The notes under the pieces: generated by a model | What the model saw: the letters and a program-made list of their open reading frames with translations, nothing else | Told to the model about the DNA's origin: nothing | Databases searched by the model: none | In this document: piece by piece, positions 1 to 64,000 of the stretch | Position numbering within the stretch: the stretch's first letter is position 1 | How the letters are laid out: each line of letters starts with the position of its first letter | Assembly: GCA_945860265.1 (NCBI GenBank) | Contig: CAMAQF010000007.1 | Location: forward strand, 1-64,000 | DNA length: 64,000 nucleotides | Origin: Emticicia agri | Lineage (GTDB): Bacteria; Bacteroidota; Bacteroidia; Cytophagales; Spirosomataceae | Direction: 5' to 3' | Translations under genes and position numbers: made by a program

Positions 1-1
1 G

Positions 2-253
2 GTACACATTATTAAGTATGAAGACTTTAGAGCTAATCAGCAACAAGCATTAATTTACATTTTGCTTTTTTTAGGCTTAGACGATTCTACTTTCAATAAC
101 TTTGAAGAAAAGCAAATATATCATTTTCCATATACAACCGAAATGGATACAGCTTCTTTCAAGCTTTTGTATGAATTATTTATTCCTGAAATTGAAAAAA
201 TTGAAAAAATATTAAATTGGAACTGCTCCGACTGGAAATATGACAAAATATGA
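2..253 (+). CDS. Sulfotransferase, C-terminal fragment (cut by window edge)
   Basis: This open frame enters from the left edge and stops at the TAA ending at 253. Its first visible residues, HIIKYEDF, match the conserved YEDL/F element found after the 3'-phosphate-binding region of sulfotransferases. The C-terminal end, ILNWNCSDWKYDKI, resembles the usual sulfotransferase tail (LGWDxSDW). The N-terminal PAPS loop lies outside the window. The stop overlaps the start of the next sulfotransferase gene by 14 bases, so the two are probably translationally coupled and may act on the same product. The internal ATG at 62 is not a credible start because the frame is open to the left of it. The assignment rests on short motifs only. 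Confidence 0.65.
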   Translation, partial: VHIIKYEDFRANQQQALIYILLFLGLDDSTFNNFEEKQIYHFPYTTEMDTASFKLLYELFIPEIEKIEKILNWNCSDWKYDKI

Positions 254-1067
254 TTTAATTTGGTTGGCATCTTACCCGAAATCGGGCAATACTTGGCTAA
301 GGTGTTTTTTTTCTGCCTTATTTTACGAACAGGATTTTGATCTAAACAATCTTGAATTTGATGAGGTATATGCCAATCAAGCTATATTTTCGATGTTAGT
401 AAAAAAAAACATTGCTTATTTTGACGAATATAATTTAGAAATAGAAAGAAGAAAAGTCTTAGATTTTTATTTAAAGACTAAACCGTCGCCATATCTCCTT
501 AAAATTCACGATAAATATACGCTTTCAGCTTATGATGATTTACCTATTTTTCATACAAATCGGCCGACTGCCATAATTTATATTGTTCGCAATCCTTTTG
601 ATCTTACTATATCCTTTTCCAAATATTTAGGGTTAAGCGTTGATGAGATTATTAATAGATACGTGTGTAAGACAGGAGCAACAGTCTTTATGGATCATCG
701 TTTTCCAAGGCAAATTGGAACTTGGCAAGAACACTTGATGAGTTGGAAAGAGCAAACGGAAATTCCTGTGATTTTTATTCGTTACGAAGATTTGAAGATG
801 AATCCTTATCAGAATTTTAAAAAAATACTTTCCTTTTTATCACTAGATTTTACGGAAGAAAAAATTCGAGAAGCCATTAAGAAAAGTGATTTCAATACCT
901 TGAAGCAAATGGAAAGTATGGGAGGTTTTAGAGAGCGTTTATTGGCAGATATTCCTTTTTTTCACTCAGGTGAAATTGATAAGGGGGCAAAAGAGTTAAG
1001 TTATACTCAAAAACAAAAAATAAAAGACCAAAATCAAGAGGCAATGGAAATGTTTGATTATTTGTAA
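240..1067 (+). CDS. PAPS-dependent sulfotransferase
   Basis: The 275-residue protein should transfer sulfate from PAPS to a hydroxyl or amine of a small molecule or peptide. The 5'-phosphosulfate loop YPKSGNTW is at residues 12-19. A KIH element at 88-90 corresponds to the catalytic histidine region. The 3'-phosphate-binding segment IVRNPFDLTISFSKYLG starts near 115, with Arg117 and Ser125/Ser127. A YEDLKMNPY element follows, and a C-terminal region (GEIDKGAKELSYTQ) stands in for the usual GxxGxWK segment. No signal peptide or membrane helix is visible, so it is probably cytosolic. It overlaps the preceding sulfotransferase fragment by 14 bases. The short precursor-like ORF at 1117-1254 converges on it, which suggests sulfation of a secondary metabolite or peptide, but the substrate is unknown. 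Confidence 0.85.
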   Translation: MTKYDLIWLASYPKSGNTWLRCFFSALFYEQDFDLNNLEFDEVYANQAIFSMLVKKNIAYFDEYNLEIERRKVLDFYLKTKPSPYLLKIHDKYTLSAYDDLPIFHTNRPTAIIYIVRNPFDLTISFSKYLGLSVDEIINRYVCKTGATVFMDHRFPRQIGTWQEHLMSWKEQTEIPVIFIRYEDLKMNPYQNFKKILSFLSLDFTEEKIREAIKKSDFNTLKQMESMGGFRERLLADIPFFHSGEIDKGAKELSYTQKQKIKDQNQEAMEMFDYL

Positions 1068-1116
1068 ACAGGACCTCTAATTGAAAGTACGCACAAAAAG
1101 AGGCCATATTGATTAA

Positions 1117-1254
1117 TTAAGATGGTTTGTAAAGATTTATTTCACCTACCCCAAAAGGATCTCCTCCATTGAGATTCAACTCTTGCATCTCAGGGCTTAC
1201 CCATTCTTTTTTAGCATTTTGCTCTAATTCTTTTTTTTCTAAGTTATTTTCCAT
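1117..1254 (-). CDS. Candidate RiPP precursor peptide, lasso-like
   Basis: This 45-residue ORF begins with ATG at 1252-1254 and ends with TAA at 1117-1119. It has a charged N-terminal leader (MENNLEKKELEQNAKK), then EWVSPEMQELNLN, then GGDPFGVGEINLYKPS. The W-x-x-P-x-M-x-x-L spacing resembles the YxxPxL leader motif that PqqD-like RRE domains recognise in lasso and related RiPP precursors. If the core starts at the first Gly (residue 30), Glu38 is core position 9. If it starts at the second Gly, Glu38 is position 8. Both fit a Gly1-to-Glu8/9 macrolactam ring with tail INLYKPS. The usual penultimate leader Thr is absent (Leu or Asn instead). No maturation enzyme (B1, B2 or C protein) lies to the right; any would have to be left of the window. 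A -7 promoter element lies 22 bases upstream. The product class is inferred. Confidence 0.55.
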   Translation of the reverse strand: MENNLEKKELEQNAKKEWVSPEMQELNLNGGDPFGVGEINLYKPS

Positions 1255-1571
1255 GATAAATAGTGGTTTTTTATAACAAATATAATCATTTTTTTTTAAT
1301 AAAATTTTTTTAAAAAATAATTTAAGTGTTATCCTATTATTTCCGACAAATTTAGTAAATAAAATATTATTTTAAATAAAAAGAGAAAATAAAGAATTTT
1401 TAGTAAGTATTTCACCAAAAAGAATTAATTACTTTTCAGGCTCTATCAAAAACATTTTATTTGATAAATAGAAGAAAAAGAATCATTCACATTTTTTTAA
1501 TGATTCTTAATATTTTGCAATAACTTTACATATTTCTAAAATAATAAACTATCGACTTCGAATCAAAAACC
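1255..1571. other. AT-rich divergent intergenic region
   Basis: This region separates the minus-strand precursor ORF from the plus-strand DUF2911 gene. It is extremely AT-rich with long T and A runs. Apart from the -7 element at 1277-1284 and a weak TAACTTTA about 40 bases before the DUF2911 start, I see no gene, repeat or hairpin of note. Confidence 0.5.
1277..1284 (-). promoter_or_regulatory. Bacteroidota -7 promoter element for the precursor ORF
   Basis: On the minus strand this reads TATATTTG, a full match to TAnnTTTG, 22 bases upstream of the ATG at 1254. No convincing -33 TTTG is visible at the usual distance, because the upstream DNA is a poly-A/T tract. It supports the small ORF being a transcribed gene. 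Confidence 0.4.
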
Positions 1572-2150
1572 ATGAAAAAAACACTTTTATTACTCTGCCT
1601 TTTTGGCTTAATAATCATTGAAGCTAAAGCACAAAAACTTCGAGGAACAGACAAAAGTCCAATGGATATGGCGTATTATCCTGATAATTTTGCCCATGAC
1701 CGCAAATTTGCTCCAAAACTCATTGGCGATATGCCCGCTATTGTGCGTATAACTTATAGCCGACCAGCCAAAAAAGAGCGTGAGGTTTTCGGGACTAAAA
1801 TTGTGCCTTATGGAGAAGTTTGGCGTTTGGGAGCTAACGAATCGAGCGAGATAAAGTTTTATCAAGATGTAACGATTCAAGGCAAGAAAGTAAAAGCAGG
1901 AACATATTCGCTTTTTGCGATTCCAACGGCTACTGAGTGGACAATTATTTTGAACAATGATCTCGATTTTTGGGGAGCATATAGCTACAACAAAGACAAC
2001 GACGTGTTGCGTATAAGTGTACCGACAAAGAAAACCGACGAGGTAGTAGAAAACTTCTCAATTCAATGCATAAAAGGCATCAACGATAAAGAAACGACTA
2101 TGAAAATGGCTTGGGATATGACTTTGGTTGAAGTACCGATTTCGTTCTAA
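1572..2150 (+). CDS. DUF2911 family secreted protein
   Basis: This 192-residue protein has a Sec signal peptide (MKKTLLLLCLFGLIIIEAKA, cleavage just before or after Gln21), so it is probably periplasmic. The body matches the DUF2911 family: IVRITYSRPAKKEREVFG near residue 57, then VPYGEVWRLGANESSEIKF, KAGTYSLFAIP and NDLDFWGAYSYN. The family is widespread in Bacteroidota and has no established biochemical role. The gene stands alone and is followed by a strong hairpin terminator. The start is set by the signal peptide. Confidence 0.85.
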   Translation: MKKTLLLLCLFGLIIIEAKAQKLRGTDKSPMDMAYYPDNFAHDRKFAPKLIGDMPAIVRITYSRPAKKEREVFGTKIVPYGEVWRLGANESSEIKFYQDVTIQGKKVKAGTYSLFAIPTATEWTIILNNDLDFWGAYSYNKDNDVLRISVPTKKTDEVVENFSIQCIKGINDKETTMKMAWDMTLVEVPISF

Positions 2151-2177
2151 TCAATTAAAAATACGAATATTTCACAA

Positions 2178-2213
2178 AAAATGCCCTAAAGCACAATCTT
2201 TAGGGCATTTTTT
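2178..2213 (+). terminator. Intrinsic terminator after the DUF2911 gene
   Basis: A perfect 13-bp stem (AAATGCCCTAAAG at 2179-2191 with CTTTAGGGCATTT at 2198-2210) encloses a 6-base loop and runs into a T tract. A-runs on the other side would let it work in both directions. Confidence 0.85.
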
Positions 2214-2270
2214 AAGTGGTATTTTTGGCAAGAAAATGTACTTATAATTAAAAAAAATAGTTTGCGAAAA

Positions 2271-2318
2271 TTCGAAGCGACGGTCTCCTCTGAACCTCTG
2301 CAACTCTGTGCCTTTTGA
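2271..2318. repeat. Dispersed GC-rich repeat fragment
   Basis: This short GC-rich stretch (AGCGACGGTCTCCTC followed by TGAACCTCTGCAACTCTGTG) contrasts with the AT-rich surroundings. It resembles the CAGAGGTTCAGAG-type dispersed repeats common between genes in Cytophagales. The core AGCGACGGTC recurs, on the minus strand, in the repeat at 22680-22726. Confidence 0.4.
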
Positions 2319-2324
2319 GTATAA

Positions 2325-2822
2325 TTATTGTTTTTCTACATTACGCAACTGCTCAATTGTTACAAATTCGAGTGCTTTTGCATGAGTTGCTTCCAAAATT
2401 ACTGGTGGAGCTACGCCCGCATTATATGCTTCTTTCCAACGAGCAGCACAAAGACACCATTTATCGCCTGCTTTTAATCCAGGAAACCCATAAGCTGGAT
2501 AAGGCGTAATGAGGTCGTTACCACGAGCTTTTGAGTACTGCAAAAATTTATCTGTTACCACAGCCGCAACCACATGAACGCCTGCATCGAGGTCGCCAGT
2601 AGAGCAAAAGCCATCTCTATAAAAACCCGTAAGTGGTGATTTTCCTGCTATTTGTAGGTCAGTTCCGAGTACATTTTTTTCGCCTTCCTTTGTCATAATT
2701 TTGTTGTTTTTAGTTTGTTTTTTCGCGGCTAATGGTCCACAACCTGCTTTCGATTGATTGGCAGGAACTTTGTTTTGTGCAAAAACCGATACACACACAA
2801 ATACTAAGAATATGATTTTCAT
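2325..2822 (-). CDS. DUF2237 family protein with predicted signal peptide
   Basis: The 165-residue product carries the DUF2237 core: NVLGTDLQIAGKSPLTGFYRDGFCSTGDLDAGVHVVAAVVT, then YSKARGNDL and GDKWCLCAARWKEAYNAGVAPPVILEATH. Several conserved Cys residues are present. The family has no firmly known function and is usually cytosolic, starting close to NVLG. Here a MKIIFLVFVCVSVFAQ signal-like segment precedes it, so the protein may be exported. A shorter start at the MTKEGEKNVLG methionine would give the ordinary cytosolic form. The -7 element TAAATTTG 14 bases upstream of the long start favours the exported version. Confidence 0.8.
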   Translation of the reverse strand: MKIIFLVFVCVSVFAQNKVPANQSKAGCGPLAAKKQTKNNKIMTKEGEKNVLGTDLQIAGKSPLTGFYRDGFCSTGDLDAGVHVVAAVVTDKFLQYSKARGNDLITPYPAYGFPGLKAGDKWCLCAARWKEAYNAGVAPPVILEATHAKALEFVTIEQLRNVEKQ

Positions 2823-2835
2823 TATTGCTAAAGGT

Positions 2836-2843
2836 CAAATTTA
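2836..2843 (-). promoter_or_regulatory. -7 promoter element for the DUF2237 gene
   Basis: The minus strand reads TAAATTTG, matching TAnnTTTG, 14 bases before the long ATG. No clear -33 element was found. Confidence 0.35.
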
Positions 2844-3088
2844 TATTGAATGAACCTATTGCACAGTAAAATGTTTATTTTCGGTGCAGAACTATTGGTT
2901 ATTCAATCAAAAATACGCTAAAATCAATCTTTTGAACAAGCTAACTCTACCAGTTTTTGGTAAAAAACAATTAGAAAAAGATTATTAGAATATAATTAAC
3001 TCACTAGAAAAGAAAACTAAAATACATTTTTTGGGGTTTTAAAACAAGGCTTTGAATATTTCGTAGGCCTTCTTTTTTTTCAGATTGT

Positions 3089-3973
3089 ATGGAAAAGTAT
3101 CTAAAAATCATTCAAGGAGCATATACGGGCTATTTCAATTATTTCATTAACGAAATGCTCAATCCAAGCTGGCACAACTATTTTTACTGGTTAGTGGGAG
3201 CTTCTTTGGCTATTTGGTTGCTTGAAATCATGTTTCCGTGGCGAAAAAACCAGCCTTTGATTCGTGAACATTTTGGGTTGGATGCCTTCTATTTATTATG
3301 GAATTATTTTCTTTTTTCGCTTATTGCCTACAATGCCCTTTCGATGGTCGGCGTGCAGGCATTCAAAGATTTTCTTGGGCTTTTTGGCATCACAAATATT
3401 GTAGCAGTCAATATCGAGCAATTACCTTTTTGGTCGAAAATCCTCATTATATTCGTCGTCCGTGATTTTATGCAATGGTCTATTCATCGTCTTTTGCATA
3501 ATGTTGATTGGATGTGGGAATTCCATAAAGTGCATCACAGTACCGAAGAAATGGGATTTTCTGCCCTCCTACGCTACCATTGGATGGAAAACGTGATTTA
3601 TCGCAGCCTAGAGTACATTCCGTTGGCGATGGTAGGCGTTGGTTTGACCGATTTTTTTATCGTTCATATTTTTACCCTCATCATTGGTCAACTTGGTCAT
3701 GCTAATCTTAAAATAAATCTTGGTCCGCTCAAATACCTACTCAATGGCCCACAAATGCACCTTTTGCACCATGCAAAATATATGCCGGCAAATCACCCAA
3801 AAGGCTTTAATTATGGTATAACTTTGAGCGTTTGGGACTTTATTTTCAAGACAAACTATTGGCCATCTGATGATGAAAACCTTCCAATTGGCTTGCCTGA
3901 CGACGAGCATTTTCCAAAAGATTTTGTTGGTCAAAACGTAAGGCCATTTCAACGAATATTTAGAAAGAAATAA
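3089..3973 (+). CDS. Sterol desaturase / fatty acid hydroxylase family membrane protein
   Basis: This 294-residue integral membrane protein has hydrophobic helices at about 30-50, 65-90, 112-130 and 175-200. It carries the eight-His di-iron signature of the fatty acid hydroxylase superfamily: HRLLH (133-137), HKVHH (146-150), further His at 164 and 204, and HLLHH (224-228). Such enzymes hydroxylate or desaturate lipid C-H bonds using oxygen. Sterol or carotenoid substrates are possible, but the sequence does not say which. It is a single gene, 62 bases before the sorbosone dehydrogenase-like gene in the same orientation, and the two could share a transcript. The start codon directly precedes the conserved EKYLKIIQGAYTGYF region. 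Confidence 0.85.
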   Translation: MEKYLKIIQGAYTGYFNYFINEMLNPSWHNYFYWLVGASLAIWLLEIMFPWRKNQPLIREHFGLDAFYLLWNYFLFSLIAYNALSMVGVQAFKDFLGLFGITNIVAVNIEQLPFWSKILIIFVVRDFMQWSIHRLLHNVDWMWEFHKVHHSTEEMGFSALLRYHWMENVIYRSLEYIPLAMVGVGLTDFFIVHIFTLIIGQLGHANLKINLGPLKYLLNGPQMHLLHHAKYMPANHPKGFNYGITLSVWDFIFKTNYWPSDDENLPIGLPDDEHFPKDFVGQNVRPFQRIFRKK

Positions 3974-4035
3974 GCAAACACAGAAATTTATTGTATTTTT
4001 AGGGAAAAATTCAACCTCCCTTAACTCCATTTTAA

Positions 4036-5310
4036 ATGAAACAATCATTTGTTCGTTCTAGCTATATTCTAGCAAGTCTTGCTGGGATGGCTGGTTTATT
4101 TGCTTTTAGAAACCTCTCCGAACCACCTGTCAAGAAAAACACAGTCGCTGTTGCTGATGCAATCAAACTTCCTGCAGGATTTTCGGCCACCGTTCTTGGT
4201 ACAGAATTAGGGGCAACTCGCCACCTTACAGTTTCAAAAAACGGCGATGTTTATGCCAAACTTTCAAAGTTAAAAGACGGTAAAGGCATCTTACTCATGC
4301 GTGATACCAACAAAGATGGCGTAATCGACATAACCAAATATTTTGGAAATTACCCCGGCACGGGAGTGACTATCAAAAATGGTTACTTATATGCTTCATC
4401 GAATACTGGTGTTTTGCGTTATAAACTAAATGCAAATGAAGAAATCATTGATCTAGAAAATCCAGAAAAAATTGTGGATGGATTGGTCGATAAAGGACGT
4501 GACAACGCAAAACCTTTTGTAATTGATAATGCCAATAATATTTACGTAACGGTAGGCTCATACAACGACCCTTGTCGTGAAAAAGGCACTGGAAAAGGCA
4601 TTATGCCTTGCTCAATTTTGGACTCAGCGGGCGGAATTTGGAAATTCAATGCCGAAAAAATGAATCAAACATTTTCAGACGGAATCCGCTATGCAACAGG
4701 GCTAAAAAATGCCGTTGGAACGGCTTGGAATTCAAAAACCAACTCGCTTTTTGCAACTGCACATGGTCGTGGACAATTCCATGATTTTTATCCTCAATAT
4801 TATACGCCACAACAAAGTGCTGAAATGCCGGCCGAAACATTGTACGAACTCCACCAAGGCGATGATGCAGGTTGGCCCTATATTTATTATGACCAATTTC
4901 AGAAAAAGAAAATTGTTGCTCCCGAATACGGTGGAGATGGCAAAAAAACTGGTGGTGAAAAAGCACTGAATCCAATTGTGGCATTTCCGGCACACTTAGG
5001 GCCAAACGACCTGCTTTTTTATACTGGAAAAATGTTTCCAGCCAAGTATCGTAATGGTGCTTTTATTGCTTTTCATGGTCAATCTTCCGAACTAAAGAAA
5101 GGATATTTGGTAGCTTTTGTACCATTCGTAAACAATAAACCTTCGGGTAAATGGGAAATTTTTGCAGATAATTTCGCAGGAATCGACCTGATTAAACCAA
5201 CAGGCCCAGTACAACATCGCCCATGCGGATTGGCACAAGGCCCAGATGGTGCGTTGTATGTGAGTGATGATTTAGGCGGTACAATTTATCGAATTTCTTA
5301 TAAAAAATAG
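4036..5310 (+). CDS. PQQ-type sorbosone/glucose dehydrogenase-like beta-propeller protein
   Basis: This 424-residue protein belongs to the soluble aldose/sorbosone dehydrogenase group of PQQ beta-propeller proteins. After an N-terminal hydrophobic export segment (residues 10-27) comes IKLPAGFSATVLG, then blade-like elements such as ATRHLTVSKNGDVYAKLS and MRDTNKDGVIDITKYFG, and finally HRPCGLAQGPDGALYVSDDLGGTIYRI. Family members oxidise sugars or aldehydes in the periplasm with PQQ as cofactor. No PQQ synthesis genes are in the window, so the cofactor would be scavenged, or this member is not a PQQ enzyme. A strong terminator follows directly. Confidence 0.75.
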   Translation: MKQSFVRSSYILASLAGMAGLFAFRNLSEPPVKKNTVAVADAIKLPAGFSATVLGTELGATRHLTVSKNGDVYAKLSKLKDGKGILLMRDTNKDGVIDITKYFGNYPGTGVTIKNGYLYASSNTGVLRYKLNANEEIIDLENPEKIVDGLVDKGRDNAKPFVIDNANNIYVTVGSYNDPCREKGTGKGIMPCSILDSAGGIWKFNAEKMNQTFSDGIRYATGLKNAVGTAWNSKTNSLFATAHGRGQFHDFYPQYYTPQQSAEMPAETLYELHQGDDAGWPYIYYDQFQKKKIVAPEYGGDGKKTGGEKALNPIVAFPAHLGPNDLLFYTGKMFPAKYRNGAFIAFHGQSSELKKGYLVAFVPFVNNKPSGKWEIFADNFAGIDLIKPTGPVQHRPCGLAQGPDGALYVSDDLGGTIYRISYKK

Positions 5311-5316
5311 GGCTAA

Positions 5317-5358
5317 AATAAAACACTATCAAATATATTTTAGATAGTGTTTTATTTA
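5317..5358 (+). terminator. Intrinsic terminator after the sorbosone dehydrogenase-like gene
   Basis: A 14-bp perfect stem (AATAAAACACTATC at 5317-5330 with GATAGTGTTTTATT at 5343-5356) encloses a 12-base AT loop and continues into T-rich DNA. Confidence 0.8.
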
Positions 5359-5379
5359 ATTTTTTATTAAAAACCTACT

Positions 5380-6276
5380 ATGTTAATCAATTTTCATATA
5401 GTTGATGTGTTTGCTGAAGAAAAATATCAAGGAAATCAGTTAGCTATATTTGAAAACGCAGATGGCTTGAGTGATGAAATGATGCTCAAAATTGCCCGTG
5501 AAATTAATTTTCAAGAAACTACTTTTATCATTTCTGATGAAGAAAAAAACGGCGGATTTGATATAAAAATTTTCACACCCGAATACCAAGTTCCATTTGC
5601 GGGGCATCCAACTTTAGGAACTGCATTTGTTTTACTAAATTATCCTCAAAATAAAGATAAAAAAAGGATCAAACTCAATCTAAAAATTGGACAAGTACCC
5701 GTAACTAAGGAAAATGAAACGCTTTGGTTAGAAGTTGGAAATCCTATTTTTGGCAAGATTTTTAATTCAGAAATCGCCAATTTGTTTGGTTTAAAACCAG
5801 AGGATTTTGATGATAAATATCCAATAGAAGTAGTTTCAACTGGGCTTCCATATCTTATACTTCCTCTTAAAAAACTTGCAACTATCCAACGCATCAAATT
5901 CAACGATGTACAAATAAAAAACTGGCTTCTTGACAATCATTTATATAAAACCAATGCTCCCGATGAGTTAACAACTGCATTTTTTGCTTTCACGCGTGAA
6001 ACCGAAAAGGCCAACAACCAACTTCATGCACGAATGTTTTGTTATGAAAACGAAAAAATAGTAGAAGATGCCGCCACAGGTAGTGCCAACTCGAGCTTGC
6101 TCGCCTATTTACTCAAATACGAATCAAACAAAATAAGCTGCCGAGTAGAGCAAGGTTACGAAATGGGACGGCCTTCGCTTATTCACTTAAGAGGAGAGTT
6201 AAACGAAAAACAAAATTTCAGTTTAAATGTTGGTGGAAAAACAAAGTTGATTGCACAAGGCAAATGGTTTGTTTGA
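5380..6276 (+). CDS. PhzF family isomerase/epimerase
   Basis: This 298-residue protein has the two-lobed diaminopimelate-epimerase-like fold of PhzF proteins. Diagnostic segments are VDVFAEEKYQGNQLAIF near the start, NFQETTFI with the catalytic Glu46, FTPEYQVPFAGHPTLGTAF, and EDAATGSANSSLLAYL in the second lobe. PhzF in pseudomonads isomerises DHHA in phenazine synthesis. The many homologues outside phenazine clusters are of unknown substrate, and there is no phenazine cluster here. It has no signal peptide and is probably cytosolic. The gene is 45 bases upstream of mtgA on the same strand but shows no functional link to it. Confidence 0.85.
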   Translation: MLINFHIVDVFAEEKYQGNQLAIFENADGLSDEMMLKIAREINFQETTFIISDEEKNGGFDIKIFTPEYQVPFAGHPTLGTAFVLLNYPQNKDKKRIKLNLKIGQVPVTKENETLWLEVGNPIFGKIFNSEIANLFGLKPEDFDDKYPIEVVSTGLPYLILPLKKLATIQRIKFNDVQIKNWLLDNHLYKTNAPDELTTAFFAFTRETEKANNQLHARMFCYENEKIVEDAATGSANSSLLAYLLKYESNKISCRVEQGYEMGRPSLIHLRGELNEKQNFSLNVGGKTKLIAQGKWFV

Positions 6277-6321
6277 AAGAAAATTCTTTCCGACTTTTGC
6301 AGTAAATTACTAACTAAGGCT

Positions 6322-7113
6322 ATGTCAAAAGACCCACGAGGAGGAAAAAATACATTTCGCACCAAAAATAAGAAAACATCAGAAGCATCTTTAAAAAAAA
6401 AATCAAGTAACTGGAAAAGTAAGTTAAAATACTGGGCAATAAAAATAACACTCTACTTTTTTGCCATTTCGATTGGATTGGTTGTGCTATACAAATTTAT
6501 GCCAATACCCGTGACCTCAACCATGATTGCTCGCAAAATGGAAGCCATAGCCGATGGCCAAGATAGCGAAATCTACTATAATTGGGTATCATACGCCAAT
6601 ATTTCGAAAGAAGCACCTTTGGCCGTGGTAGCAGCCGAAGACCAACTTTTTCCTGACCACAATGGTTTCGATTTTGAGGCAATGGGCAATGCTTTCAGCA
6701 AAAATCTCAAAGGCAAAAAATTGCGTGGGGCAAGTACACTCTCACAACAAGTTGCCAAAAACGTATTCCTTTGGCAGTCAAGAAGTTACGTCAGAAAAGT
6801 ACTCGAAGTTTACTTCACTGTTTTGATTGAATTGATTTGGGGAAAAGAACGAATCTTGGAAGTTTACCTCAATGTAGCCGAAATGGGAAGCATGACTTTT
6901 GGTGTTGAAGAAGCTTCGAAGCGATATTTTAATACATCCGCCAAGAATCTAACTCGTCAGCAAGCCGCACGAATTGCGTCCGTATTGCCAAGTCCAATCA
7001 AATGGTCAGCGGTCAAGCCTGGGCCTTATGTCAACCGCCGTACGTCCAATATTGCTCGACAAATGCGTGCTTTGGGTGGCGTGGCTTATATCAATGATTT
7101 GAGGAGTTTTTAG
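6322..7113 (+). CDS. mtgA: Monofunctional peptidoglycan glycosyltransferase (GT51)
   Basis: This 263-residue protein polymerises lipid II glycan strands at the outer face of the inner membrane. A basic cytoplasmic N-terminus (residues 1-38) precedes one transmembrane helix (about 40-62). The GT51 domain then shows AAEDQLFPDHNGFDF with catalytic Glu106, GASTLSQQVAKNVFLW, and KERILEVYLNVAEMGSMTFGVEEASKRYF. No transpeptidase domain follows, which fits MtgA rather than a class A PBP. It converges on the DUF4926 gene with only 3 bases between them. Confidence 0.9.
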   Translation: MSKDPRGGKNTFRTKNKKTSEASLKKKSSNWKSKLKYWAIKITLYFFAISIGLVVLYKFMPIPVTSTMIARKMEAIADGQDSEIYYNWVSYANISKEAPLAVVAAEDQLFPDHNGFDFEAMGNAFSKNLKGKKLRGASTLSQQVAKNVFLWQSRSYVRKVLEVYFTVLIELIWGKERILEVYLNVAEMGSMTFGVEEASKRYFNTSAKNLTRQQAARIASVLPSPIKWSAVKPGPYVNRRTSNIARQMRALGGVAYINDLRSF

Positions 7114-7116
7114 AGT

Positions 7117-7332
7117 TTATTGTGCTAAAAGAGGTTCATAAAAAACTTTCATCAAAGAAGTTGATTTTATAGGAACAATGGCATATGTTACTCCTTTCGT
7201 GTCGGCAAATTCAATGAGAAATACTTCTTCATCGAGTATTTCCACGATAGTACCTAACTCTCCTTTGCGTAAATTGTACGATGGAATTGCCTCAGTTAAA
7301 ACCACCACATCAAATAATTCAAGAATGTCCAT
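7117..7332 (-). CDS. DUF4926 family small protein
   Basis: From the ATG at 7332 this gives 71 residues starting MDILELFDVVVLTEAIPSYNLRKGELGTIVEI, close to the DUF4926 pattern (D-V-V-L-x-D/E, GxxGTVVE, VEF). An upstream in-frame ATG at 7356 would add eight residues and overlap the previous gene, so I prefer the inner start, which lies 5 bases past the DUF6883 stop. The biochemical function is unknown. DUF4926 genes often sit beside DUF6883 genes, and their size and pairing suggest a two-gene accessory module, possibly toxin-antitoxin. That is inference. Confidence 0.75.
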   Translation of the reverse strand: MDILELFDVVVLTEAIPSYNLRKGELGTIVEILDEEVFLIEFADTKGVTYAIVPIKSTSLMKVFYEPLLAQ

Positions 7333-7337
7333 GAGTT

Positions 7338-7673
7338 TTATAAAATTACGTAACAACTTGTTAACCTTGGGAAATTTTCATCGGTTTTGACAATCCAACT
7401 TGTTCTAACGAGTGCACTTTTGGGTGGATTTTCAACCGATACATCAACAACATACAAAGCTCCATATTGGTTTATTTCTGTCATTGTTGCTTCATTATTT
7501 TGTATATTTATTAAAATAGCGTTTTTTAAATCTTGATAATTTTCTACTGAAAAACCTAATACCGATATAAAAACTCGTGCCTTATGTTTTCCAACTGGAT
7601 GACTTTCTGACAGACAATAATCTATCAGTTTTTTATCATCAATGAAAGCATTATCAGTATTTGGTAAAATCAT
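7338..7673 (-). CDS. DUF6883 family small protein
   Basis: The 111-residue product shows the DUF6883 pattern: LPNTDNAFIDDKKLIDYCLSESHPVGKHKARVFISVLGF at residues 3-41, then LKNAIL, YGALYVVDVSVENPPKSALVRTSWIV and a PRLTSCYV end. The domain has no proven activity and is often the first gene of a pair with DUF4926, exactly as here. A minus-strand TAATTTTG (7679-7686) lies just upstream of the ATG, so initiation could be nearly leaderless. The gene has no signal peptide. Confidence 0.75.
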   Translation of the reverse strand: MILPNTDNAFIDDKKLIDYCLSESHPVGKHKARVFISVLGFSVENYQDLKNAILINIQNNEATMTEINQYGALYVVDVSVENPPKSALVRTSWIVKTDENFPRLTSCYVIL

Positions 7674-7753
7674 AATTACAAAATTAGGGCTTTTTACTAA
7701 AAATTAATGATTTTTAAACGTTTTGTGAAAGTATACAGATTACTTGCCAATTT

Positions 7754-8752
7754 TTACCACTCCATTCTCGGCAAGGGACTTACATCTTGGCTCGAAAAAT
7801 CATTTTTTAGGTATTTAAAATGTGCAGCCATTGCAATCATGCCTGCGTTATCGGTACAATACTGAAAATCAGGAATATATACATTCCAACCCTCCTTCTC
7901 TCCCATTTCGTGCAAAGTTTTTCTTAGTCCCGAATTGGCCGAAACTCCACCCGCAATTGCCACTTCTTTGATGCCCAGTTCACGTGCTGCACGGCGTAAT
8001 TTTTGTAGCACCATTCTCACCAAAGTATACTGCACACTGGCACAAATATCATTTAGGTTTTCGGCAACAAAGTTTGGATTCTCGGCAACTTTCTTCTTCA
8101 AAAAGTACAAAATAGAGGTTTTTATTCCACTAAATGAAAAATTGTACTTTGGCATTTCTGACAGCGGAAATTCGTAAGCTAACGGATTCCCAAGTTGAGC
8201 GTGTTTATCTACCAAAGGTCCACCAGGGTACGAAAGTCCAAGCAATTTTGCGGTTTTATCGAATGCTTCGCCAACGGCATCGTCTTGCGTTTCGCCCAAA
8301 ACTTCCATTGTAACATGGTCTTTGATAAGTACAATCTGGGTATGTCCGCCACTGACAGTCAAACACAAAAAAGGAAAGGCCGGTCGAGGTTCATCAATAA
8401 AGTGAGCCAGCACGTGGGCTTGCATGTGATTGACCTCGACTAGCGGAATATCCAAAGCCAAAGCCATTGCTTTTGCAAAGGATGTACCGACCAATAAAGA
8501 CCCTAAAAGTCCTGGTCCACGAGTAAAAGCTATTGCATTTAATTCTTTTTTTGTTATATTCGCATCTTGTATAGCCTTACCAACAACCCTAACGATATTT
8601 TGTTGGTGAGCTCGGGATGCCAATTCAGGCACAACGCCACCGTAAAGTTCATGAATAAGTTGTCCGGCTACAATGTTAGAGCGGATTTTACCGTTAGAAA
8701 TAACAGCGGCCGATGTATCGTCGCACGAAGATTCAATTGCTAAAATATTCAT
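7754..8752 (-). CDS. tsaD: tRNA N6-adenosine threonylcarbamoyltransferase
   Basis: TsaD transfers the threonylcarbamoyl group from TC-AMP to A37 of ANN-decoding tRNAs, giving t6A, in a complex with TsaB and TsaE. The sequence starts MNILAIESSCDDTSAAVI and contains GGVVPELASRAHQQNI, TRGPGLLGSLLVG, the metal-binding HMQAH motif, LCLTVSGGHTQIVL, YPGGPLVDKHA, GGVSANSGLR and a final CTDNAGMIA. I chose the ATG at 8752 because it begins the conserved N-terminus and gives 332 residues. The longer frame from 8821 adds 23 unconserved residues. It is divergent from tamB, an arrangement I recall as common in Bacteroidota. Confidence 0.95.
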   Translation of the reverse strand: MNILAIESSCDDTSAAVISNGKIRSNIVAGQLIHELYGGVVPELASRAHQQNIVRVVGKAIQDANITKKELNAIAFTRGPGLLGSLLVGTSFAKAMALALDIPLVEVNHMQAHVLAHFIDEPRPAFPFLCLTVSGGHTQIVLIKDHVTMEVLGETQDDAVGEAFDKTAKLLGLSYPGGPLVDKHAQLGNPLAYEFPLSEMPKYNFSFSGIKTSILYFLKKKVAENPNFVAENLNDICASVQYTLVRMVLQKLRRAARELGIKEVAIAGGVSANSGLRKTLHEMGEKEGWNVYIPDFQYCTDNAGMIAMAAHFKYLKNDFSSQDVSPLPRMEW

Positions 8753-8903
8753 AGTCCATTGCGGAATTCCGCCTGGGCAATAGACGAGAGTCCAAAGTCC
8801 TGTTTTTTTAATAAAACACAAAATTAGTACTATTTATAACACAATTCTCCGAATTGTTCTTAAATAAATTAAGAGTGACAGCTAGCAAAACTGTCCTTCA
8901 AAA

Positions 8904-11900
8904 ATGGGTAAAGTAATAAAAATAATCACTCTCACGCTTGTTTCTCTCATTGTTGTTGCAATGATGAGTGGCTTGTTAGTGTTTACTCCTGTACCCAAAA
9001 CCTTACTCATTCTAATTACTATTTTATTGGGAAGTTTGGTTTGGGCTTATTACTCAAAACGAGCGATTACCACGATTCTGCTGCAACTATTATTGGGTTT
9101 GGGATTGGTGTTTTACGCCATACAATTGCCCCAATTTCAGACCACAACTTTACAGAAAGCTACAGAATTATTATCAAAAAAATTAGGCTCAAAAGTAACC
9201 ATCGAAAAGGCTCGAATGACTTGGTTTGATGAAATTACGCTCGAAAACATTATGATTTATGACCACAAAAACCGTGAAATGATTTTTGTGAAAGAGCTTT
9301 ATGTAAACTGTAAAAACAATTTTGATTTTAGCTGGGAAAAGATTTTGACCTTTGATAATAATCTTGATTATGTGATGATTCGTAATCCAAGAGTAAAACT
9401 AATTTACGAACCCGATGGCGATTTGAATATCGACAAATGGCTTGCAAGAATAGATGAATTAACGGCCTCGACAGATACAACTAATCGAATAAAAGGCGAA
9501 CATAATACACCTTTTACTATTGATGAAACCTACATTCAAGATGGTACCTTCATACTTGCCGACCCCGAAGAAGCACGTTTTCCAAAAGATGAATTTGATT
9601 ATAAAAACTTCACTATTAATGATTTGAATGGAAATTTGAAAAATTTCTTCATTATGGGCGATACGATTACGTTCGGTTTGAAAAACATGCAGGGAGTCGA
9701 ACGCCGTAGTGACCTTAGTATTAAACAATTAAATACCAAGTTCTTCTATTCTCGCAAATCAATGCAGTTGACTGATTTGTATGCAAAAATCAATAATTCA
9801 ACCCTCCGAAATTCGGTTGCGTTCAATTATGATAGTCCACGAGATTTTGGCGATTTCAACGAAAAAGTGGTAATGACTGGCAATTTAAAAGATTGTGAAA
9901 TTGATGCCCAAGACCTCGGAAGATTTGCAACCGATATGTATGCTTATCGAGAAAATTACCTACTCAATGGCGATTTTAAAGGTACGGTTCACGATTTTCG
10001 AGTGAAAGATTTTAAGCTAAAATTTGGTAATAATAGTTTTCTTGATGGTGATATTGCGTTTAAGCACCTACCCGATTTGTATAAAGCTGACATGGATTTG
10101 AACTGGCGAACATCACAAATTGATGCCGCTGATGCTCGCCAATATGTGGGCGACTCGCTATATAATTCACAAGTAAATAAGTTTGGCGTAGTCAATTTTG
10201 CGGGTACATTCAAGGGCGTTTATAACGACTTTGTGACTGATGCTAATTTTAAATCTACCATGGGAAATGTGGCTGGAAATATCAAAATGAAACTCCCAAC
10301 TAATGGTGCTTTACCGACTTACGATGGCTCGCTGACGGTCGAGAATTTTGATTTAGGAAAACTGGTCGAAGAGTCAGAGTTTTTGCAAAAATTATCTTTT
10401 GCAGGAAAGATTCAAGGTAATGGTTTCACGATAAAAGATGCGGCACTCGACTTCGATGGGAATATAAATCATATTTGGTTTAATGGCTATGACTATAAAA
10501 ATATTTATGTAGATGGCAAGATGAGCCAGTCGCTTTTTATCGGAAAAGTAAGCGTAAAAGATACAAATCTAGCTTTTAATGTGTTTGGAAAAGTTGATTT
10601 TGCGAAAGCCTTGAATAAATTTGATATTCATGGAATCGTTCAGAATGCCAACCTGCAACCACTCGGTTACTCGAAAAATGATGTAAAACTTCGTTCAGAA
10701 ATTAACCTAAACTTTCAAGGAAACGAACTTGATAATTGGCTTGGTGAAGCAAAATTTTTACAGACCGTTTTGCAATACGACAAACGCCAATTGGGTGTAG
10801 ACTCGCTTTTTGTAACTTCCGAATTATCAGATAATTCTCGAAAAATAAGTTTGCTCTCTGAGTTTTTCAATGTTGATATTTCGGGGAAATTTACGCCAAG
10901 TAAAGTCATTACAGATATAACTCGTTTATCGAAAGAATATACCCAATATTTCTACGAAAAAGAACAAACTCGCCTCGATTATTATGCCCAGCTACCGTAT
11001 GCCGATTTGAACAAAAAATATCAGTTAGATTACAAAGTGAAATTCAAAAAATCTGACCCATTTTTTGCTTATTTCTACCCTGATATTTATGTTTCTTATG
11101 GCACCGAACTAAGTGGAAATCTGAATATCAGAAATACAGCCGAGTTATCTTTGGCAGGAAAAATAGACACACTTCGCTACGGAACTTTGGCATTTTATGA
11201 CAATGACCTTGATTTTAATACTTCAAAAGAAGCAACTTCACCAAGAATTTTGACCTCGTTAATTTTCAATTCGGCTACTCAGAAATTGGGAGATATGACT
11301 CCTACAGAAAAAGTAGAAATTGCAGGAATGTGGGGGCAGGGAAATATGATTGAATTTGACGGTAGAATTAAGCAACAAAACAGCTCAAACAAAGCTCAGA
11401 TATTTGGAAAATTGGCTTTTTTGTCAGAGGGATTTGATATTACATTTAATCCAAAAAACACTAAACTTGACCTTTTGGGTAGCCCATGGATGTTGGGCAA
11501 AAATAACTTAATCAATATTAAAAACGATGATATTTGCTTTCAAGATGTGGCGTTATCGAACCAAAATCAAAGTGTTTCGTTAAATGGTTCGTTTTCGCCC
11601 AACTCTACGGTCGAATCGTTTATTGATATTCGAGATTTTGATTTACAAACTCTCAAACCACTTTCTGACCTAGACTTGAAGGGCATCGTAAACGGAAAAC
11701 TCATGATGCGAGATATTTACAATGACGCCATCGTGACGAGTAGTTTCGGCATTGATGAGTTGATTTATAAAAATATTTTGATTGGAACAATTGCAAGCGA
11801 GGCTCTTTGGGATAATCTGAAACAACGCCTTAATATAAACGGAAACATCATAAGAATTAATAATGAAATCTTTAGAGTTTCGGGAACTTACGACCCGAAA

Positions 11901-13631
11901 GATGACCGTAATCCACTCAACCTAAAAGCGACTTTAAAGAAAACTAATCTGGAAATTTTTGAGTCGTTTGTTGATGATATTTTCTCTAATATTGGCGGCT
12001 ATGCCAGTGGAACCCTAAGTGTGAGTGGAACCGCCAACGACCCGATTATTAGAGGTGGGGTTGATTTTGAGAAAGGTGTTTTACGCATAAATGCACTAAA
12101 TTCTTATCTTTACTTTGATGACCAACTGAATTTCAATGAAGAAGGTTTTGTAGCAGCAAAAGGCTTTAAAGTGCGTGACGCTGCTCAAAATGGCAATATT
12201 GCGGAACTTGAAGGCGGCATTTTTAATGGTGGTGGTGGAAATTTCATGTTAGGTATTCATGCCTACATGAAAGGTCGTGATGGTTTTAAAATCATGAATA
12301 CGGGCATTAGAGACAACGAAGATTTCTACGGAATTGGTATCACAAATGGTGATTTGCACATTACAGGCGATTTTAATAATGTAAATATTGCGGCAAATTT
12401 AACGAGCAAAAAGGGCACAAGAATTACGATTCCACTCGATGGAGAAACAATAGTGAATACCGAAGAGCAAGGCATTACGTTTTTAAGTAAAAACACCCAG
12501 AAAAACGTAGAAAATATGGTTAAGAAAGTCGCTATTGTAAGAAGTGATGTTGGTTTAAAAATGGATTTTAATTTCACGATAACGCCCGATGCTGAATGTA
12601 TCGTAATCTTTGACCGTACCAATCAAGACCAACTTAATGCCATAGGAGATGGCAATCTCAGTATCGAATATGATACTCGTGGAGGCTTCACAATGTCGGG
12701 GCTCTACACCATTAAGAGCGGGAAATATGATTTTAGTTTGCAAAATATATCAAAACTAAGGAAATTTGATATTTCGGAAGGAAGCCGAATCTTGTGGTCG
12801 GGCGACCCTTATGACGCTGATATAAACATCGGTGCGAGTTATACTGCCAATGTTTCTTTGAATGGTATCGCTACCAGCACAAGTGCTAATTCATTAGAAT
12901 TAAATAGCTTATACCCTGTTGTGGCGTCTATTATGCTAACTGATAAGCTGATGAAACCTACGACAAAATTTAACATTAAATTTAACCAACGTCGGATCCC
13001 GCTTAATATTCAAGCACAAGTAATTGCTTTTGAGCAACGCCTGCATGATGATGAGCAATTACGCAATAATAACTTTGTAGGTATTACGGCTTTGAATAGA
13101 CTTTTCAACGACAATAGTTTCAGAGATGCACTTGATACGCAACTTTTATTGGATAATGTGAGTGGGATTTTAACGAATCAACTCGGAAATATTGCCTCAA
13201 AAATTGACCCTAATTTAGAAGTTGCTTTGCAGTTTGGTAAAGGAAATTTAAATAATCTCCGTCAAAGTTTGATTAATAATACCCAGCTCAATTTCTCATA
13301 TAAATTTGGAAATAACATCAAGGTAAGTTTGAATAATATCATTCTCCAAAACGAAGGCCAAACAACTAATAATTATTTCTATGGTGGTGAAGTAGAGTGG
13401 CTTTTGAGTCAAGATGGTTCGTGGAGACTGAAAGCCTACAGCCGGAGTGTCCCAAATTATTATTATAATTTCAATAGCAACGTATCGGTCAATGGCGTAA
13501 GTCTGCAACATTCTCGCAGTTTTAATACTATCTTCAAAAAGAAAGAAATCAAAGATGTACCGTTGGGTATTTCAAGTAAAAAACCTGATAGTGTGGAACG
13601 CCGCCCGAAACTCCTTAGCCAAAACAAATGA
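8904..13631 (+). CDS. tamB: TamB/DUF490-type translocation and assembly module protein
   Basis: This 1575-residue protein is an AsmA-like, TamB-type bridge between the inner and outer membranes, implicated in lipid transport and outer membrane protein assembly. Hydrophobic segments in residues 5-75 anchor it. The rest is a long run of beta-rich repeats (recurring G-N-F/D-L and DFDG patterns) typical of the RBG/AsmA groove. The C-terminal part (about 1250-1520, including FTMSGLYTIKSGKYDFSLQN, WSGDPYDADINIGASYTA and LFNDNSF) fits the TamB/DUF490 domain. It is longer than E. coli TamB (about 1259), as Bacteroidota versions often are. No TamA/BamA-type gene is adjacent. Confidence 0.85.
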   Translation: MGKVIKIITLTLVSLIVVAMMSGLLVFTPVPKTLLILITILLGSLVWAYYSKRAITTILLQLLLGLGLVFYAIQLPQFQTTTLQKATELLSKKLGSKVTIEKARMTWFDEITLENIMIYDHKNREMIFVKELYVNCKNNFDFSWEKILTFDNNLDYVMIRNPRVKLIYEPDGDLNIDKWLARIDELTASTDTTNRIKGEHNTPFTIDETYIQDGTFILADPEEARFPKDEFDYKNFTINDLNGNLKNFFIMGDTITFGLKNMQGVERRSDLSIKQLNTKFFYSRKSMQLTDLYAKINNSTLRNSVAFNYDSPRDFGDFNEKVVMTGNLKDCEIDAQDLGRFATDMYAYRENYLLNGDFKGTVHDFRVKDFKLKFGNNSFLDGDIAFKHLPDLYKADMDLNWRTSQIDAADARQYVGDSLYNSQVNKFGVVNFAGTFKGVYNDFVTDANFKSTMGNVAGNIKMKLPTNGALPTYDGSLTVENFDLGKLVEESEFLQKLSFAGKIQGNGFTIKDAALDFDGNINHIWFNGYDYKNIYVDGKMSQSLFIGKVSVKDTNLAFNVFGKVDFAKALNKFDIHGIVQNANLQPLGYSKNDVKLRSEINLNFQGNELDNWLGEAKFLQTVLQYDKRQLGVDSLFVTSELSDNSRKISLLSEFFNVDISGKFTPSKVITDITRLSKEYTQYFYEKEQTRLDYYAQLPYADLNKKYQLDYKVKFKKSDPFFAYFYPDIYVSYGTELSGNLNIRNTAELSLAGKIDTLRYGTLAFYDNDLDFNTSKEATSPRILTSLIFNSATQKLGDMTPTEKVEIAGMWGQGNMIEFDGRIKQQNSSNKAQIFGKLAFLSEGFDITFNPKNTKLDLLGSPWMLGKNNLINIKNDDICFQDVALSNQNQSVSLNGSFSPNSTVESFIDIRDFDLQTLKPLSDLDLKGIVNGKLMMRDIYNDAIVTSSFGIDELIYKNILIGTIASEALWDNLKQRLNINGNIIRINNEIFRVSGTYDPKDDRNPLNLKATLKKTNLEIFESFVDDIFSNIGGYASGTLSVSGTANDPIIRGGVDFEKGVLRINALNSYLYFDDQLNFNEEGFVAAKGFKVRDAAQNGNIAELEGGIFNGGGGNFMLGIHAYMKGRDGFKIMNTGIRDNEDFYGIGITNGDLHITGDFNNVNIAANLTSKKGTRITIPLDGETIVNTEEQGITFLSKNTQKNVENMVKKVAIVRSDVGLKMDFNFTITPDAECIVIFDRTNQDQLNAIGDGNLSIEYDTRGGFTMSGLYTIKSGKYDFSLQNISKLRKFDISEGSRILWSGDPYDADINIGASYTANVSLNGIATSTSANSLELNSLYPVVASIMLTDKLMKPTTKFNIKFNQRRIPLNIQAQVIAFEQRLHDDEQLRNNNFVGITALNRLFNDNSFRDALDTQLLLDNVSGILTNQLGNIASKIDPNLEVALQFGKGNLNNLRQSLINNTQLNFSYKFGNNIKVSLNNIILQNEGQTTNNYFYGGEVEWLLSQDGSWRLKAYSRSVPNYYYNFNSNVSVNGVSLQHSRSFNTIFKKKEIKDVPLGISSKKPDSVERRPKLLSQNK

Positions 13632-13640
13632 TAAAATTAA

Positions 13641-13934
13641 TTATTTCAATTCTTCTCGAAATAGTTTTTTATCGGCATAAAAAGTCCCGAAAGGTATAAA
13701 TGAGGCCAAAAATGCTAAAATGGCTTTCTTAAACGACCATTTGTTTTGAATAACGACTATGGCCAAAAGCACAACATAAGCAATAAAAAGTACACCATGA
13801 GCCATACCCACAAAATAATTAGGCTTTGGAAAACCCATAATATATTTAAGAGGCATCGTGATTCCGAAAAGTATAAACGAACAGCCTTCCAAAAAAGCTA
13901 CAACTCTGAATTTGCCTAAAGTGGTTTTGAACAT
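13641..13934 (-). CDS. DUF3817 family membrane protein
   Basis: This 97-residue protein begins FKTTLGKFRVVAFLEGCSFILFGITMPLKY, then GMAHGVLFIAYVVLLAIVV and FKKAILAFLASFIPFGTFYADK, giving three hydrophobic helices. The RxxAxLEGxSF start and PFGTFxxDKK end are characteristic of DUF3817, a small integral membrane family of unknown function. It converges on tamB with a 9-base gap. A -7 element (TATCTTTG) lies 17 bases upstream. Confidence 0.85.
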   Translation of the reverse strand: MFKTTLGKFRVVAFLEGCSFILFGITMPLKYIMGFPKPNYFVGMAHGVLFIAYVVLLAIVVIQNKWSFKKAILAFLASFIPFGTFYADKKLFREELK

Positions 13935-13951
13935 AAATCTGTGATTTTTGA

Positions 13952-13959
13952 CAAAGATA
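13952..13959 (-). promoter_or_regulatory. -7 promoter element for the DUF3817 gene
   Basis: The minus strand reads TATCTTTG, matching TAnnTTTG, 17 bases before the ATG at 13934. No convincing -33 element is visible. Confidence 0.35.
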
Positions 13960-14055
13960 CGAGATTTATGAATTGAGCATTTCGGTTTTCTCGGAAGATG
14001 AACATTTTATTGTTTTTTTTGTTAGAATAATAGTATTCACAAGATAATTTCGATA

Positions 14056-14580
14056 ATGATTACCATCATAATAGGTACTAACCGCCAAAACTCTGTTTCA
14101 AAAAAAGTCGGAATCAATTACCAAAATCTTTTAAAATCGCTCGGACAAGACAGTCAGATTATTGACTTGGCCGAACTTCCAGCCGATTTTGCATTTTCGG
14201 CTTTGTACCAAAATTCTGGTAAAAACGAGGCTTTCAACGAGTTTCAGAAAATAATTGACGAAACCAAAAAATTTGTTTTTATTGTACCCGAATACAACGG
14301 TTCGTTTCCAGGGGTGCTAAAAACTTTCCTCGATGGCTTGCGTTATCCTGATAGCTTCAATAACAAAAAAGCGGCTTTAGTAGGAATCTCGGCAGGGTTA
14401 TTGGGAAATGCCGTTGGACTCGGACATTTAAATGATATTTTGAGCTACATGGGAACCGACGTATTGGGCTTACGCATGAAACTCGGCAACATGAAAGCCC
14501 ACTTTAATGGTGAAGAGTTTACGTTTGAAGTCTATCGAAACTTTCTCGAAAAACAAGCTAAGGCTCTGATAGCATTTTGA
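14056..14580 (+). CDS. NAD(P)H-dependent FMN reductase family protein
   Basis: This 174-residue flavodoxin-like protein starts MITIIIGTNRQNSVSKKVG, the phosphate-binding loop of FMN reductases. It contains the family signature FIVPEYNGSFPGVLKTFLDGL and the later GISAGLLGNAVGLGHLNDIL. Such enzymes use NAD(P)H to reduce FMN, quinones or azo compounds. The specific substrate cannot be read from the sequence. It lies 72 bases upstream of the ADC-like gene on the same strand, and the two may be co-transcribed. Confidence 0.85.
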   Translation: MITIIIGTNRQNSVSKKVGINYQNLLKSLGQDSQIIDLAELPADFAFSALYQNSGKNEAFNEFQKIIDETKKFVFIVPEYNGSFPGVLKTFLDGLRYPDSFNNKKAALVGISAGLLGNAVGLGHLNDILSYMGTDVLGLRMKLGNMKAHFNGEEFTFEVYRNFLEKQAKALIAF

Positions 14581-14652
14581 AATAATGGACAATGAGCAAT
14601 TTTCGGTAGGAAGTCAAAACTAATAGCCAATCAACCTTAATCAATAGCAAGC

Positions 14653-15318
14653 ATGCAAGCACCGCCACCGTGGAAACTCGAGGGTAACGGATATATTTTT
14701 CTTTATCATTTCCCGAAATATTTTGTTGAAAAGTTTGGCTTTCTGGCTGACTACCAAGCAAATAGATTCGTTGGTGATTTTGTGGGCACGGTTATGTTGG
14801 TTGATTACGCCTCTTCGGCCGTTGGTTCTTATCAAGAACTTTTGTTTATACCTGGAAGACTGAATTTTGATAAAAAGAAGGTTTTTTCGATTTCAAAAAT
14901 CTATGTTTCGAGCCAAGACAGTGTAGAAAATGGGATTGCCAATTGGGGAATTCCTAAAGATTTGGCCGACTTTACAATAACAAAACCAACAGCCAAAGAA
15001 ACGATTGTAGAAGTATTGATTGAAGGCAAAACTTTCTTCAAAGTACATCTGAGAGATGGTTCATTCAAATTTCCGATTTCTACTCAATTTTTCCCGCTCA
15101 AACTTGCCCAAAAGCTTGGAGATGATTTATTGATAACTAATTCACCTGCCAAAGGCAAAGCAACATTTGCCAAATTGCTCAATATTGAAATTAATGAGGC
15201 TCACTTCCCTCCTATATCTCAGCTAAAACCTTTGTCCGTTTTAGCTGTTAGTGATTTTGAAATGGAATTTCCTCAACCAGTGATTTTAGGCAATTATTTT
15301 TCGGAAGTAAAAAATTGA
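14653..15318 (+). CDS. Acetoacetate decarboxylase-like protein
   Basis: This 221-residue protein resembles the acetoacetate decarboxylase superfamily: PPPWKLEGNGYIFLY at the start, then SAVGSYQELLFIPG, ISKIYVSSQDSVENGIANWGIPKDLADF, and a C-terminal FEMEFPQP. In true decarboxylases the Schiff-base Lys is followed by a second Lys that lowers its pKa (PKK). Here the element reads PKD, so the first Lys is kept and the second is replaced. It may therefore be a divergent member with another reaction, such as an aldolase-dehydratase. It follows the FMN reductase gene on the same strand and has no signal peptide. Confidence 0.7.
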   Translation: MQAPPPWKLEGNGYIFLYHFPKYFVEKFGFLADYQANRFVGDFVGTVMLVDYASSAVGSYQELLFIPGRLNFDKKKVFSISKIYVSSQDSVENGIANWGIPKDLADFTITKPTAKETIVEVLIEGKTFFKVHLRDGSFKFPISTQFFPLKLAQKLGDDLLITNSPAKGKATFAKLLNIEINEAHFPPISQLKPLSVLAVSDFEMEFPQPVILGNYFSEVKN

Positions 15319-15399
15319 GCCACCGATGACAACCATACAAGCACCAAAGATTCTTACAGAATTTTAAAAATCCATATTTAAAACTTTAGTATAAGCACA

Positions 15400-15465
15400 T
15401 TATTTGTAAATATTTATGAATAAAAGTTCCTAAAAGCGAGTGTTGAGGGGCTTTTTTACAAATAA
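15400..15465. repeat. Spaced 11-bp inverted repeat
   Basis: TTATTTGTAAA at 15400-15410 is a perfect inverted match to TTTACAAATAA at 15455-15465, with 44 bases between. It lies between two convergent genes. It could be a small mobile-element remnant or a long-loop hairpin. No flanking target duplication was seen. Confidence 0.3.
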
Positions 15466-15495
15466 CAAAGCAACGTATAAACTAAAACCACACTC

Positions 15496-15939
15496 TCACC
15501 TTACGCAATTTTCTTTACGGCGGGTATCCACGATTCCAATAATTTTCCAGACTTTGTCGGTTTTCATCATCATAAACATATTTACACCGCAATGATTAAA
15601 TTTTTCATTGACATAAAATTCATAGGGAGTCCAAGCAATAGCCATTTCACCATCCACTTTGATATTATAACTCGTTAATTTCTCATTAAAAATTACCCCT
15701 TCCCGCTTCGTAGCGATTTGCTTCAACCAGTTTAAAATTGCATCTTCTTGTAAACGTACTTCACCCGTTTTATCTTTTCCAATTGACTTGAGCGTGCACG
15801 AATGATGCAAAGCCGCACGCACTAGGCTCGAATCGCTTTTACGCATTCCATCGAAAACCTGATTGATTGTTGATTTTATTTGTTCTTCGTCAGTTTGAGC
15901 AAATGACCGAGCGGCTGCCGAAAGCATTAATAAAGTCAA
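15496..15939 (-). CDS. SnoaL/NTF2-like secreted protein with an abnormal start
   Basis: The mature region (TDEEQIKSTINQVFDGMRKSDSSLVRAALHHSC, then GEMAIAWTPYEFYVNEKFNHCGVNMFMMMKTDKVWKIIGIVDTRRK) fits the NTF2-like/lumazine-binding family, usually around 150 residues with a periplasmic role of unknown nature. A signal peptide ends at RSFAQ. No ATG stands at the expected position: the natural N-terminus would be xKKILTLLML, but that first codon is ATC (15949-15951), and the nearest legal start is TTG at 15939. A later ATG would leave a very short signal. The gene may have lost its start codon, or use TTG. Confidence 0.6.
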   Translation of the reverse strand: MTLLMLSAAARSFAQTDEEQIKSTINQVFDGMRKSDSSLVRAALHHSCTLKSIGKDKTGEVRLQEDAILNWLKQIATKREGVIFNEKLTSYNIKVDGEMAIAWTPYEFYVNEKFNHCGVNMFMMMKTDKVWKIIGIVDTRRKENCVR

Positions 15940-16297
15940 TATTTTTTTGATAAAGAATAGTTAGGAATGATTGAAGAAAAGAATTTTAGAACCAAAAATA
16001 CAAAAAAGTTCTTAGGAATAAATGCCCCTTGATTTATCAAGATATTGTTAAAGAGTATTGATCATTACGCTTATCGGCAACGGAAAAAGAATTGATGCTG
16101 ATGTTTCGGAAGCTTCAAACGTTTATTCCTTTAATTATAATCAGCAAAATCTTGGCCGATGTCGGTAAGTTCAAGTAACGTATGATTCCACAGTAAAGAC
16201 AAGTACATCGATAACAGGTTCGGTCAAGTCAATGAATTGTTTTTAAAATTACGTTGGCATGGTTATGAAACATGCCAACGTTAAGGTTCCTGATATT
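15940..16297. other. Intergenic region with possible decayed coding sequence
   Basis: Around 16041-16245 the composition looks coding on the plus strand: one frame reads IGNGKRIDADVSEASNVYSF, meets a TAA, and continues as VQVTYDSTVKTSTSITGSVK. I recognise no family in it. It may be the remnant of a secreted protein gene. The region ends with a hairpin next to the metalloprotease stop. Confidence 0.3.
16251..16281 (-). terminator. Hairpin at the end of the metalloprotease gene
   Basis: Perfect 11-bp arms (ACGTTGGCATG and CATGCCAACGT) enclose a 9-base loop, 16 bases past the metalloprotease stop on the minus strand. The following minus-strand sequence AATTTTAAAA is only a weak U-tract. Confidence 0.55.
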
Positions 16298-19200
16298 TTA
16301 CCACTTTATAACTTTCTTGGTTTCTTTTCGTTTACCCGTATCAAGCACCAAAAAGTATAATCCTGCACCCAAATCGGCAGTATCGAGTTTGAATTTATCT
16401 AAATACGAACCTATCGGATACTCTTTCTGAATGACTGCCTGTCCTTTTATATTGAATAATGTTACGCTCAATTTAGGGCCTGGCTTATTATAGACTTGCA
16501 AATCGAGTATATTATCAAACGGAATTGGAAAATATTTCACCCAAAAATTAGAAAATTTTGGGTTTACGGTTGCCCTTATATTTATTTCTCGGTTCTCAAT
16601 AATTCCATTCGCACAATTTGTATCAGAAAACTCAGAAACAAAGAAATTATAACTAATTGGCTCAGACGGCACAAAACTTCTAATAACAGTATTGCTCATG
16701 CTCGAAACTGGCTCTTTCCCATTATAAACAAACTTGTATGGTGGCGTACCAGTTAGCTTCACTATTACTTGAGTTGAATCTAAAACATAAGCCTCATTTA
16801 AACCCGAAATGCTGATTGTTGGTGCTTTAAAAATCTGCACTTCAACCGAATCTGTCGAAACTAATTTTGGTTCGGTACTCTCAACTTTTACCCAATATTT
16901 ACCGCTCGTTATCTCTCTCGGAATAGCAGCTTTAAACGAATTATCAGTCGCAATCGTTGCAGTATATTTCTTACCCGCATTTGAGAAAACCGCCCTAAAC
17001 TCATTTTTTGTAGTATATTTCCCCCCCGCAACGAACTTCAAGACGATGTTTTCGTTGGTACAATATTTGTTTTTATCCGCACTACTCAAACTTAGCGTTA
17101 GAACGTTTACCTCTAACAAGTTACTTAAATCGCTGACACATTCTTTGTCAATACACTGAACTCTGTATTGCGTATTTAAAGCTGGATTTACGAGTAAAGT
17201 ATTGTTTTTATTAGTAATTTGAGTTTCAGATGGCTTATTATCTGTGTTCCAAGTCCACTTGGCACTGCTACAACCTTCAGCCATAAGCGTAACTTGTTCA
17301 CCTTTCAATATCTGACTCGAAGATGCCTTTAATTGTGGAGTTTTTAAGTCATTACACGGATTTATTTTCAATAATTTATCAGTTTGCAACAACCATATCT
17401 TCCCACTATTATCCAACTGTATTGTTCCTGTGGTACTTACCAAGGGCACATTTGCTACCAATTTTAAGCCATTTCCCCCAAATGAGTAAATATCTCGTTT
17501 CAAACCTACTATATTATATATGTAAAATGTGCCACTACTTTCACCGATGATTCGATTAGTACCGGAAAGCGTTAAATTCTGATTGACCCAACCCGATTTT
17601 TCATTATATTTGAACAATAGGCTTGTTCCACCATTTACTACCCAAAGGTTTTCTTGAGCATCTAAATAAATCTGACTGATTGAACCATTAAGTGAGGTAT
17701 TTGTTCGGTTGAAAATTGTCTGTTTTTTTTGCTCAAAATTATAATTATAAATTTCATTAATGGCACTCGTAGAATTATAAACCAGCATCCAAACCGAGCT
17801 TTTTCCCCAAACCATGTTTTGTTGTAAACTTACATTTGTAGGAAGTTGAAAAACTAACTCGGTTGAATCACCTATTATTTTTTGAATATTTCTGTTATCA
17901 TTTACTAATTTTGTTTGTGGGTCAAAACTATTGAAAGAAGTATTTTTGCTCCCCACAAAATCGCTTGATTCGAGGATTTTGAATGTATTAGGATCTAATT
18001 TCGCCAATCGGTAGGTTGGCTTAGGAAAAACCCCATTGAAAGCGATGCGTTTGCTGACCTGCGTCAAAATCCACAGATTTCCAGCAGCATCGGTTTTAGT
18101 ATCAACCACTGCATTACTTACAATTCCGTTTGTTAGTTGTCGGTTGATAAGTTTACCCGCTGTACCATCAACTTTCATTTGTACGATTCCTTCGTAGGTA
18201 CTTACAAAAGCATAATTATCATTGAAAACCACTTTTCGTAATGTGCGACTCAAATTCTCAATATTGCCATTATTGAAATACGAAAAACTCGCTGGATTTA
18301 ACTCCAAACCAGTTCTGAAAGACCTTTCGGTAAACCTAACCAAACCTTCGGGGAGACCGATTATATTAAATTTATCATTATTATATTCCTCAAATTTTAT
18401 ATAATAATTGGTATTTGGCTTTAGATTTTGGAGCAAAAACGGATAATTTATTTGGTTCGCATAAATACCCGATTTAAGGGTTTTATTGACGATAGGCGAC
18501 GAATAATTAGTGTTTTCAGAAACAATTACTCTTACTTCGAGAATTTCGCCACTACCAGCAGTGTAGTTTATCGGAAAAGTATTTGGATAACCATTGATGG
18601 CTTGTTGGGTCAAATCAAGTATTGAAGAATTTGGTTTTGTCCAAAATGTTTCTGGTTTCGACCATGCACTTGTCTCACTTCCTCGCAAGGCTCGCACTCG
18701 CCATGTGAAACCTTCGCTAGTTGTTGTCATGGCAAACGAATTGGTGGTTGCACGTCGAACAACAGCGTTTAAATCAAATGAATAAGAAGTACTTCCCGAA
18801 CTAAAGCCAATGGTTTGAAGTTGATATTCGGTCGCATCATCAATTTTATCAAACATAAGCGTGAGCGTTGTTCCATCAATATTTACTTTCCCATCAAGTG
18901 TTGTTAATGGTTGCGGTGCCTCAAGAAACGCAGGCGTATTCACCTTCATTGTATTTGACCAAACTCCTTCACCAAGTCTATTTTTAGATTTAATTCTAAG
19001 AAAATAATTTTTATTTTTTTTCAAAAAGGACAAAACTGTATATGCTTGTTCACTACTTTCACGCAAAACAATATTTTTAAAATCCGAGCCATCAGCCACT
19101 TCAATTAGGTAAGTTTCAGCTTGTAGAATAGGACTCCATGAAAAATATAAATCTTTGTTGAAATCCCATGTTTCAGCCAGTTTTATAGTTTCGGAAATAT

Positions 19201-19969
19201 TTCTTATTTTTTGATATCGAGTGGCAGAATTTCGATTCATTAATTCGATACAAAGTGGGTGAAAGTTATTCAATCGTCGATTACAATAGCTCATCAAAGA
19301 TCCTTTTATATTTTCGAGAGCTTCCGAATAACAGTTTCCTTCTACGGCATAACAAAAATCAATCGCTCCACCTGGCCAACTACAACTTTGTGTATGTGGT
19401 GAACCAAAATTATGTCCAATTTCGTGGGCAATAGTTGAGATATTTTGCCATGGCGAAACATTAAATTTACCACTCGCTACGCCACCCGCACCCGAAAATC
19501 CTTTAGAATTGAGATACATAACTAAATCATTTGGAATCCGCGACAACGAAGTATTTGTATAAGCATTACGAAGGTTTGTTAGCATCGTAAAAATATCAGT
19601 CACATTATTGTAAGGGTCTTTGGCTTCTTCTTTCCAAATATTTACATAAGTCAGCACCAGTTTTGTGCCGATTTCGTTTTCATAAATCTCAGATGTTTTC
19701 TGAATCATAGCAGCTACTTCATTTTTTATAAAGAGCGTGTCGCCATTATATTTCTTAAAAGTCTGATAATCAACATCAACTACTACTCGACACATATAAA
19801 AATCATCAATAGCCTGTTTGCGAGCCTTGCTTTCTTTGATAAATTGTGGTAATTGTTTCATAACTTCCTGCGAAATTTCGTTATCGTCAAAGCCACAAGT
19901 TACATCTTGTGCAAACGAAAATGTGGAAACTAAAAACAGGAATAGAAATGTGTGAAAAGTAAATTTCAT
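16298..19969 (-). CDS. T9SS-secreted metzincin metalloprotease with beta-propeller
   Basis: This 1223-residue protein has a Sec signal (residues 1-20, ending FSFA|Q). Its metzincin zinc site is HEIGHNFGSPH, with His182, Glu183, His186 and His192. Fibronectin-III-like segments follow at about 285-560. Residues of about 570-880 contain repeated NLWILTQ / NLWVVNGG / KIWLLQTD elements, typical of two-component-regulator-type propeller blades. Ig-like domains come next. The last 80 residues (FWVKYFPIPFDNILDLQV to GLYFLVLDTGKRKETKKVIKW) form a type A T9SS sorting domain, so the enzyme should be secreted or cell-surface-linked. It probably degrades extracellular protein. The gene is monocistronic. 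Confidence 0.9.
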   Translation of the reverse strand: MKFTFHTFLFLFLVSTFSFAQDVTCGFDDNEISQEVMKQLPQFIKESKARKQAIDDFYMCRVVVDVDYQTFKKYNGDTLFIKNEVAAMIQKTSEIYENEIGTKLVLTYVNIWKEEAKDPYNNVTDIFTMLTNLRNAYTNTSLSRIPNDLVMYLNSKGFSGAGGVASGKFNVSPWQNISTIAHEIGHNFGSPHTQSCSWPGGAIDFCYAVEGNCYSEALENIKGSLMSYCNRRLNNFHPLCIELMNRNSATRYQKIRNISETIKLAETWDFNKDLYFSWSPILQAETYLIEVADGSDFKNIVLRESSEQAYTVLSFLKKNKNYFLRIKSKNRLGEGVWSNTMKVNTPAFLEAPQPLTTLDGKVNIDGTTLTLMFDKIDDATEYQLQTIGFSSGSTSYSFDLNAVVRRATTNSFAMTTTSEGFTWRVRALRGSETSAWSKPETFWTKPNSSILDLTQQAINGYPNTFPINYTAGSGEILEVRVIVSENTNYSSPIVNKTLKSGIYANQINYPFLLQNLKPNTNYYIKFEEYNNDKFNIIGLPEGLVRFTERSFRTGLELNPASFSYFNNGNIENLSRTLRKVVFNDNYAFVSTYEGIVQMKVDGTAGKLINRQLTNGIVSNAVVDTKTDAAGNLWILTQVSKRIAFNGVFPKPTYRLAKLDPNTFKILESSDFVGSKNTSFNSFDPQTKLVNDNRNIQKIIGDSTELVFQLPTNVSLQQNMVWGKSSVWMLVYNSTSAINEIYNYNFEQKKQTIFNRTNTSLNGSISQIYLDAQENLWVVNGGTSLLFKYNEKSGWVNQNLTLSGTNRIIGESSGTFYIYNIVGLKRDIYSFGGNGLKLVANVPLVSTTGTIQLDNSGKIWLLQTDKLLKINPCNDLKTPQLKASSSQILKGEQVTLMAEGCSSAKWTWNTDNKPSETQITNKNNTLLVNPALNTQYRVQCIDKECVSDLSNLLEVNVLTLSLSSADKNKYCTNENIVLKFVAGGKYTTKNEFRAVFSNAGKKYTATIATDNSFKAAIPREITSGKYWVKVESTEPKLVSTDSVEVQIFKAPTISISGLNEAYVLDSTQVIVKLTGTPPYKFVYNGKEPVSSMSNTVIRSFVPSEPISYNFFVSEFSDTNCANGIIENREINIRATVNPKFSNFWVKYFPIPFDNILDLQVYNKPGPKLSVTLFNIKGQAVIQKEYPIGSYLDKFKLDTADLGAGLYFLVLDTGKRKETKKVIKW

Positions 19970-20135
19970 AAAAAAAGTTATTTATGATGGAATTTATTAT
20001 TTAGTTTTATTATACAAAAATCAGTGAATTTTCTGAATTTTTATCATTTTAGCAAAAAAATTTACCGCATTGGGTATAAAAAAAGACTCAAATAAAATGC
20101 TACATTCAAGTCACAATTTTAAGGAATACCATTTC

Positions 20136-21857
20136 TTACTTCAACTTCTCCAATTCAGACTTCACAAAATCCATCAATTCGGCGATGTATTCCTTCGAGA
20201 AATCGAATTTTACGTTGGCTGCCTCATAAATATTACCTATTGTTGTGGTGTAACCCAATTTTAGGGCATTTAAATAATCATTAAGTCCTTTTTGGGCATC
20301 TTGTTTGTAATTTCTCCAAACACTGATTGCTCCCAACTGGGCCATTCCGTATTCGATGTAATAAAAAGGAACTTCGTAAACATGCAACTGACGCTGCCAA
20401 TTATATTTTTTAAATTGCTCAAAACCTTTCCAATTAGTAACCGAGTCTGTGAATTGTTCAAAGGTTTTCACCCATTGCGTTTGGCGTTCTTTGATAGTGT
20501 GGAAAGGGTTTTCATAAATCCAATGTTGAAATTTATCAACGGTTGCAATCCACGGCAAAACCTCCAAAATATCTTCCAAATGTTCGATTTTAGCCCGTTT
20601 TAGGTCTTCTTCATTCTCGAAAAATATGCCCCAATGCTCCATCGAAATCAACTCCATCGACATAGAAGCCAATTCGGCAACCTCAGAAGTGGTACTACGG
20701 AAGGAGTTTAGCGGTAAATCACGCACCTCGAAAGAGTGAATGGCGTGACCGCCCTCGTGAACCATCGTGACCACATCACGCAGGCTCGAAGTGGCATTCA
20801 TAAAAATAAAGGGCACACCGATTTCTTCGAGTGGATAGTTGTATCCGCCTGGAGCCTTTCCTTTGCGAGATTCAACATCAAAATGCCCCATGCGACGCAT
20901 TATACGAATATAATCAGCCAATTTTGGATCGATTCTTCGGAAACATTCAACGGTTTTGTCAAGCAAATCTTCTCCATTGCTAAAAGGCTTGAGGGCGGGT
21001 TTGCCATCTGGGTCAACTTTCAAATCCCACGGACGAAGCTCGTCAACATTTAATTTTGTTTTGCGTTCTTTGGCCATTTCATTTACCAAAGGCACAACGG
21101 TTTCGGCCACAGCTTCGTGAAAATTGAAACAATCTTGTGGAGTATAATCGAAACGCCCCATGGCAGCAAACATATAATCACGGAAATTCAAGAACCCCGC
21201 ATTGATGGCCAATTGGTGGCGTAAATCTCGTAATTCGTTGAATAGTGCGTCGAGTTTCTCATGGTCTTGATAGCGACGTTCGGCAATTTTTTTCCAAGCC
21301 TCCTCACGAATCTCACGATTTGGCGACTGAATTAAATCACCTGCTTTTGGCAAGGTTATTTCTTCGCCATTGATGTTTACGGTCATTGCTGCCGTAGTTG
21401 ATTGATATTCAGTTTGTTTGGTCTGAATTTGTGTTTCAATCGGAATATTTTCTTCACGAAAAATCTCAACCGATTTTTTCATTCCACGAATTGTGATAAA
21501 GAAGCCTTCTTCATTTAATTCGCTCAAAAACGCACTCTCAAGAGCCTTTTTATTGAGTTGGTCGCTGTAAACTGAGAGTTCGGGCTGAATTTCCTCCACA
21601 AAAAACTGATAGTTTTTTTGTTTTTCCTCGCTGACGGTATCACAAGTCATTTTGATGTATCGCCAAGCCAAATTTTCTGACAAATACGACTCTAACTCGC
21701 TGCGGTCGATAAACCATTGGCGTAATTCTTTGGCATCTGTAATCGAACGGCTTACCAAATTTTCGTAAAGTGGTTTTAAATCTTGCCACGAAGTCAAGGC
21801 AAATTCGTCACCAATAAATGTGCGTGGTTTTCGCTGTGGTATTTCTATTTCTTGCAT
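20136..21857 (-). CDS. pepF: M3 family oligoendopeptidase F
   Basis: This 573-residue zinc peptidase cleaves oligopeptides in the cytosol. The HEXXH site is HEGGH at residues 367-371, with downstream SFRSTTSEVAELASMSMELI containing the third (Glu) ligand, and HVYEVPFYYIEYGMAQLGA near 500, which is typical of PepF-type M3 enzymes. There is no signal peptide. The length is normal for the family. The upstream 94 bases contain a short imperfect direct repeat (GAGATATGGGATTC / GAGATACTGGATTA) and no recognised promoter. Confidence 0.92.
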   Translation of the reverse strand: MQEIEIPQRKPRTFIGDEFALTSWQDLKPLYENLVSRSITDAKELRQWFIDRSELESYLSENLAWRYIKMTCDTVSEEKQKNYQFFVEEIQPELSVYSDQLNKKALESAFLSELNEEGFFITIRGMKKSVEIFREENIPIETQIQTKQTEYQSTTAAMTVNINGEEITLPKAGDLIQSPNREIREEAWKKIAERRYQDHEKLDALFNELRDLRHQLAINAGFLNFRDYMFAAMGRFDYTPQDCFNFHEAVAETVVPLVNEMAKERKTKLNVDELRPWDLKVDPDGKPALKPFSNGEDLLDKTVECFRRIDPKLADYIRIMRRMGHFDVESRKGKAPGGYNYPLEEIGVPFIFMNATSSLRDVVTMVHEGGHAIHSFEVRDLPLNSFRSTTSEVAELASMSMELISMEHWGIFFENEEDLKRAKIEHLEDILEVLPWIATVDKFQHWIYENPFHTIKERQTQWVKTFEQFTDSVTNWKGFEQFKKYNWQRQLHVYEVPFYYIEYGMAQLGAISVWRNYKQDAQKGLNDYLNALKLGYTTTIGNIYEAANVKFDFSKEYIAELMDFVKSELEKLK

Positions 21858-21951
21858 ATTTTTAAATTTGAGATATGGGATTCGAGATACTGGATTAGGG
21901 ATTTGAGAATTTTGTTTCTTCTATCACCTATTTTGTATCTCGCATCAAAAA

Positions 21952-22740
21952 TTATCGCTTAAACTCATCCAAACAACGATAAACTTCAATAGTTAGGTCA
22001 TAGTCGTTGGCGGTAAGCACAAAATTATCTGGTAAATTACAAAACTTCATAAAATACTTTAATTCCTGCCCTTTGAGTTTTGTTACAAATGAAATGTATT
22101 CGGAGCTATAACGATACTCAACTAGGAGTTTTTTGAGGTCTTCTTGCTTCATGGCTGCCAGTTTTCGGCGAGATTTCCCTTCTTTGCTGAAAAGTTCATA
22201 CAATCCATCAATCGAAATTCCAATTGTGCCTGGCGTTGAGGTATTCGTATTAATGAGGTTAGCAATGTCTTTCCATTTTAGCTTATTTGACGCTTCAGGC
22301 GAACCCATTAATTCTTCAATTTGTTGCTTAACTTGTTCCGAACGCTTATCTCTGACAACAACTTCTTTCAAAGCAATGGCATCCTGCCGCATTTCAATGA
22401 CGGGTTCTAAATTTACACCGTCCCAAGCAATGTTTACCGCTTTATAGCCAATTGATGTAATTTTGATAGAATCGCCTTTCGATGCTCGCACCAAAAAATT
22501 GCCGTTATCGCCTGTTTTTGTGATTTGTCGGGTCTCTTTATTTACGACCGTTGCCGAAGGAACTGGCTTTCCTGTACCTTTATCAATAACTTTACCGAGA
22601 ACATACGACTTTTGGGCAAAGGTAGAAATAATCCCTAGGCTTTGCCAAAAGATAAGAAAAACAACGACTTTTATTACCCAGCCTTTCAGGGAGGGGTTGG
22701 GGGCGACCGTCGCTACGGTGGGGCTATTTAATTTGTCCAT
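21952..22740 (-). CDS. Secreted carboxypeptidase-regulatory-like domain protein
   Basis: The core (about residues 44-120: KSYVLGKVIDKGTGKPVPSATVVNKETRQITKTGDNGNFLV) is a CarboxypepD_reg-like beta-sandwich domain, as found at the N-terminus of TonB-dependent receptors and in small envelope proteins. Residues 120-262 are charged and helical with no family I recognise. A signal segment (VVVFLIFWQSLGIISTFAQ) precedes the domain. It is itself preceded by a strange N-terminus (SPTVATVAPNPSLKGW) encoded by the GC-rich repeat at 22680-22726. The ATG at 22740 lies inside the 3' end of the M14 gene, a 17-base overlap. The original start may have been displaced by the repeat. Confidence 0.7.
   Translation of the reverse strand: MDKLNSPTVATVAPNPSLKGWVIKVVVFLIFWQSLGIISTFAQKSYVLGKVIDKGTGKPVPSATVVNKETRQITKTGDNGNFLVRASKGDSIKITSIGYKAVNIAWDGVNLEPVIEMRQDAIALKEVVVRDKRSEQVKQQIEELMGSPEASNKLKWKDIANLINTNTSTPGTIGISIDGLYELFSKEGKSRRKLAAMKQEDLKKLLVEYRYSSEYISFVTKLKGQELKYFMKFCNLPDNFVLTANDYDLTIEVYRCLDEFKR
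22680..22726. repeat. GC-rich dispersed repeat at the border of two genes
   Basis: This stretch is far richer in G and C than its surroundings and contains the imperfect palindrome ACCGTCGCTACGGT. On the minus strand it reads CCCCACCGTAGCGACGGTC, then a CCCCCAACCCCTCCCTGAAAG element. It begins at the M14 stop codon and encodes the first residues of the next gene. The core AGCGACGGTC also occurs at 2276-2285. Confidence 0.5.
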
Positions 22741-24067
22741 TCAAGATGATATATTTCACTTCTTTATCTTTCGTAAGCAAGAAACTTGCTGTTTCGTCGA
22801 GGTTAATTTCTTGATTTTGTAATTCTTTTTCCGAAACTTTATATTTCTGTAAAACTTGTGAAACGTCACCAGTAGGAAATTCTTTCAATAAACTCACAGT
22901 CAAACCTTTGGCATCAATTTCTTTGATTCCCCAAAAAGTAGAAAGGTCGCCGAGGTCTTCTATAACGCTAGAAAGCACAAAATCAGTAGCGTTATTTATA
23001 TTTTTTTCGCTAAAATTAATACCAATATCTTTGATTATGGTTTTCCCATTCTGCACAAATTTGGCATTCCGAATGAGTAAGTCAAACAAATATCGGTCGT
23101 TTTTCGGAATAGCTTCGTAGGTTTTGAGCTCAAATTTCGTGTATGATTGTTCAGAAATTGTTTGTAATCCAGTCAGAATTGCCAAGAAATTTAGTTTTCT
23201 AATAAATTGCTTTTCGGTATCTTCTTTATATCCACCTGATTCAATCAAAATCAAACTACTTCCCCATTTAGCAATATTATCGCCAAAGGCACGAGGTTCG
23301 TGGTCGTCATTCCAGCGTCCTAAATGCCCAGGAATAAATTGTTGAAGCGTTTGGTGCATACCACAAATCACTTGCATAGCCCGTGTTCGGGCAGAATTCC
23401 ATTCTTTTGCATAATTATATGACGTTGGCAAGAATGAAATTGTTGCTTGCTTTCCGCTTGCCCCTGCACTGTATTTAGTATTTTTGTCGTGCAAATTAAA
23501 TGAAAACTCAGGGCGAATTTCGTCTTGTAGCTTCTTTAATAATAAACCTTCGGGAGTCTGAAAACGCAGGGCATCACGATTCATATCAATATCAGTAGCG
23601 GTGCGTCTTTGAAAACGTTCTGCCCCATCGGGGTTGAGCATTGGCACATAATAAAGCGTACAATTTTCGAGAATTTTACTTCTTAAAGCATCAAATCCAT
23701 CGTTTTTGTTTTGAAAGAAGTTAAAAATATCAAACAACGCCATCGTAGCGGTGGCCTCATCGCCATGCATTTGCGACCACAACAAAACTTTGGTTTTGCC
23801 ACTTCCCATCTTGATTTGATAAATCTCTCGTTTTTCAAAAGACTTCCCAATCTTCTCGACCGAAAAAGGCAATTTTTCTATCAAAGGAACAATGTCTTTG
23901 TGTTTAAAACGGCGTTTTGTGAGGCTCTGTTCTTTGATTTTTTCGTGAATATCGAATAATTGTTTTGAAAAATCTGGGAGTTTTGGTTGTGCAATCGCTG
24001 ACATATTGGTTAGAAATGTAATAATTACTGAAAACACAAAGGTAAGGCGTTTGTGAAGAAGTTCCAT
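22724..24067 (-). CDS. M14 family zinc metallopeptidase
   Basis: This 447-residue exported protein (hydrophobic segment 8-26, ending SAIAQ) has the carboxypeptidase A-type zinc site: HGDE with His101 and Glu104, and a third ligand at NLHDK (His193). It also has LNPDGAERFQRRTATDIDMNRDA, conserved in M14 enzymes. A catalytic Glu is likely in the LILIESGGYKEDTEKQ segment. It probably trims peptides in the periplasm; murein peptides are an alternative target. Its stop lies within the next gene's start region, so the two genes appear co-transcribed. Confidence 0.88.
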   Translation of the reverse strand: MELLHKRLTFVFSVIITFLTNMSAIAQPKLPDFSKQLFDIHEKIKEQSLTKRRFKHKDIVPLIEKLPFSVEKIGKSFEKREIYQIKMGSGKTKVLLWSQMHGDEATATMALFDIFNFFQNKNDGFDALRSKILENCTLYYVPMLNPDGAERFQRRTATDIDMNRDALRFQTPEGLLLKKLQDEIRPEFSFNLHDKNTKYSAGASGKQATISFLPTSYNYAKEWNSARTRAMQVICGMHQTLQQFIPGHLGRWNDDHEPRAFGDNIAKWGSSLILIESGGYKEDTEKQFIRKLNFLAILTGLQTISEQSYTKFELKTYEAIPKNDRYLFDLLIRNAKFVQNGKTIIKDIGINFSEKNINNATDFVLSSVIEDLGDLSTFWGIKEIDAKGLTVSLLKEFPTGDVSQVLQKYKVSEKELQNQEINLDETASFLLTKDKEVKYIILNGQIK

Positions 24068-24196
24068 TGGTCTGCCGAAAGATTAAATAACTTGTAAAGA
24101 TAAAATTTCTTTCGACAGTCTTATCAAATTTGAATAAATATCCGGTGAGCTTATTAATCGAATCGGAATTTATAAGACCAATTCTATTGAAAAACT

Positions 24197-24673
24197 TTAC
24201 TTACCACAACATTTTTTGTATTTTTTGCCACTTCCGCAAGCACAAAAATCATTTCGCTTTTGGATTTGTGTTACTGCGGATGTTGAGTCTATAATTCCAC
24301 TCAAATAATACCATTGACCATTTTCTTTGACAAAAGTAGATTTTTCATGATGGATCTGAGGCGTTCCAGTAATATCAATATAAGAGGCTTTAAATTCAAC
24401 TTCGCCGTCTTCTTCGTTGAATTTCTCTTTTTGTGTAGCAATAACTTCCAATTTTTGCCATTTATTAGCTTCCGCCCACGCTTGAATATCTGCTTCATCG
24501 TAGTTTTTTTGTTGGGTTGGATAAGTAGTAGCTATTAAATATTTTACATCAACTACCACATAAGCCGAATATCTCGAACGCATCAGTTGCTCGACGGTTT
24601 GGGCAGATTTTTCACCCGAAATTATTGGTTCACAACAGTCGGAAAATGGTTTGGTTTCGCCACAATAGCACAT
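24197..24673 (-). CDS. YchJ family SEC-C metal-binding protein
   Basis: The 158-residue protein begins MCYCGETKPFSDCCEPII and ends FCACGSGKKYKKCCGK. These two Cys-rich SEC-C-type zinc motifs bracket an NTF2-like domain (VEQLMRSRYSAYVVVDVKYLIATTYP). The layout is that of YchJ/UPF0225, whose role is not established. It is cytosolic with no signal, and the gene is monocistronic. Confidence 0.9.
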   Translation of the reverse strand: MCYCGETKPFSDCCEPIISGEKSAQTVEQLMRSRYSAYVVVDVKYLIATTYPTQQKNYDEADIQAWAEANKWQKLEVIATQKEKFNEEDGEVEFKASYIDITGTPQIHHEKSTFVKENGQWYYLSGIIDSTSAVTQIQKRNDFCACGSGKKYKKCCGK

Positions 24674-24886
24674 AGAATAAATGTAAAAATAGTAAAGTTA
24701 AAGTTTAATAACGAGTTAATTACTCAGACACAAGAAACGAAACACGGGCTTCGAGATAAATCTACCAAGCTTGATTATCAACAAATTAACTAATATATTT
24801 TTGTCGATTATTTTCGTCTCATTGCTTAATAAGACATTAGCTTAATTGAGTTTGTGTAATTGTTTTAAAATTTTTCTTAAAGAAAG

Positions 24887-25747
24887 CTAAAAGCCTGTTT
24901 CTTTCAAAAACTTATCAATTTTTTCCATTAATTCTTTTTTTGCATAAGAAGGACTCGAATGTCCCGCCTCGGGAATAAATTCAATTTGCACTTTCAAACC
25001 TTTGCTTTTATAAGCACTCATCAACTCAATTGATTGATTGATAGGCACTTGAATATCTTGCTCACCATGCACAATAAAAAGCGGCGGGTCGGAGGCATCA
25101 ATCTGATAAACTGGACTTGCCAGTTTTGCCAATTCGGTAACTTGGTCTAAAGGCTTGCCTAGCAAAATTGCCAGTGCCGGCAGACGAACATTTAAGCCAT
25201 GAGGAGTTGATTGATTGAGAATAGTCAGAAAATTAGTAGGTCCATAAAAATCAATACAGCCTTGCACCAACGATGAGGTTTTGGTAAAATCGCCCAAATT
25301 GCCTTCTAAAGCTGTATTATTGTTGGTAGTAGCGACCAAAGCCGCCAAATGTCCACCTGACGAACTTCCCCAAATAATAATTTTATCAGCTTTATAGCCA
25401 AATTTGCCGGCATTTGCTCTTAGAAAACGAATCGCAGCCTTAATATCATGCACATCAGCAGGAAATGGTTTTTCGGTACTCGCATGAAAATCAACACTTG
25501 CTAAGGCGTATCCGAAAGGCAATAAACCCAGAGGTGGGTTTTCTTTGCTTCCAGTATTCCATGCTCCGCCATGCACCCAAACAATCAGAAAAGGTTCTTT
25601 TTGTGCTTTTGGTTTATAAATATCAAGTTTGAGTTTCTTGCCTCCAACTTCGGCATACGTAATATCTTTCGAGATTTCGATGTCGTTTTGTGCGATAATT
25701 TTTAAAGAAAAGTAGAAAATTAGAAAAAGAGTTAAGCTTGTTTTCAT
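24887..25747 (-). CDS. Secreted alpha/beta hydrolase (esterase/lipase-like)
   Basis: This 286-residue protein has a signal peptide (ending KIIAQ) and the fold markers of BD-FAE/HSL-type esterases: oxyanion HGGAW at 59-63, nucleophile elbow GSSSGG with Ser129, Asp231 in VHGEQDIQVP, and His263 in EAGHSS. It should hydrolyse ester bonds in the periplasm or outside the cell. Carbohydrate acetyl or feruloyl esters are plausible, but nothing in the neighbourhood confirms this. Confidence 0.88.
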   Translation of the reverse strand: MKTSLTLFLIFYFSLKIIAQNDIEISKDITYAEVGGKKLKLDIYKPKAQKEPFLIVWVHGGAWNTGSKENPPLGLLPFGYALASVDFHASTEKPFPADVHDIKAAIRFLRANAGKFGYKADKIIIWGSSSGGHLAALVATTNNNTALEGNLGDFTKTSSLVQGCIDFYGPTNFLTILNQSTPHGLNVRLPALAILLGKPLDQVTELAKLASPVYQIDASDPPLFIVHGEQDIQVPINQSIELMSAYKSKGLKVQIEFIPEAGHSSPSYAKKELMEKIDKFLKETGF

Positions 25748-25901
25748 TATTTTTTGGTTGAAATTATGAACTAATTTATAGGATATTTTTGCCTAAACCT
25801 AAAATGTTTCTAAAATATAATTTGGGTATTTGTGGGAGCGTTTTTGTAAATTTTTAAACAAAAAGTAAAATAAAATTTGGAAAGATTATTTTTATTGACA
25901 A

Positions 25902-25915
25902 ATTTTGTCCAAAAT
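25902..25915. promoter_or_regulatory. Candidate operator of the XRE regulator
   Basis: ATTTTG-TC-CAAAAT is a perfect 6-bp inverted repeat 16 bases upstream of the XRE start codon at 25932, well placed for autoregulation. No experiment supports this. Confidence 0.4.
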
Positions 25916-25931
25916 ATAATCTCCAAAATTT

Positions 25932-26267
25932 ATGGATGCCATAGAAAAGACGTTTGGCGAAGTAATACGGCAGCACCGTGAACAGCAAAAATTACCTTTG
26001 CGAAAAGTAGCGGCACACCTTGATATTGATACCAGTACGCTTGCCAAATTTGAGAAAAACCTCCGCCATCCCAACCGTGAGCATATCACGAAGTTGGCCG
26101 AGCTATTTGCCTTAGATGAGCAGGAACTATTGGTGCTGTATCTCTCTGACCGAGTTGCCTATGACCTCGTTGGCGAAACCAACTCTGAGCAAGTGCTAAG
26201 GGTTGCCGAAGAAAAAATTAAATACATTCGCTCTAAAAATACCGTACAGGGAGTTTTGGGGTTTTAA
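25932..26267 (+). CDS. XRE family transcriptional regulator
   Basis: The 111-residue protein has a five-helix Cro/C1-type HTH at residues 8-65: FGEVIRQHREQQKLPLRKVAAHLDIDTSTLAKFEKNLRHPNREHITKLAELF. A helical C-terminal tail may be a dimerisation element. Regulators with this AKFEKxxRHPNREHI signature commonly precede restriction-modification operons in Bacteroidota. Here the next genes are a toxin-antitoxin pair and an HNH nuclease, while a restriction-type nuclease lies 2.2 kb further on. It may be the surviving controller of an older operon. A palindromic operator candidate lies just upstream. Confidence 0.85.
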   Translation: MDAIEKTFGEVIRQHREQQKLPLRKVAAHLDIDTSTLAKFEKNLRHPNREHITKLAELFALDEQELLVLYLSDRVAYDLVGETNSEQVLRVAEEKIKYIRSKNTVQGVLGF

Positions 26268-26278
26268 AAAATAAGCTT

Positions 26279-26503
26279 ATGTACACGGCTATTAATGGTA
26301 TTTACGAAAACGGACAATTTGTTTTGACCGAAACTCCTCCGACCAGCAAAAAAACAAAAGTAGTAATCATGTTTATGGAGGAAGTGGAAGCTTTGCCTAA
26401 AAATAAGAAAAAAGGTGTAAAATTGGGGAGTTTAGCAGGAAAAGGTTATAGCATACCTGATAATTTTAATGAACCTTTAGATGATTTAAAAGACTATATG
26501 TAA
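26279..26503 (+). CDS. DUF2281-type antitoxin (VapB-like)
   Basis: The 74-residue protein matches the small antitoxins paired with PIN toxins: TAINGIYENGQFVLTETPPTSKKTKVVIMFMEE at the N-terminus, then KLGSLAGKGYSIPDNFNEPLDDLKDYM, where the IPDNFNEPLDDLKDYM tail is the segment expected to occupy the toxin. Its stop overlaps the toxin start by one base (TAATG), so the two are translationally coupled. The complex normally represses its own promoter. It starts 11 bases after the XRE gene. Confidence 0.88.
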   Translation: MYTAINGIYENGQFVLTETPPTSKKTKVVIMFMEEVEALPKNKKKGVKLGSLAGKGYSIPDNFNEPLDDLKDYM

Positions 26504-26898
26504 TGGACTTTATTATTGATACTCAAATTCTTATTTGGTCGGTTATATCTCCAAATAAGTTATCCTTTAAATTACGAGAGATTTTAGAAAATAATAGTAT
26601 TGGTGTTAGTCAGATAAGTCTTTACGAAATTGCTATCAAACAAAAAATTGGTATGCTTTCAGAATTGGATTTATCAAAAAGTGATTTGATAAATTGTTTG
26701 TTGAAAGATGGTTTTGAGATTTTAAGTTTGAAAAATTCTCATATTGAAGCTTATGAAAGAATACAATTAATAGATACTCACCGAGACCCATTTGACCGTT
26801 TATTGCTTGCAACTTCATTGAGCGAGAATATCCCAATTATTTCTGCCGATGAAAAATTTAAAGAATATATTTCTCAGATTCAGTTGATTGAAAATTGA
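26503..26898 (+). CDS. PIN domain ribonuclease toxin (VapC-like)
   Basis: The 131-residue protein has the PIN-domain acidic residues: Asp6 in IIDTQILIW, Glu41 or thereabouts in SQISLYEIAIKQKIGML, Asp near 98 in HRDPFDRLLLATS, and ISADEKF. VapC-type toxins cleave tRNA or rRNA when the antitoxin is lost. It starts within the antitoxin stop (TAATG) and is of normal length with no missing active-site residue, so the pair looks functional. Confidence 0.9.
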   Translation: MDFIIDTQILIWSVISPNKLSFKLREILENNSIGVSQISLYEIAIKQKIGMLSELDLSKSDLINCLLKDGFEILSLKNSHIEAYERIQLIDTHRDPFDRLLLATSLSENIPIISADEKFKEYISQIQLIEN

Positions 26899-26919
26899 TT
26901 ATGATAACCTTTATATGCC

Positions 26920-27690
26920 ATGGAAAGAAAGAATTGGACTCGAGAAGAACTTTTGGTTGCTTTTAATCTATATTGTAGAATTCCATTTGGTACTATTACT
27001 GGTAGTAACCCTAAAGTTCACGAGTTAAGCAGACTTCTAAATAGGACTGCCGGAGCAGTTGCGATGAAACTTTGTAATTTTGCAAGATTTGACCCATATC
27101 ATCAAGCAAGAGGAGTAAAGGGTTTGGCTAATGGGGGTAAGTTAGATGAAATAGTTTATAATGAATTTGTTAATAATTGGGACGAAATGCTTTTTGAAAG
27201 TGAACAGTTATTGACCCAATATGAAGAAACCACGATAGACAAAAAATATGAATCTATTTTAGTTGATTTAGCAGATAAAAAAGGAGAAGTTAAGATTAGA
27301 GAAGTAAAAACACGAGTAAATCAAAATTTATTCAGACAACTTATTCTCTCAATTTATCAGAAAAAATGTGCGATTTCGGGTATAGATATTTCAGAAATGT
27401 TAGTAGCTGGTCATATTTTGCCTTGGGCTGAGCATGAAAAAGAAAGACTAAATCCAGAAAATGGAATCTGTCTTTCTTCAATTTATGATAAAGCTTTCGA
27501 GAAAGGATTTATTGGAATTGATGAAAATTACAAAATTTTGATTTCTTCGGAACTCAAAGGAAATATAAAAAAAGATTATTTTCTACCGTTTTTTGGACGA
27601 TTTGAAGGTAAAATTATAAATCTACCCGACCGATTTCTTCCAAGTAAAGAATTTTTACACAAACATTTAGAGTCGAGAAACTTTAAATAA
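26920..27690 (+). CDS. HNH endonuclease with SANT/Myb-like N-terminus
   Basis: The 256-residue protein has an N-terminal domain (WTREELLVAFNLYCRIPFGTITGSNPKVHELSRLLNRTAGAVAMKLCNFARFDP, residues 4-60) resembling the DNA-binding part of putative HNH restriction enzymes. The C-terminal HNH nuclease includes CAISGIDISEMLVAGHILPWAEHE, then LNPENGICLSSIYDKAFEKGFIGI. Such proteins (COG3440-type) are often solitary defence nucleases or Type IV-like enzymes. No methyltransferase is adjacent. It lies 21 bases after the toxin gene and may be read from the same transcript. Confidence 0.85.
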   Translation: MERKNWTREELLVAFNLYCRIPFGTITGSNPKVHELSRLLNRTAGAVAMKLCNFARFDPYHQARGVKGLANGGKLDEIVYNEFVNNWDEMLFESEQLLTQYEETTIDKKYESILVDLADKKGEVKIREVKTRVNQNLFRQLILSIYQKKCAISGIDISEMLVAGHILPWAEHEKERLNPENGICLSSIYDKAFEKGFIGIDENYKILISSELKGNIKKDYFLPFFGRFEGKIINLPDRFLPSKEFLHKHLESRNFK

Positions 27691-27694
27691 ACCT

Positions 27695-27928
27695 TTACGG
27701 ATTTTCATTTGGCGTAAAAAAATCAAGGCTTTTAGAATATAGTTTTGCTAGTTCGATCAGTAATAAAAACTCGACCCTTCGCTGCCCATTTTCAATTTTC
27801 GATATTTCACTTTGAGATATAATTTCAGTCTTCGCCACTTCTTGTTGCGACAAGCCTGCACTTTCACGTGCTTCAATTAATCTTGCCGATAAAAATTTTC
27901 TTCGCTCAGTATAAATAGTTTTTTTCAT
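27695..27928 (-). CDS. Small XRE family regulator
   Basis: This 77-residue protein is essentially one HTH domain: RRKFLSARLIEARESAGLSQQEVAKTEIISQSEISKIENGQRRVEFLLLIELAKLYSKSLDFF. It is the type that serves as antitoxin or autorepressor. It converges on the HNH gene with a 4-base gap and diverges from the unknown gene at 28015. An inverted repeat lies just upstream. The divergent gene may be its partner, but that is inference. Confidence 0.85.
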   Translation of the reverse strand: MKKTIYTERRKFLSARLIEARESAGLSQQEVAKTEIISQSEISKIENGQRRVEFLLLIELAKLYSKSLDFFTPNENP

Positions 27929-27929
27929 A

Positions 27930-27952
27930 AATTATTTCATTTCGCAATAATT
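27930..27952. promoter_or_regulatory. Candidate operator between divergent genes
   Basis: AATTATT and AATAATT form a perfect 7-bp inverted repeat with a 9-base spacer, directly upstream of the small XRE gene and next to the plus-strand -7 element at 27958. The AT-only arms make a chance match possible. Confidence 0.3.
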
Positions 27953-27957
27953 ATTTA

Positions 27958-27965
27958 TAAATTTG
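27958..27965 (+). promoter_or_regulatory. -7 promoter element that sets the start of the next gene
   Basis: TAAATTTG is a full match to TAnnTTTG. Transcription would begin around 27972, inside or after the ATG at 27970. The downstream ATG at 28015 is therefore the more credible start. Confidence 0.4.
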
Positions 27966-28014
27966 TATTATGCCAAAATGGAATAACTGTCTAAATTTTA
28001 AATTTTTACTTATT

Positions 28015-28386
28015 ATGAACCACAAAAATGTAATTGTAAGCAAGAATCAAGCTATTTATGAGCCTTTAACAGGTAAAATAATTGAAGAAAAAATAATTGA
28101 AAGTTTTACTTTTAATATCTATCGGGACACTAAAGACCATGAGGCATTATTGACTTATGTGATGTTTCAAAATATTAATCTTATGAATGAGATTGCAGAA
28201 GGTGGTATATCATTGGGGAAGTCTTATTTAGTTGAGTTATTCAAATTTGATATAAATGATAATGCGAACAAAATAAAAATCCAATTAACGAATGAATTTA
28301 GGAAAACAAAGTTTTATTCGTTGGATGCGTTTAGATTGTTGGATATAGAAACAGGACGAACAAAGTTTTGGGGAAATCCTTATTGA
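28015..28386 (+). CDS. Unknown protein of the accessory island
   Basis: From the ATG at 28015 this gives 123 residues starting MNHKNVIVSKNQAIYEPLTGK. I do not recognise a family. It has no signal peptide or membrane segment and is mixed charged and beta-rich (SFTFNIYRDTKDHEALLTYVMFQN, then VELFKFDINDNANKIKIQL), ending TGRTKFWGNPY. The alternative ATG at 27970 adds 15 residues but lies on the transcription start expected from the -7 element. It is divergent from the small XRE gene, with which it may form a unit. Its stop is followed in the same frame by the gene remnant at 28387. Confidence 0.6.
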   Translation: MNHKNVIVSKNQAIYEPLTGKIIEEKIIESFTFNIYRDTKDHEALLTYVMFQNINLMNEIAEGGISLGKSYLVELFKFDINDNANKIKIQLTNEFRKTKFYSLDAFRLLDIETGRTKFWGNPY

Positions 28387-28473
28387 AAAGTCAACGAGTT
28401 GTTCGTCAAGGCAGGTGAGTATGATTTAGTAAAACTGAAAGGTTTTTTGGAATTTAATGGCATCATTGCATGA
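28387..28473 (+). pseudogene. Truncated 3' end of a gene once coupled to the nuclease
   Basis: After the TGA at 28384-28386 the reading frame stays open for 28 codons with protein-like content (VNELFVKAGEYDLVKLKGFL, then EFNGIIA). It ends at a TGA whose bases overlap the nuclease ATG (ATGA, 28470-28473). Such four-base overlaps mark translationally coupled genes. This is most simply the C-terminal end of a lost upstream partner gene, cut by insertion or deletion to its left. Which family it belonged to cannot be told from 28 residues. Confidence 0.45.
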
Positions 28474-30128
28474 TTATCCTTTTTGAAGAATATCATTACG
28501 AAATCTCACAACTTGAGCCGATTCTGAGCGAACGCTATTATTTGCCTTTGGCTGATGGTTTTCGTTGCAAAATCAACTACGTAGGCTATTATTTTGATGC
28601 TAGTCGCCAAGCACAACCTGTGATGATTTTACCCAAAGTTTTTCTTGATGATTCGGGAAAAGTATTTGGCAATTTCGACCCTACCGATTTTTTAGATTTG
28701 ACCGCCAACGCCCACACACGCAACGCACTGAAAGTAGAAAACAAGCTGGGTTTTCTGTACGAAATGAATACTTGGCTGTTTTTATCTATCAAAAAATTTA
28801 ACGAGCGTAATGTCAGTAACCGCATTAGCGAAACCTCTGACCTTGCCCAAGTGATTTCAAATATTGGGCAACAGGCTATTTCTGAACTCGAAATCATGCG
28901 GAGCTTGATTCGCTTCAATCAAGAGCATCAGCAACTTTTTACTTTTATCAAGAAAACCAATAGTTCGCAAAACCACAAAACCGATTGGGCAAAAACCATT
29001 AGCCGAAAAACCGCCTATTTTCAGAATGGTTCGCCCCACTATCTCGATACGCTGAATAAACAAAAAACGGTTCACTACGATGAAGAGTTGATTATGCTTT
29101 TTATGAGTGTATTGGAATCATTCAACCAAAAATATTTTCTGAAAATACCAATCAATTCGCTTTATAAAACCCTTTCTACTACTGAGTTTAAGAGTTTTAT
29201 CAATAATGGTACTCGTACACTCAAACGTATCAAATACAAGTATTTTAATGATAAATTATTGAAATTATGGCAATTATTATATGTTTTTTGTGAAAGAAAC
29301 GAAAAAATAAAGGCTCAAAAATCGTTTAAAGAGGTTTTGCTGGTCAGAGATTTTAATATTGTTTTTGAAGACATTGTTGATGCTTTATTGGCAGAGCCAA
29401 ATTTGCCGAAGCAACTAAAAGAACAAAACGACGGCAAAAAAATTGACCACATTTATCCGTATCAAGATTTACTGACCGAGCAAGATTTTATCTATCATAT
29501 TGCCGATAGCAAATACTACGGTGCAAATGCAAAACTGAGCAAACATGACCAAGCCAAACAATATACTTATGCCAAAAACGTGATTCAGTATAACATTGAT
29601 TGGCTAAATGTTGATAAAAATACAGGAAATATCAAATACCGTGATGAACTTACGGAGGGCTATAATGTTACGCCTAATTTTTTTATTAGTGCATTCGTGA
29701 ATGATAACCTTGATTTTAGAGAAGATGGCTTGAAATTTAAAGAAAATTTCAAGGGGAATAATCATTTTACCAACCGACTTTTTGATAGAGATACCTTGAT
29801 TTTGCGAGCCTATAATATCAATTTTTTGTATGTGCTGTCCGCCTATATTCAAAATAGCAATAGTCAAAAAGAGACTTTCAAAAAGCATACACGCAAGCAA
29901 TTTAGGACTGAATTAGTCCAGTATTTGAATGAAAAATTTGAGTTTCGAAAAATCATTGTAGCGTCTGATATTGAGCAGTTTGTGGAACAAAATTTCAAGA
30001 AACTACAAGGCAAAATCTATCGCCCATCAGGTTGGGAAAATGAATTATTGCTGGCGGTGGAAAAAGGAACAAGTGTATTTGAAGATTTCGAGAATTGTAA
30101 AATTGAATCTTACTATTTAAGTGTTTAA
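28470..30128 (+). CDS. LlaJI/McrC-like restriction endonuclease
   Basis: This 552-residue protein has an N-terminal segment (FRCKINYVGYYFDASRQAQPVMILPKVFLDD, residues 31-61) like the DNA-specificity part of McrC/LlaJI-type subunits. A C-terminal PD-(D/E)xK-like core reads KIDHIYPYQDLLTEQDFIYHIADSKYYG (about 326-353), where Asp and the DSK triad could be catalytic. Proteins of this type normally work with an McrB-like AAA+ GTPase and methyltransferases. None is present, so it may be an orphan. The start overlaps the stop of a truncated upstream gene (ATGA). The family assignment is from motif memory and is moderate. Confidence 0.55.
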   Translation: MIILFEEYHYEISQLEPILSERYYLPLADGFRCKINYVGYYFDASRQAQPVMILPKVFLDDSGKVFGNFDPTDFLDLTANAHTRNALKVENKLGFLYEMNTWLFLSIKKFNERNVSNRISETSDLAQVISNIGQQAISELEIMRSLIRFNQEHQQLFTFIKKTNSSQNHKTDWAKTISRKTAYFQNGSPHYLDTLNKQKTVHYDEELIMLFMSVLESFNQKYFLKIPINSLYKTLSTTEFKSFINNGTRTLKRIKYKYFNDKLLKLWQLLYVFCERNEKIKAQKSFKEVLLVRDFNIVFEDIVDALLAEPNLPKQLKEQNDGKKIDHIYPYQDLLTEQDFIYHIADSKYYGANAKLSKHDQAKQYTYAKNVIQYNIDWLNVDKNTGNIKYRDELTEGYNVTPNFFISAFVNDNLDFREDGLKFKENFKGNNHFTNRLFDRDTLILRAYNINFLYVLSAYIQNSNSQKETFKKHTRKQFRTELVQYLNEKFEFRKIIVASDIEQFVEQNFKKLQGKIYRPSGWENELLLAVEKGTSVFEDFENCKIESYYLSV

Positions 30129-30155
30129 TAAGGTATATTTCTCAGCTTTTTTGTC

Positions 30156-30163
30156 TAATTTTG
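30156..30163 (+). promoter_or_regulatory. -7 promoter element for the FKBP lipoprotein gene
   Basis: TAATTTTG matches TAnnTTTG and lies 31 bases before the ATG at 30195. No -33 element stands out. Confidence 0.35.
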
Positions 30164-30194
30164 AATATTCTATGCAATTACTAAAACCAATTAT

Positions 30195-30638
30195 ATGCGT
30201 AAAATTTATTTAATCCTTGCGGTTTTGGCGTTAGCTATCACGGCTTGTCAGAAAGATGGTATTCCAGAAGATGATCAAATAACTAGCTATGTTACGAGTA
30301 AAAATCTGACTGTTACCGAAAAAACAGCTTCGGGCTTGCGTTATATTGTCACGAAAGCCAATCCAACGGGAGCAGCTTTGAAAGCAGGGCAAAATATTAA
30401 TGTAAACTATGCAGGAACATTTTTGTCTGGAAAATCTTTTGACTCAGGAAATTTCAGTTTTGTATTAGGTGCAGGTCGTGTAGTTAAAGGTTTTGATGAA
30501 GGAATCGCAAAGATGAGAGTAGGAGAAAAAGCAATAATTATTTTCCCTTCAACTTTGGGTTATGGTTCGTCGGGCTCTGGGTCAATTCCTGCAAATTCTC
30601 CCTTGGTTTTTGATATAGAAGTAGTTTCGGCAAGGTAA
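30195..30638 (+). CDS. FKBP-type peptidyl-prolyl isomerase lipoprotein
   Basis: The 147-residue protein has a lipobox (LALAITAC, Cys18), so it is lipid-anchored in the envelope. The FKBP domain follows: GLRYIVTKANPTGAALKAGQNINVNYAGTFLSGKSFDSG, FVLGAGRVVKGFDEGIAKMRVGEKAIIIFPSTLGYGSSG and SPLVFDIEVVS. It should speed prolyl isomerisation during folding of exported proteins. The next gene is a paralogue, pointing to a tandem duplication. Confidence 0.9.
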   Translation: MRKIYLILAVLALAITACQKDGIPEDDQITSYVTSKNLTVTEKTASGLRYIVTKANPTGAALKAGQNINVNYAGTFLSGKSFDSGNFSFVLGAGRVVKGFDEGIAKMRVGEKAIIIFPSTLGYGSSGSGSIPANSPLVFDIEVVSAR

Positions 30639-30703
30639 TATAAGATTTGTGCGAACGCTTAGACTAAACATTCAAATCAGTTTTTAATTTATATTCAAAA
30701 ATA

Positions 30704-31114
30704 ATGGCAACATACGGAAAAGATGGCTTTTCGGGCACAGAAGATGAGCAAATCGAAAGTTATATCAATAGTAAAAACTTGGCTATCACCGAGAAAACTT
30801 CTTCGGGTTTACGCTTTATTCTAACTTCACCAAATGAAGCGGGTACGGCGTTAGCAGCATCACAAAATGTTATGGTAAAATACGCTGGAAGACTCCTATC
30901 CGATGAGCAATTCGATGAAGGCACTTTCAGTTTTATATTGGGCGTTGGGCAAGTAGTTGGTGGTTTCGACGAAGGTATTGCCAAATTGAAAGTAGGCGAA
31001 AAAGGTACAATTATTTTCCCTTCGTCGTTGGGTTATGGCTCACGTGGTGCAGGAAGAGATATTCCAGGTTATTCCCCTTTGGTTTTCGATATCGAAATTG
31101 TTTCGGCAACATAA
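30704..31114 (+). CDS. FKBP-type peptidyl-prolyl isomerase, signal-less paralogue
   Basis: This 136-residue protein is closely similar to the preceding FKBP along its length, including the N-terminal spacer (EDEQIESYINSKNLAITEKTSSGLRF). It begins MATYGKDGFSG with no signal peptide or lipobox. The FKBP core is intact (VKYAGRLLSDEQFDEG, GGFDEGIAKLKVGEKGTIIFPSSLGYGS). It therefore looks like a duplicate that lost export and now acts in the cytosol. It lies 65 bases after its paralogue and is followed by a hairpin. Confidence 0.88.
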   Translation: MATYGKDGFSGTEDEQIESYINSKNLAITEKTSSGLRFILTSPNEAGTALAASQNVMVKYAGRLLSDEQFDEGTFSFILGVGQVVGGFDEGIAKLKVGEKGTIIFPSSLGYGSRGAGRDIPGYSPLVFDIEIVSAT

Positions 31115-31135
31115 ACTAAACTTTATTATTCGTAT

Positions 31136-31176
31136 AGAGGTCGGTAAATTTATTGTACAGACCTCTTTGCATTTTT
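31136..31176 (+). terminator. Probable terminator after the FKBP pair
   Basis: AGAGGTC (31136-31142) pairs perfectly with GACCTCT (31160-31166) across a 17-base loop, followed by TTGCATTTTT. The stem is short, so confidence is moderate. Confidence 0.5.
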
Positions 31177-31385
31177 GGGGCGATAATATTTTTAAATAAG
31201 AGAATGAAAACTGCTCAATAGAGGTAAAAGATTAGTGAATATAATAATTTTAAGTTTTTTTGTAAAAATATGGCTTTTATATCAATTATTATTATCTTTA
31301 TTAAATTTTAATAATATTGCTTTGAAAGTTTAATATTATTGAAATTTTATTCAATATTCTATTCGATATAAACTATTCCTAACCG

Positions 31386-33713
31386 ATGAAAAGTATAGTT
31401 TTAAAGGCTAAAACTTTTTTCTTTTTGCTACTTACGAGCATAAGTTTGGCAACAATTGTGTGGAATTGTACAACTTCTTCTGCTGAAACGGGGTCAATCC
31501 CCAATGAGGTTGATTTTAATTTCCATATCCGCCCGATCCTTTCCGACCGTTGTTTCAAATGTCACGGCCCCGATGTTAATAAACGGGAAGCAAACCTACG
31601 CCTCGATACACCCGAAGGTGCGTATGCTGCCCTGAAAGATAACCCAAAAGCCCATGCAATTATGGCTGGAAGTTTAGAGAAATCAGAGGTTTATCAGCGT
31701 ATTATTGCTAAAGATACTGCCGTTTTGATGCCACCGCCTTCATCAAACTTAAAACTGACTCAATACGAAATCGAACTGATAGCTAAATGGATAAAACAAG
31801 GGGCAAAATATAAACCTCACTGGGCGTTTATTGTCCCACAAAAACCAAAGTTACCCGAAGCCGACGAAGATTGGATAAAGAATGAAATTGACAATTTCGT
31901 ATATGCGAAAATGGACGAAAAAGGACTGAAACCCAACGAAGAAGTCGACAAAGAACGCTTGCTAAAACGTGTAAGTTTCGATCTTATTGGACTACCACCG
32001 ACTATCGAAATGCAAGAGCGTTTCTTGAAAGATAATTCGCCCAATGCTTACGAGAAAATTGTTGATGAATTACTAAAAAACAAGCATTATGGTGAAAAAA
32101 TGGCCATTTCTTGGCTCGATGTGGCTCGTTATGCCGATTCGCATGGTTATCAAGATGATGGTCTACGCACCATGTGGCCGTGGCGAGATTGGGTGATTCA
32201 TGCTTTCAATTCAAATTATCCGTATAGTAAATTTTTGACTTGGCAGCTGGCAGGAGACTTATTGCCCAACCCGAGTAAAGAAATGTTGTTGGCAACTGGT
32301 TTTAACCGAAATCATAAAATAACGCAAGAAGGTGGCGTAATTGATGAAGAATACCGTATTGAATATGTGACCGACCGTACAAATACTTTCGGTAAATCGT
32401 TTTTGGCTCTTACTTTTGAGTGTGCCCACTGCCACGACCATAAATACGACCCGATTTCGCAAAAAGATTATTATCGAACCTTCGCTTTTTTTAATCAAGT
32501 GCCAGAAAAGGGACTTTTTGGAACAATTGATGCTTCGTTTGCCGACCCACCAAACATGAAAATCACGACCGAAGACGTAAATTCTATTTTGAAATTTATC
32601 AACAAAAAAGATACGGCAAAAGTAATGGTCATGGTGATGAAGGACACCTCAAAGGTGCGTCCAACTTATATTTTGAATCGTGGAAATTATGATTCGCACG
32701 GAGAAATTGTTGGTGTCGGAATTCCGAAAGCCATCATGCCATTTGATACCAATAAATTAGAAAAAAATCGACTTGGTTTAGCCAAATGGATGTTAAACGA
32801 TAAAAATCCGCTGACGGCACGAGTTTATGTCAATCGACTTTGGGCATCATTTTTCGGTCGAGGAATTGTGAAAACTTTAGGTGATTTTGGAATGCAAGGA
32901 GAATTGCCTTCGCACCCCGAATTACTCGATTGGCTAGCGGTAGATTTTAAACAAAACGGATGGAATGTAAAGCGTTTGGTAAAACAAATAGTAATGTCGG
33001 CCACTTATAGACAATCTTCGACTATTATAGAAAAACATTTGAAAACTGACCCTGAAAATATATTCTTGGCTCGTTCAACTCGAATGCGTTTCCCTGCAGA
33101 GAATGTACGTGACCACATTTTAGCAAGTAGTGGTGTGCTAAACGAAGAAATCGGCGGACCAAGCGTTAAACCTTACCAACCAAAAGGACTTTGGGAAGTG
33201 GCAACTTCGGGACGTGGAACGCTATCAAAATACGTTCAAGACCACGAGTCTGACCTTTACCGCAGAGGAATGTATGTTTTTATTAAACGAACTGTTCCGC
33301 CACCGTCAATGCTAATTTTTGATGCTAGCAACCGTGACCAATGCGAAGTTCAACGCAGCCGAACAAACACGCCACTGCAAGCATTGGCAATGATGAATGA
33401 CCCACAAACAATGGAAGGTTCGAGGGTTTTAGCAGAGAATTTAATGAACGAAAATATATCTTTGGAAACCAAACTTGAAAAGGCATTCCGACGCATTATT
33501 TGCCGAAAACCCAAAGCTAAAGAATTAGAGATTTTAACCCTATATTATGAATCAGAAAGCGACTTTTTTAAGAAAAACACCAAAAAAGCTGACATGATGC
33601 TCAAAATCGGAGAATTTCAGCAAAAAATGATAAAAGATAAAAACGCAACCGCCGCTCTAATGCAAACAATCCAAATGATTTTTAATATGGAAGAAGCGAT
33701 TGTTAGGGGGTGA
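31386..33713 (+). CDS. DUF1549/DUF1553 protein with planctomycete-type cytochrome c domain
   Basis: This 775-residue exported protein has a hydrophobic leader ending VWNC (a lipobox-like Cys28). A PSCyt1 haem site follows: [18 protein letters not shown] with Cys56, Cys59 and His60. The DUF1549 part ([50 protein letters not shown]) and the DUF1553 part ([28 protein letters not shown], then [28 protein letters not shown]) come next. A second CxxC-H-like element is [13 protein letters not shown]. The family is thought to act in extracytoplasmic oxidation but has no proven substrate. It pairs with the following DUF1501 gene, a nearly invariant association. Confidence 0.9.
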
Positions 33714-34013
33714 AACTCACAAAGTGTTACACCCACCCCACTGCCCACGTTGATTATTTCTAAGTTTTGAGCTTAATTTCCCCTCCTTATTTTCAAGGAG
33801 GGGTGTCCTGACGAAGTTGGACAGGGTGGTTTTTTGAGTATAAGTTGATTGAAAAGACTTTATAATTCCTTAACCACCCCGTCAAAATTCGACTTTGTCA
33901 GGATTTTGCCACCCCTCCTTAAGAAAAGGAGGGGAAATTTTAGAACTAACCAAGCCCTACTTCGCAGTGGGATGTAAAAAACAAAATTTATACTATTCAA
34001 TCATTGTATTTAA
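33714..34013. other. Intergenic region filled by a palindromic repeat
   Basis: This 300-base gap between the DUF1553 and DUF1501 genes is mostly occupied by the multi-hairpin repeat at 33775-33940. The remainder is AT-rich with no gene seen. Confidence 0.7.
33775..33940. repeat. Dispersed palindromic multi-hairpin repeat, copy A
   Basis: The outer arms are themselves hairpins (CCCCTCCTTATTTTCAAGG then AGGGG on the left, CCCCTCCTTAAGAAAAGGAG then GGG on the right). Inside these, CCTGACGAAGT and ACTTTGTCAGG, then GGGTGG and CCACCC, pair across the centre, so the whole unit is a long imperfect palindrome. A second copy is at 50507-50692. I saw no coding capacity or transposase. Confidence 0.8.
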
Positions 34014-35465
34014 ATGCAAAACGAATTTTTCAATCATAAACTAAACATTACCCGCCGCCACTTTTTGGGTAAGGCCGCCACTGGAATTGGTACTTTGGGT
34101 TTAGGCTCTTTGCTGATGCCAAATCTATTTAAAGGAGAAGGGAATCTGGACCAATTGCCTTTAGGTATGCCACATTTTGCTCCAAAAGCTAAGCGAGTAA
34201 TCTATTTGTTTCAGAATGGAGCTCCATCTCAGCTCGAAACCTTTGATTATAAGCCTACACTCACCAAAATGATGGGTGAAGATTTGCCAGCTTCTATCCG
34301 AAATGGACAAAGATTAACGGGAATGACTTCAAAGCAGACAAAGTTTCCATTGATGGGTTCGTTTTTTGACTTTAAGCAATATGGTCAATCGGGTGCATGG
34401 GTGAGCGATATATTTCCCAATATGGCCAAAATCGTTGATGACCTTTGTATTATCAAAACCATGAATACCGATGCCATCAACCATGATCCTGCTCTTACAT
34501 TCTTGCAGACGGGGGCCCAAGTTGGCAATCGTCCAAGTATGGGTGCGTGGGCTAGTTATGGTTTAGGTAGCGAAAATAAAAACCTTCCTGCATTTTGTGT
34601 TTTGCTTTCTCGTGGTCGTGGAAACGGGCAAGGAGTTTATTCAAAACTTTGGACAAATGGTTTTTTAGATTCTACGCATCAAGGCGTGGTTTTTAGCAGT
34701 GGCGAAGACCCAATTTTATATCTAAATGACCCCGAAGGCACGGATAAAATTGCTCGTAGAAGAATGTTGGATAAATTGTCCGAACTCAATCATTTGGGTT
34801 TTGAAGAAAACGGCGACCCCGAAGTGAAGGCCAAAGTACAGCAGTATGAAATGGCTTACAGAATGCAAACTGCCGTGCCAGAACTCACTGATTTATCGAA
34901 AGAACCTGACCATATCATAAAAATGTACGGCCCTGAGTGTTTAGTTCCAGGAACCTACGCAGCTAATGCTCTTTTGGCTCGGAAACTATCAGAATCGGGC
35001 GTGAGATTTGTACAGCTTTACCACCAAGGATGGGATCAACACGGAAACCTTCCCAACGAAATGCCACTCCAAGCTCAAGACGTTGATCGTGCGTCGGCGG
35101 CATTGATTACCGACCTCAAACAACGTGGACTTCTGGACGAAACTTTAGTAATTTGGGGCGGAGAATTTGGCCGAACTAATTATTGTCAAGGAAGTTTCAC
35201 AAAAGATAATTATGGCCGTGACCACCATCCAAGAGCGTATAGTATTTGGATGGCAGGCGGAGGTGTAAAACCTGGCATTGTTTATGGTGAAACCGATGAA
35301 TTTGGATATAATATCGTACGTGACCCTGTGCATATTCACGATTTCCATGCAACCGTTATGCACCTAATGGGCTTGAATCACGAACAACTTACCTTCAAAC
35401 ATTTAGGTCGAAGATACCGCCTAACCGATGTAGCAGGTAATGTGATTTCGGGTCTTATGGCGTAA
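34014..35465 (+). CDS. DUF1501 family Tat-exported protein
   Basis: The 483-residue protein has a twin-arginine leader (NITRRHFLGKAATGIGTLGLGSLL, residues 11-34). The DUF1501 alkaline-phosphatase/sulfatase-like fold follows: AKRVIYLFQNGAPSQLETFDYKP, GVRFVQLYHQGWDQHGNLP, DETLVIWGGEFGRTNYCQG and GRDHHPRAYSIWMAGGGVKPGIVYG. The conserved Asp/His residues suggest metal binding, but no reaction is established for the family. Export folded through Tat fits a cofactor- or metal-loaded periplasmic enzyme. It is the partner of the DUF1553 gene upstream. Confidence 0.9.
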   Translation: MQNEFFNHKLNITRRHFLGKAATGIGTLGLGSLLMPNLFKGEGNLDQLPLGMPHFAPKAKRVIYLFQNGAPSQLETFDYKPTLTKMMGEDLPASIRNGQRLTGMTSKQTKFPLMGSFFDFKQYGQSGAWVSDIFPNMAKIVDDLCIIKTMNTDAINHDPALTFLQTGAQVGNRPSMGAWASYGLGSENKNLPAFCVLLSRGRGNGQGVYSKLWTNGFLDSTHQGVVFSSGEDPILYLNDPEGTDKIARRRMLDKLSELNHLGFEENGDPEVKAKVQQYEMAYRMQTAVPELTDLSKEPDHIIKMYGPECLVPGTYAANALLARKLSESGVRFVQLYHQGWDQHGNLPNEMPLQAQDVDRASAALITDLKQRGLLDETLVIWGGEFGRTNYCQGSFTKDNYGRDHHPRAYSIWMAGGGVKPGIVYGETDEFGYNIVRDPVHIHDFHATVMHLMGLNHEQLTFKHLGRRYRLTDVAGNVISGLMA

Positions 35466-35521
35466 GAAATTATCAATGAGTGATTATTATGTTTACTATT
35501 CTGTTTGATGGGTAAAAGACT

Positions 35522-35549
35522 CAGAATTCAGAACTCAGAACTCAGAACT
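35522..35549 (+). repeat. Four 7-bp tandem repeats touching a start codon
   Basis: CAGAATT followed by three CAGAACT units makes 28 bases of tandem repeat, ending 2 bases before the ATG at 35552. Slippage would change the 5' leader of the cytochrome gene. Confidence 0.7.
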
Positions 35550-35551
35550 AA

Positions 35552-37696
35552 ATGACCCGTTTCTATAAAATTTCATCATACCTATTATTAAGTCTAAATA
35601 CTCTCCTACTGTTCTTTTTGCTGTTTGAAGAACAAGTAAGCCTTCCACTTTGGATAAGTCCACTTGGACGAATGCACCCATTATTACTGCATTTACCGAT
35701 AGGTTTTGTGGTGTTATTGGTGCTTTTTTCATTCTTGAAAAATGAAATAGAAACAAAAAGTTATGAAATAATCAGAACACTTTTGCTGACTTTAACAGCA
35801 CTTTCTGCCGCAATCGTCGCATTGATGGGTTTCTTTTTATCAAGAGAAGGAGGCTACGATGAGCGACTTTTACAATTTCATAAATTCACTGGTATTTTCG
35901 TCAGTTTATTGGCTTATGTTGTAATAATTTTTGATAAAAAATTAAGCTCCAAAACATATTCTAATTGGGCACTATTGGGCATTATGGCCGTTGCTGGACA
36001 TTTCGGGGCGGGCATTACGCACGGTGAAAATTATTTGTTTGAAGCGTGGCAAAAAACCGATATTGCTCCACAGTTTTCGGAGACTGACCCTATGTATAAA
36101 GCCGCCATTTTTCCGATTCTCGAAGCTAAATGTGTGGCATGCCATAATGATGATAAAACCAAAGGACAACTCAATATGAGTAGTATTGAAAAAATTTTTA
36201 AAGGTGGAAAAAATGGTTTAATTTGGAAAGTTGGCGATGCACTCAATAGTCACATCATTCAGCGAGCAAGTTTGCCTTTGGAGCATAAAGAACACATGCC
36301 ACCAAAAGGAAAACCACAACTAACAAACGATGAAATTGCTCTCTTGACTACGTGGATAAACGAAGGAGCGGATGTAAAAAAAGCCTTCAAAAACTATTTG
36401 GCAAGTTCAGAAACCAAGAAAATTGCCTCGAAACTTGTAAGTACAAAATCTACTATCAAAGAAACCAAAGTTTATACTTTTTCGATGCCATCGGAGTCAG
36501 ATTTGGCGGCCGTGAATACGCCTTTTTGTTCGGTTTTCCCATTTGCCACTGGTTCGCCCGCATTGCAAGCTGATTTTTTTGTGAGCAAAAATTTCGACCG
36601 AAAAGTTTTAGAAAATCTCTCAAAAGTTGGCGAGCAATTGGTAATTTTAAATCTATCGAAAATGCCATTAAAAGATGAAGATTTAGCTTTGATTGCTAAT
36701 TTTCCGAACCTTGAAAAACTCATTCTTAACCAAACTGATATTACTGGAAAAACTTTAGAACAGCTCAAAAAATGCAAGAATTTGGAGTCTGTTGCATTTG
36801 CAGGCACGAAAATTTCTAAAGAAAACCTTCAAAAAATACTTGATTTACCGAAACTAAAAGAGGTTTTTGTATGGAATACTGATATTAATGAGGTTGGCGT
36901 AAATGAACTCGGAAAGAAATATGCCAAAATAAAATTTGATAAGGGAGGAATTGATAATCCAAATGAGATTTTGCAACTTAACCCACCAATATTGGTCAAT
37001 GAAGGTTTTATCATCAAAACCAGTGCACCAATTACGCTTAAACACACCCTCAAAAATGTAAAGATTCGCTACACAATTGATGGTTCTGAACCTGACTCAA
37101 CGACAGTAAATATCTACGAAAAACCAATAGTAATTGAAAGTTACACTAAATTCAAAGCCGTGGCAACCAAAGAAAATTGGTATGCTAGCAAAAAAGTTGA
37201 ATACAGTTTCTTCAAGTCGAGTTATGTGGCTGATAGTGTATATTTGCTCAATTCGCCCGACCCAAAACATGCTGGTAAAGGTGGAACAACCTTAAAAGAT
37301 TTGAAAAAAGGGCCAAACGATAATTTTGGCGATAAAGCATGGTTGGGTTATCGTGAAAAAGAATTTGTAGGGTTGTTTGAGTTCAAGAAGGTTCAACCCC
37401 TTAAAGGCTTAACAATCAGTTATTTACAAAAAATGGATTCGTTTATTTTGCCGCCAATGGTTATTGAACTTTGGGCTGGAAATAACAAATCTGATTTGAA
37501 AATCATTCAGAAGCTTAGGCCAAAGCAACCTGAAAAAATGGAGAGGAATGCTAATTTAGGATTACAAATCCTTTTCTCACAGGGCTCATACAAAATGATA
37601 AAATTGGTCATAAAACCAGTGTCAAAACTTCCCGTTTGGCATCCAGGAAAAGGTAAAAAAGGCTGGTTTTTTGTCGATGAAGTGTTTTTTAATTGA
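35552..37696 (+). CDS. Membrane-anchored planctomycete-type cytochrome with LRR and beta-sandwich domains
   Basis: The 714-residue protein has four or five N-terminal transmembrane helices (about 8-25, 42-62, 74-96, 113-128, 138-155; DUF2231-like, with RMHPLLLHLPIGFV). A PSCyt1 haem site follows: FPILEAKCVACHNDDKTKG with Cys194, Cys197 and His198, then HMPPKGKPQLTNDEIALLTTWI. Leucine-rich-repeat-like turns span about 365-455 (LEKLILNQTDITGKTLEQLKKCKNLESVAF). A chitobiase-type C-terminal beta-sandwich region (IRYTIDGSEPDSTT) comes near 505, with an F5/8-type-like end. It may pass electrons from the DUF1553/DUF1501 pair into the membrane. Confidence 0.8.
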   Translation: MTRFYKISSYLLLSLNTLLLFFLLFEEQVSLPLWISPLGRMHPLLLHLPIGFVVLLVLFSFLKNEIETKSYEIIRTLLLTLTALSAAIVALMGFFLSREGGYDERLLQFHKFTGIFVSLLAYVVIIFDKKLSSKTYSNWALLGIMAVAGHFGAGITHGENYLFEAWQKTDIAPQFSETDPMYKAAIFPILEAKCVACHNDDKTKGQLNMSSIEKIFKGGKNGLIWKVGDALNSHIIQRASLPLEHKEHMPPKGKPQLTNDEIALLTTWINEGADVKKAFKNYLASSETKKIASKLVSTKSTIKETKVYTFSMPSESDLAAVNTPFCSVFPFATGSPALQADFFVSKNFDRKVLENLSKVGEQLVILNLSKMPLKDEDLALIANFPNLEKLILNQTDITGKTLEQLKKCKNLESVAFAGTKISKENLQKILDLPKLKEVFVWNTDINEVGVNELGKKYAKIKFDKGGIDNPNEILQLNPPILVNEGFIIKTSAPITLKHTLKNVKIRYTIDGSEPDSTTVNIYEKPIVIESYTKFKAVATKENWYASKKVEYSFFKSSYVADSVYLLNSPDPKHAGKGGTTLKDLKKGPNDNFGDKAWLGYREKEFVGLFEFKKVQPLKGLTISYLQKMDSFILPPMVIELWAGNNKSDLKIIQKLRPKQPEKMERNANLGLQILFSQGSYKMIKLVIKPVSKLPVWHPGKGKKGWFFVDEVFFN

Positions 37697-38131
37697 TTTA
37701 TTGAAGTAATTTGAGGTATTAGTACTGATGTCTATTGATGTCATTGCCTAAAATAAGTTTCCCTGTGATTGGAAAAATTGAATATAGTTAAAATTGTTTA
37801 AAACATTGATTTGGGTTTTGTTTTATCAATAAATCACATAAATTTATTGAGATTTATTGAATGATTTTTAAAAACCTAAGCTAAATTCATATTGTTGTGA
37901 GAAAAATAGAGTTTTCGATTATAAATATCTTTTTGTTTTTATTAAAAAAATAGTCTCAAAAGATAGTTCCAATTATCGAAAATAAACACCGCCATTTTTG
38001 TCTATTAGAACAATGCGTCTTTTGAAAAACACCTTAAATGTCCATTACGCACTAATTTAGGAGAAGCAATCACAAAAATGGCACGTTTTCTTTTGAAAAC
38101 GTGCCATTTTTATATCTTTTTCAAGAAGTTA
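37697..38131. other. AT-rich convergent intergenic region
   Basis: This 435-base gap between convergent genes holds AT-rich DNA with no ORF I can support. Its only clear structure is the hairpin at 38075-38110. Confidence 0.6.
38075..38110 (-). terminator. Strong terminator of the PVC-type dehydrogenase gene
   Basis: A perfect 15-bp stem (AAAATGGCACGTTTT at 38075-38089 with AAAACGTGCCATTTT at 38096-38110) with a 6-base loop stands 22 bases past the minus-strand stop. A and T tracts on both sides make it potentially bidirectional. Confidence 0.85.
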
Positions 38132-41100
38132 TTACTCCAACGGATGCTCCAAAAGTAATTTTGAGACATTATAAATTTCCTTCTGTTTAGCTACAGAAGC
38201 ACGTACAATTTTCACTTTTTCGGGCGAAATTACCGATGCTTTATTACCAAACGAATTTCTAACGTAAGTCAAAACTGCCGCTACTTCTTTGTCGTCAAGT
38301 AAACCTTCAAACGGTGTCATTGGCACTTGCCCAGGATAAGTCTTTCCGTTTACGTCTATTTGTCCAAGCAAACCTTTTAGTATAATTTTAATAGCTCGCT
38401 CTTCATTGCCTGTTACCCATTTCGTTCCTGCCAATGGCGGAAATCCCGAAGCGGTTAAACCTTTTCCATCAGCTTGGTGACACGTTCCGCAGTAACCTTC
38501 TTTGGCATAAATTTTCTTGCCAATTTTAAATAATTCGAGTTCTTTATCTTTCAACGTTGACTTTTCGGCAATTTCTTTGCCTTGCTTCACTAACATTCCA
38601 TTCAAATGAGCAACGGCAGTTTCATGAGCATGAATCATCCATTCGTCCATTGGTTTCTTTTTGGCTTCCGCTAAAATCGGCAAACCTTTTTCTTTACCAA
38701 TCCACGAGGTTGCCACGATAGCATCTAATCTCACTCGACTGTTTTCGTCTCCTACAGCTTGCATTAATAAAGCCGCTTGGTCGGGCACTTGATGCCCCAC
38801 AAAACGTAAAACCTCTACCGCTGCCGCTCTTGCATGATAGTCTTTGGCTTTGAGCATTTGACGAAGTAGTTTTTGGTCAACTTTATTCAAACCCCAAGTT
38901 ACCCACAGAGCCTCCAACATATTATGTTCGTAGCGAGGGTCATTTTTGTCTAAGCTAGCAACCCATTTTATGATTTTTGGTAAAACATCGGCGGCATTTC
39001 TTCCTCGTAATTCTCTACGTGTGCGGTAACGAGTACGATATTCGGGCAATTTTAAATTATCGAGCAAAGTTTCTACACTTGCACCGTCAATCTTTGCCGG
39101 AGTTATCAGTGGTCGTGACGGGTAAGTAACTCGATATACGCGTCCATGCACGTGGTCACGTAATGGATCACGAGCATTGTGCTGCATATGTCCGATTAGA
39201 ATATTATGCCAATCTATGACATATAATGAACCATCGGGAGCAATTTCCATATCAACTGGGCGAAAGTTTCGGTCTTCACTCACTATTAAATCTTGACGGT
39301 GTTTGGTTTTATAACCAGTGCCATCATCTTTTATCGAATGTTGTTTTGTACCCAAAAATCCAATGGTATTATTGATGAGCATATCGCCTTGAACTTCATC
39401 GGGGAAGTGGCGACTCCACAAAAATTCAAGTCCTGAAGTTGGACGAACCATGTGGTCTTTTTCTATCAATTGAAAGCCTTTGTGCGTAGCTTCACCATAA
39501 CGTGGAAGTACGGTTCCGGGCATCATCCAACGTACATCGGGGCTTGAAGTTTCAGCAAAAAATGGTTGTCCCCAATCATCAAAAGCAATTCCCCAAGGGT
39601 TCGGTATTGATAATTGAGCAGTGCGTTCGAGCTTGTGCAATTGCGGAGAATATCTATAAAATCCACCATTGGTAGCCCGCACAGTTCCGTATGGAGTTTC
39701 TACGTTTGTGTGCAAGAAAACACCTTCACCGCCATAAATCGCACCCGATGGGTCAGCACAAAATGCACTATTATTATGATGCGTATCGTGGTCATCGAAG
39801 CCACTGAGCAAGATTTCAACTTTATCGGCTTTATCATCGCCATTGGTATCGGTGAAAAGTTTAAGGTTTGTTCCTTGCGAAATATACACGCCTTCGGGAG
39901 CAATTTCAAAACCTAAAGGCAAATGTAATCCTTCAACAAAAACGGTTTGTTTGTCGGCCTTCCCATCGTTATTGGTATCTTCTAAAATCAAAATTTTATC
40001 ATTTGGTTTGGCATCACCAGGTTTATAGTGCGGATAACTCGGCATAGTAGCAACCCACAAACGCCCTTTATTATCGAACGACATTTGTACTGGATTTGCC
40101 AAATCATTAAATTCTTTTTCGGAGGCAAAAAGCTCGATTTTATAGCCCGCAGGCACTTTTAGCTTATCGAGTGCATCTTGTCCATATAAATATTCGAGGC
40201 TGCCATTTTTTTCAGGATTAAAATTAGTAGTTACCGTTGGCAGACTTCGCGTGTTTTTATCCGCAGCCGCAACGTCCAATTTTTCACCTTTTGCAGCCAT
40301 TAACCAAATGGCATTATCACGAATATCGGTCATTTGGCGAATCTTTTCGATTTCAGCAGGGTAATTTTCTGGCCCAAAAGGATTGTATCGACGACCGTAA
40401 GCATGAACTCCATTCGGAATTTTGTAGTCATTATGCCACATCCAGTTTTTTTCCATTACAGCGGCATGAATCAATGCTCGGTTTGACTCAGCTTTGGCAG
40501 AAGTTTTACCAAAAATTTTATCAGAAAGTAAAAGACCGAGCTTTTTATAACCTTCATCGTTTAGTTGTGAGCCATCAATCGTCAAAGGCTCGGCGATGCT
40601 GGCATACCACGCTTTTGAAGGTGTAAAAGCATCGACAAACAACACTTTATTTGCTATGGAAACTTCACGCATGGCATTGGTGTAAAGCAAAAGGTTTTCA
40701 TTTTCTTTTACACCATTTGGTAAATCATATTTTGTTGATAAATCTTCAAAAGCAATGGGCGAAACAATAGCCAATTGTGGGGCGGCAACTCCATTGTATT
40801 TTTGACTTAAAGTATATTTAATAAAAGCATCCAATTCGGCTTTGAAATTTGCCAAACCTGCTTTGCTTTGAAATGATTCGCTATAACCAAAAAATGCAAT
40901 AATTACATCAGTTTTAAGACGAGTTAGCCATTGGTCGGGATAATCAAAGTGACCTTCGCTGCCTGAGTTTTTGGCGTATTCGGTTTGAAATTTTTCTGCT
41001 CCTGCAAATGCCCATGGCAGATTTCGACTAGCGTGCGGACGAAAACCTGGGGTATCACCTCCATCACACATATTGCGGATTACAAGTGAATTTTCGGGGT

Positions 41101-41287
41101 AACGCACGTGCATTTCTGTCTCGAAATGGTCGTAGTTTATCATACGTGAACCAAGATTTCCACCGATAAGTGAAATATTGCTTCCTTTTTCAACTTTAAT
41201 AATTTCAAGCGGAGCAGGTAAAAACGAACTGACCAGAAAAACTGTGAGTACGAATAATGTGAGTAATATTTTGATGTTGATTTTCAT
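38132..41287 (-). CDS. PVC-type haem-binding dehydrogenase with SGNH-like, propeller, HEAT and cytochrome c domains
   Basis: This is a 1051-residue exported protein (signal 1-24). Residues 37-255 form a GDSL/SGNH-like domain, but the Ser position reads GGN (42-44), the third block is GYSES, and the His of block V is Gln (DGSQ, 238-241), so it looks catalytically changed. Residues of about 375-700 are the membrane-bound-dehydrogenase propeller (GYKIELFASEKEFNDLANPVQMSFDNKGRLWVATMP, DTNNDGKADKQTVFVEGLHLPLG). HEAT-like repeats follow, then a cytochrome c domain with C933-x-x-C936-H937 and axial Met990. It probably oxidises an extracytoplasmic substrate and passes electrons to its own haem. It is followed upstream by ThuA. 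Confidence 0.88.
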   Translation of the reverse strand: MKINIKILLTLFVLTVFLVSSFLPAPLEIIKVEKGSNISLIGGNLGSRMINYDHFETEMHVRYPENSLVIRNMCDGGDTPGFRPHASRNLPWAFAGAEKFQTEYAKNSGSEGHFDYPDQWLTRLKTDVIIAFFGYSESFQSKAGLANFKAELDAFIKYTLSQKYNGVAAPQLAIVSPIAFEDLSTKYDLPNGVKENENLLLYTNAMREVSIANKVLFVDAFTPSKAWYASIAEPLTIDGSQLNDEGYKKLGLLLSDKIFGKTSAKAESNRALIHAAVMEKNWMWHNDYKIPNGVHAYGRRYNPFGPENYPAEIEKIRQMTDIRDNAIWLMAAKGEKLDVAAADKNTRSLPTVTTNFNPEKNGSLEYLYGQDALDKLKVPAGYKIELFASEKEFNDLANPVQMSFDNKGRLWVATMPSYPHYKPGDAKPNDKILILEDTNNDGKADKQTVFVEGLHLPLGFEIAPEGVYISQGTNLKLFTDTNGDDKADKVEILLSGFDDHDTHHNNSAFCADPSGAIYGGEGVFLHTNVETPYGTVRATNGGFYRYSPQLHKLERTAQLSIPNPWGIAFDDWGQPFFAETSSPDVRWMMPGTVLPRYGEATHKGFQLIEKDHMVRPTSGLEFLWSRHFPDEVQGDMLINNTIGFLGTKQHSIKDDGTGYKTKHRQDLIVSEDRNFRPVDMEIAPDGSLYVIDWHNILIGHMQHNARDPLRDHVHGRVYRVTYPSRPLITPAKIDGASVETLLDNLKLPEYRTRYRTRRELRGRNAADVLPKIIKWVASLDKNDPRYEHNMLEALWVTWGLNKVDQKLLRQMLKAKDYHARAAAVEVLRFVGHQVPDQAALLMQAVGDENSRVRLDAIVATSWIGKEKGLPILAEAKKKPMDEWMIHAHETAVAHLNGMLVKQGKEIAEKSTLKDKELELFKIGKKIYAKEGYCGTCHQADGKGLTASGFPPLAGTKWVTGNEERAIKIILKGLLGQIDVNGKTYPGQVPMTPFEGLLDDKEVAAVLTYVRNSFGNKASVISPEKVKIVRASVAKQKEIYNVSKLLLEHPLE

Positions 41288-41302
41288 GTTCTTGAGTTTA
41301 AG

Positions 41303-41371
41303 GTTGGGGCTGGGTTCGGCTATGCTCGCCCACCGTAACAGAGGTACGATAGCTGAGCGTAGTCGAAGCTA
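41303..41371. repeat. GC-rich dispersed repeat between ThuA and the dehydrogenase gene
   Basis: The segment has a composition unlike its surroundings. It contains GCTTCGACTACGCTCAGC (minus strand), a sequence I recall as frequent between genes in Bacteroidota, and GGTGGGCGAGCATAGCCGAA. It begins exactly at the ThuA stop codon. Confidence 0.5.
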
Positions 41372-42229
41372 TTTCACCATGCCACGATATGGTACATTAA
41401 TATCTATTTTTCCTTTCCAATTTTTAGGTACTTTTTTACCCAATTCCCAATGAATGGCATTAATAACAAGGCGTTGGAAAGCTTCTACTTGAAAATCTTC
41501 GGGATGACCCATTGTGGTAGTGAAAACTTTCGCACCAAACGAATTTGTGCCTGTCCATGCAATGGGATTTTCGATGGCTGCTTTATCAGGGTTAACTGAC
41601 TTTCCCATCAATAACCATTCTGACCCTTTCGTAGGATAATCTGGCAGAACTCGGTATAACCACGAACGCACATGGAAACTTGGAGCAACTCCAGTCAGAA
41701 TCGGGTGGTTTTTGCTCGATTCAATGACTGCAACATCCGTGCTGCTTTCGTGTCCGTAATGCGTATGAGCTGCTTTGCCACCCCAGCCCGGAGGAGCATT
41801 AAGTGCAAATTCACCAAATGCATTCCACCGTACATAAGCATCACCTTTCGGAAAATTGAAAGCGTGAGTTGTTGTTCGGAAACCCATAACTGGCTTTCCA
41901 GATTTAAGATATTTATCAATATATTCAAGTTGCTCAGGCGGTAATTGTCGCCAACGTAGATAAAAAACTGCCAAATCAGCTTCTTGCAAAGCCTCCAAAC
42001 CTGGAATATCTTTTTCGGCATTTTGGTTCGGATAAGCCTTTAAGACTTTGGTTCGGAAACCGTAGTTTTTTTCAAGCTCGGCAGCAATTAATGGAAGAGT
42101 AAACTCGCCACTATACTCATGGTCGCCAGTGACGAAGACAATTAACGGCTGTTTTTTCGTTTGTGCAGTTGCCGGATGCCCAAACACAGAAAGCAGCACA
42201 AAACTCAGTAATAAAAAAGTTTTACGCAT
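41369..42229 (-). CDS. ThuA domain secreted protein
   Basis: The 286-residue protein has a signal peptide (ending HPATAQ) and a ThuA-like class I glutamine-amidotransferase-like fold: PLIVFVTGDHEYSGEFTLPLIAAELEKNYGFRTKVL, DLAVFYLRWRQLPPEQLEYIDKYLKSGKPVMGFRTTTHAF, HYGHESSTDV and VFTTTMGHPEDFQVEAFQRLVINAIHW. ThuA proteins act in 3-keto-disaccharide (trehalose-type) metabolism or glycoside processing. Secreted forms in Bacteroidota are usually found with PVC-type dehydrogenases, as here. It precedes that gene on the same strand with an 81-base gap holding a repeat. Confidence 0.85.
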   Translation of the reverse strand: MRKTFLLLSFVLLSVFGHPATAQTKKQPLIVFVTGDHEYSGEFTLPLIAAELEKNYGFRTKVLKAYPNQNAEKDIPGLEALQEADLAVFYLRWRQLPPEQLEYIDKYLKSGKPVMGFRTTTHAFNFPKGDAYVRWNAFGEFALNAPPGWGGKAAHTHYGHESSTDVAVIESSKNHPILTGVAPSFHVRSWLYRVLPDYPTKGSEWLLMGKSVNPDKAAIENPIAWTGTNSFGAKVFTTTMGHPEDFQVEAFQRLVINAIHWELGKKVPKNWKGKIDINVPYRGMVK

Positions 42230-42538
42230 TATAGTTTTATAAATTGAAGGTTGAGTTAATTTGGTGATTCATAGCCAATTAAGGGCAGTATTCCAGTCAC
42301 CAAACTTTTAATCATAAAAATAAGTAATAATTTTATTATTTCTCAATTAGGCGAAAGAATATTATTAAGAAAATTTAAGAATCAATTCAGTATTCTATCG
42401 ACTTCAGCATAATTTTAGAAAAATGCAGATTAAAAGCATTCATTTTTTCAAATATAATATTGACATAACGTTTTGTTTCTAATTATGCCTTAGCTTTGTG
42501 AAATCTATATTGTAGCAAGACTTTCTTTATTAGCAAAT
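42230..42538. other. Divergent intergenic region
   Basis: This 309-base gap lies between ThuA (minus) and the glycosyltransferase gene (plus). It is AT-rich, with TTGGTGA and TCACCAA arms (42260s and 42297-42303) that may be chance, and the -7 element at 42491. No gene was seen. Confidence 0.5.
42491..42498 (+). promoter_or_regulatory. -7 promoter element of the glycosyltransferase pair
   Basis: TAGCTTTG matches TAnnTTTG, 41 bases before the ATG at 42539. A TTTG at 42472-42475 lies upstream but with a spacer of only 15 bases, shorter than usual. Confidence 0.4.
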
Positions 42539-43216
42539 ATGCCCAAAATATCTGTACTGATGGCAGTATATGATACTGATTTTTCTCTAGTTAAACGTGC
42601 GATTGATTCTGTACTAAATCAAGATTTTCAAGATTTTGAAATGATTGTCATTGACGATGGTAGTCAGAATGGAACCCAAAATCATCTACTAAATTACGTA
42701 ATTGAAAACGAAATTAAAATCAGCTACCTACGCCATGCTAATTGTGGACAGTCCGAGTCAATTAATCGAGGTATTTTGAATAGTAATGGTGAATATATCA
42801 CTATTTTGGATGCTGACGACGAGTATAAACCCAATCATTTATCGTCTTGCCTAATTGCTATAGAATCATTGGATTTGATTGCCTCTACAACCGAAACCAT
42901 TGTAGATAGTTTAGATGATTTTTTTGTACCTGATAAGTATGACCAAAATCAGCTTATTCACGTTGACGATTGTATCTTATTTGCTACTTTGTTTGGAAAA
43001 AAAGATGTTTTTATGAACCTAAAGTTTCAGAAAAAATATGCTGCTGATGCCCAATTTTATGAAAGTGCATCACAAAAATATGAGGTAAAGAAAGTAAATT
43101 TACGTACCTATATTTACTATCGCAATACACCGAATAGTACCTGTGCGAAAATCAAAAATGCTACCTTTGCTACCTTCACCAATAAAAATTCGTATGTCCC
43201 CTTTGCCAATTCGTAA
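42539..43216 (+). CDS. Glycosyltransferase family 2
   Basis: The 225-residue protein has a GT-A fold start (PKISVLMAVYDTDFSLVKRAIDSVLNQDFQDFEMIVIDDGSQNGT, residues 2-46), then SINRGILNSNGEYITILDADDEY, where DADDE is the DxD metal/nucleotide-sugar motif. It has no membrane segment. It transfers a sugar from a nucleotide donor to an unknown acceptor. It is short for the family, as the acceptor-binding part is reduced. The next gene overlaps its 3' end, so the pair probably works together. Confidence 0.88.
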   Translation: MPKISVLMAVYDTDFSLVKRAIDSVLNQDFQDFEMIVIDDGSQNGTQNHLLNYVIENEIKISYLRHANCGQSESINRGILNSNGEYITILDADDEYKPNHLSSCLIAIESLDLIASTTETIVDSLDDFFVPDKYDQNQLIHVDDCILFATLFGKKDVFMNLKFQKKYAADAQFYESASQKYEVKKVNLRTYIYYRNTPNSTCAKIKNATFATFTNKNSYVPFANS

Positions 43217-43949
43217 AAACGTAATCATGGCTTGCCACATTACGGGCATTTATGATGTAAATCGTAGTTATACTTTACCTAATGATGATTATTCTCTTGT
43301 AAAAGCTTGGGCGGACTCAGTCATTGATTTAAAACTCAATGGTATTATTTTCCACAATAATTTTTCTGAAGAAACTTGCCTTAAATATCAAAATGAACAT
43401 GTAAGTTTTGTGAAAATTGCATACGATAGTAGATTCAATCCAAATATTTATCGGTATTTGGTTTATGACGAATATCTTCAAAATCACCATCATACTACTG
43501 ATAATATATTTTTAACTGATATTTCTGATGTTGTGGTTGTGCAAAACCCTTTTTTACAGCCGTTTTATATCCAAAATACTTCGGCAATTTTTTGTGGAAA
43601 TGAGCCCAAAGTACTCAATAACGAATGGATGCAGGCTCATTCTGAGCATTTACGAAGTAAAATCAGAGATTATGCACAATATGAGGGATATTTTGGCAAT
43701 GAAACTCTTTTAAACTGTGGAATAGTTGGCGGTAATATTACGGTAATGCGTGAATTTATCGGAAGATTGTCTTCTATACACCGACAACATAATTGCGATA
43801 ATCAAACGGCATATACTGGTGATATGGGGGCCTTTAATTATTTAATTCGAACAGCATATAATAATAAATTCTTTCATGGCTCACCCATCAATACTGTGTT
43901 TAAAGAATATCAAGATCTCCGAACGGACTGCTGGTTTAGGCATAAATAA
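43194..43949 (+). CDS. Putative glycosyltransferase, GT-A-like
   Basis: From the ATG at 43194 the product is 251 residues (MSPLPIRKNVIMACHITGIYD). A longer frame starts at 43143 inside the GT2 gene and a shorter one at 43227 (MACHI). I chose 43194 because it overlaps the GT2 stop by only 23 bases. The segment DNIFLTDISDVVVVQNPF (about 96-113) resembles the D-x-D-V-x-x-x-x-P-F element of nucleotide-sugar transferases, and NCGIVGGNITVMREFI fits a GT-A core. I cannot name the family with certainty. It has no signal or membrane helix. Confidence 0.6.
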   Translation: MSPLPIRKNVIMACHITGIYDVNRSYTLPNDDYSLVKAWADSVIDLKLNGIIFHNNFSEETCLKYQNEHVSFVKIAYDSRFNPNIYRYLVYDEYLQNHHHTTDNIFLTDISDVVVVQNPFLQPFYIQNTSAIFCGNEPKVLNNEWMQAHSEHLRSKIRDYAQYEGYFGNETLLNCGIVGGNITVMREFIGRLSSIHRQHNCDNQTAYTGDMGAFNYLIRTAYNNKFFHGSPINTVFKEYQDLRTDCWFRHK

Positions 43950-44031
43950 AAGGCTATTTCATTTTTAAAGTTCCCATCGCACAATACCAAACCTTAGCAA
44001 TTACGTTAGGATAAACGTACAAATAATTTTT

Positions 44032-44496
44032 ATGATGAAAAATCGTTTCATTTTTACCTTTTTAGTTTTTTTTTCTCTTCAAGCGTTTTCGCAAACTACC
44101 GAGCAAATCAGCGGTGAGGCTAAACTCGAACAATCAGTTTTAGATTATGTAAATCTCTACCGTAAAACCAAAAATTTAGCACCGCTCAAAATGATGCCAC
44201 TCATTACGGCAGAGGCATTGAAACACAGCAAAAATATGGCTGACGGTAGAGTAGACTTTGGCCACGATGGTTTTGATGGCCGAGCTGATCGTCTGATGAG
44301 CCTAATTGACTTATCAAACGCCATTGCAGAGAATGTTGCTTACGGAAAATTTTTGGCACAAGAAGTGGTCAATCGTTGGATTAAAAGCCCTGGGCATCGA
44401 AAAAATATCGAAGGCAAATTTACGCTTACTGGTGTGGGTATCGTGCGTCGGGCGGATGGTTATTTATTTTTTACACAAATATTTATCAACAAATAG
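44032..44496 (+). CDS. CAP (SCP/PR-1) domain secreted protein
   Basis: The 154-residue protein has a signal peptide (ending LQAFSQ) and a CAP domain: LDYVNLYRKTKNLAPLKMMPLITAEALKHSKNMAD, FGHDGFDGRADRL, AIAENVAYGKFLAQEVVNRWIKSPGHRKNIEGKFTLTGVGIVRR. The characteristic His and Glu residues of the CAP cavity are present. Bacterial CAP proteins are extracellular with unclear roles. ATG codons at 44032 and 44035 are both possible. It converges on the LysR gene with a 2-base gap. Confidence 0.88.
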   Translation: MMKNRFIFTFLVFFSLQAFSQTTEQISGEAKLEQSVLDYVNLYRKTKNLAPLKMMPLITAEALKHSKNMADGRVDFGHDGFDGRADRLMSLIDLSNAIAENVAYGKFLAQEVVNRWIKSPGHRKNIEGKFTLTGVGIVRRADGYLFFTQIFINK

Positions 44497-44498
44497 TT

Positions 44499-45350
44499 TT
44501 AGACAATCTCCAAAAACCGCCTCAAACTCGGATTAGTATTTTGTAGATTCCATAAAGCTGTAATTTCAGCTTTTTGTGCAATATCTCGAAGTTCTATAAA
44601 TTTAACGGCGGTGTTGGTTACTCGCTCAAACGAAATCAGAATGAGCGAAATACCCAGATTATTTTCGACTAGTTTTAGGGTTGTATAGCCGTGTACAGTT
44701 TCATGCGATATTTTCGGAGAAAACCCAGCATCTTCATAAATACTCCATTGCAGGATGTGGTAAATCTCACCATCGGTTTTGGTTGGAAGGATAAATTTCT
44801 CGTTGGCAACTTGTGTTAATGATTGAAAATTCGTTGCATCAAGCCAATGGTTTTTGGGCAAAACCAAAGCAAAATTTTCTTGAAAAACATTTCGTTGCTT
44901 AAACCGCTTATTGGGTGGTGGATTGCGAAGAAAAGCAATATCCAACTCACCTTTCTGAACCGCCAAAAGTTGTGAGGCCGAAGTCATTTCTGATAAATAG
45001 GTATGAATTTCGGAATATTTATCGTGTAAATCGCCAAGTAATTTGGGCAAAAAAGTATGAATGCATGACCCAACATAACCAATTTTTAGTTCACCTTTTT
45101 GCCCCATTTCTATTTGCTTAATCTCGTTTTTCGACTTTTCTAACTGCTCAAAAAACTTAGTTATTTCTGTATTGAAATACTCACCTGCAACCGAAAGTCT
45201 TACATTTCGTTTGTTTCTATCAAAAAGTATCTCGCCTAATTCTGCCTCCAAAACTTGGATTTGCTTCGTTAGTGCTAGCTTATCGGCTGCACGTCTGAAA
45301 TGCAGCTCATGAGCAAGCATAAGAAAATAACGAAGTTGTCGAAGTTCCAT
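44499..45350 (-). CDS. LysR family regulator with a deletion in its recognition helix
   Basis: The 283-residue protein has the LysR winged HTH start (MELRQLRYFLMLAHELHFRRAADKLALT) followed directly by KQIQVLEAELGEILFDRN. Family members have QPxLS between these (xxQPALSRQIxxLE), so five residues of the recognition helix are missing, an in-frame 15-base deletion at 45266/45267. The effector-binding domain (KGELKIGYVGSCIH onwards) is intact. DNA binding is probably impaired, leaving either a non-functional or an effector-only protein. It starts 7 bases past the SNF2 stop and appears to be the last gene of the mqo-SNF2-lysR operon. Confidence 0.85.
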   Translation of the reverse strand: MELRQLRYFLMLAHELHFRRAADKLALTKQIQVLEAELGEILFDRNKRNVRLSVAGEYFNTEITKFFEQLEKSKNEIKQIEMGQKGELKIGYVGSCIHTFLPKLLGDLHDKYSEIHTYLSEMTSASQLLAVQKGELDIAFLRNPPPNKRFKQRNVFQENFALVLPKNHWLDATNFQSLTQVANEKFILPTKTDGEIYHILQWSIYEDAGFSPKISHETVHGYTTLKLVENNLGISLILISFERVTNTAVKFIELRDIAQKAEITALWNLQNTNPSLRRFLEIV

Positions 45351-45357
45351 TTTAGTA

Positions 45358-48300
45358 TCACATTTTAGTCAACCGAACCAAGTTTTTCAAATCTTCATTT
45401 GATAAATCTCCAAGCCAATTTTCGCCAGTATTGATACTCATATCGGCTAAATCTTTTTTGGAATGTATCATAGCATCAATTTTTTCTTCCATCGTTCCTT
45501 GATTTATTAGGCGATAAACCATTACATTTTTGGTTTGTCCAATTCTAAAGGCTCTGTCGGTTGCTTGGTTTTCTACGGCAGGATTCCACCACAAATCAAA
45601 GTGAATAACATGGTTGCCCTGTGTTAGATTTAGTCCCGTCCCACCTGCTTTCAATGATAAAATAAAGATAGAATCTGCTCTGTTTTTCTGAAATCTTTCC
45701 ACCAATAAATCTCTTTGATTACGGTCGATTCCACCGTGCAGAAATAGCGGATCAACCAAAAATTTATCCTTAATAAACTCAACCAAAAGTTTACCCATTT
45801 CACGATATTGTGTAAAAATCAGCACTTTTTCATTAGCTTCTTGGATATTTTCTATGAGTTCTATCAACATTTGAGCTTTCCCCGATTCTTCTAATGCTTT
45901 TTTCCCTTTATTCAAATATTGATACGGATGGTTGCCAATTTGTTTCAAAGCTGTCATTAATTTCAGCACCAATCCTTTACGGGCGATACCTTCATTTTCT
46001 TCAATATCTTTCAGACTCTTTTGAACTACACTTTCATACAAAGCAGCTTGTTCTTTGCTAAGATTTGTATAATGGTTATTCTCTATTTTATCAGGTAAAT
46101 CACTGATAATGCTTTTGTCGGACTTTACTCTTCTGAGCAGAAATGGTGCAGTTATTTTCTTAAAAATTTGGAGTTGTTCTTGATTATGTTCTAACTGAAT
46201 CGGTTTTGTGAATTCGTTTGTAAATTTACTCAAATTACCTAAATAGCCTTTGTTTGTAAAATCAAGAATACTCCAAAATTCACTCAAACGATTTTCTACG
46301 GGCGTACCGCTCATCGCAATTTTAATGTCAGATTTGAGATTTTTTATAGCCTTTGTTTGCTCAGTATCAGGGTTTTTAATGTTTTGAGCTTCGTCAATTG
46401 CTACACAATACCAGTTTGTTTTCTTGAAAACATCGGCATCGCTTCGCACCGTTCCATAAGTAGTTATTACTAAATCAATAGGATTTTCAGTGTCTTTAAT
46501 TTCCAGCTTTCGTTTTGTTCCATGATAAATCTGGAAGGTTAAATCAGGAGCAAAACGATTGATTTCTTTCTGCCAATTCGTCAAAAGTGTGGTCGGAACA
46601 ACTATCAAAGCCTTATTTTTGACAAAAGCTCCTTCTTGTTTAAATTTCAATAAAAGTGTAATTACTTGTAAAGTTTTGCCCAAACCCATATCATCAGCAA
46701 TCAAACTGCCAAAGCCCAGTTTGGTATTTTTTACCATCCATTCATATCCACGTAATTGGTACGGGCGGAGTTCAGCATGAAGATTTTCGGGAAGTTTTAC
46801 TTTATCTGGACTCGTTAAATCTTTCAATAATACAAGAACATCTTCTGAAAGCCCGATTTTTGAGCCTTGATATTCTTCGGCTAGAGCCATTTTCAGTAAT
46901 TCTATACCAGCCAATTTCGGTGGATTTTCAAGACGTTTTTTGAGTTTTTCAAGTTCATCTTGTTCAATCAACATATATTGGTCTTTGATTTTGACCAAAC
47001 CTTTCATGCCCTTGATAAGACGCTCAAACTCATTCCATGACATTAAATCTTCGCCAACAGCAATTTGCCAATTGAAAGAAAGCATATCATCAAGGTGCAG
47101 AAAACCTCCTCCATCAGAGGCTTTCTTTGATTTTATTATACCTGAAATCTGCGGTTTTATCCAATGTTTCAGCGATTTTGGTAATAGAATCTGAATTCCG
47201 AAAAGTTGTAATGTAGGTATTATATCAAGTAAAACTCCCACAAACTCCTCACCATCGAATTTCATTTTTTGGCTGCCTTGCATTTGTAAATATTTATCTA
47301 AGGCAGAAAAATGATTTGATAGTAAAAGTAAATCCTGTAACACCTCAAAACGTATATTTTCGTAGAGTTTCTCTTGCAAAATTTGCTGAAACTCAATTGG
47401 CTCTTTCTGTTGTTCGAGTCGATTTTGCACCAAAACATCAAGCACAAAATCGCCTCGTTCTGGGTTTTCTTCAATTCTCAATATTGGTACAAAATCTTTT
47501 TGAGTAATATAATAATTGTTCAGCCATGTCTGAATACCAATTGGCGTTTCTTTCTCTCGAAAACCCTTAAATTCGTAGGGAACTTGTTGAAAGAAAAATT
47601 CGTCCCACATTTGGTAGGAAACCTTACCACGATAAAAATCACCCATCGGAATCGTAAACAAACTTACATACTCGTTCAGCATAAGCGAACAAAGCGTCAG
47701 TATTTGTTCACTAGGTGTTTGATAAAGCGTTTTATTCTTAGTCTGAAATTGTATTAAATTTGGCGGAATCGCTTGTGAAAGTGTCTTAAGAATATCTTCT
47801 ATTTCAGCATTATTGAGAGCAGGAAGCCATCTGATTAAATAATCATCGCCAGTGTTTTTTAATAATTGAGGTATAATTGCTCCATTTTCAAGTAATTTCA
47901 AACAAAATTGATGCGAAATCTTCAAAATTCGGAAAGCATCCGACATTCGGTCAAAATATTTTTCGTCGCTTAAATAAACTGAGTTTAATAATTTTTCAAG
48001 CGTAACTTTCTTATAATCCCGTACTTCTTCATCGGTTGAAACAAACCTAAACTCAGCAATTTTAGCAGTTTCCAAAACAAATATTTCCAAATTATCCCCC
48101 AAAACTAAGTCTTCAATAATTACTTTTTTTTCTTCAAGTTTCCATTTTAAAAGCCCTTTTGACAATAATTTATGAGCCTTTTCGAGGTTTTTCTTAAAAT
48201 CTTTCTCTGCAAAAATCGGGCTTCCCTGAATAATTTTCAATAGTTTGTCAGACATTGGTTCGATATACGAGAAATCAATATCATCAAAAATATCATCTTT

Positions 48301-48891
48301 TATTTTAGCTATTTCTGCAAACTTTTCTTCAAAAAAATCTGCAAACGCATTTACTCGAATACCTGATTTTTTACCAACAGAATAACGGCTACTGACTTCG
48401 CCCAAGACATCAAAATCATGTAGCTGAAAAACCAAAAATGGGTTTTTATCAATTTCCTTGGCGATAATATAAATGACTGCTGCCAAATGTTTACAAGGCA
48501 CGGCCGAATCGGGACAAGAACACTTCATCGGAAAATCTCGCCAAGATTTTGGAAAAAGCGGAATATTCTTTTCCTCTGCAAACTTATTTAATTCTTGCGG
48601 TAATTCACGGTTCAATAATTTAGCGAGCAATGTCGGATTTCCAAAAATTGCTTCTAAAAGTGCTTGTTTTTGACTACTTGTAAAAATCGGTACGCTGACC
48701 ATCACTTTATAAGGTCGAGAAGCCGACCCTTGTACTTGTGCATAAATGGCATTAGTTTCGATTTCAATATTTTTTACTGCACCATTATTGGCATAAGTTT
48801 TGCCACGAGGAAGGCGATTGCTATTATCAATTTTAGAAAGAGAATTGAGCCACTGCTGTCCCCACCAAGTTTTGCCGTATTGTGTTGCCAT
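45358..48891 (-). CDS. SNF2-family helicase with SWIM zinc finger
   Basis: This 1177-residue protein opens with a conserved region (YGKTWWGQQWLNSL), then a SWIM finger (CSCPDSAVPCKH, from about residue 121) and a long middle region. The SNF2 ATPase has Walker A in IADDMGLGKTLQ (about 730), the DEAQ box (about 830), PVENRLSEFWSILDF, and a C-terminal helicase half with FTQYREM, GGTGLNLT and ATDRAFRIGQ. Such proteins are DNA-dependent ATPases that remodel protein-DNA complexes. The bacterial role is uncertain. It lies 3 bases after the mqo stop, so co-transcription is likely although no functional link is obvious. Confidence 0.9.
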   Translation of the reverse strand: MATQYGKTWWGQQWLNSLSKIDNSNRLPRGKTYANNGAVKNIEIETNAIYAQVQGSASRPYKVMVSVPIFTSSQKQALLEAIFGNPTLLAKLLNRELPQELNKFAEEKNIPLFPKSWRDFPMKCSCPDSAVPCKHLAAVIYIIAKEIDKNPFLVFQLHDFDVLGEVSSRYSVGKKSGIRVNAFADFFEEKFAEIAKIKDDIFDDIDFSYIEPMSDKLLKIIQGSPIFAEKDFKKNLEKAHKLLSKGLLKWKLEEKKVIIEDLVLGDNLEIFVLETAKIAEFRFVSTDEEVRDYKKVTLEKLLNSVYLSDEKYFDRMSDAFRILKISHQFCLKLLENGAIIPQLLKNTGDDYLIRWLPALNNAEIEDILKTLSQAIPPNLIQFQTKNKTLYQTPSEQILTLCSLMLNEYVSLFTIPMGDFYRGKVSYQMWDEFFFQQVPYEFKGFREKETPIGIQTWLNNYYITQKDFVPILRIEENPERGDFVLDVLVQNRLEQQKEPIEFQQILQEKLYENIRFEVLQDLLLLSNHFSALDKYLQMQGSQKMKFDGEEFVGVLLDIIPTLQLFGIQILLPKSLKHWIKPQISGIIKSKKASDGGGFLHLDDMLSFNWQIAVGEDLMSWNEFERLIKGMKGLVKIKDQYMLIEQDELEKLKKRLENPPKLAGIELLKMALAEEYQGSKIGLSEDVLVLLKDLTSPDKVKLPENLHAELRPYQLRGYEWMVKNTKLGFGSLIADDMGLGKTLQVITLLLKFKQEGAFVKNKALIVVPTTLLTNWQKEINRFAPDLTFQIYHGTKRKLEIKDTENPIDLVITTYGTVRSDADVFKKTNWYCVAIDEAQNIKNPDTEQTKAIKNLKSDIKIAMSGTPVENRLSEFWSILDFTNKGYLGNLSKFTNEFTKPIQLEHNQEQLQIFKKITAPFLLRRVKSDKSIISDLPDKIENNHYTNLSKEQAALYESVVQKSLKDIEENEGIARKGLVLKLMTALKQIGNHPYQYLNKGKKALEESGKAQMLIELIENIQEANEKVLIFTQYREMGKLLVEFIKDKFLVDPLFLHGGIDRNQRDLLVERFQKNRADSIFILSLKAGGTGLNLTQGNHVIHFDLWWNPAVENQATDRAFRIGQTKNVMVYRLINQGTMEEKIDAMIHSKKDLADMSINTGENWLGDLSNEDLKNLVRLTKM

Positions 48892-48894
48892 TTT

Positions 48895-50403
48895 CTATTT
48901 ATTTTCTAATTGTAAAACCTTACTTGTCCATGCTCTCACTTCATCGCATAAAGCTGGATTTTCAATCAACGGGCGGCCATACGACGGAATCATTTGTCTA
49001 AGCTTCTTCTGCCAATCTTCCGACTGCATTTGTATAGGAAAACACTTTTTTATTACATTCAACATAATAGAAACCGAGGTCGAAGCCCCAGGCGAAGCAC
49101 CCAATAGAACAGCTAATGAGCCATCAGCGGCACTGACCACTTCTGTTCCAAACTCCAAAACACCACCATGTTCGTCATCTTTTTTGATAACCTGTACCCG
49201 TTGCCCAGCAATTTCTAATTCCCAATCTTTCATTTTGGCGGTTGGCATAAAATTTCTGAGGGCTTCCAGTTTTGCCTCTTCAGATTGCATGACTTCATGA
49301 ATTAGATATTTTGTGAGTGGTATATTATCCAGACCAGCCGAAATCATCGGAATCAGATTCGTCCATTTGATTGAAGCCGGTAAATCGAAATAAGAGCCAT
49401 TTTTCAAGAATTTCGTAGAAAAACCTGCATAAGGGCCAAAAAGTAGAGCTTTTTCTCCATCAATCATGCGTGAATCAAGGTGAGGAACCGACATTGGTGG
49501 GGCTCCAACCGAAGCCTTACCATACACTTTGGCATGATGAGCATTGATGACTACGGGGTTAATACACTTCAACCATTGTCCACTCACAGGAAAACCGCCA
49601 AAACCTTTACCTTCAGGAATATCGGCCTTTTCGAGCAAATGCAATGAGCCTCCTCCCGCCCCAATAAACACAAATTTGGATTTAACCTCTATTTCTTCAA
49701 TAGTATCTAAGTTTTTTACCCCAATCGTCCATTTTTTCTTATCATCTTCTCGCTCAATATCTTCTACTTCGTGGTGCAAATGAATATTTACACCAATTAA
49801 TCCATCTAAATATTCGAGCAAAATATGAGTTAAAGCTCCAAAATTGACATCAGTTCCGATCTCCATTTTTGTGGCAGCTATAGGCTGATTGGGGTTACGG
49901 TCTTCCATCACAATCGGTATCCATTTTTTCAATTGTGCATGACTTTCAGAATATTGCATGCCCTTAAAAGGATGGTATTTAGTTAAAGCTGCATGACGTT
50001 TTCTGAGGTAAGTGATGTTTTCTTCGCCCCACACAAAACTCATGTGCGGAATACTTCGAATAAAACTTTGAGGTAATTGAACGATGTTTTTCTCGACTAA
50101 AAAAGCCCAAAACTGACGAGAAGTCTCAAAGGCTTCATCAATCACAATGGCTTTTTTGCAATCAATCGAACCGTCTTCGAGTTCGGGTGTATAATTTAAT
50201 TCACAAAGTGCCGAATGCCCCGTTCCTGCATTATTCCACGCATCCGAACTTTCGCCCGCCACAAAATCTAAACGCTCAAAAACCTCAATCGTGAGGTCGG
50301 GCTGAAACTCTTTAAGTATGATTCCGAGCGTGGCACTCATGATTCCTGCCCCAATAAGCACTACGTCCGGCTTTTTATTGATAGTCTTTGCTATTCTTGT
50401 CAT
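48895..50403 (-). CDS. mqo: Malate:quinone oxidoreductase
   Basis: The 502-residue FAD enzyme oxidises malate to oxaloacetate at the inner membrane face, feeding electrons into the quinone pool. The dinucleotide-binding loop VVLIGAGIMSATLG (15-28) starts the protein. Mqo-specific segments follow: AGESSDAWNNAGTGHSALCELNYTPE, FIRSIPHMSFVWGEEN, GGGSLHLLEKADIPEGKGFGGFPVSGQWL, SVPHLDSRMIDGEKALLFGPYAGFSTKFLK, and GASPGASTSVSIML near the end. There is no signal, as expected for a peripheral membrane protein. It is first in an operon with the SNF2 and lysR genes. The repeat at 50507-50692 lies upstream of it. Confidence 0.95.
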   Translation of the reverse strand: MTRIAKTINKKPDVVLIGAGIMSATLGIILKEFQPDLTIEVFERLDFVAGESSDAWNNAGTGHSALCELNYTPELEDGSIDCKKAIVIDEAFETSRQFWAFLVEKNIVQLPQSFIRSIPHMSFVWGEENITYLRKRHAALTKYHPFKGMQYSESHAQLKKWIPIVMEDRNPNQPIAATKMEIGTDVNFGALTHILLEYLDGLIGVNIHLHHEVEDIEREDDKKKWTIGVKNLDTIEEIEVKSKFVFIGAGGGSLHLLEKADIPEGKGFGGFPVSGQWLKCINPVVINAHHAKVYGKASVGAPPMSVPHLDSRMIDGEKALLFGPYAGFSTKFLKNGSYFDLPASIKWTNLIPMISAGLDNIPLTKYLIHEVMQSEEAKLEALRNFMPTAKMKDWELEIAGQRVQVIKKDDEHGGVLEFGTEVVSAADGSLAVLLGASPGASTSVSIMLNVIKKCFPIQMQSEDWQKKLRQMIPSYGRPLIENPALCDEVRAWTSKVLQLENK

Positions 50404-50506
50404 TTCTTAAGTTTGATGTTGTTGGTTGTGTAAAGCTAAATACCTTATATAAAATACAATGCCAATGGGTGCGATTAAAATGTTTTATTAGATTCTTTTT
50501 TTGAGT

Positions 50507-50692
50507 AAATTTCCCCTCCTTATTTTCAATGAGGGGTGTCCTCCTGACGAAGTCGGACGGAGTGGTTAATAACCTGTAAATTGCTTTTAAATAGGCTTAT
50601 TGGGAACAAACCACCCCGTCTGGGCGTCCCCGTCAAATTTCGACTTCGTCAAAATTTAACCACCCCTCCTTGAAAAAAGGAGGGGAAATTTT
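50507..50692. repeat. Dispersed palindromic multi-hairpin repeat, copy B
   Basis: This element fills much of the 410-base gap between mqo and hutH (50404-50813), which otherwise holds AT-rich DNA and no gene. Its ends match copy A (33775-33940): AAATTTCCCCTCCTTATTTT at the left and AGGAGGGGAAATTTT at the right. Inner pieces (CCTGACGAAGTCGGAC, ACCACCCCGTC, CGACTTCGTC) correspond too. The copy is longer by about 20 bases. Confidence 0.8.
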
Positions 50693-50813
50693 AAAAACCT
50701 TTCAGGATGTAAAATATTTCAATTAATCATTTTAATTGATTAATTATTAACAAAAATACTATTTTTAATTATTAAATAGTAGGGCGAATTTTGTAAAAAA
50801 ATAAGGTTCAACA

Positions 50814-52331
50814 ATGATAAATACAATCATAAACAAAAGCACACAGTTTATTAACCAAGATTGGCTGGATATTGATAATTTACAGCAAATATCAACACAT
50901 ACACTAGACCTTACTCTTTCGGAAACAACTCGCCACCGAATCAATAGTTGCCGAGATTTTCTCGACCAAAAACTCAACAGCAGTGATTGCCTTTTTTATG
51001 GCATCAATACTGGCTTTGGTTTCTTACAAAATGTAGCGATTGACAAAACTCAAATTGCTCAACTACAATATAATTTATTACAATCGCACGCTTGTGGAAT
51101 TGGCGATGAAGTTCAGCATGAGATTGTAAAATGGATGCTTTTCTTAAAAATCCAATCGCTTTCTTACGGACATTCGGGCGTGCAAGAACAAACCGTACAG
51201 CGATTAATTGATTTTTATAATTACAATATTACACCAGTTGTTTATACACAAGGTTCTCTCGGTGCTTCGGGCGACCTATCTCCACTATCACATTTGGCTT
51301 TGCCGTTGATTGGTTTAGGAGAAGTAAATTTTAATGGAAAAAAAAGGGTAGCAAAAGAAGTCTTAGACCAATTTGGCTGGCAAGCTATTGAACTACAAAG
51401 CAAAGAAGGAATTGCTCTCATCAATGGCACGCAATTTATGGCCGCTTACGGGATTTATGGTCTGCTGAAAGCCCAAAAACTCCTCAAACTAGCTGATTTG
51501 ATTGCTGCTATTTCGATTGATGCCTTTGATGCTTCATTAGAACCTTTTCACCCAAAAATTCATGAGATTCGTCCGCATAAAGGACAAGTAGAAACCGCCA
51601 AAATTATTTGTAAGCATCTGACTAACAGCCAAATAATCAACCAAACAAAAACTCAAGTCCAAGACCCGTATTCGTTTCGTTGTATTCCACAAGTACACGG
51701 AGCAAGTAAAGATTCAATTGATTTTGTGAGTAAAACTTTCTTGCAAGAAATCAATGCTGTGACTGACAACCCTACTATTTTTCCAGAAGAAGACTTGATT
51801 CTTTCGGGTGGAAATTTTCACGGCCAACCTTTGGCAATCGCATTTGATTTAATGAGCATGGCAATGGCAGAAATAGGCAGTATCTCTGAGCGACGTACCT
51901 ATCAATTATTATCAGGACAACGTGGTTTACCCTTGTTTTTAGTTAAAAACTCAGGTTTAAATTCGGGTTTGATGGTACCGCAATACACAGCCGCAGGAAT
52001 CGTGAGCGAAAACAAACAACTCTGCACACCAGCTTGCATTGATTCGATAGTTTCCTCGAATGGCCAAGAAGATCACGTAAGCATGGGAGCAAATGCCGCC
52101 ACCAAAAGTTTGCGAGTACTGATTAATGTGGAACGAATTTTAGCAATAGAATTACTTACCGCGACCCAGGCATTGGCCTTTAGAAGACCGCTCAAAAGCT
52201 CAGAAATAGTAGAAAAAGTCTATGAAAAATTTAGGCTAAAGGTTACCTTCAATGAAAGCGACCGATTATTGCATACTGACATCAAATCGGCCGTAGAATT
52301 TTTACGTAATATAAATTTACCAGTGCTGTAA
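50814..52331 (+). CDS. hutH: Histidine ammonia-lyase
   Basis: The 505-residue enzyme removes ammonia from histidine to give urocanate, using an MIO cofactor formed from Ala151-Ser152-Gly153 in GSLGASGDLSPLSH. The substrate-binding YGINTGFG (62-69) and NLLQSHACG (88-95, His92) fit histidine rather than phenylalanine or tyrosine specificity. QDPYSFRCIPQVHGA and the later GQEDHVSMGANA are family signatures. No hutU, hutI or hutG is near. It converges on the hexosaminidase gene with a shared terminator. Confidence 0.88.
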   Translation: MINTIINKSTQFINQDWLDIDNLQQISTHTLDLTLSETTRHRINSCRDFLDQKLNSSDCLFYGINTGFGFLQNVAIDKTQIAQLQYNLLQSHACGIGDEVQHEIVKWMLFLKIQSLSYGHSGVQEQTVQRLIDFYNYNITPVVYTQGSLGASGDLSPLSHLALPLIGLGEVNFNGKKRVAKEVLDQFGWQAIELQSKEGIALINGTQFMAAYGIYGLLKAQKLLKLADLIAAISIDAFDASLEPFHPKIHEIRPHKGQVETAKIICKHLTNSQIINQTKTQVQDPYSFRCIPQVHGASKDSIDFVSKTFLQEINAVTDNPTIFPEEDLILSGGNFHGQPLAIAFDLMSMAMAEIGSISERRTYQLLSGQRGLPLFLVKNSGLNSGLMVPQYTAAGIVSENKQLCTPACIDSIVSSNGQEDHVSMGANAATKSLRVLINVERILAIELLTATQALAFRRPLKSSEIVEKVYEKFRLKVTFNESDRLLHTDIKSAVEFLRNINLPVL

Positions 52332-52356
52332 ATAAACACAGCACTGGTAAATTTAT
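52311..52356. terminator. Bidirectional terminator between hutH and the hexosaminidase gene
   Basis: A perfect 19-bp inverted repeat (ATAAATTTACCAGTGCTGT at 52311-52329, then ACAGCACTGGTAAATTTAT at 52338-52356) has an 8-base loop. It includes the end of hutH itself and stops 1 base short of the hexosaminidase stop codon on the other strand. Confidence 0.85.
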
Positions 52357-52357
52357 A

Positions 52358-54244
52358 TTACCTTCCAGCTCTCAGTTCCAACTCGGCACGCTTCAATGTA
52401 ATCAAATGACCGATTGGTTTTCCTGCACGATAAGTAATCACTCGGAGAGTAATCGGGCCATCGGGCAATGCTATTTGTTGTGAATATTTTGGCGAAAATT
52501 TGTCTGGCATCGAATCGTCAAGGGAATAGAAAATATCTACATCCGATATCTCGCTACCCAATTCGAGCATTAATTTGCCATTTTTATAACATGGTGTGAT
52601 AATAGCATCATAAACAGCTTTTGAAAAACCAAGCTCTGCAACTTCGGCACGGTCGAAATGAGCTTCCATGCGTTTACTGAAATTATCCCAGTTTTTAGCC
52701 GATTTTTGTGACCAATAAACCTCCGACAATGCCCATGCTCGTGGGTAAGTCATATATTCAGCATGACGTAAAGTTGGTGTTTGTTCACTCCAAAGATTTC
52801 CTTGGCCACCCAAAATATATTTAGCATCAACTCCGTCAGGCACTGGCTCGAAGCTATACGATTTACTTACTCGCAAACCTGCATAAATCGGTGGGTCGAT
52901 AGTGTTTTCACCTTGGTTGTAATCAATATAGGTAAAAGTAGTTGGTGTCATTACAACCTCATGTCCAAGGTGTGCCGCTTCAATTCCTCCCTTCACTCCT
53001 CTCCAACTCATTACAGTTGCATTTGGCGAAATTCCACCCTCCAAAATCTCATCCCAACCGATGAGTTTTTTACCTTTTGCTGCTAAAATTTTCTCCAATC
53101 GATTCATAAAATAGCCTTGAAGGTCTTCTACGTGACGAATACCCAATTTTTTCATCAATGCCTGACAACCAGTATCGGCCGCCCAAAAACCTTTATAACA
53201 TTCGTCGCCACCCACATGAATATATTGGTTAGGGAAAAGTGCTGCAACCTCAGTCATTACTTTATCCAAAAACTCATAAACTTTTTCATCAGAAGGATTC
53301 ATGGCATTTTCATAACGCATCTTGAATGTGCCGTTTCCGTACCAATCAGCAATATTTGCTCCTGGATTTACGAACGTATTTGGGTCTTTTTTGGTACTCA
53401 ATTCTGGATATGCGGCAATTGCCGCCATGCTATGACCTGGTACATCAATTTCAGGAACAATCGTTACATTGCGTTCTTGGGCATATTTTACAATTTCCTT
53501 GATGTCTTCTTGCGTATAAAAACCACCAACTGTTGCTTTTTCTCCTACTTTTGCAGGTTCGCGGTCGCCGAAATGTCCTGCCCTTGGAACTCTCCACGCT
53601 CCTACTTCGGTCAATTTAGGTAAAGATTTTATCTCAATTCTCCAACCTTCATCATCGGTTAAGTGCCAATGAAAAGTATTATATTTTAAGCGAGCAATAT
53701 CATCAATGTATTTTTTCACCTCAGCCTTTGTGAAGAAATTGCGGCTCACATCAAGCATAATTCCTCTCCAGCCAAAGCGTGGATAATCAGTGATTTTTAC
53801 TGCTCGAATCGCCCACGTAGCTTTTGAAACTGACTTACTTTCAATCTCTTTTGGTAAAAGTTGTAACAAAGTCTGCACTCCATAAAACAAACCGGCAGTT
53901 TGGTTAGCCGAAATAACAATGCCTTTCGGGGTCGCCTCAAAAGTATAGCCTTCTTTTCCAATCTGGGCATTTGGGGTGTCATTCAAATTGAGTTGAATCA
54001 AACCAGCTTTACCTTCTTGGGCTTTTAATGCCAAACCTGTCGGCACGCTCAATTTCTGTACCAAGATTTCGGCTATACTGCCTGCGTCAGGTTTGTTATA
54101 ACCTATGGTAGTTTTTGCAGTTAAAATAAAACTACCTACATTCTGTACTACCTCAACGGGCTGAGGAATAAGATTTAAGGGCGTATTTTGGGCATTTAGA
54201 TTTAGAAAGGTAAAACTAAGCACCGAAAAAAGAACTTTTTTCAT
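52358..54244 (-). CDS. GH20 beta-N-acetylhexosaminidase
   Basis: This 628-residue exported enzyme (signal 1-18, ending LNAQ) releases terminal GlcNAc or GalNAc from glycans such as chitin fragments or murein. A GH20b N-terminal domain covers about 20-150. The catalytic barrel shows FGWRGIMLDVSRNFF, FHWHLTDDEGWRIEI and the catalytic Asp347-Glu348 pair in HVGGDECYKGFW, then WDEILEGGISPNATVMSWRG. A chitobiase C-terminal domain fits residues 560-620. It could supply GlcNAc for the cell wall, though no uptake gene is adjacent. Confidence 0.93.
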   Translation of the reverse strand: MKKVLFSVLSFTFLNLNAQNTPLNLIPQPVEVVQNVGSFILTAKTTIGYNKPDAGSIAEILVQKLSVPTGLALKAQEGKAGLIQLNLNDTPNAQIGKEGYTFEATPKGIVISANQTAGLFYGVQTLLQLLPKEIESKSVSKATWAIRAVKITDYPRFGWRGIMLDVSRNFFTKAEVKKYIDDIARLKYNTFHWHLTDDEGWRIEIKSLPKLTEVGAWRVPRAGHFGDREPAKVGEKATVGGFYTQEDIKEIVKYAQERNVTIVPEIDVPGHSMAAIAAYPELSTKKDPNTFVNPGANIADWYGNGTFKMRYENAMNPSDEKVYEFLDKVMTEVAALFPNQYIHVGGDECYKGFWAADTGCQALMKKLGIRHVEDLQGYFMNRLEKILAAKGKKLIGWDEILEGGISPNATVMSWRGVKGGIEAAHLGHEVVMTPTTFTYIDYNQGENTIDPPIYAGLRVSKSYSFEPVPDGVDAKYILGGQGNLWSEQTPTLRHAEYMTYPRAWALSEVYWSQKSAKNWDNFSKRMEAHFDRAEVAELGFSKAVYDAIITPCYKNGKLMLELGSEISDVDIFYSLDDSMPDKFSPKYSQQIALPDGPITLRVITYRAGKPIGHLITLKRAELELRAGR

Positions 54245-54444
54245 AGAAAGAATGAAGAGTTTTGTTGAATTGAAATTGGCTGAGGTTGAATTAGATTACA
54301 ATATTAATCTAGGAAGGTTTTCTTTTCAAGTCTTTTTAAAAAATTATTTTTCAATAAGTTGATATTAAAAAAATATTTTATAATACCTTATTTTATATTT
54401 TAATGAAATAAGCGGCACTTTAATAACTAAATCAACGATAGATT

Positions 54445-54555
54445 ATGAGCGAAATTCTCGTTGTATTCAATTTTGAAACATCATCAAATACTGTCGATAC
54501 CATTTTAAAGAATACGTCTAACACCTTCAATTTTAAAGCAAAAAATCCATTATAA
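54445..54555 (+). CDS. Small ORF of doubtful reality
   Basis: The frame starts MSEILVVFNFETSSNTVD and ends FKAKNPL (36 residues). It has no recognised domain, no signal, and no promoter or ribosome-binding evidence. It is included because the surrounding gap is otherwise empty. It may be chance. Confidence 0.15.
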   Translation: MSEILVVFNFETSSNTVDTILKNTSNTFNFKAKNPL

Positions 54556-54631
54556 TTCCCCAAAAACGCAAAAAATTAAAATCATTCTTTACTTTTTTTA
54601 GACATTTATTTCTTAGGTTTTCAAAAACAAG

Positions 54632-54639
54632 TATCTTTG
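54632..54639 (+). promoter_or_regulatory. -7 promoter element of mraY
   Basis: TATCTTTG matches TAnnTTTG and ends 30 bases before the ATG at 54670. No clean -33 element is visible. Confidence 0.4.
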
Positions 54640-54669
54640 CCAGTACTTTCCTGTAAATTCTAATGTCTT

Positions 54670-55890
54670 ATGCTTTATTACCTGTTTACTTATCTTGACA
54701 AAGCTTTCAATTTCCCTGGAGCGGGTGTGTTTCAGTACATTACTTTCCGTGCAATGGGAGCTATCGTTTTATCATTATTGATTGCCTCAATCTTCGGAAA
54801 ACGTATCATTCTTTTACTACAAAATCTTCAAATCGGAGAATCAATCCGTGACCTTGGTTTACAAGGACAAATGCAAAAAAAAGGAACACCAACGATGGGC
54901 GGCTTCATTATTTTGGCATCTTTGATGATTCCTGTATTGCTCTTTGCTAAACTCGACAACGTTTATATTGTCTTGTTGATAATAGCTACTTTGTGGACTT
55001 GTGGTATTGGCTTCGCCGACGATTATATCAAGGTTTTCAAGAAAGATAAAGAGGGCTTAAAAGGTCGATTTAAAATTATTGGTCAAGTAGGCTTGGGAAT
55101 AATTGTAGGTCTGACACTCTATTTTAATGATTACGTAAAAATCAGAGTTTACGAAAAGGGTAAAATTGCAAGTTCAATCGGTGAAATTCAAAAATACACC
55201 GATGTTCATTCTTTGACTACAACAGTTCCTTTTTTCAAGAATAACGAGATTGATTATCAAATGTTTGGTAGTTTTTTACCGGAAAGTCTGGCTTGGTTGC
55301 CTTACGTTTTGGTAGTAATTTTTATCATTACGGCAGTTTCAAATGGAGCTAATATCACCGATGGAATTGATGGTTTAGCCGCAGGAACTTCCGCAATTAT
55401 TGGTATAACTTTAGCAGTTTTTGCTTATTTATCGGGAAATAAGGTTTTTGCTCAGTACCTAAATCTTATGATGATCCCGAATTCGGGAGAAGTAGTAATC
55501 TTCTGTGCAGCCTTTGTCGGAGCATGTATTGGCTTCCTCTGGTACAATGCTTATCCTGCTCAAGTTTTCATGGGCGACACAGGTAGCTTGATGCTTGGAA
55601 GCGTGATTGCGGTATTGGCTTTGGCACTTAGAAAAGAATTATTGATACCTGTAATGTGCGGAATTTTCTTGATTGAAAACCTATCAGTGATTTTGCAGGT
55701 AAGTTATTTTAAATATCAACGTCGTCGAAAAGGCTTAGAGTTTGCCCAACAAAATCGTTTATTCTTGATGTCGCCTTTGCATCATCATTATCAGAAAAAA
55801 GGCTATCACGAAGCCAAAATTGTTACTCGTTTCTGGATTATCGGTATCGTGTTGGCAGTGGCTTGTTTGGTAACTTTGAAGTTGAGATAA
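54670..55890 (+). CDS. mraY: Phospho-N-acetylmuramoyl-pentapeptide transferase
   Basis: The 406-residue polytopic membrane enzyme makes lipid I from UDP-MurNAc-pentapeptide and undecaprenyl phosphate. It has about ten hydrophobic helices, [17 protein letters not shown] (66-82), the catalytic FADDYIK with Asp117-Asp118, [23 protein letters not shown], and [19 protein letters not shown] near the end. The sequence is complete. Bacterial mraY normally lies in a dcw cluster between murF and murD, but here it stands alone and its downstream neighbours are unrelated. Confidence 0.95.
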
Positions 55891-55964
55891 TTTTTAAAAG
55901 TCATTGGCCAGGTATCTACAAGTTGACCTTAATTAAATACCTTTTTTAGCCAATTACGACACAG

Positions 55965-56002
55965 AACTTCTTCTATGATATTGTACATAGAAGAAGTTTT
56001 TT
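55965..56002 (+). terminator. Terminator after mraY
   Basis: A perfect 13-bp stem (AACTTCTTCTATG with CATAGAAGAAGTT) and an 8-base loop are followed by TTTTTG. The first possible ATG of the downstream frame (55975) lies inside it, so that longer start is ruled out. Confidence 0.85.
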
Positions 56003-56044
56003 GCTTTAAGCCTTCATTATTTTACTCATACTACATTTTATTCT

Positions 56045-56052
56045 TACCTTTG
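56045..56052 (+). promoter_or_regulatory. -7 promoter element of the YciI-like gene
   Basis: TACCTTTG matches TAnnTTTG and ends 33 bases before the ATG at 56086. It confirms that transcription starts after the mraY terminator and supports the later start. Confidence 0.4.
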
Positions 56053-56085
56053 AAAAGTAGATTTTTAATCAAAACTTTCGTAATA

Positions 56086-56595
56086 ATGATAAAACGTCAA
56101 ACCTTCATCAAAATATTTTTATTTGTTGCCATTGCCTCGGTTTCATATAGTTGTTTAGTTCCTGAGAAAAAGCGGTTGGCACAAATCGATATAACCGAAG
56201 TTGGCTTTGGTATTGATAGTCTTTTGGCTGTACAATTAGGTGCTGATGAATATGGTATGAAAACCTACGTGTTGGCTCTATTGAAACAAGGTCCACGCCG
56301 ATTGATGATTGATTCAGTGACGGCCACAAATTTACAAAAAGCACACCTAGCCAACATTACACGCTTAGCCGATGAGGGTAAATTAGTTATTGCGGGTCCA
56401 TTTATGGACAATACTGACTTGAAAGGAGTCTATATTTTTGACGTAAAAGCAATTGAAGAAGCCCAAAAACTTTGTGAAACTGACCCCGCAATTAAAGCAG
56501 GTTCACTGATGATGGAATTGCACCCGTGGTATGGTTCGGCTGCGATTATGCAAATTCCTGTTATTCATAACAAAATCGTTAAAAAACAGCCGTGA
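56086..56595 (+). CDS. YciI-like lipoprotein
   Basis: From the ATG at 56086 this gives 169 residues starting MIKRQTFIKIFLFVAIASVSYSC, a lipobox with Cys23. A YciI-like domain covers about 55-150 (MKTYVLALLKQGPRRLMIDSVTATNLQKAHLANITRLADEGKLVIAGPFMDNTDLKGVYIFDVKAIEEAQKLCETDPAIKAG). The family has ferredoxin-like fold and unknown activity. A longer frame to 55975 enters the mraY terminator. Its stop overlaps the amidase start (GTGA), so the two are translationally coupled. Confidence 0.8.
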   Translation: MIKRQTFIKIFLFVAIASVSYSCLVPEKKRLAQIDITEVGFGIDSLLAVQLGADEYGMKTYVLALLKQGPRRLMIDSVTATNLQKAHLANITRLADEGKLVIAGPFMDNTDLKGVYIFDVKAIEEAQKLCETDPAIKAGSLMMELHPWYGSAAIMQIPVIHNKIVKKQP

Positions 56596-57239
56596 AAAAA
56601 TCGATTATAGTTTTATTACTACTTATGGCATACCAATCATTTAGTCAAAAACTAAAGATTGTTGAAAAACCAATCGTCTGGGATTCTACTCGCATAGCTT
56701 TATCGGTAGAATATCTAAAACAGCGACATGGAATCGTGCAAACTCAACCAACTATTCAACCCAAAATGGTTGTGGTGCATTGGACGGCCATTCCAACATT
56801 CGATAAATCGTTCTTTGTCTTTAATTCTTCAATATTACCAAACGCCCGCAAAGAACTACAAAATGCCAGTCAACTCAATGTTTCGGCACATTATCTGATT
56901 GATAGAGATGGAACGGTTTATCATTTGATGCCCGATACGCTTTTGGCTCGCCACGTAATTGGACTCAACTATTGTGCAATCGGAATTGAAAATGTAGGGG
57001 ATGGTGATAAAAATCCATTAACAACAGAACAATTTAGAGCCAACTACCTATTAATCAAACAATTACAGAAGAAATATAAATTAGAATATCTCATCGGGCA
57101 TCATGAATACATAAAATTTAAAGGTTCAAAAATCTGGAAAGAAACTGACCCGAAATATCAGACTGTAAAATCTGACCCCGGCGATGAATTTATGAATAAA
57201 TTGAGACAGAAATTTAAAAAACTTCGGAAAGAAATATGA
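56592..57239 (+). CDS. N-acetylmuramoyl-L-alanine amidase (amidase_2 type)
   Basis: The 215-residue exported protein (signal ending YQSFSQ) cleaves the bond between MurNAc and the peptide stem. Zinc ligands are His63 in VVHWTAIPT, probably His170 or His171 in LIGHHEY, and an acidic residue in KSDPGDEF (Asp195/Asp198). VSAHYLIDRDGTVYHLMPD and HVIGLNYCAIGIENVG are typical. It starts at GTG in a four-base overlap with the YciI-like gene, whose role may therefore also concern the envelope. It could recycle or remodel murein. Confidence 0.85.
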   Translation: MKKSIIVLLLLMAYQSFSQKLKIVEKPIVWDSTRIALSVEYLKQRHGIVQTQPTIQPKMVVVHWTAIPTFDKSFFVFNSSILPNARKELQNASQLNVSAHYLIDRDGTVYHLMPDTLLARHVIGLNYCAIGIENVGDGDKNPLTTEQFRANYLLIKQLQKKYKLEYLIGHHEYIKFKGSKIWKETDPKYQTVKSDPGDEFMNKLRQKFKKLRKEI

Positions 57240-57551
57240 ACAAAGGCAGTTAATTTATAGCCTATCTAACATTTTGATTTTGGTTAAAAAATCAAATGAA
57301 TATAAGACGATTTGAGGACTGATACGAAAATAATATACAAAAATATATTAATTAATTTGCTGATAATCAAGCTTTTATCTTGTATCTTTTGTTTATGTAA
57401 TAAAATACAACTTGACCTTACAAGCTCTCATTATTGAGGCTTACCTTCAAGATTTCTAAAAGCAGCATTTGAATAACTTCCAAACAACAGTTAACCGAAA
57501 ACCTACCAATTCAACTTACTCCAAAAGTAATTTAATACAATACACAAAAAT
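57240..57551. other. AT-rich intergenic region
   Basis: This 312-base gap contains near-matches to the -7 element (TATCTTTTG around 57384) but no full one. I saw no ORF, repeat or hairpin of note. Confidence 0.5.
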
Positions 57552-58739
57552 ATGAAATTAAAAAATCTCACAATCTCTCCCGAAGCCTCGCTCCGCAATA
57601 TTGGCTGGAATTGGATGCTCGGCGAAGATACTTTGCCATATATTACCAACGAAATGGTAGTCGTTTCGGAAACCGAAGCAGAAAAATATTTCGATGCGGC
57701 AAATGAGCTTTACGAAATGTATATCGCAGCCGCTCAACATGTAATTGATAACGAGCGTTATGCAGAACTCGGTATTCCCGTGAACTTGATTGAATTGATT
57801 GAAGAATCTTGGGAAAACGATGCCAATTGGCACATTTATGGTCGCTTCGATATAAGTGGTGGCATTGATGGAAAACCTATAAAATTGATAGAATTTAATG
57901 CCGATACTGCCACTTGTATTCCCGAAACGGCCGTTGTGCAGTGGGCTTCGTTGAAAGCAAATTATCTGGATGAAAGCCAACAATTCAATACTTTGTATGA
58001 AACTTTCGTAGAAAAATTCAGGGAATTGCACCTACAGAATCCGAGTTTTGAAAAAACCTTGTTGATTTCGACAATGAAAGGTTTTCCTGAAGACGAAACC
58101 AATATGCAAGTTTTGGGCGAGGCAGCCAAAGAAGCTGGTTTTAAGGTAGTATTTGATTTTATCGAAAATGTGGAATTTTCGGCCAATGAAGGAATCTTTA
58201 AGCAAAACCCAGAAAATGGAAATTTTATGAAATATGATTTTTGGTTTAAGCTCATCCCGTGGGAATACATTGGTTGGGACGAACCAGAATTAGCCCAGAT
58301 GTTAACCGAAATATCAAAAAACAAAAAAGCAGTTATCTTAAACCCTGCTTATACGCTACTTTTTCAGTCGAAAGCAATTTTGAAGGTTTTGTGGGAATTA
58401 TATCCAAATCACCCTTTACTTTTAGAAACAAGTTACCAATCTATTTTAGGCAAAACTTGTGTAGAAAAAGTATTATTTGGCCGTGAAGGTGCAAATGTCC
58501 GCATTATTACACCATCAGGCACAACCGAAACCTCGACCGAAGGAGAATATTTTGAGCAGAAAACTGTTTTTCAAGAATACACCGAATTTATAAAAGATAC
58601 TGCTGGGAATTCTCGGGAGGCGTTCCACTATCAAGCAGGCGTGTTTTTTGTCGGCGAAGCCTGCGGATTGGGCTTCCGAAGAGGTGGAAAGATTTTGGAT
58701 AATAAAGCTCAATTTTGTGGACATTTGATTGAAGGTTAA
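57552..58739 (+). CDS. Glutathionylspermidine synthase-like ATP-grasp protein
   Basis: The 395-residue protein matches the synthetase domain of glutathionylspermidine synthase: LRNIGWNWMLGEDTLPYI, WHIYGRFDISGGIDGKPIKLIEFNADTATCIPETAVVQW, NPAYTLLFQSKAILKVLW and a final CGLGFRRGGKILDNKAQFCGHLI. The ATP-grasp fold makes an amide bond between a carboxylate and an amine. No amidase domain is fused and no glutathione genes are near, so the true substrates are unknown. Homologues elsewhere cluster with membrane proteins of unknown function. Confidence 0.85.
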   Translation: MKLKNLTISPEASLRNIGWNWMLGEDTLPYITNEMVVVSETEAEKYFDAANELYEMYIAAAQHVIDNERYAELGIPVNLIELIEESWENDANWHIYGRFDISGGIDGKPIKLIEFNADTATCIPETAVVQWASLKANYLDESQQFNTLYETFVEKFRELHLQNPSFEKTLLISTMKGFPEDETNMQVLGEAAKEAGFKVVFDFIENVEFSANEGIFKQNPENGNFMKYDFWFKLIPWEYIGWDEPELAQMLTEISKNKKAVILNPAYTLLFQSKAILKVLWELYPNHPLLLETSYQSILGKTCVEKVLFGREGANVRIITPSGTTETSTEGEYFEQKTVFQEYTEFIKDTAGNSREAFHYQAGVFFVGEACGLGFRRGGKILDNKAQFCGHLIEG

Positions 58740-58750
58740 ACAATCAAAAA

Positions 58751-58999
58751 CTATTGAATATTCCATTTTTGAGCAATTTTTAGACGAACTAAATCATCTG
58801 ATAATGTCTCGTTTACTTGACCTTGCTTGATAGCTTGTTGCGTTCGTTCAAGTTCATTTTGAGTTAAACCATCGAGTATATCTCCTTTGATGGGTAAAAG
58901 TCCAACAATGCTATCATAGAGTTCACGCAAATATTCTTTATTATCAATCGTATCAATTAATTGATGAAAAGCAGGTTTCAACTGTGCATCCGTAAGCAT
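58751..58999 (-). CDS. Antitoxin-like small protein, orphan
   Basis: The 82-residue product (MLTDAQLKPAFHQLIDTI at its start; LERTQQAIKQGQVNETLSDDLVRLKIAQKWNIQ at its end) looks like the small helical antitoxins that precede RelE/ParE toxins, which often end in a VxxxEVxxKxxKW-type tail. No toxin follows on its strand: the gene ends 11 bases from the 3' end of the opposite glutathionylspermidine synthase-like gene. It may be a solitary antitoxin, or unrelated to such systems. Confidence 0.5.
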   Translation of the reverse strand: MLTDAQLKPAFHQLIDTIDNKEYLRELYDSIVGLLPIKGDILDGLTQNELERTQQAIKQGQVNETLSDDLVRLKIAQKWNIQ

Positions 59000-59047
59000 A
59001 TTTTATTTATGTTTTGAAACAAATATAAAAAATCATTTCAAATTTTC

Positions 59048-59263
59048 ATGGAAAAAGAAGATTTCAAATTTATTTATCTTGAAAACTGAAACGCATGGCG
59101 AATTTGGTTGAAAGAAAACCACGTTTCTGAAAAGAATATTTGGTTAAAAATCTATAAAAAGAAAAGCCAGACACCCAGCGTTTATTATGATGAAGAAGTT
59201 GATGAAGCTCTTTGTTTTGGATGGGTGGATAGCTCAATTGAGAAAGAAAAATGGATAATTTAA
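59048..59263 (+). pseudogene. Broken YdeI/OmpD-associated family gene
   Basis: The frame from ATG at 59048 reads MEKEDFKFIYLEN, a TGA (59087-59089), then NAWRIWLKENHVSEKNIWL, IYKKKSQTPSVYYDEEVDEALCFGWVDSSIE. The second part is the conserved start of YdeI family proteins (WLxxNHxxxxxxWLxxYKK, YDExVxEALCFGWID). The TGA replaces what is probably CGA (Arg), and the frame ends at 59263 at about one third of the usual length. The 3' part has been lost at a simple inverted repeat. Confidence 0.75.
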
Positions 59264-59309
59264 ACTTTAAAGGCTGATAATCAGCATTTTAGTATTTTCA
59301 ATTATCCAT
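59250..59309. repeat. Inverted repeat at the break of the YdeI fragment
   Basis: AATGGATAATT (59250-59260) is a perfect inverted match to AATTATCCATT (59299-59309), with the near-palindrome GCTGATAATCAGC between. Simple TGGATAAT-type repeats are frequent in these genomes. This one coincides with the truncation point of the pseudogene. Confidence 0.45.
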
Positions 59310-59328
59310 TCTCAATTATTCCTTAGAT

Positions 59329-60090
59329 TTAGAATGCCTTCGCAATATTCGTAAATTCTCTTGATTTCAACGATGCTCCACCAACTAAGCCGCCATCAAC
59401 ATCTGGACAAGCGAAAAGCTCTTGAGCATTCGCTCCGTTTACGCTTCCACCATAAAGAATAGAAATTTCGTCCGCTACTTCTTGACCATATTTTGATGCC
59501 AAATGGTCTCTTAAAACTTTGTGCATTTCTTGTGCTTGGTCGTTTGAAGCAGTAACTCCTGTACCAATTGCCCAAATTGGCTCATAAGCAATTACCGTTT
59601 TCTGTAAATCTTCCGCCGAAAGATGGAAAAGGCTATTAGTGATTTGTCCACGAACGAAGTCGAAGTGAATGCCTTCGTTGCGTTGCTCTAAAGTTTCGCC
59701 ACAACAGAAGATTGGTGTAAGTCCACCTTCCAGAGTTGCATTAACTTTTTCAGCCAAAAACGCATCAGACTCAGCGAAATACTGACGACGCTCGCTATGA
59801 CCAATAATTACGTGACCAACACCAACTGATTTCAACATCGGAATCGAAACTTCACCTGTATATGCACCTGAAGCCTTTGGAAAACAGTTTTGAGCTCCCA
59901 ACGAAATTTTATCAGTATCAATCAATTTTCCAAAAGTACTCAAATAAGGGAAAGGTACACAAAGTACAACCACTACATTTGGGTTTACAACTTCGTCTTT
60001 TACCATATTTACGACTTCCGAAAGCAATATTTGACCTTCTTCAAAAGTTTTGTTCATTTTCCAGTTACCAGCGGCGATTTTTTTTCTCAT
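59329..60090 (-). CDS. tpiA: Triosephosphate isomerase
   Basis: The 253-residue enzyme interconverts dihydroxyacetone phosphate and glyceraldehyde 3-phosphate. Catalytic residues are Asn9 and Lys11 (GNWKMNK), His98 (IGHSERR) and Glu170 (YEPIWAIGTG), and the phosphate loop is ILYGGSVNGAN. The length is normal and the start is clear. It has a near-perfect Bacteroidota promoter upstream. Confidence 0.97.
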   Translation of the reverse strand: MRKKIAAGNWKMNKTFEEGQILLSEVVNMVKDEVVNPNVVVVLCVPFPYLSTFGKLIDTDKISLGAQNCFPKASGAYTGEVSIPMLKSVGVGHVIIGHSERRQYFAESDAFLAEKVNATLEGGLTPIFCCGETLEQRNEGIHFDFVRGQITNSLFHLSAEDLQKTVIAYEPIWAIGTGVTASNDQAQEMHKVLRDHLASKYGQEVADEISILYGGSVNGANAQELFACPDVDGGLVGGASLKSREFTNIAKAF

Positions 60091-60117
60091 TTTCTTAGAA
60101 TCTTTGTTTTAAAAGCC

Positions 60118-60149
60118 CAAAGATACCGTTTTTTTGGTTTTGTGGCAAA
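60118..60149 (-). promoter_or_regulatory. tpiA promoter (-33 and -7 elements)
   Basis: On the minus strand TTTG (60149-60146) is followed by a 20-base spacer and TATCTTTG (60125-60118), fitting the Bacteroidota consensus TTTG-N19-21-TAnnTTTG. The -7 element ends 27 bases before the tpiA ATG. Confidence 0.75.
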
Positions 60150-60171
60150 CTGGAATTATAGAACAATTTTT

Positions 60172-60651
60172 TTAATTATATTGTAACCAAACCTCCATGG
60201 CCACATCGGCACGCTCATAGGGCGACATAAAATTTTCGATACGAACAAAACCTAATTTCGCATAAAGTGTCAGTGCAGGCGTAAGGCTCGAATTAGTTTC
60301 GAGATATACTCTTTTTGCTTTAAACTCCCGGGCTTTTTGAATAGCAGCTTCACCAATCAGTCTGCCGATTCCTAAACCACGAGCTGCTTCAATTACACCC
60401 ATTTTACAAAGTTCGTAGGCATCATTACCCATTGGTTTTAGGGCTGAAGTACCAAGATACTCCTCACCCCTACGTGCCAAAAGTACGGCTCCGCCAGTTG
60501 CTAAAAAATATATTTCGGGGTCTTCAAGTGAGGTTAAATCACCTTTTTCTACTTTAAAATATTTTTCAATCCACTCATAATTGATTTGCTTAAAAGCCAA
60601 CTTTTGGGCTTCATTATGTGGGTCAAGTTCGATAATTTCTATTTTATGCAT
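60172..60651 (-). CDS. GNAT family N-acetyltransferase
   Basis: The 159-residue protein carries the acetyl-CoA-binding GNAT core: AYELCKMGVIEAARGLGIGRLIGEAAIQKAREFKAKRVYLETNSSLTPALTLYAKLGF, with the RGLGIG pyrophosphate loop. The substrate is unknown. It lies 14 bases after the PLP decarboxylase gene on the same strand and is probably co-transcribed with it, so the acceptor could be an amine. Confidence 0.88.
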   Translation of the reverse strand: MHKIEIIELDPHNEAQKLAFKQINYEWIEKYFKVEKGDLTSLEDPEIYFLATGGAVLLARRGEEYLGTSALKPMGNDAYELCKMGVIEAARGLGIGRLIGEAAIQKAREFKAKRVYLETNSSLTPALTLYAKLGFVRIENFMSPYERADVAMEVWLQYN

Positions 60652-60665
60652 GTTTTTACGGCGTT

Positions 60666-62111
60666 TTATAATTTTGAAGCCACATCACGAATCGTATCCA
60701 ATAAATATACTATCGAAGTTTCAGTTTTTCGGTGATTGATGATACACGCCCTTAGCACAAACTCACCATTTAATTTTGTACTCGTAATAAACACTCTTCC
60801 ATCGGCTTCGAGAGCAGGAATGAGTTTTTGATTAAAATCTGTAATTGCTTCATTATCAGTCAAGTTTCCATTATATCTAAAACACGCCACCGCCAAATCT
60901 GCCTTTGATTTCAGTTCAAAATCGGTCGATTCTTCCACGAGTTTTATCAAATAATTGGTCAAATCAATGTCTTTTTGAATCATATCTCTGATTCGGTCGA
61001 AACCATACGCCTTTATCGACAACCAAACTTTAAATGCTTTGGCATTTCGAGAAAGCTGAAAATAATGCTCGTTAAATTCCAATCGAGCATTGACATTTGT
61101 CTGTAAATCGGTAGCTAAATAATCGGCTTCTTTATAATACGTTTCACGCATTTTGCCCCAATCTTGCACCAAAACACAACCGATTTCAAAAGGTTGATAA
61201 AGCCATTTATGAAAATCAAGGGCAATCGAATCGGCTTTTTCTAAACCTGCATATTTATGTTTGATTGACGGCAAAGCCGAAGCCAAACCACCATAAGCAC
61301 CGTCAACATGAAACCACATTTCGTATTTTTTAGCAATTACCGAAAGCGTTTCCAAATCATCAATTGCACCAGTATTTACCGTTCCAGCATTTCCTACTAT
61401 ACAAAAGGGTAGAAAACCATTGGCAATATCTGCTTGAATTTGCTGTTCGAGTGCATTTAGGTCAATCGTCAAATCGGCATTTGTATCAATTCGGCGAAGT
61501 TGATTTGTACCAATTCCAAGTAATGACAAACTTTTATCGGTGCAATTATGCGTTTCTTTTGAGCAGTAAACCATAATCGGTTTCATTCCGAAAAGCCCAT
61601 TTCGTTTAATATCAAATTTCTTGAAAAAGATATTTCGAGCAACTGTCAAACCTGCCAAATTTGCCTCAGAGCCACCACTAACCATTGCCCCGCCAGCATT
61701 TGGGGTATAATCAATCATTTCGGCCGCCCATTTGATAACACGCTTTTCGATTTCGGTCATGGCTGGGGCTAAATGCCATTTCGTATTATTTTGATTGACG
61801 GTAGAAAGTAGTAACTCAGCAACTGTTGAAATTTGATTCCCGCCTGACATCACATAAGCATACATATTTTTACCCAAATTGCCCGTTGCACTATCAAATA
61901 CTTTTGTTTTCACTTCGTCGAGCAACTCAAAACTATCTTTTCCAATTAGTGGCAAAGGCTCGTCAAACCAGCTTTCAACTTCTTCTTGTGAGTTTACATT
62001 AAAGCCTTTAATTGAATCAAGATTTGCATATTTTTCGAGAATCATTGAAGAAGCTTTGGCCAAAATCTGACTAAATTCTTCTTGACTAAAATCTAAAGTA
62101 TTATTAATCAT
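60666..62111 (-). CDS. PLP-dependent group II amino acid decarboxylase
   Basis: The 481-residue protein matches group II decarboxylases (aromatic amino acid, glutamate, DABA types). It has GNLGKNMYAYVMSGG, GGAMVSGGSEANLAGLTVAR, VGNAGTVNTGAIDDLETL, WFHVDGAYGGLASALP, and the PLP-binding Lys near residue 300 in ALDFHKWLYQPFEIG. It removes CO2 from an amino acid, giving an amine. The specificity cannot be told. It is followed by a GNAT gene that might acetylate the product. Confidence 0.9.
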   Translation of the reverse strand: MINNTLDFSQEEFSQILAKASSMILEKYANLDSIKGFNVNSQEEVESWFDEPLPLIGKDSFELLDEVKTKVFDSATGNLGKNMYAYVMSGGNQISTVAELLLSTVNQNNTKWHLAPAMTEIEKRVIKWAAEMIDYTPNAGGAMVSGGSEANLAGLTVARNIFFKKFDIKRNGLFGMKPIMVYCSKETHNCTDKSLSLLGIGTNQLRRIDTNADLTIDLNALEQQIQADIANGFLPFCIVGNAGTVNTGAIDDLETLSVIAKKYEMWFHVDGAYGGLASALPSIKHKYAGLEKADSIALDFHKWLYQPFEIGCVLVQDWGKMRETYYKEADYLATDLQTNVNARLEFNEHYFQLSRNAKAFKVWLSIKAYGFDRIRDMIQKDIDLTNYLIKLVEESTDFELKSKADLAVACFRYNGNLTDNEAITDFNQKLIPALEADGRVFITSTKLNGEFVLRACIINHRKTETSIVYLLDTIRDVASKL

Positions 62112-62236
62112 AGGTCTTTTTTTGATTAATTTCCATCTCTAGGAACGTTCAAATGGGACGTTATCGAAGAAAATTGTTATAATATTAATTAAAATATTTT
62201 TGCAGAAAGTCCAGATTGGACGTTTCTAAGAAAACT

Positions 62237-62728
62237 TTATTTTATCGTCAATCGGTAAATTTTTAGGCCTTCAATTGCAGGGTGCTTATAGCTTGAGGGT
62301 GTACTTTCAGCAGGCATCAAATCGAAACCATTTCGCTCATAAAACCGATGAGCAGCTTTTGCTGGTGGCGGTGTATCAAGCCATAATTCATGGTAGCCTT
62401 TTTCTTTGGCGTATTGAAGTAAGGTTTCAAAAAGTCGTTGTGCTAAGTTTTCGTCCTTGTTTCCACGCATTGATTTATCCAAAAACATTTTGCGTAGAGA
62501 TGCTTGTCCATCGGTAAGTGGTTCAATACCGATTGTTCCCAGCAATAGGTCATTTTCATCAAGTGCTACCCAAAACCGACCATTCTTATAAAATTCTGCA
62601 ATATTTGGCAAATCGGGTTGGTCTTGTGCGGTTAATCCTAAACCAAATTCGTCGTTCTGAACACCCAAAACTAATTTCTCAACTTGCTTTTGATAATTGT
62701 CTGAATATGTTTGAATCGAAATTTTCAT
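62237..62728 (-). CDS. GNAT family N-acetyltransferase
   Basis: The 163-residue protein has a GNAT core: FWVALDENDLLLGTIGIEPLTDGQASLRKMFLDKSMRGNKDENLAQRLFETLLQYAKEKGYHELWLDTPPPAKAAHRFYERNGF. The acetyl-CoA loop reads RGNKDENLAQRL, where the usual RGxGxG is degraded. The substrate is unknown. It lies 89 bases downstream of the marR gene on the same strand and may be controlled by it. Confidence 0.85.
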   Translation of the reverse strand: MKISIQTYSDNYQKQVEKLVLGVQNDEFGLGLTAQDQPDLPNIAEFYKNGRFWVALDENDLLLGTIGIEPLTDGQASLRKMFLDKSMRGNKDENLAQRLFETLLQYAKEKGYHELWLDTPPPAKAAHRFYERNGFDLMPAESTPSSYKHPAIEGLKIYRLTIK

Positions 62729-62817
62729 AATATATTTTTATTGATTATTATTTCGCATCGGGAATATTCGTATTGAGCATATTCGATACGGAGGTATGCG
62801 ATAAGGGCATACAACTA

Positions 62818-63306
62818 TTATTTTTTTGATTCCTGATACTCTTTCAAGCGTTCGTTATAAGATTTTGAAGCAAAAAATGCCTCCATTTCTTCCAAAGCCT
62901 TCAAAACATTAGTCGATTGAGACTCAACAACTTGTCGATTTACTTCTCGAATATCGTCCCAAATCAATTGCAATTGCGGTAAAAGGTTTATTCCTTTTTT
63001 GCTAAGTTTCAATAATCTTTTACGGGCATCTTCTTTAGATTTTGTGGAAGTTATCCAACCTTTTTTTTCTAATTCTTTGGCCAGCTGAATAACGGCTGGG
63101 TGCGAAATATTGAGTTTTTGTGCAATATCCATAATACCTAACTCTTTTTCATGCGAAAGCAAATAGTAAAGCGGAAACCATTTTGGCTCAAAGTCGACAC
63201 CATTACTATTATAAAACTCCGCTCCTGCTCGCATGATATAATCACTCATACGTTTGAGCCTGCTACCAACAATTAATGGCCCAAGTTTTGAAAAAACATC
63301 TTGCAT
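62818..63306 (-). CDS. MarR family transcriptional regulator
   Basis: The 162-residue protein has a winged-helix domain: WFPLYYLLSHEKELGIMDIAQKLNISHPAVIQLAKELEKKGWITSTKSKEDARKRLLKLSKKG (43-105), with the DARKR wing of MarR proteins and helical dimerisation ends. Its upstream region has a promoter and an inverted repeat covering the transcription start, which suggests autorepression. The GNAT gene downstream is a likely target. Confidence 0.92.
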   Translation of the reverse strand: MQDVFSKLGPLIVGSRLKRMSDYIMRAGAEFYNSNGVDFEPKWFPLYYLLSHEKELGIMDIAQKLNISHPAVIQLAKELEKKGWITSTKSKEDARKRLLKLSKKGINLLPQLQLIWDDIREVNRQVVESQSTNVLKALEEMEAFFASKSYNERLKEYQESKK

Positions 63307-63320
63307 TATGTAATTAGTTA

Positions 63321-63334
63321 CGTAATTGATTACG
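63321..63334. promoter_or_regulatory. MarR operator candidate
   Basis: CGTAAT-TG-ATTACG is a perfect inverted repeat. It overlaps the palindrome TTACGTAA at 63318-63325, and GTAA-TTAG-TTAC lies alongside. It sits between the -7 element and the ATG at 63306, where a bound repressor would block transcription. Confidence 0.55.
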
Positions 63335-63364
63335 CAAATTTAGCACGATTAAAAAGATTTACAA
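63335..63364 (-). promoter_or_regulatory. marR promoter (-33 and -7 elements)
   Basis: On the minus strand TTG (63364-63362), a 19-base spacer and TAAATTTG (63342-63335) fit the Bacteroidota consensus. The operator candidate adjoins the -7 element directly. Confidence 0.65.
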
Positions 63365-63469
63365 GATAGACACGATTATTTTTTGTAGGTTTTTTTAAAC
63401 GAAAAGGGGAATTATAGCTTTTTGGGTTGGTTTGCAGGTATAATTTCTACTTTAATCTTCATATAAAGG

Positions 63470-64000
63470 TTATAGTTTTGCCATTTCCCAGCCCAAAATC
63501 GCTTTCTTTCTAGTCGTTCCCCAGCGATAACCGCCAATTCCACCTACTTTTTGCAGCACTCGGTGGCACGGAATAATGTAGCCTAGTCGATTGCATCCGA
63601 TGGCTGTTCCTACGGCTCTTTGAGCAGTGGGTTTTTCTATGGCTTTGGCTATAGTTTCATAACTTACCATTTGACCAAACGGAATTTTCTAGAGTGCCTC
63701 CCAAACTTTTATCTGGAAATTTGTTCCCAGCATCAAAAGTGTAATTGGTTCGCTTGTGTTAGTGGTTTCGCAGAAAATTTGCTCAATAAATGGCTTCGAT
63801 AATTTATTATCAAATATGAGATTAGCTTTTTCAAAATCCTGTTGTAATTGGTTTATTATCAACTCTTTACTTTCATCATCAAAAAATCTAAAATCGGTAA
63901 TTCCTCGCTCGGTGGTAGCAATTAAGCATTCGCCAAAAGGTGTTTCGTGAATGCCGTAATGAATGGTTAGTACAGCTCCTTTTGCTTTAAATTCAGCAGG
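63470..64000 (-). pseudogene. Ada/Ogt-type methylated-DNA methyltransferase with in-frame stop, cut by window edge
   Basis: One frame runs from the right edge (FKAKGAVLTIHYGIHETPFG onwards) to LMLGTNFQIKVWEAL, meets TAG at 63689-63691, then continues KIPFGQMVSYETIAKAIEKPTAQRAV, IPCHRVLQ (active-site Cys in PCHRV) and GGYRWG to the stop at 63470. In this family WEALLxIPxG is uninterrupted, so TAG replaces a Leu codon. The N-terminal phrase is typical of Ada proteins with an AraC domain, which would lie to the right. The fragment from ATG 63670 keeps PCHRV but lacks most of the fold. Confidence 0.8.

Follow-up and report, generated by a model that had tools for sequence, protein, structure and literature searches.

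Does a small open reading frame (ORF) at the end of a contig of Emticicia agri encode the precursor of a lasso peptide, and do the sulfotransferase genes next to it act on the product? The analysed stretch of DNA, called the window in the following, comprises the first 64,000 nucleotides of contig CAMAQF010000007.1 (contig C7). The ORF, designated P1, has 45 codons and was found on the minus strand from 1254 to 1117, where it encodes MENNLEKKELEQNAKKEWVSPEMQELNLNGGDPFGVGEINLYKPS; the original prediction had described a 45-residue ORF without its strand, and reading of the frames showed the plus strand at 1117-1254 to be interrupted by stops. Residues 1-30 (1165..1254, minus strand) constitute the leader, in which W18, P21, M23 and L26 form the proposed motif W-x-x-P-x-M-x-x-L and Asn29 occupies position -2. 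The sole Glu of the core is E38, which is at position 8 counted from G31 and at position 9 counted from G30. Cleavage of the leader is predicted between residues 30 and 31, and Gly31 and Glu38 would close a macrolactam ring of eight residues (GDPFGVGE; 1141..1164, minus strand), followed by a predicted loop and tail read directly as INLYKPS (1120..1140, minus strand). In this tail, Tyr42 (1129-1131) and the C-terminal Ser45 (1120-1122), both on the minus strand, are putative acceptors of modifications.

A DNA search of the same genome revealed a near copy of the P1 leader region on contig C22 (94% identity over 189 bases). It belongs to a second precursor gene, P2, whose residues 1-29 are identical to those of P1, with two silent differences in 87 bases, while from codon 30 onward the two sequences change sharply. 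We take this sharp border between leader and core as a RiPP trait. The cores of P1 and P2 differ but both keep Gly31, Glu38, Pro44 and Ser45, and the precursor features (leader motif, Gly at core position 1, Asp or Glu at positions 7-9) are thus present in both intact copies. Residue 30 of P2 is a Thr, and residues 31 and 38 are again Gly and Glu; Gly31 would therefore be the first core residue and the ring to Glu38 would have eight residues, which favours position 8 over position 9, the two places that had been offered for the single core Glu. The 100 bases upstream are also alike (1255..1356, minus strand, for P1), so the copies are recent. The octamer TAnnTTTG precedes both precursors and was considered as promoter, yet its count in L009 equals chance (33 seen, 30.9 expected) and it was rejected. 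With P1 and C22 together, two precursors are intact, and a third copy on C22 is degenerate (L009:286-354). Of 222 genomes searched with a leader profile, 6 besides the own one contained weaker homologues (best E 5e-8 to 8e-3). The matches in G127, G145, G102, G100 and G049 are accompanied by lasso-cluster genes, except for L075, one of two G102 regions with a leader match, which contains tailoring genes only. Based on direct reading, the C22 paralogue and these weaker leader homologues, P1 is almost certainly a lasso precursor gene, and the lasso reading of P1 is strongly supported.

Because the window starts at the end of contig C7, it could not show the processing enzymes, whose absence had been raised as an objection. 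This objection is weakened by two other contigs of the same genome. Contig C22 carries P2, the degenerate third precursor, a cyclase gene (448-2316, minus strand), HPrK1, ST1, a truncated B2, a CxxCxxCC protein, HPrK2, B1, B2, and genes for an NTP_transf_5 protein, a methyltransferase and an APS kinase; HPrK1 and ST1 overlap by 20 bases. Contig C157, with 3939 bases, carries a partial CxxCxxCC gene, a second cyclase C2, a UDPGT-type glycosyltransferase in two frames (L015:2212-3561) and the N-terminal part of the sulfotransferase ST3. B2 was recognised as a transglutaminase-like leader peptidase by PF13471 (54.7 bits, cut-off 26), for which it gave the only match in the genome, and by NF033537 (46.0, cut-off 33), and the PqqD-like B1 was recognised as a leader-binding protein by PF05402 (45.0 bits, cut-off 23.4), with NF033536 as its best NCBIfam match (38.2, below the cut-off of 80). 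Cyclase C1 matched PF00733 (Asn_synthase) with 85.5 bits (cut-off 21), as expected for a macrolactam cyclase, and its best NCBIfam match was the lasso cyclase model NF033535 with 270.8 bits, below the cut-off of 525; C2 is 49% identical to C1. A cyclase scan of the genome contigs resulted in four loci, one of them a weak match. HPrK2 reached 20.7 bits with PF07475 (cut-off 33.3), HPrK1 had no match, and the HprK_rel matches of the HPrK-like proteins were far below the NCBIfam cut-offs. The CxxCxxCC gene (PF03692) is a frequent neighbour of lasso cyclases, with 14 matches in 13 of the 101 loci read, including L009:4800-5300, L015:1-381 and 11 other loci.

The arrangement of the three contigs can be deduced from a congener, G103, in which a complete lasso cluster is present on one contig (L079). 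The left neighbours of this cluster match C22 genes with 87, 78 and 89% identity, while its right neighbours match the window genes at 3089, 5380, 6322 and 7754 with 84, 66, 79 and 91%. Two of these, both on the plus strand and outside the cluster, are the gene 3089..3973, which we take to be sterol-desaturase-like and whose counterpart follows the lasso cyclase in L079, and the presumably PhzF-like gene 5380..6276, which matches the next L079 gene. This synteny on both sides puts the cluster at the left end of the window and C22, C157 and C7 in one row, and it thereby places the enzymes to be sought left of the window on that side. Judged by sequence, C22, C157 and C7 thus appear to be one locus, on contigs that are not physically joined. 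The two pieces of ST3 match one and the same intact L075 sulfotransferase, the end of C157 with 68% over residues 8-126 and the window frame 2-253 with 53% identity over residues 179-260; C157 therefore probably continues into C7, with about 52 ST3 residues missing between them. The window genes 1572-2150 and 2325-2822 had no match in L079; a gene like the former occurs in L010 (a match on contig C1), where no lasso genes were recognised. An interspersed intergenic repeat of approximately 50 bases is located at about 2276-2327 of the window; its copies, 88-94% identical, lie on contigs C26, C1, C104, C25, C2, C14 and C4.

Thr at leader position -2 is usual in lasso precursors, although it does not define them. 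Its absence, also raised against P1, is real, with Asn29 at this position, but the objection is weakened by the relatives. The pattern [ND]-x-G-x6-E was found in 11 precursors from G000, L072, L073, L075, L080 and L191 and in none of the 25 remaining clusters of a hand-curated list of 31. It fits one of two precursors in L075 and three of six in L191, and the remaining precursors of these two clusters deviate at -2 or have their Glu elsewhere. Elsewhere in the same GTDB family, loci such as L100 keep the usual Thr. With six of 31 clusters having the pattern, Asn or Asp at -2 appears as a recurring variant, and it would escape searches keyed to the usual Thr.

Two adjacent sulfotransferase genes had been proposed next to P1, and both were confirmed, ST2 by PF00685 (89.8 bits, cut-off 22) and ST3 by homology to L075, only its C-terminal part being located in the window. 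ST2 (275 aa; 240..1067, plus strand) is convergent with P1. The 83 C-terminal codons of ST3 (2..253, plus strand) are truncated by the contig end and share 14 bases with ST2, an overlap also present in L075; alone, this frame gave no Pfam match at E ≤ 0.001. The closest solved sequences to ST2 were Teg14, Teg12 and the tyrosine-ester sulfotransferase SULT1D1, and the title of structure 3mgb names a complex with teicoplanin aglycone. The ST2 model had a pLDDT of 86.6, and SULT folds were its top matches, with a TM of about 0.6 and an rmsd above 5. YPKSGNTW, K-x-H-D, R117 and S125 are conserved without exception in the 12 aligned sulfotransferases, presumably as the PAPS loop and, for K-x-H-D, the catalytic His, roles which we assign from SULTs. 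ST1 matched SULT1B1 and Teg12, while the best match of the L075 relative of ST3 was an unnamed sulfotransferase, followed by heparan-sulfate 3-O-sulfotransferases. From these nearest matches and the fold, we infer an aryl hydroxyl as the possible substrate of ST2 and a sugar as that of ST3. The predicted occurrence of such precursors beside sulfotransferases in relatives was borne out by G102, in which, on one contig, two related precursors face a convergent row of ST2, ST3 and glycosyltransferase as in the window, with short ST2-like frames between the precursors (L075:7682-8037) and an APS kinase nearby; the nearest B2 was found about 0.2 Mb away.

APS kinase makes PAPS. In tests conceived after the data had been seen, APS kinase was found in 6 of 12 sulfotransferase loci versus 1 of 88 others (p = 5e-6; L015 as part of the window's own cluster set aside). 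Restriction to loci of at least 18 kb gave 6/12 versus 0/76, and additional counting of three g2 loci as one gave 4/10 versus 0/76 (p = 1e-4). One of the six APS kinase loci, L165, contains only a 70-residue fragment together with a broken HPrK. L191 and L192 had no APS kinase match, and with both added, the fraction is 6 of 14 sulfotransferase loci. As a second APS kinase is encoded elsewhere in the own genome, the cluster copy is not the sole source of PAPS. The APS kinase, the PAPS-site residues and the kinship to aryl sulfotransferases place sulfation on a better footing, and on sequence grounds sulfation of the product is likely.

What can be read directly are precursors, B1, B2, two cyclase-type proteins, HPrK-like proteins, three sulfotransferases, a glycosyltransferase and an APS kinase. 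In the pathway that we propose, B1 would bind the W-x-x-P-x-M leader and B2 would cleave after residue 30. The cyclase would activate Glu38 and join it to Gly31, yielding an 8-residue ring threaded by INLYKPS, and an HPrK-like enzyme would phosphorylate the C-terminal Ser as in paeninodin. With PAPS supplied by the APS kinase, the SULT-type ST2 would sulfate the aryl hydroxyl of Tyr42, while the glycosyltransferase would add a sugar to be sulfated by the heparan-type ST3. The order of the steps and the acceptors are guesses. The product is probably a decorated lasso peptide. That P1 is the intact precursor of a lasso cluster split over C22, C157 and C7 and is decorated in this way appears quite probable, and there is good reason to expect that it belongs to a cluster whose sulfotransferases act on the cluster's product. 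Rather unlikely as a whole, and offered as a tentative generalisation, is a Bacteroidota family of sulfated, partly glyco-sulfated lasso peptides, with HPrK-ST1 acting on the precursors, a portable glycosyltransferase-ST3-ST2 row bringing its own precursors and decorating the tail Tyr, and a dedicated APS kinase.

Candidate acceptors of sulfate are Tyr42, Ser45 and any sugar that the adjacent glycosyltransferase attaches, and it is here that the most serious alternative arises, to which we give somewhat less than an even chance: the lasso cluster is real, but its sulfotransferases modify a sugar or the region of the C-terminal Ser instead of Tyr, and the tail Tyr serves as a steric lock holding the thread. 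Tyr steric locks are known, with caulonodin IV named in the accessible part of PMC13352647. A Tyr in the last 12 residues (tail Tyr) of at least half of the precursors was found in 7 of 13 sulfotransferase clusters versus 3 of 18 others (p = 0.05), and any Tyr in 8/13 versus 3/18 (p = 0.02), both comparisons having been devised after the data were seen and L072 being counted without sulfotransferase though G102 has some elsewhere. After collapsing some kin, which removed only L139, L140, L143, L144, L084, L102 and L106, the tail Tyr counts were 6/12 versus 3/12 (p = 0.40). Before the 31 clusters were counted, Y-x-x-P type precursors, short spurious frames within large genes or next to them, the degenerate third C22 copy, a truncated L084 copy and L165, where no precursor was found, had been dropped; two of the four precursors of L072 are near copies. 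The five clusters L071, L074, L079, L080 and L166 have a sulfotransferase without a tail Tyr, L079 being the complete cluster of the congener. Tyr accompanies this UDPGT-type glycosyltransferase in 4 of 4 clusters versus 6 of 27 without it (p = 0.007; post hoc and based on four clusters), so that Tyr could also be glycosylated, and the kin of ST3 include sugar sulfotransferases. Against this, the closest solved sequences to ST2 are aryl or phenol sulfotransferases, and Tyr is present in all six precursors of L191, a cluster with a sulfotransferase in which this glycosyltransferase model found no match. A Ser is the C-terminus of at least one precursor in 31 of 31 clusters, with or without sulfotransferase, which would fit a kinase step as in paeninodin and makes Ser, besides a sugar, a further possible sulfate site. 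Taken together, these counts lend slight support to Tyr42 as acceptor, and sulfate on Tyr42 itself is rather doubtful.

That the sulfotransferases serve another pathway, e.g. for a surface polysaccharide, and merely neighbour the lasso genes is improbable. Lasso biosynthesis has no general need for them, as 88 of 100 lasso-related loci are without one. SULT-type sulfotransferases were present in 12 of 101 loci read, which had been collected through searches for B2, cyclases, leaders and sulfotransferases; 13 of 48 g8 genomes with B2 were fetched and other B2 places in part (e.g. without G168), and such fractions are not population estimates. HPrK is directly upstream of 12 of the 14 sulfotransferase genes in these 12 loci, the remaining two being the ST2-type genes of L075, and in 11 of the 12 pairs HPrK overlaps or abuts the sulfotransferase gene (-86 to +4 nt with mechanically set start codons). 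Such pairs, mostly overlapping, occur beside B1-B2 in two families of the order and also in a lasso locus of one Bacteroidetes MAG and argue against a separate pathway, as do the convergence of ST2 with precursors in two genomes and the APS kinase enrichment. In the other family, both L191 and L192 contain HPrK-ST pairs, L191 in the order HPrK-ST-B1-B2 with six precursors. Among 222 genomes of the family, 114 carry a B2, 4 a close cyclase (E ≤ 1e-60) and 8 an ST2-like protein (E ≤ 1e-10); across the order, the aligned sulfotransferase family was detected at E ≤ 1e-60 in 8 of 390 genomes, two of which represent another family. All these counts include the own genome.

Two side observations were made in these loci. 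Arrays of 11 to 14 lasso-like precursors are present beside HPrK-ST1-B1-B2 and APS kinase in L083, L084 and L086 of genus g2, many of them ending in ..DGG.K.Y or ..K.S. Tandem genes starting like MDEYIGxIKxFAG, which we take to be tail-collar-like, adjoin lasso genes in three genomes (L073:1056-2131, L074:12641-16455, L080:11591-15327).

Just as improbable is that the window copy is a dead relic of a cluster decayed by rearrangement, with P1 yielding no product. Decay is visible in the truncated B2 and cyclase start remnant on C22 (L009:4467-4805), in the degenerate third precursor and in the split glycosyltransferase frame of this assembly; however, the frames of B1, B2, two cyclases, the HPrKs, ST1 and ST2 are full-length, and the P1 and P2 leaders differ by silent changes only. 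That P1 is a chance frame and no gene has a practically negligible probability, as a C22 paralogue with identical leader and relatives with similar leader and ring spacing stand against the results of the model searches, in which P1 had no NCBIfam match and, as the one match to a leader or precursor family model, a single Pfam match with E 0.11, below its cut-off.

No sulfated lasso peptide was found in the literature searched, which was mostly without subscription papers (the paeninodin paper included), nor in the accessible parts of PMC9266682, PMC13352647, PMC13381572, PMC9484694, PMC12325987, PMC10352776 and PMC7533575. As far as it was accessible, a 2026 review (PMC13352647) lists phosphorylation, glycosylation and acetylation, among others, as lasso modifications, but not sulfation. 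The probable product is a decorated lasso peptide, and our search brought up no published example of its kind. Sulfotransferases of Firmicutes lasso clusters have been noted before without a function in the accessible text: some clusters start with a putative sulfotransferase gene (PMC8498205), and in anaerobes, lasso clusters with HPr kinase and sulfotransferase were noted in a genome survey (PMC4289311). The present cluster, with its G102 kin on one contig, offers a concrete precursor with a predicted ring and candidate acceptors, together with three different sulfotransferases.

Among known systems, Teg12, Teg14 and StaL share the SULT fold with ST2, Teg14 and Teg12 being the closest solved sequences and StaL ranking further down, with about 20% identity over the fold. 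These three enzymes sulfate a peptide antibiotic, and their substrate is non-ribosomal. The RaxX/RaxST system, with its tyrosine-sulfated peptide, has no lasso enzymes, and its sulfotransferase is of a different type. According to a reference title in PMC9484694, RaxX/RaxST represents a bacterial sulfated peptide. The cluster of pseudomycoidin, a phosphoglycosylated lasso peptide (PMC8498205, PMC9266682, as far as accessible), contains a kinase and a nucleotidyltransferase, comparable to the HPrK-like and NTP_transf_5 genes beside B2; unlike here, the accessible text mentions no sulfotransferase, UDPGT-type glycosyltransferase or APS kinase for it. With the paeninodin-type clusters of Firmicutes, the present cluster has in common B1, B2, an Asn-synthetase-like C protein, an HPrK-like gene and a C-terminal Ser. 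In contrast to these, whose sulfotransferases are known here by description, the present cluster resides in a Bacteroidota host, its HPrK forms a tight operon with a SULT-type sulfotransferase, its precursors have Asn or Asp instead of Thr at -2, and it additionally comprises an APS kinase, a CxxCxxCC protein and an extra glycosyltransferase-ST3-ST2 row.
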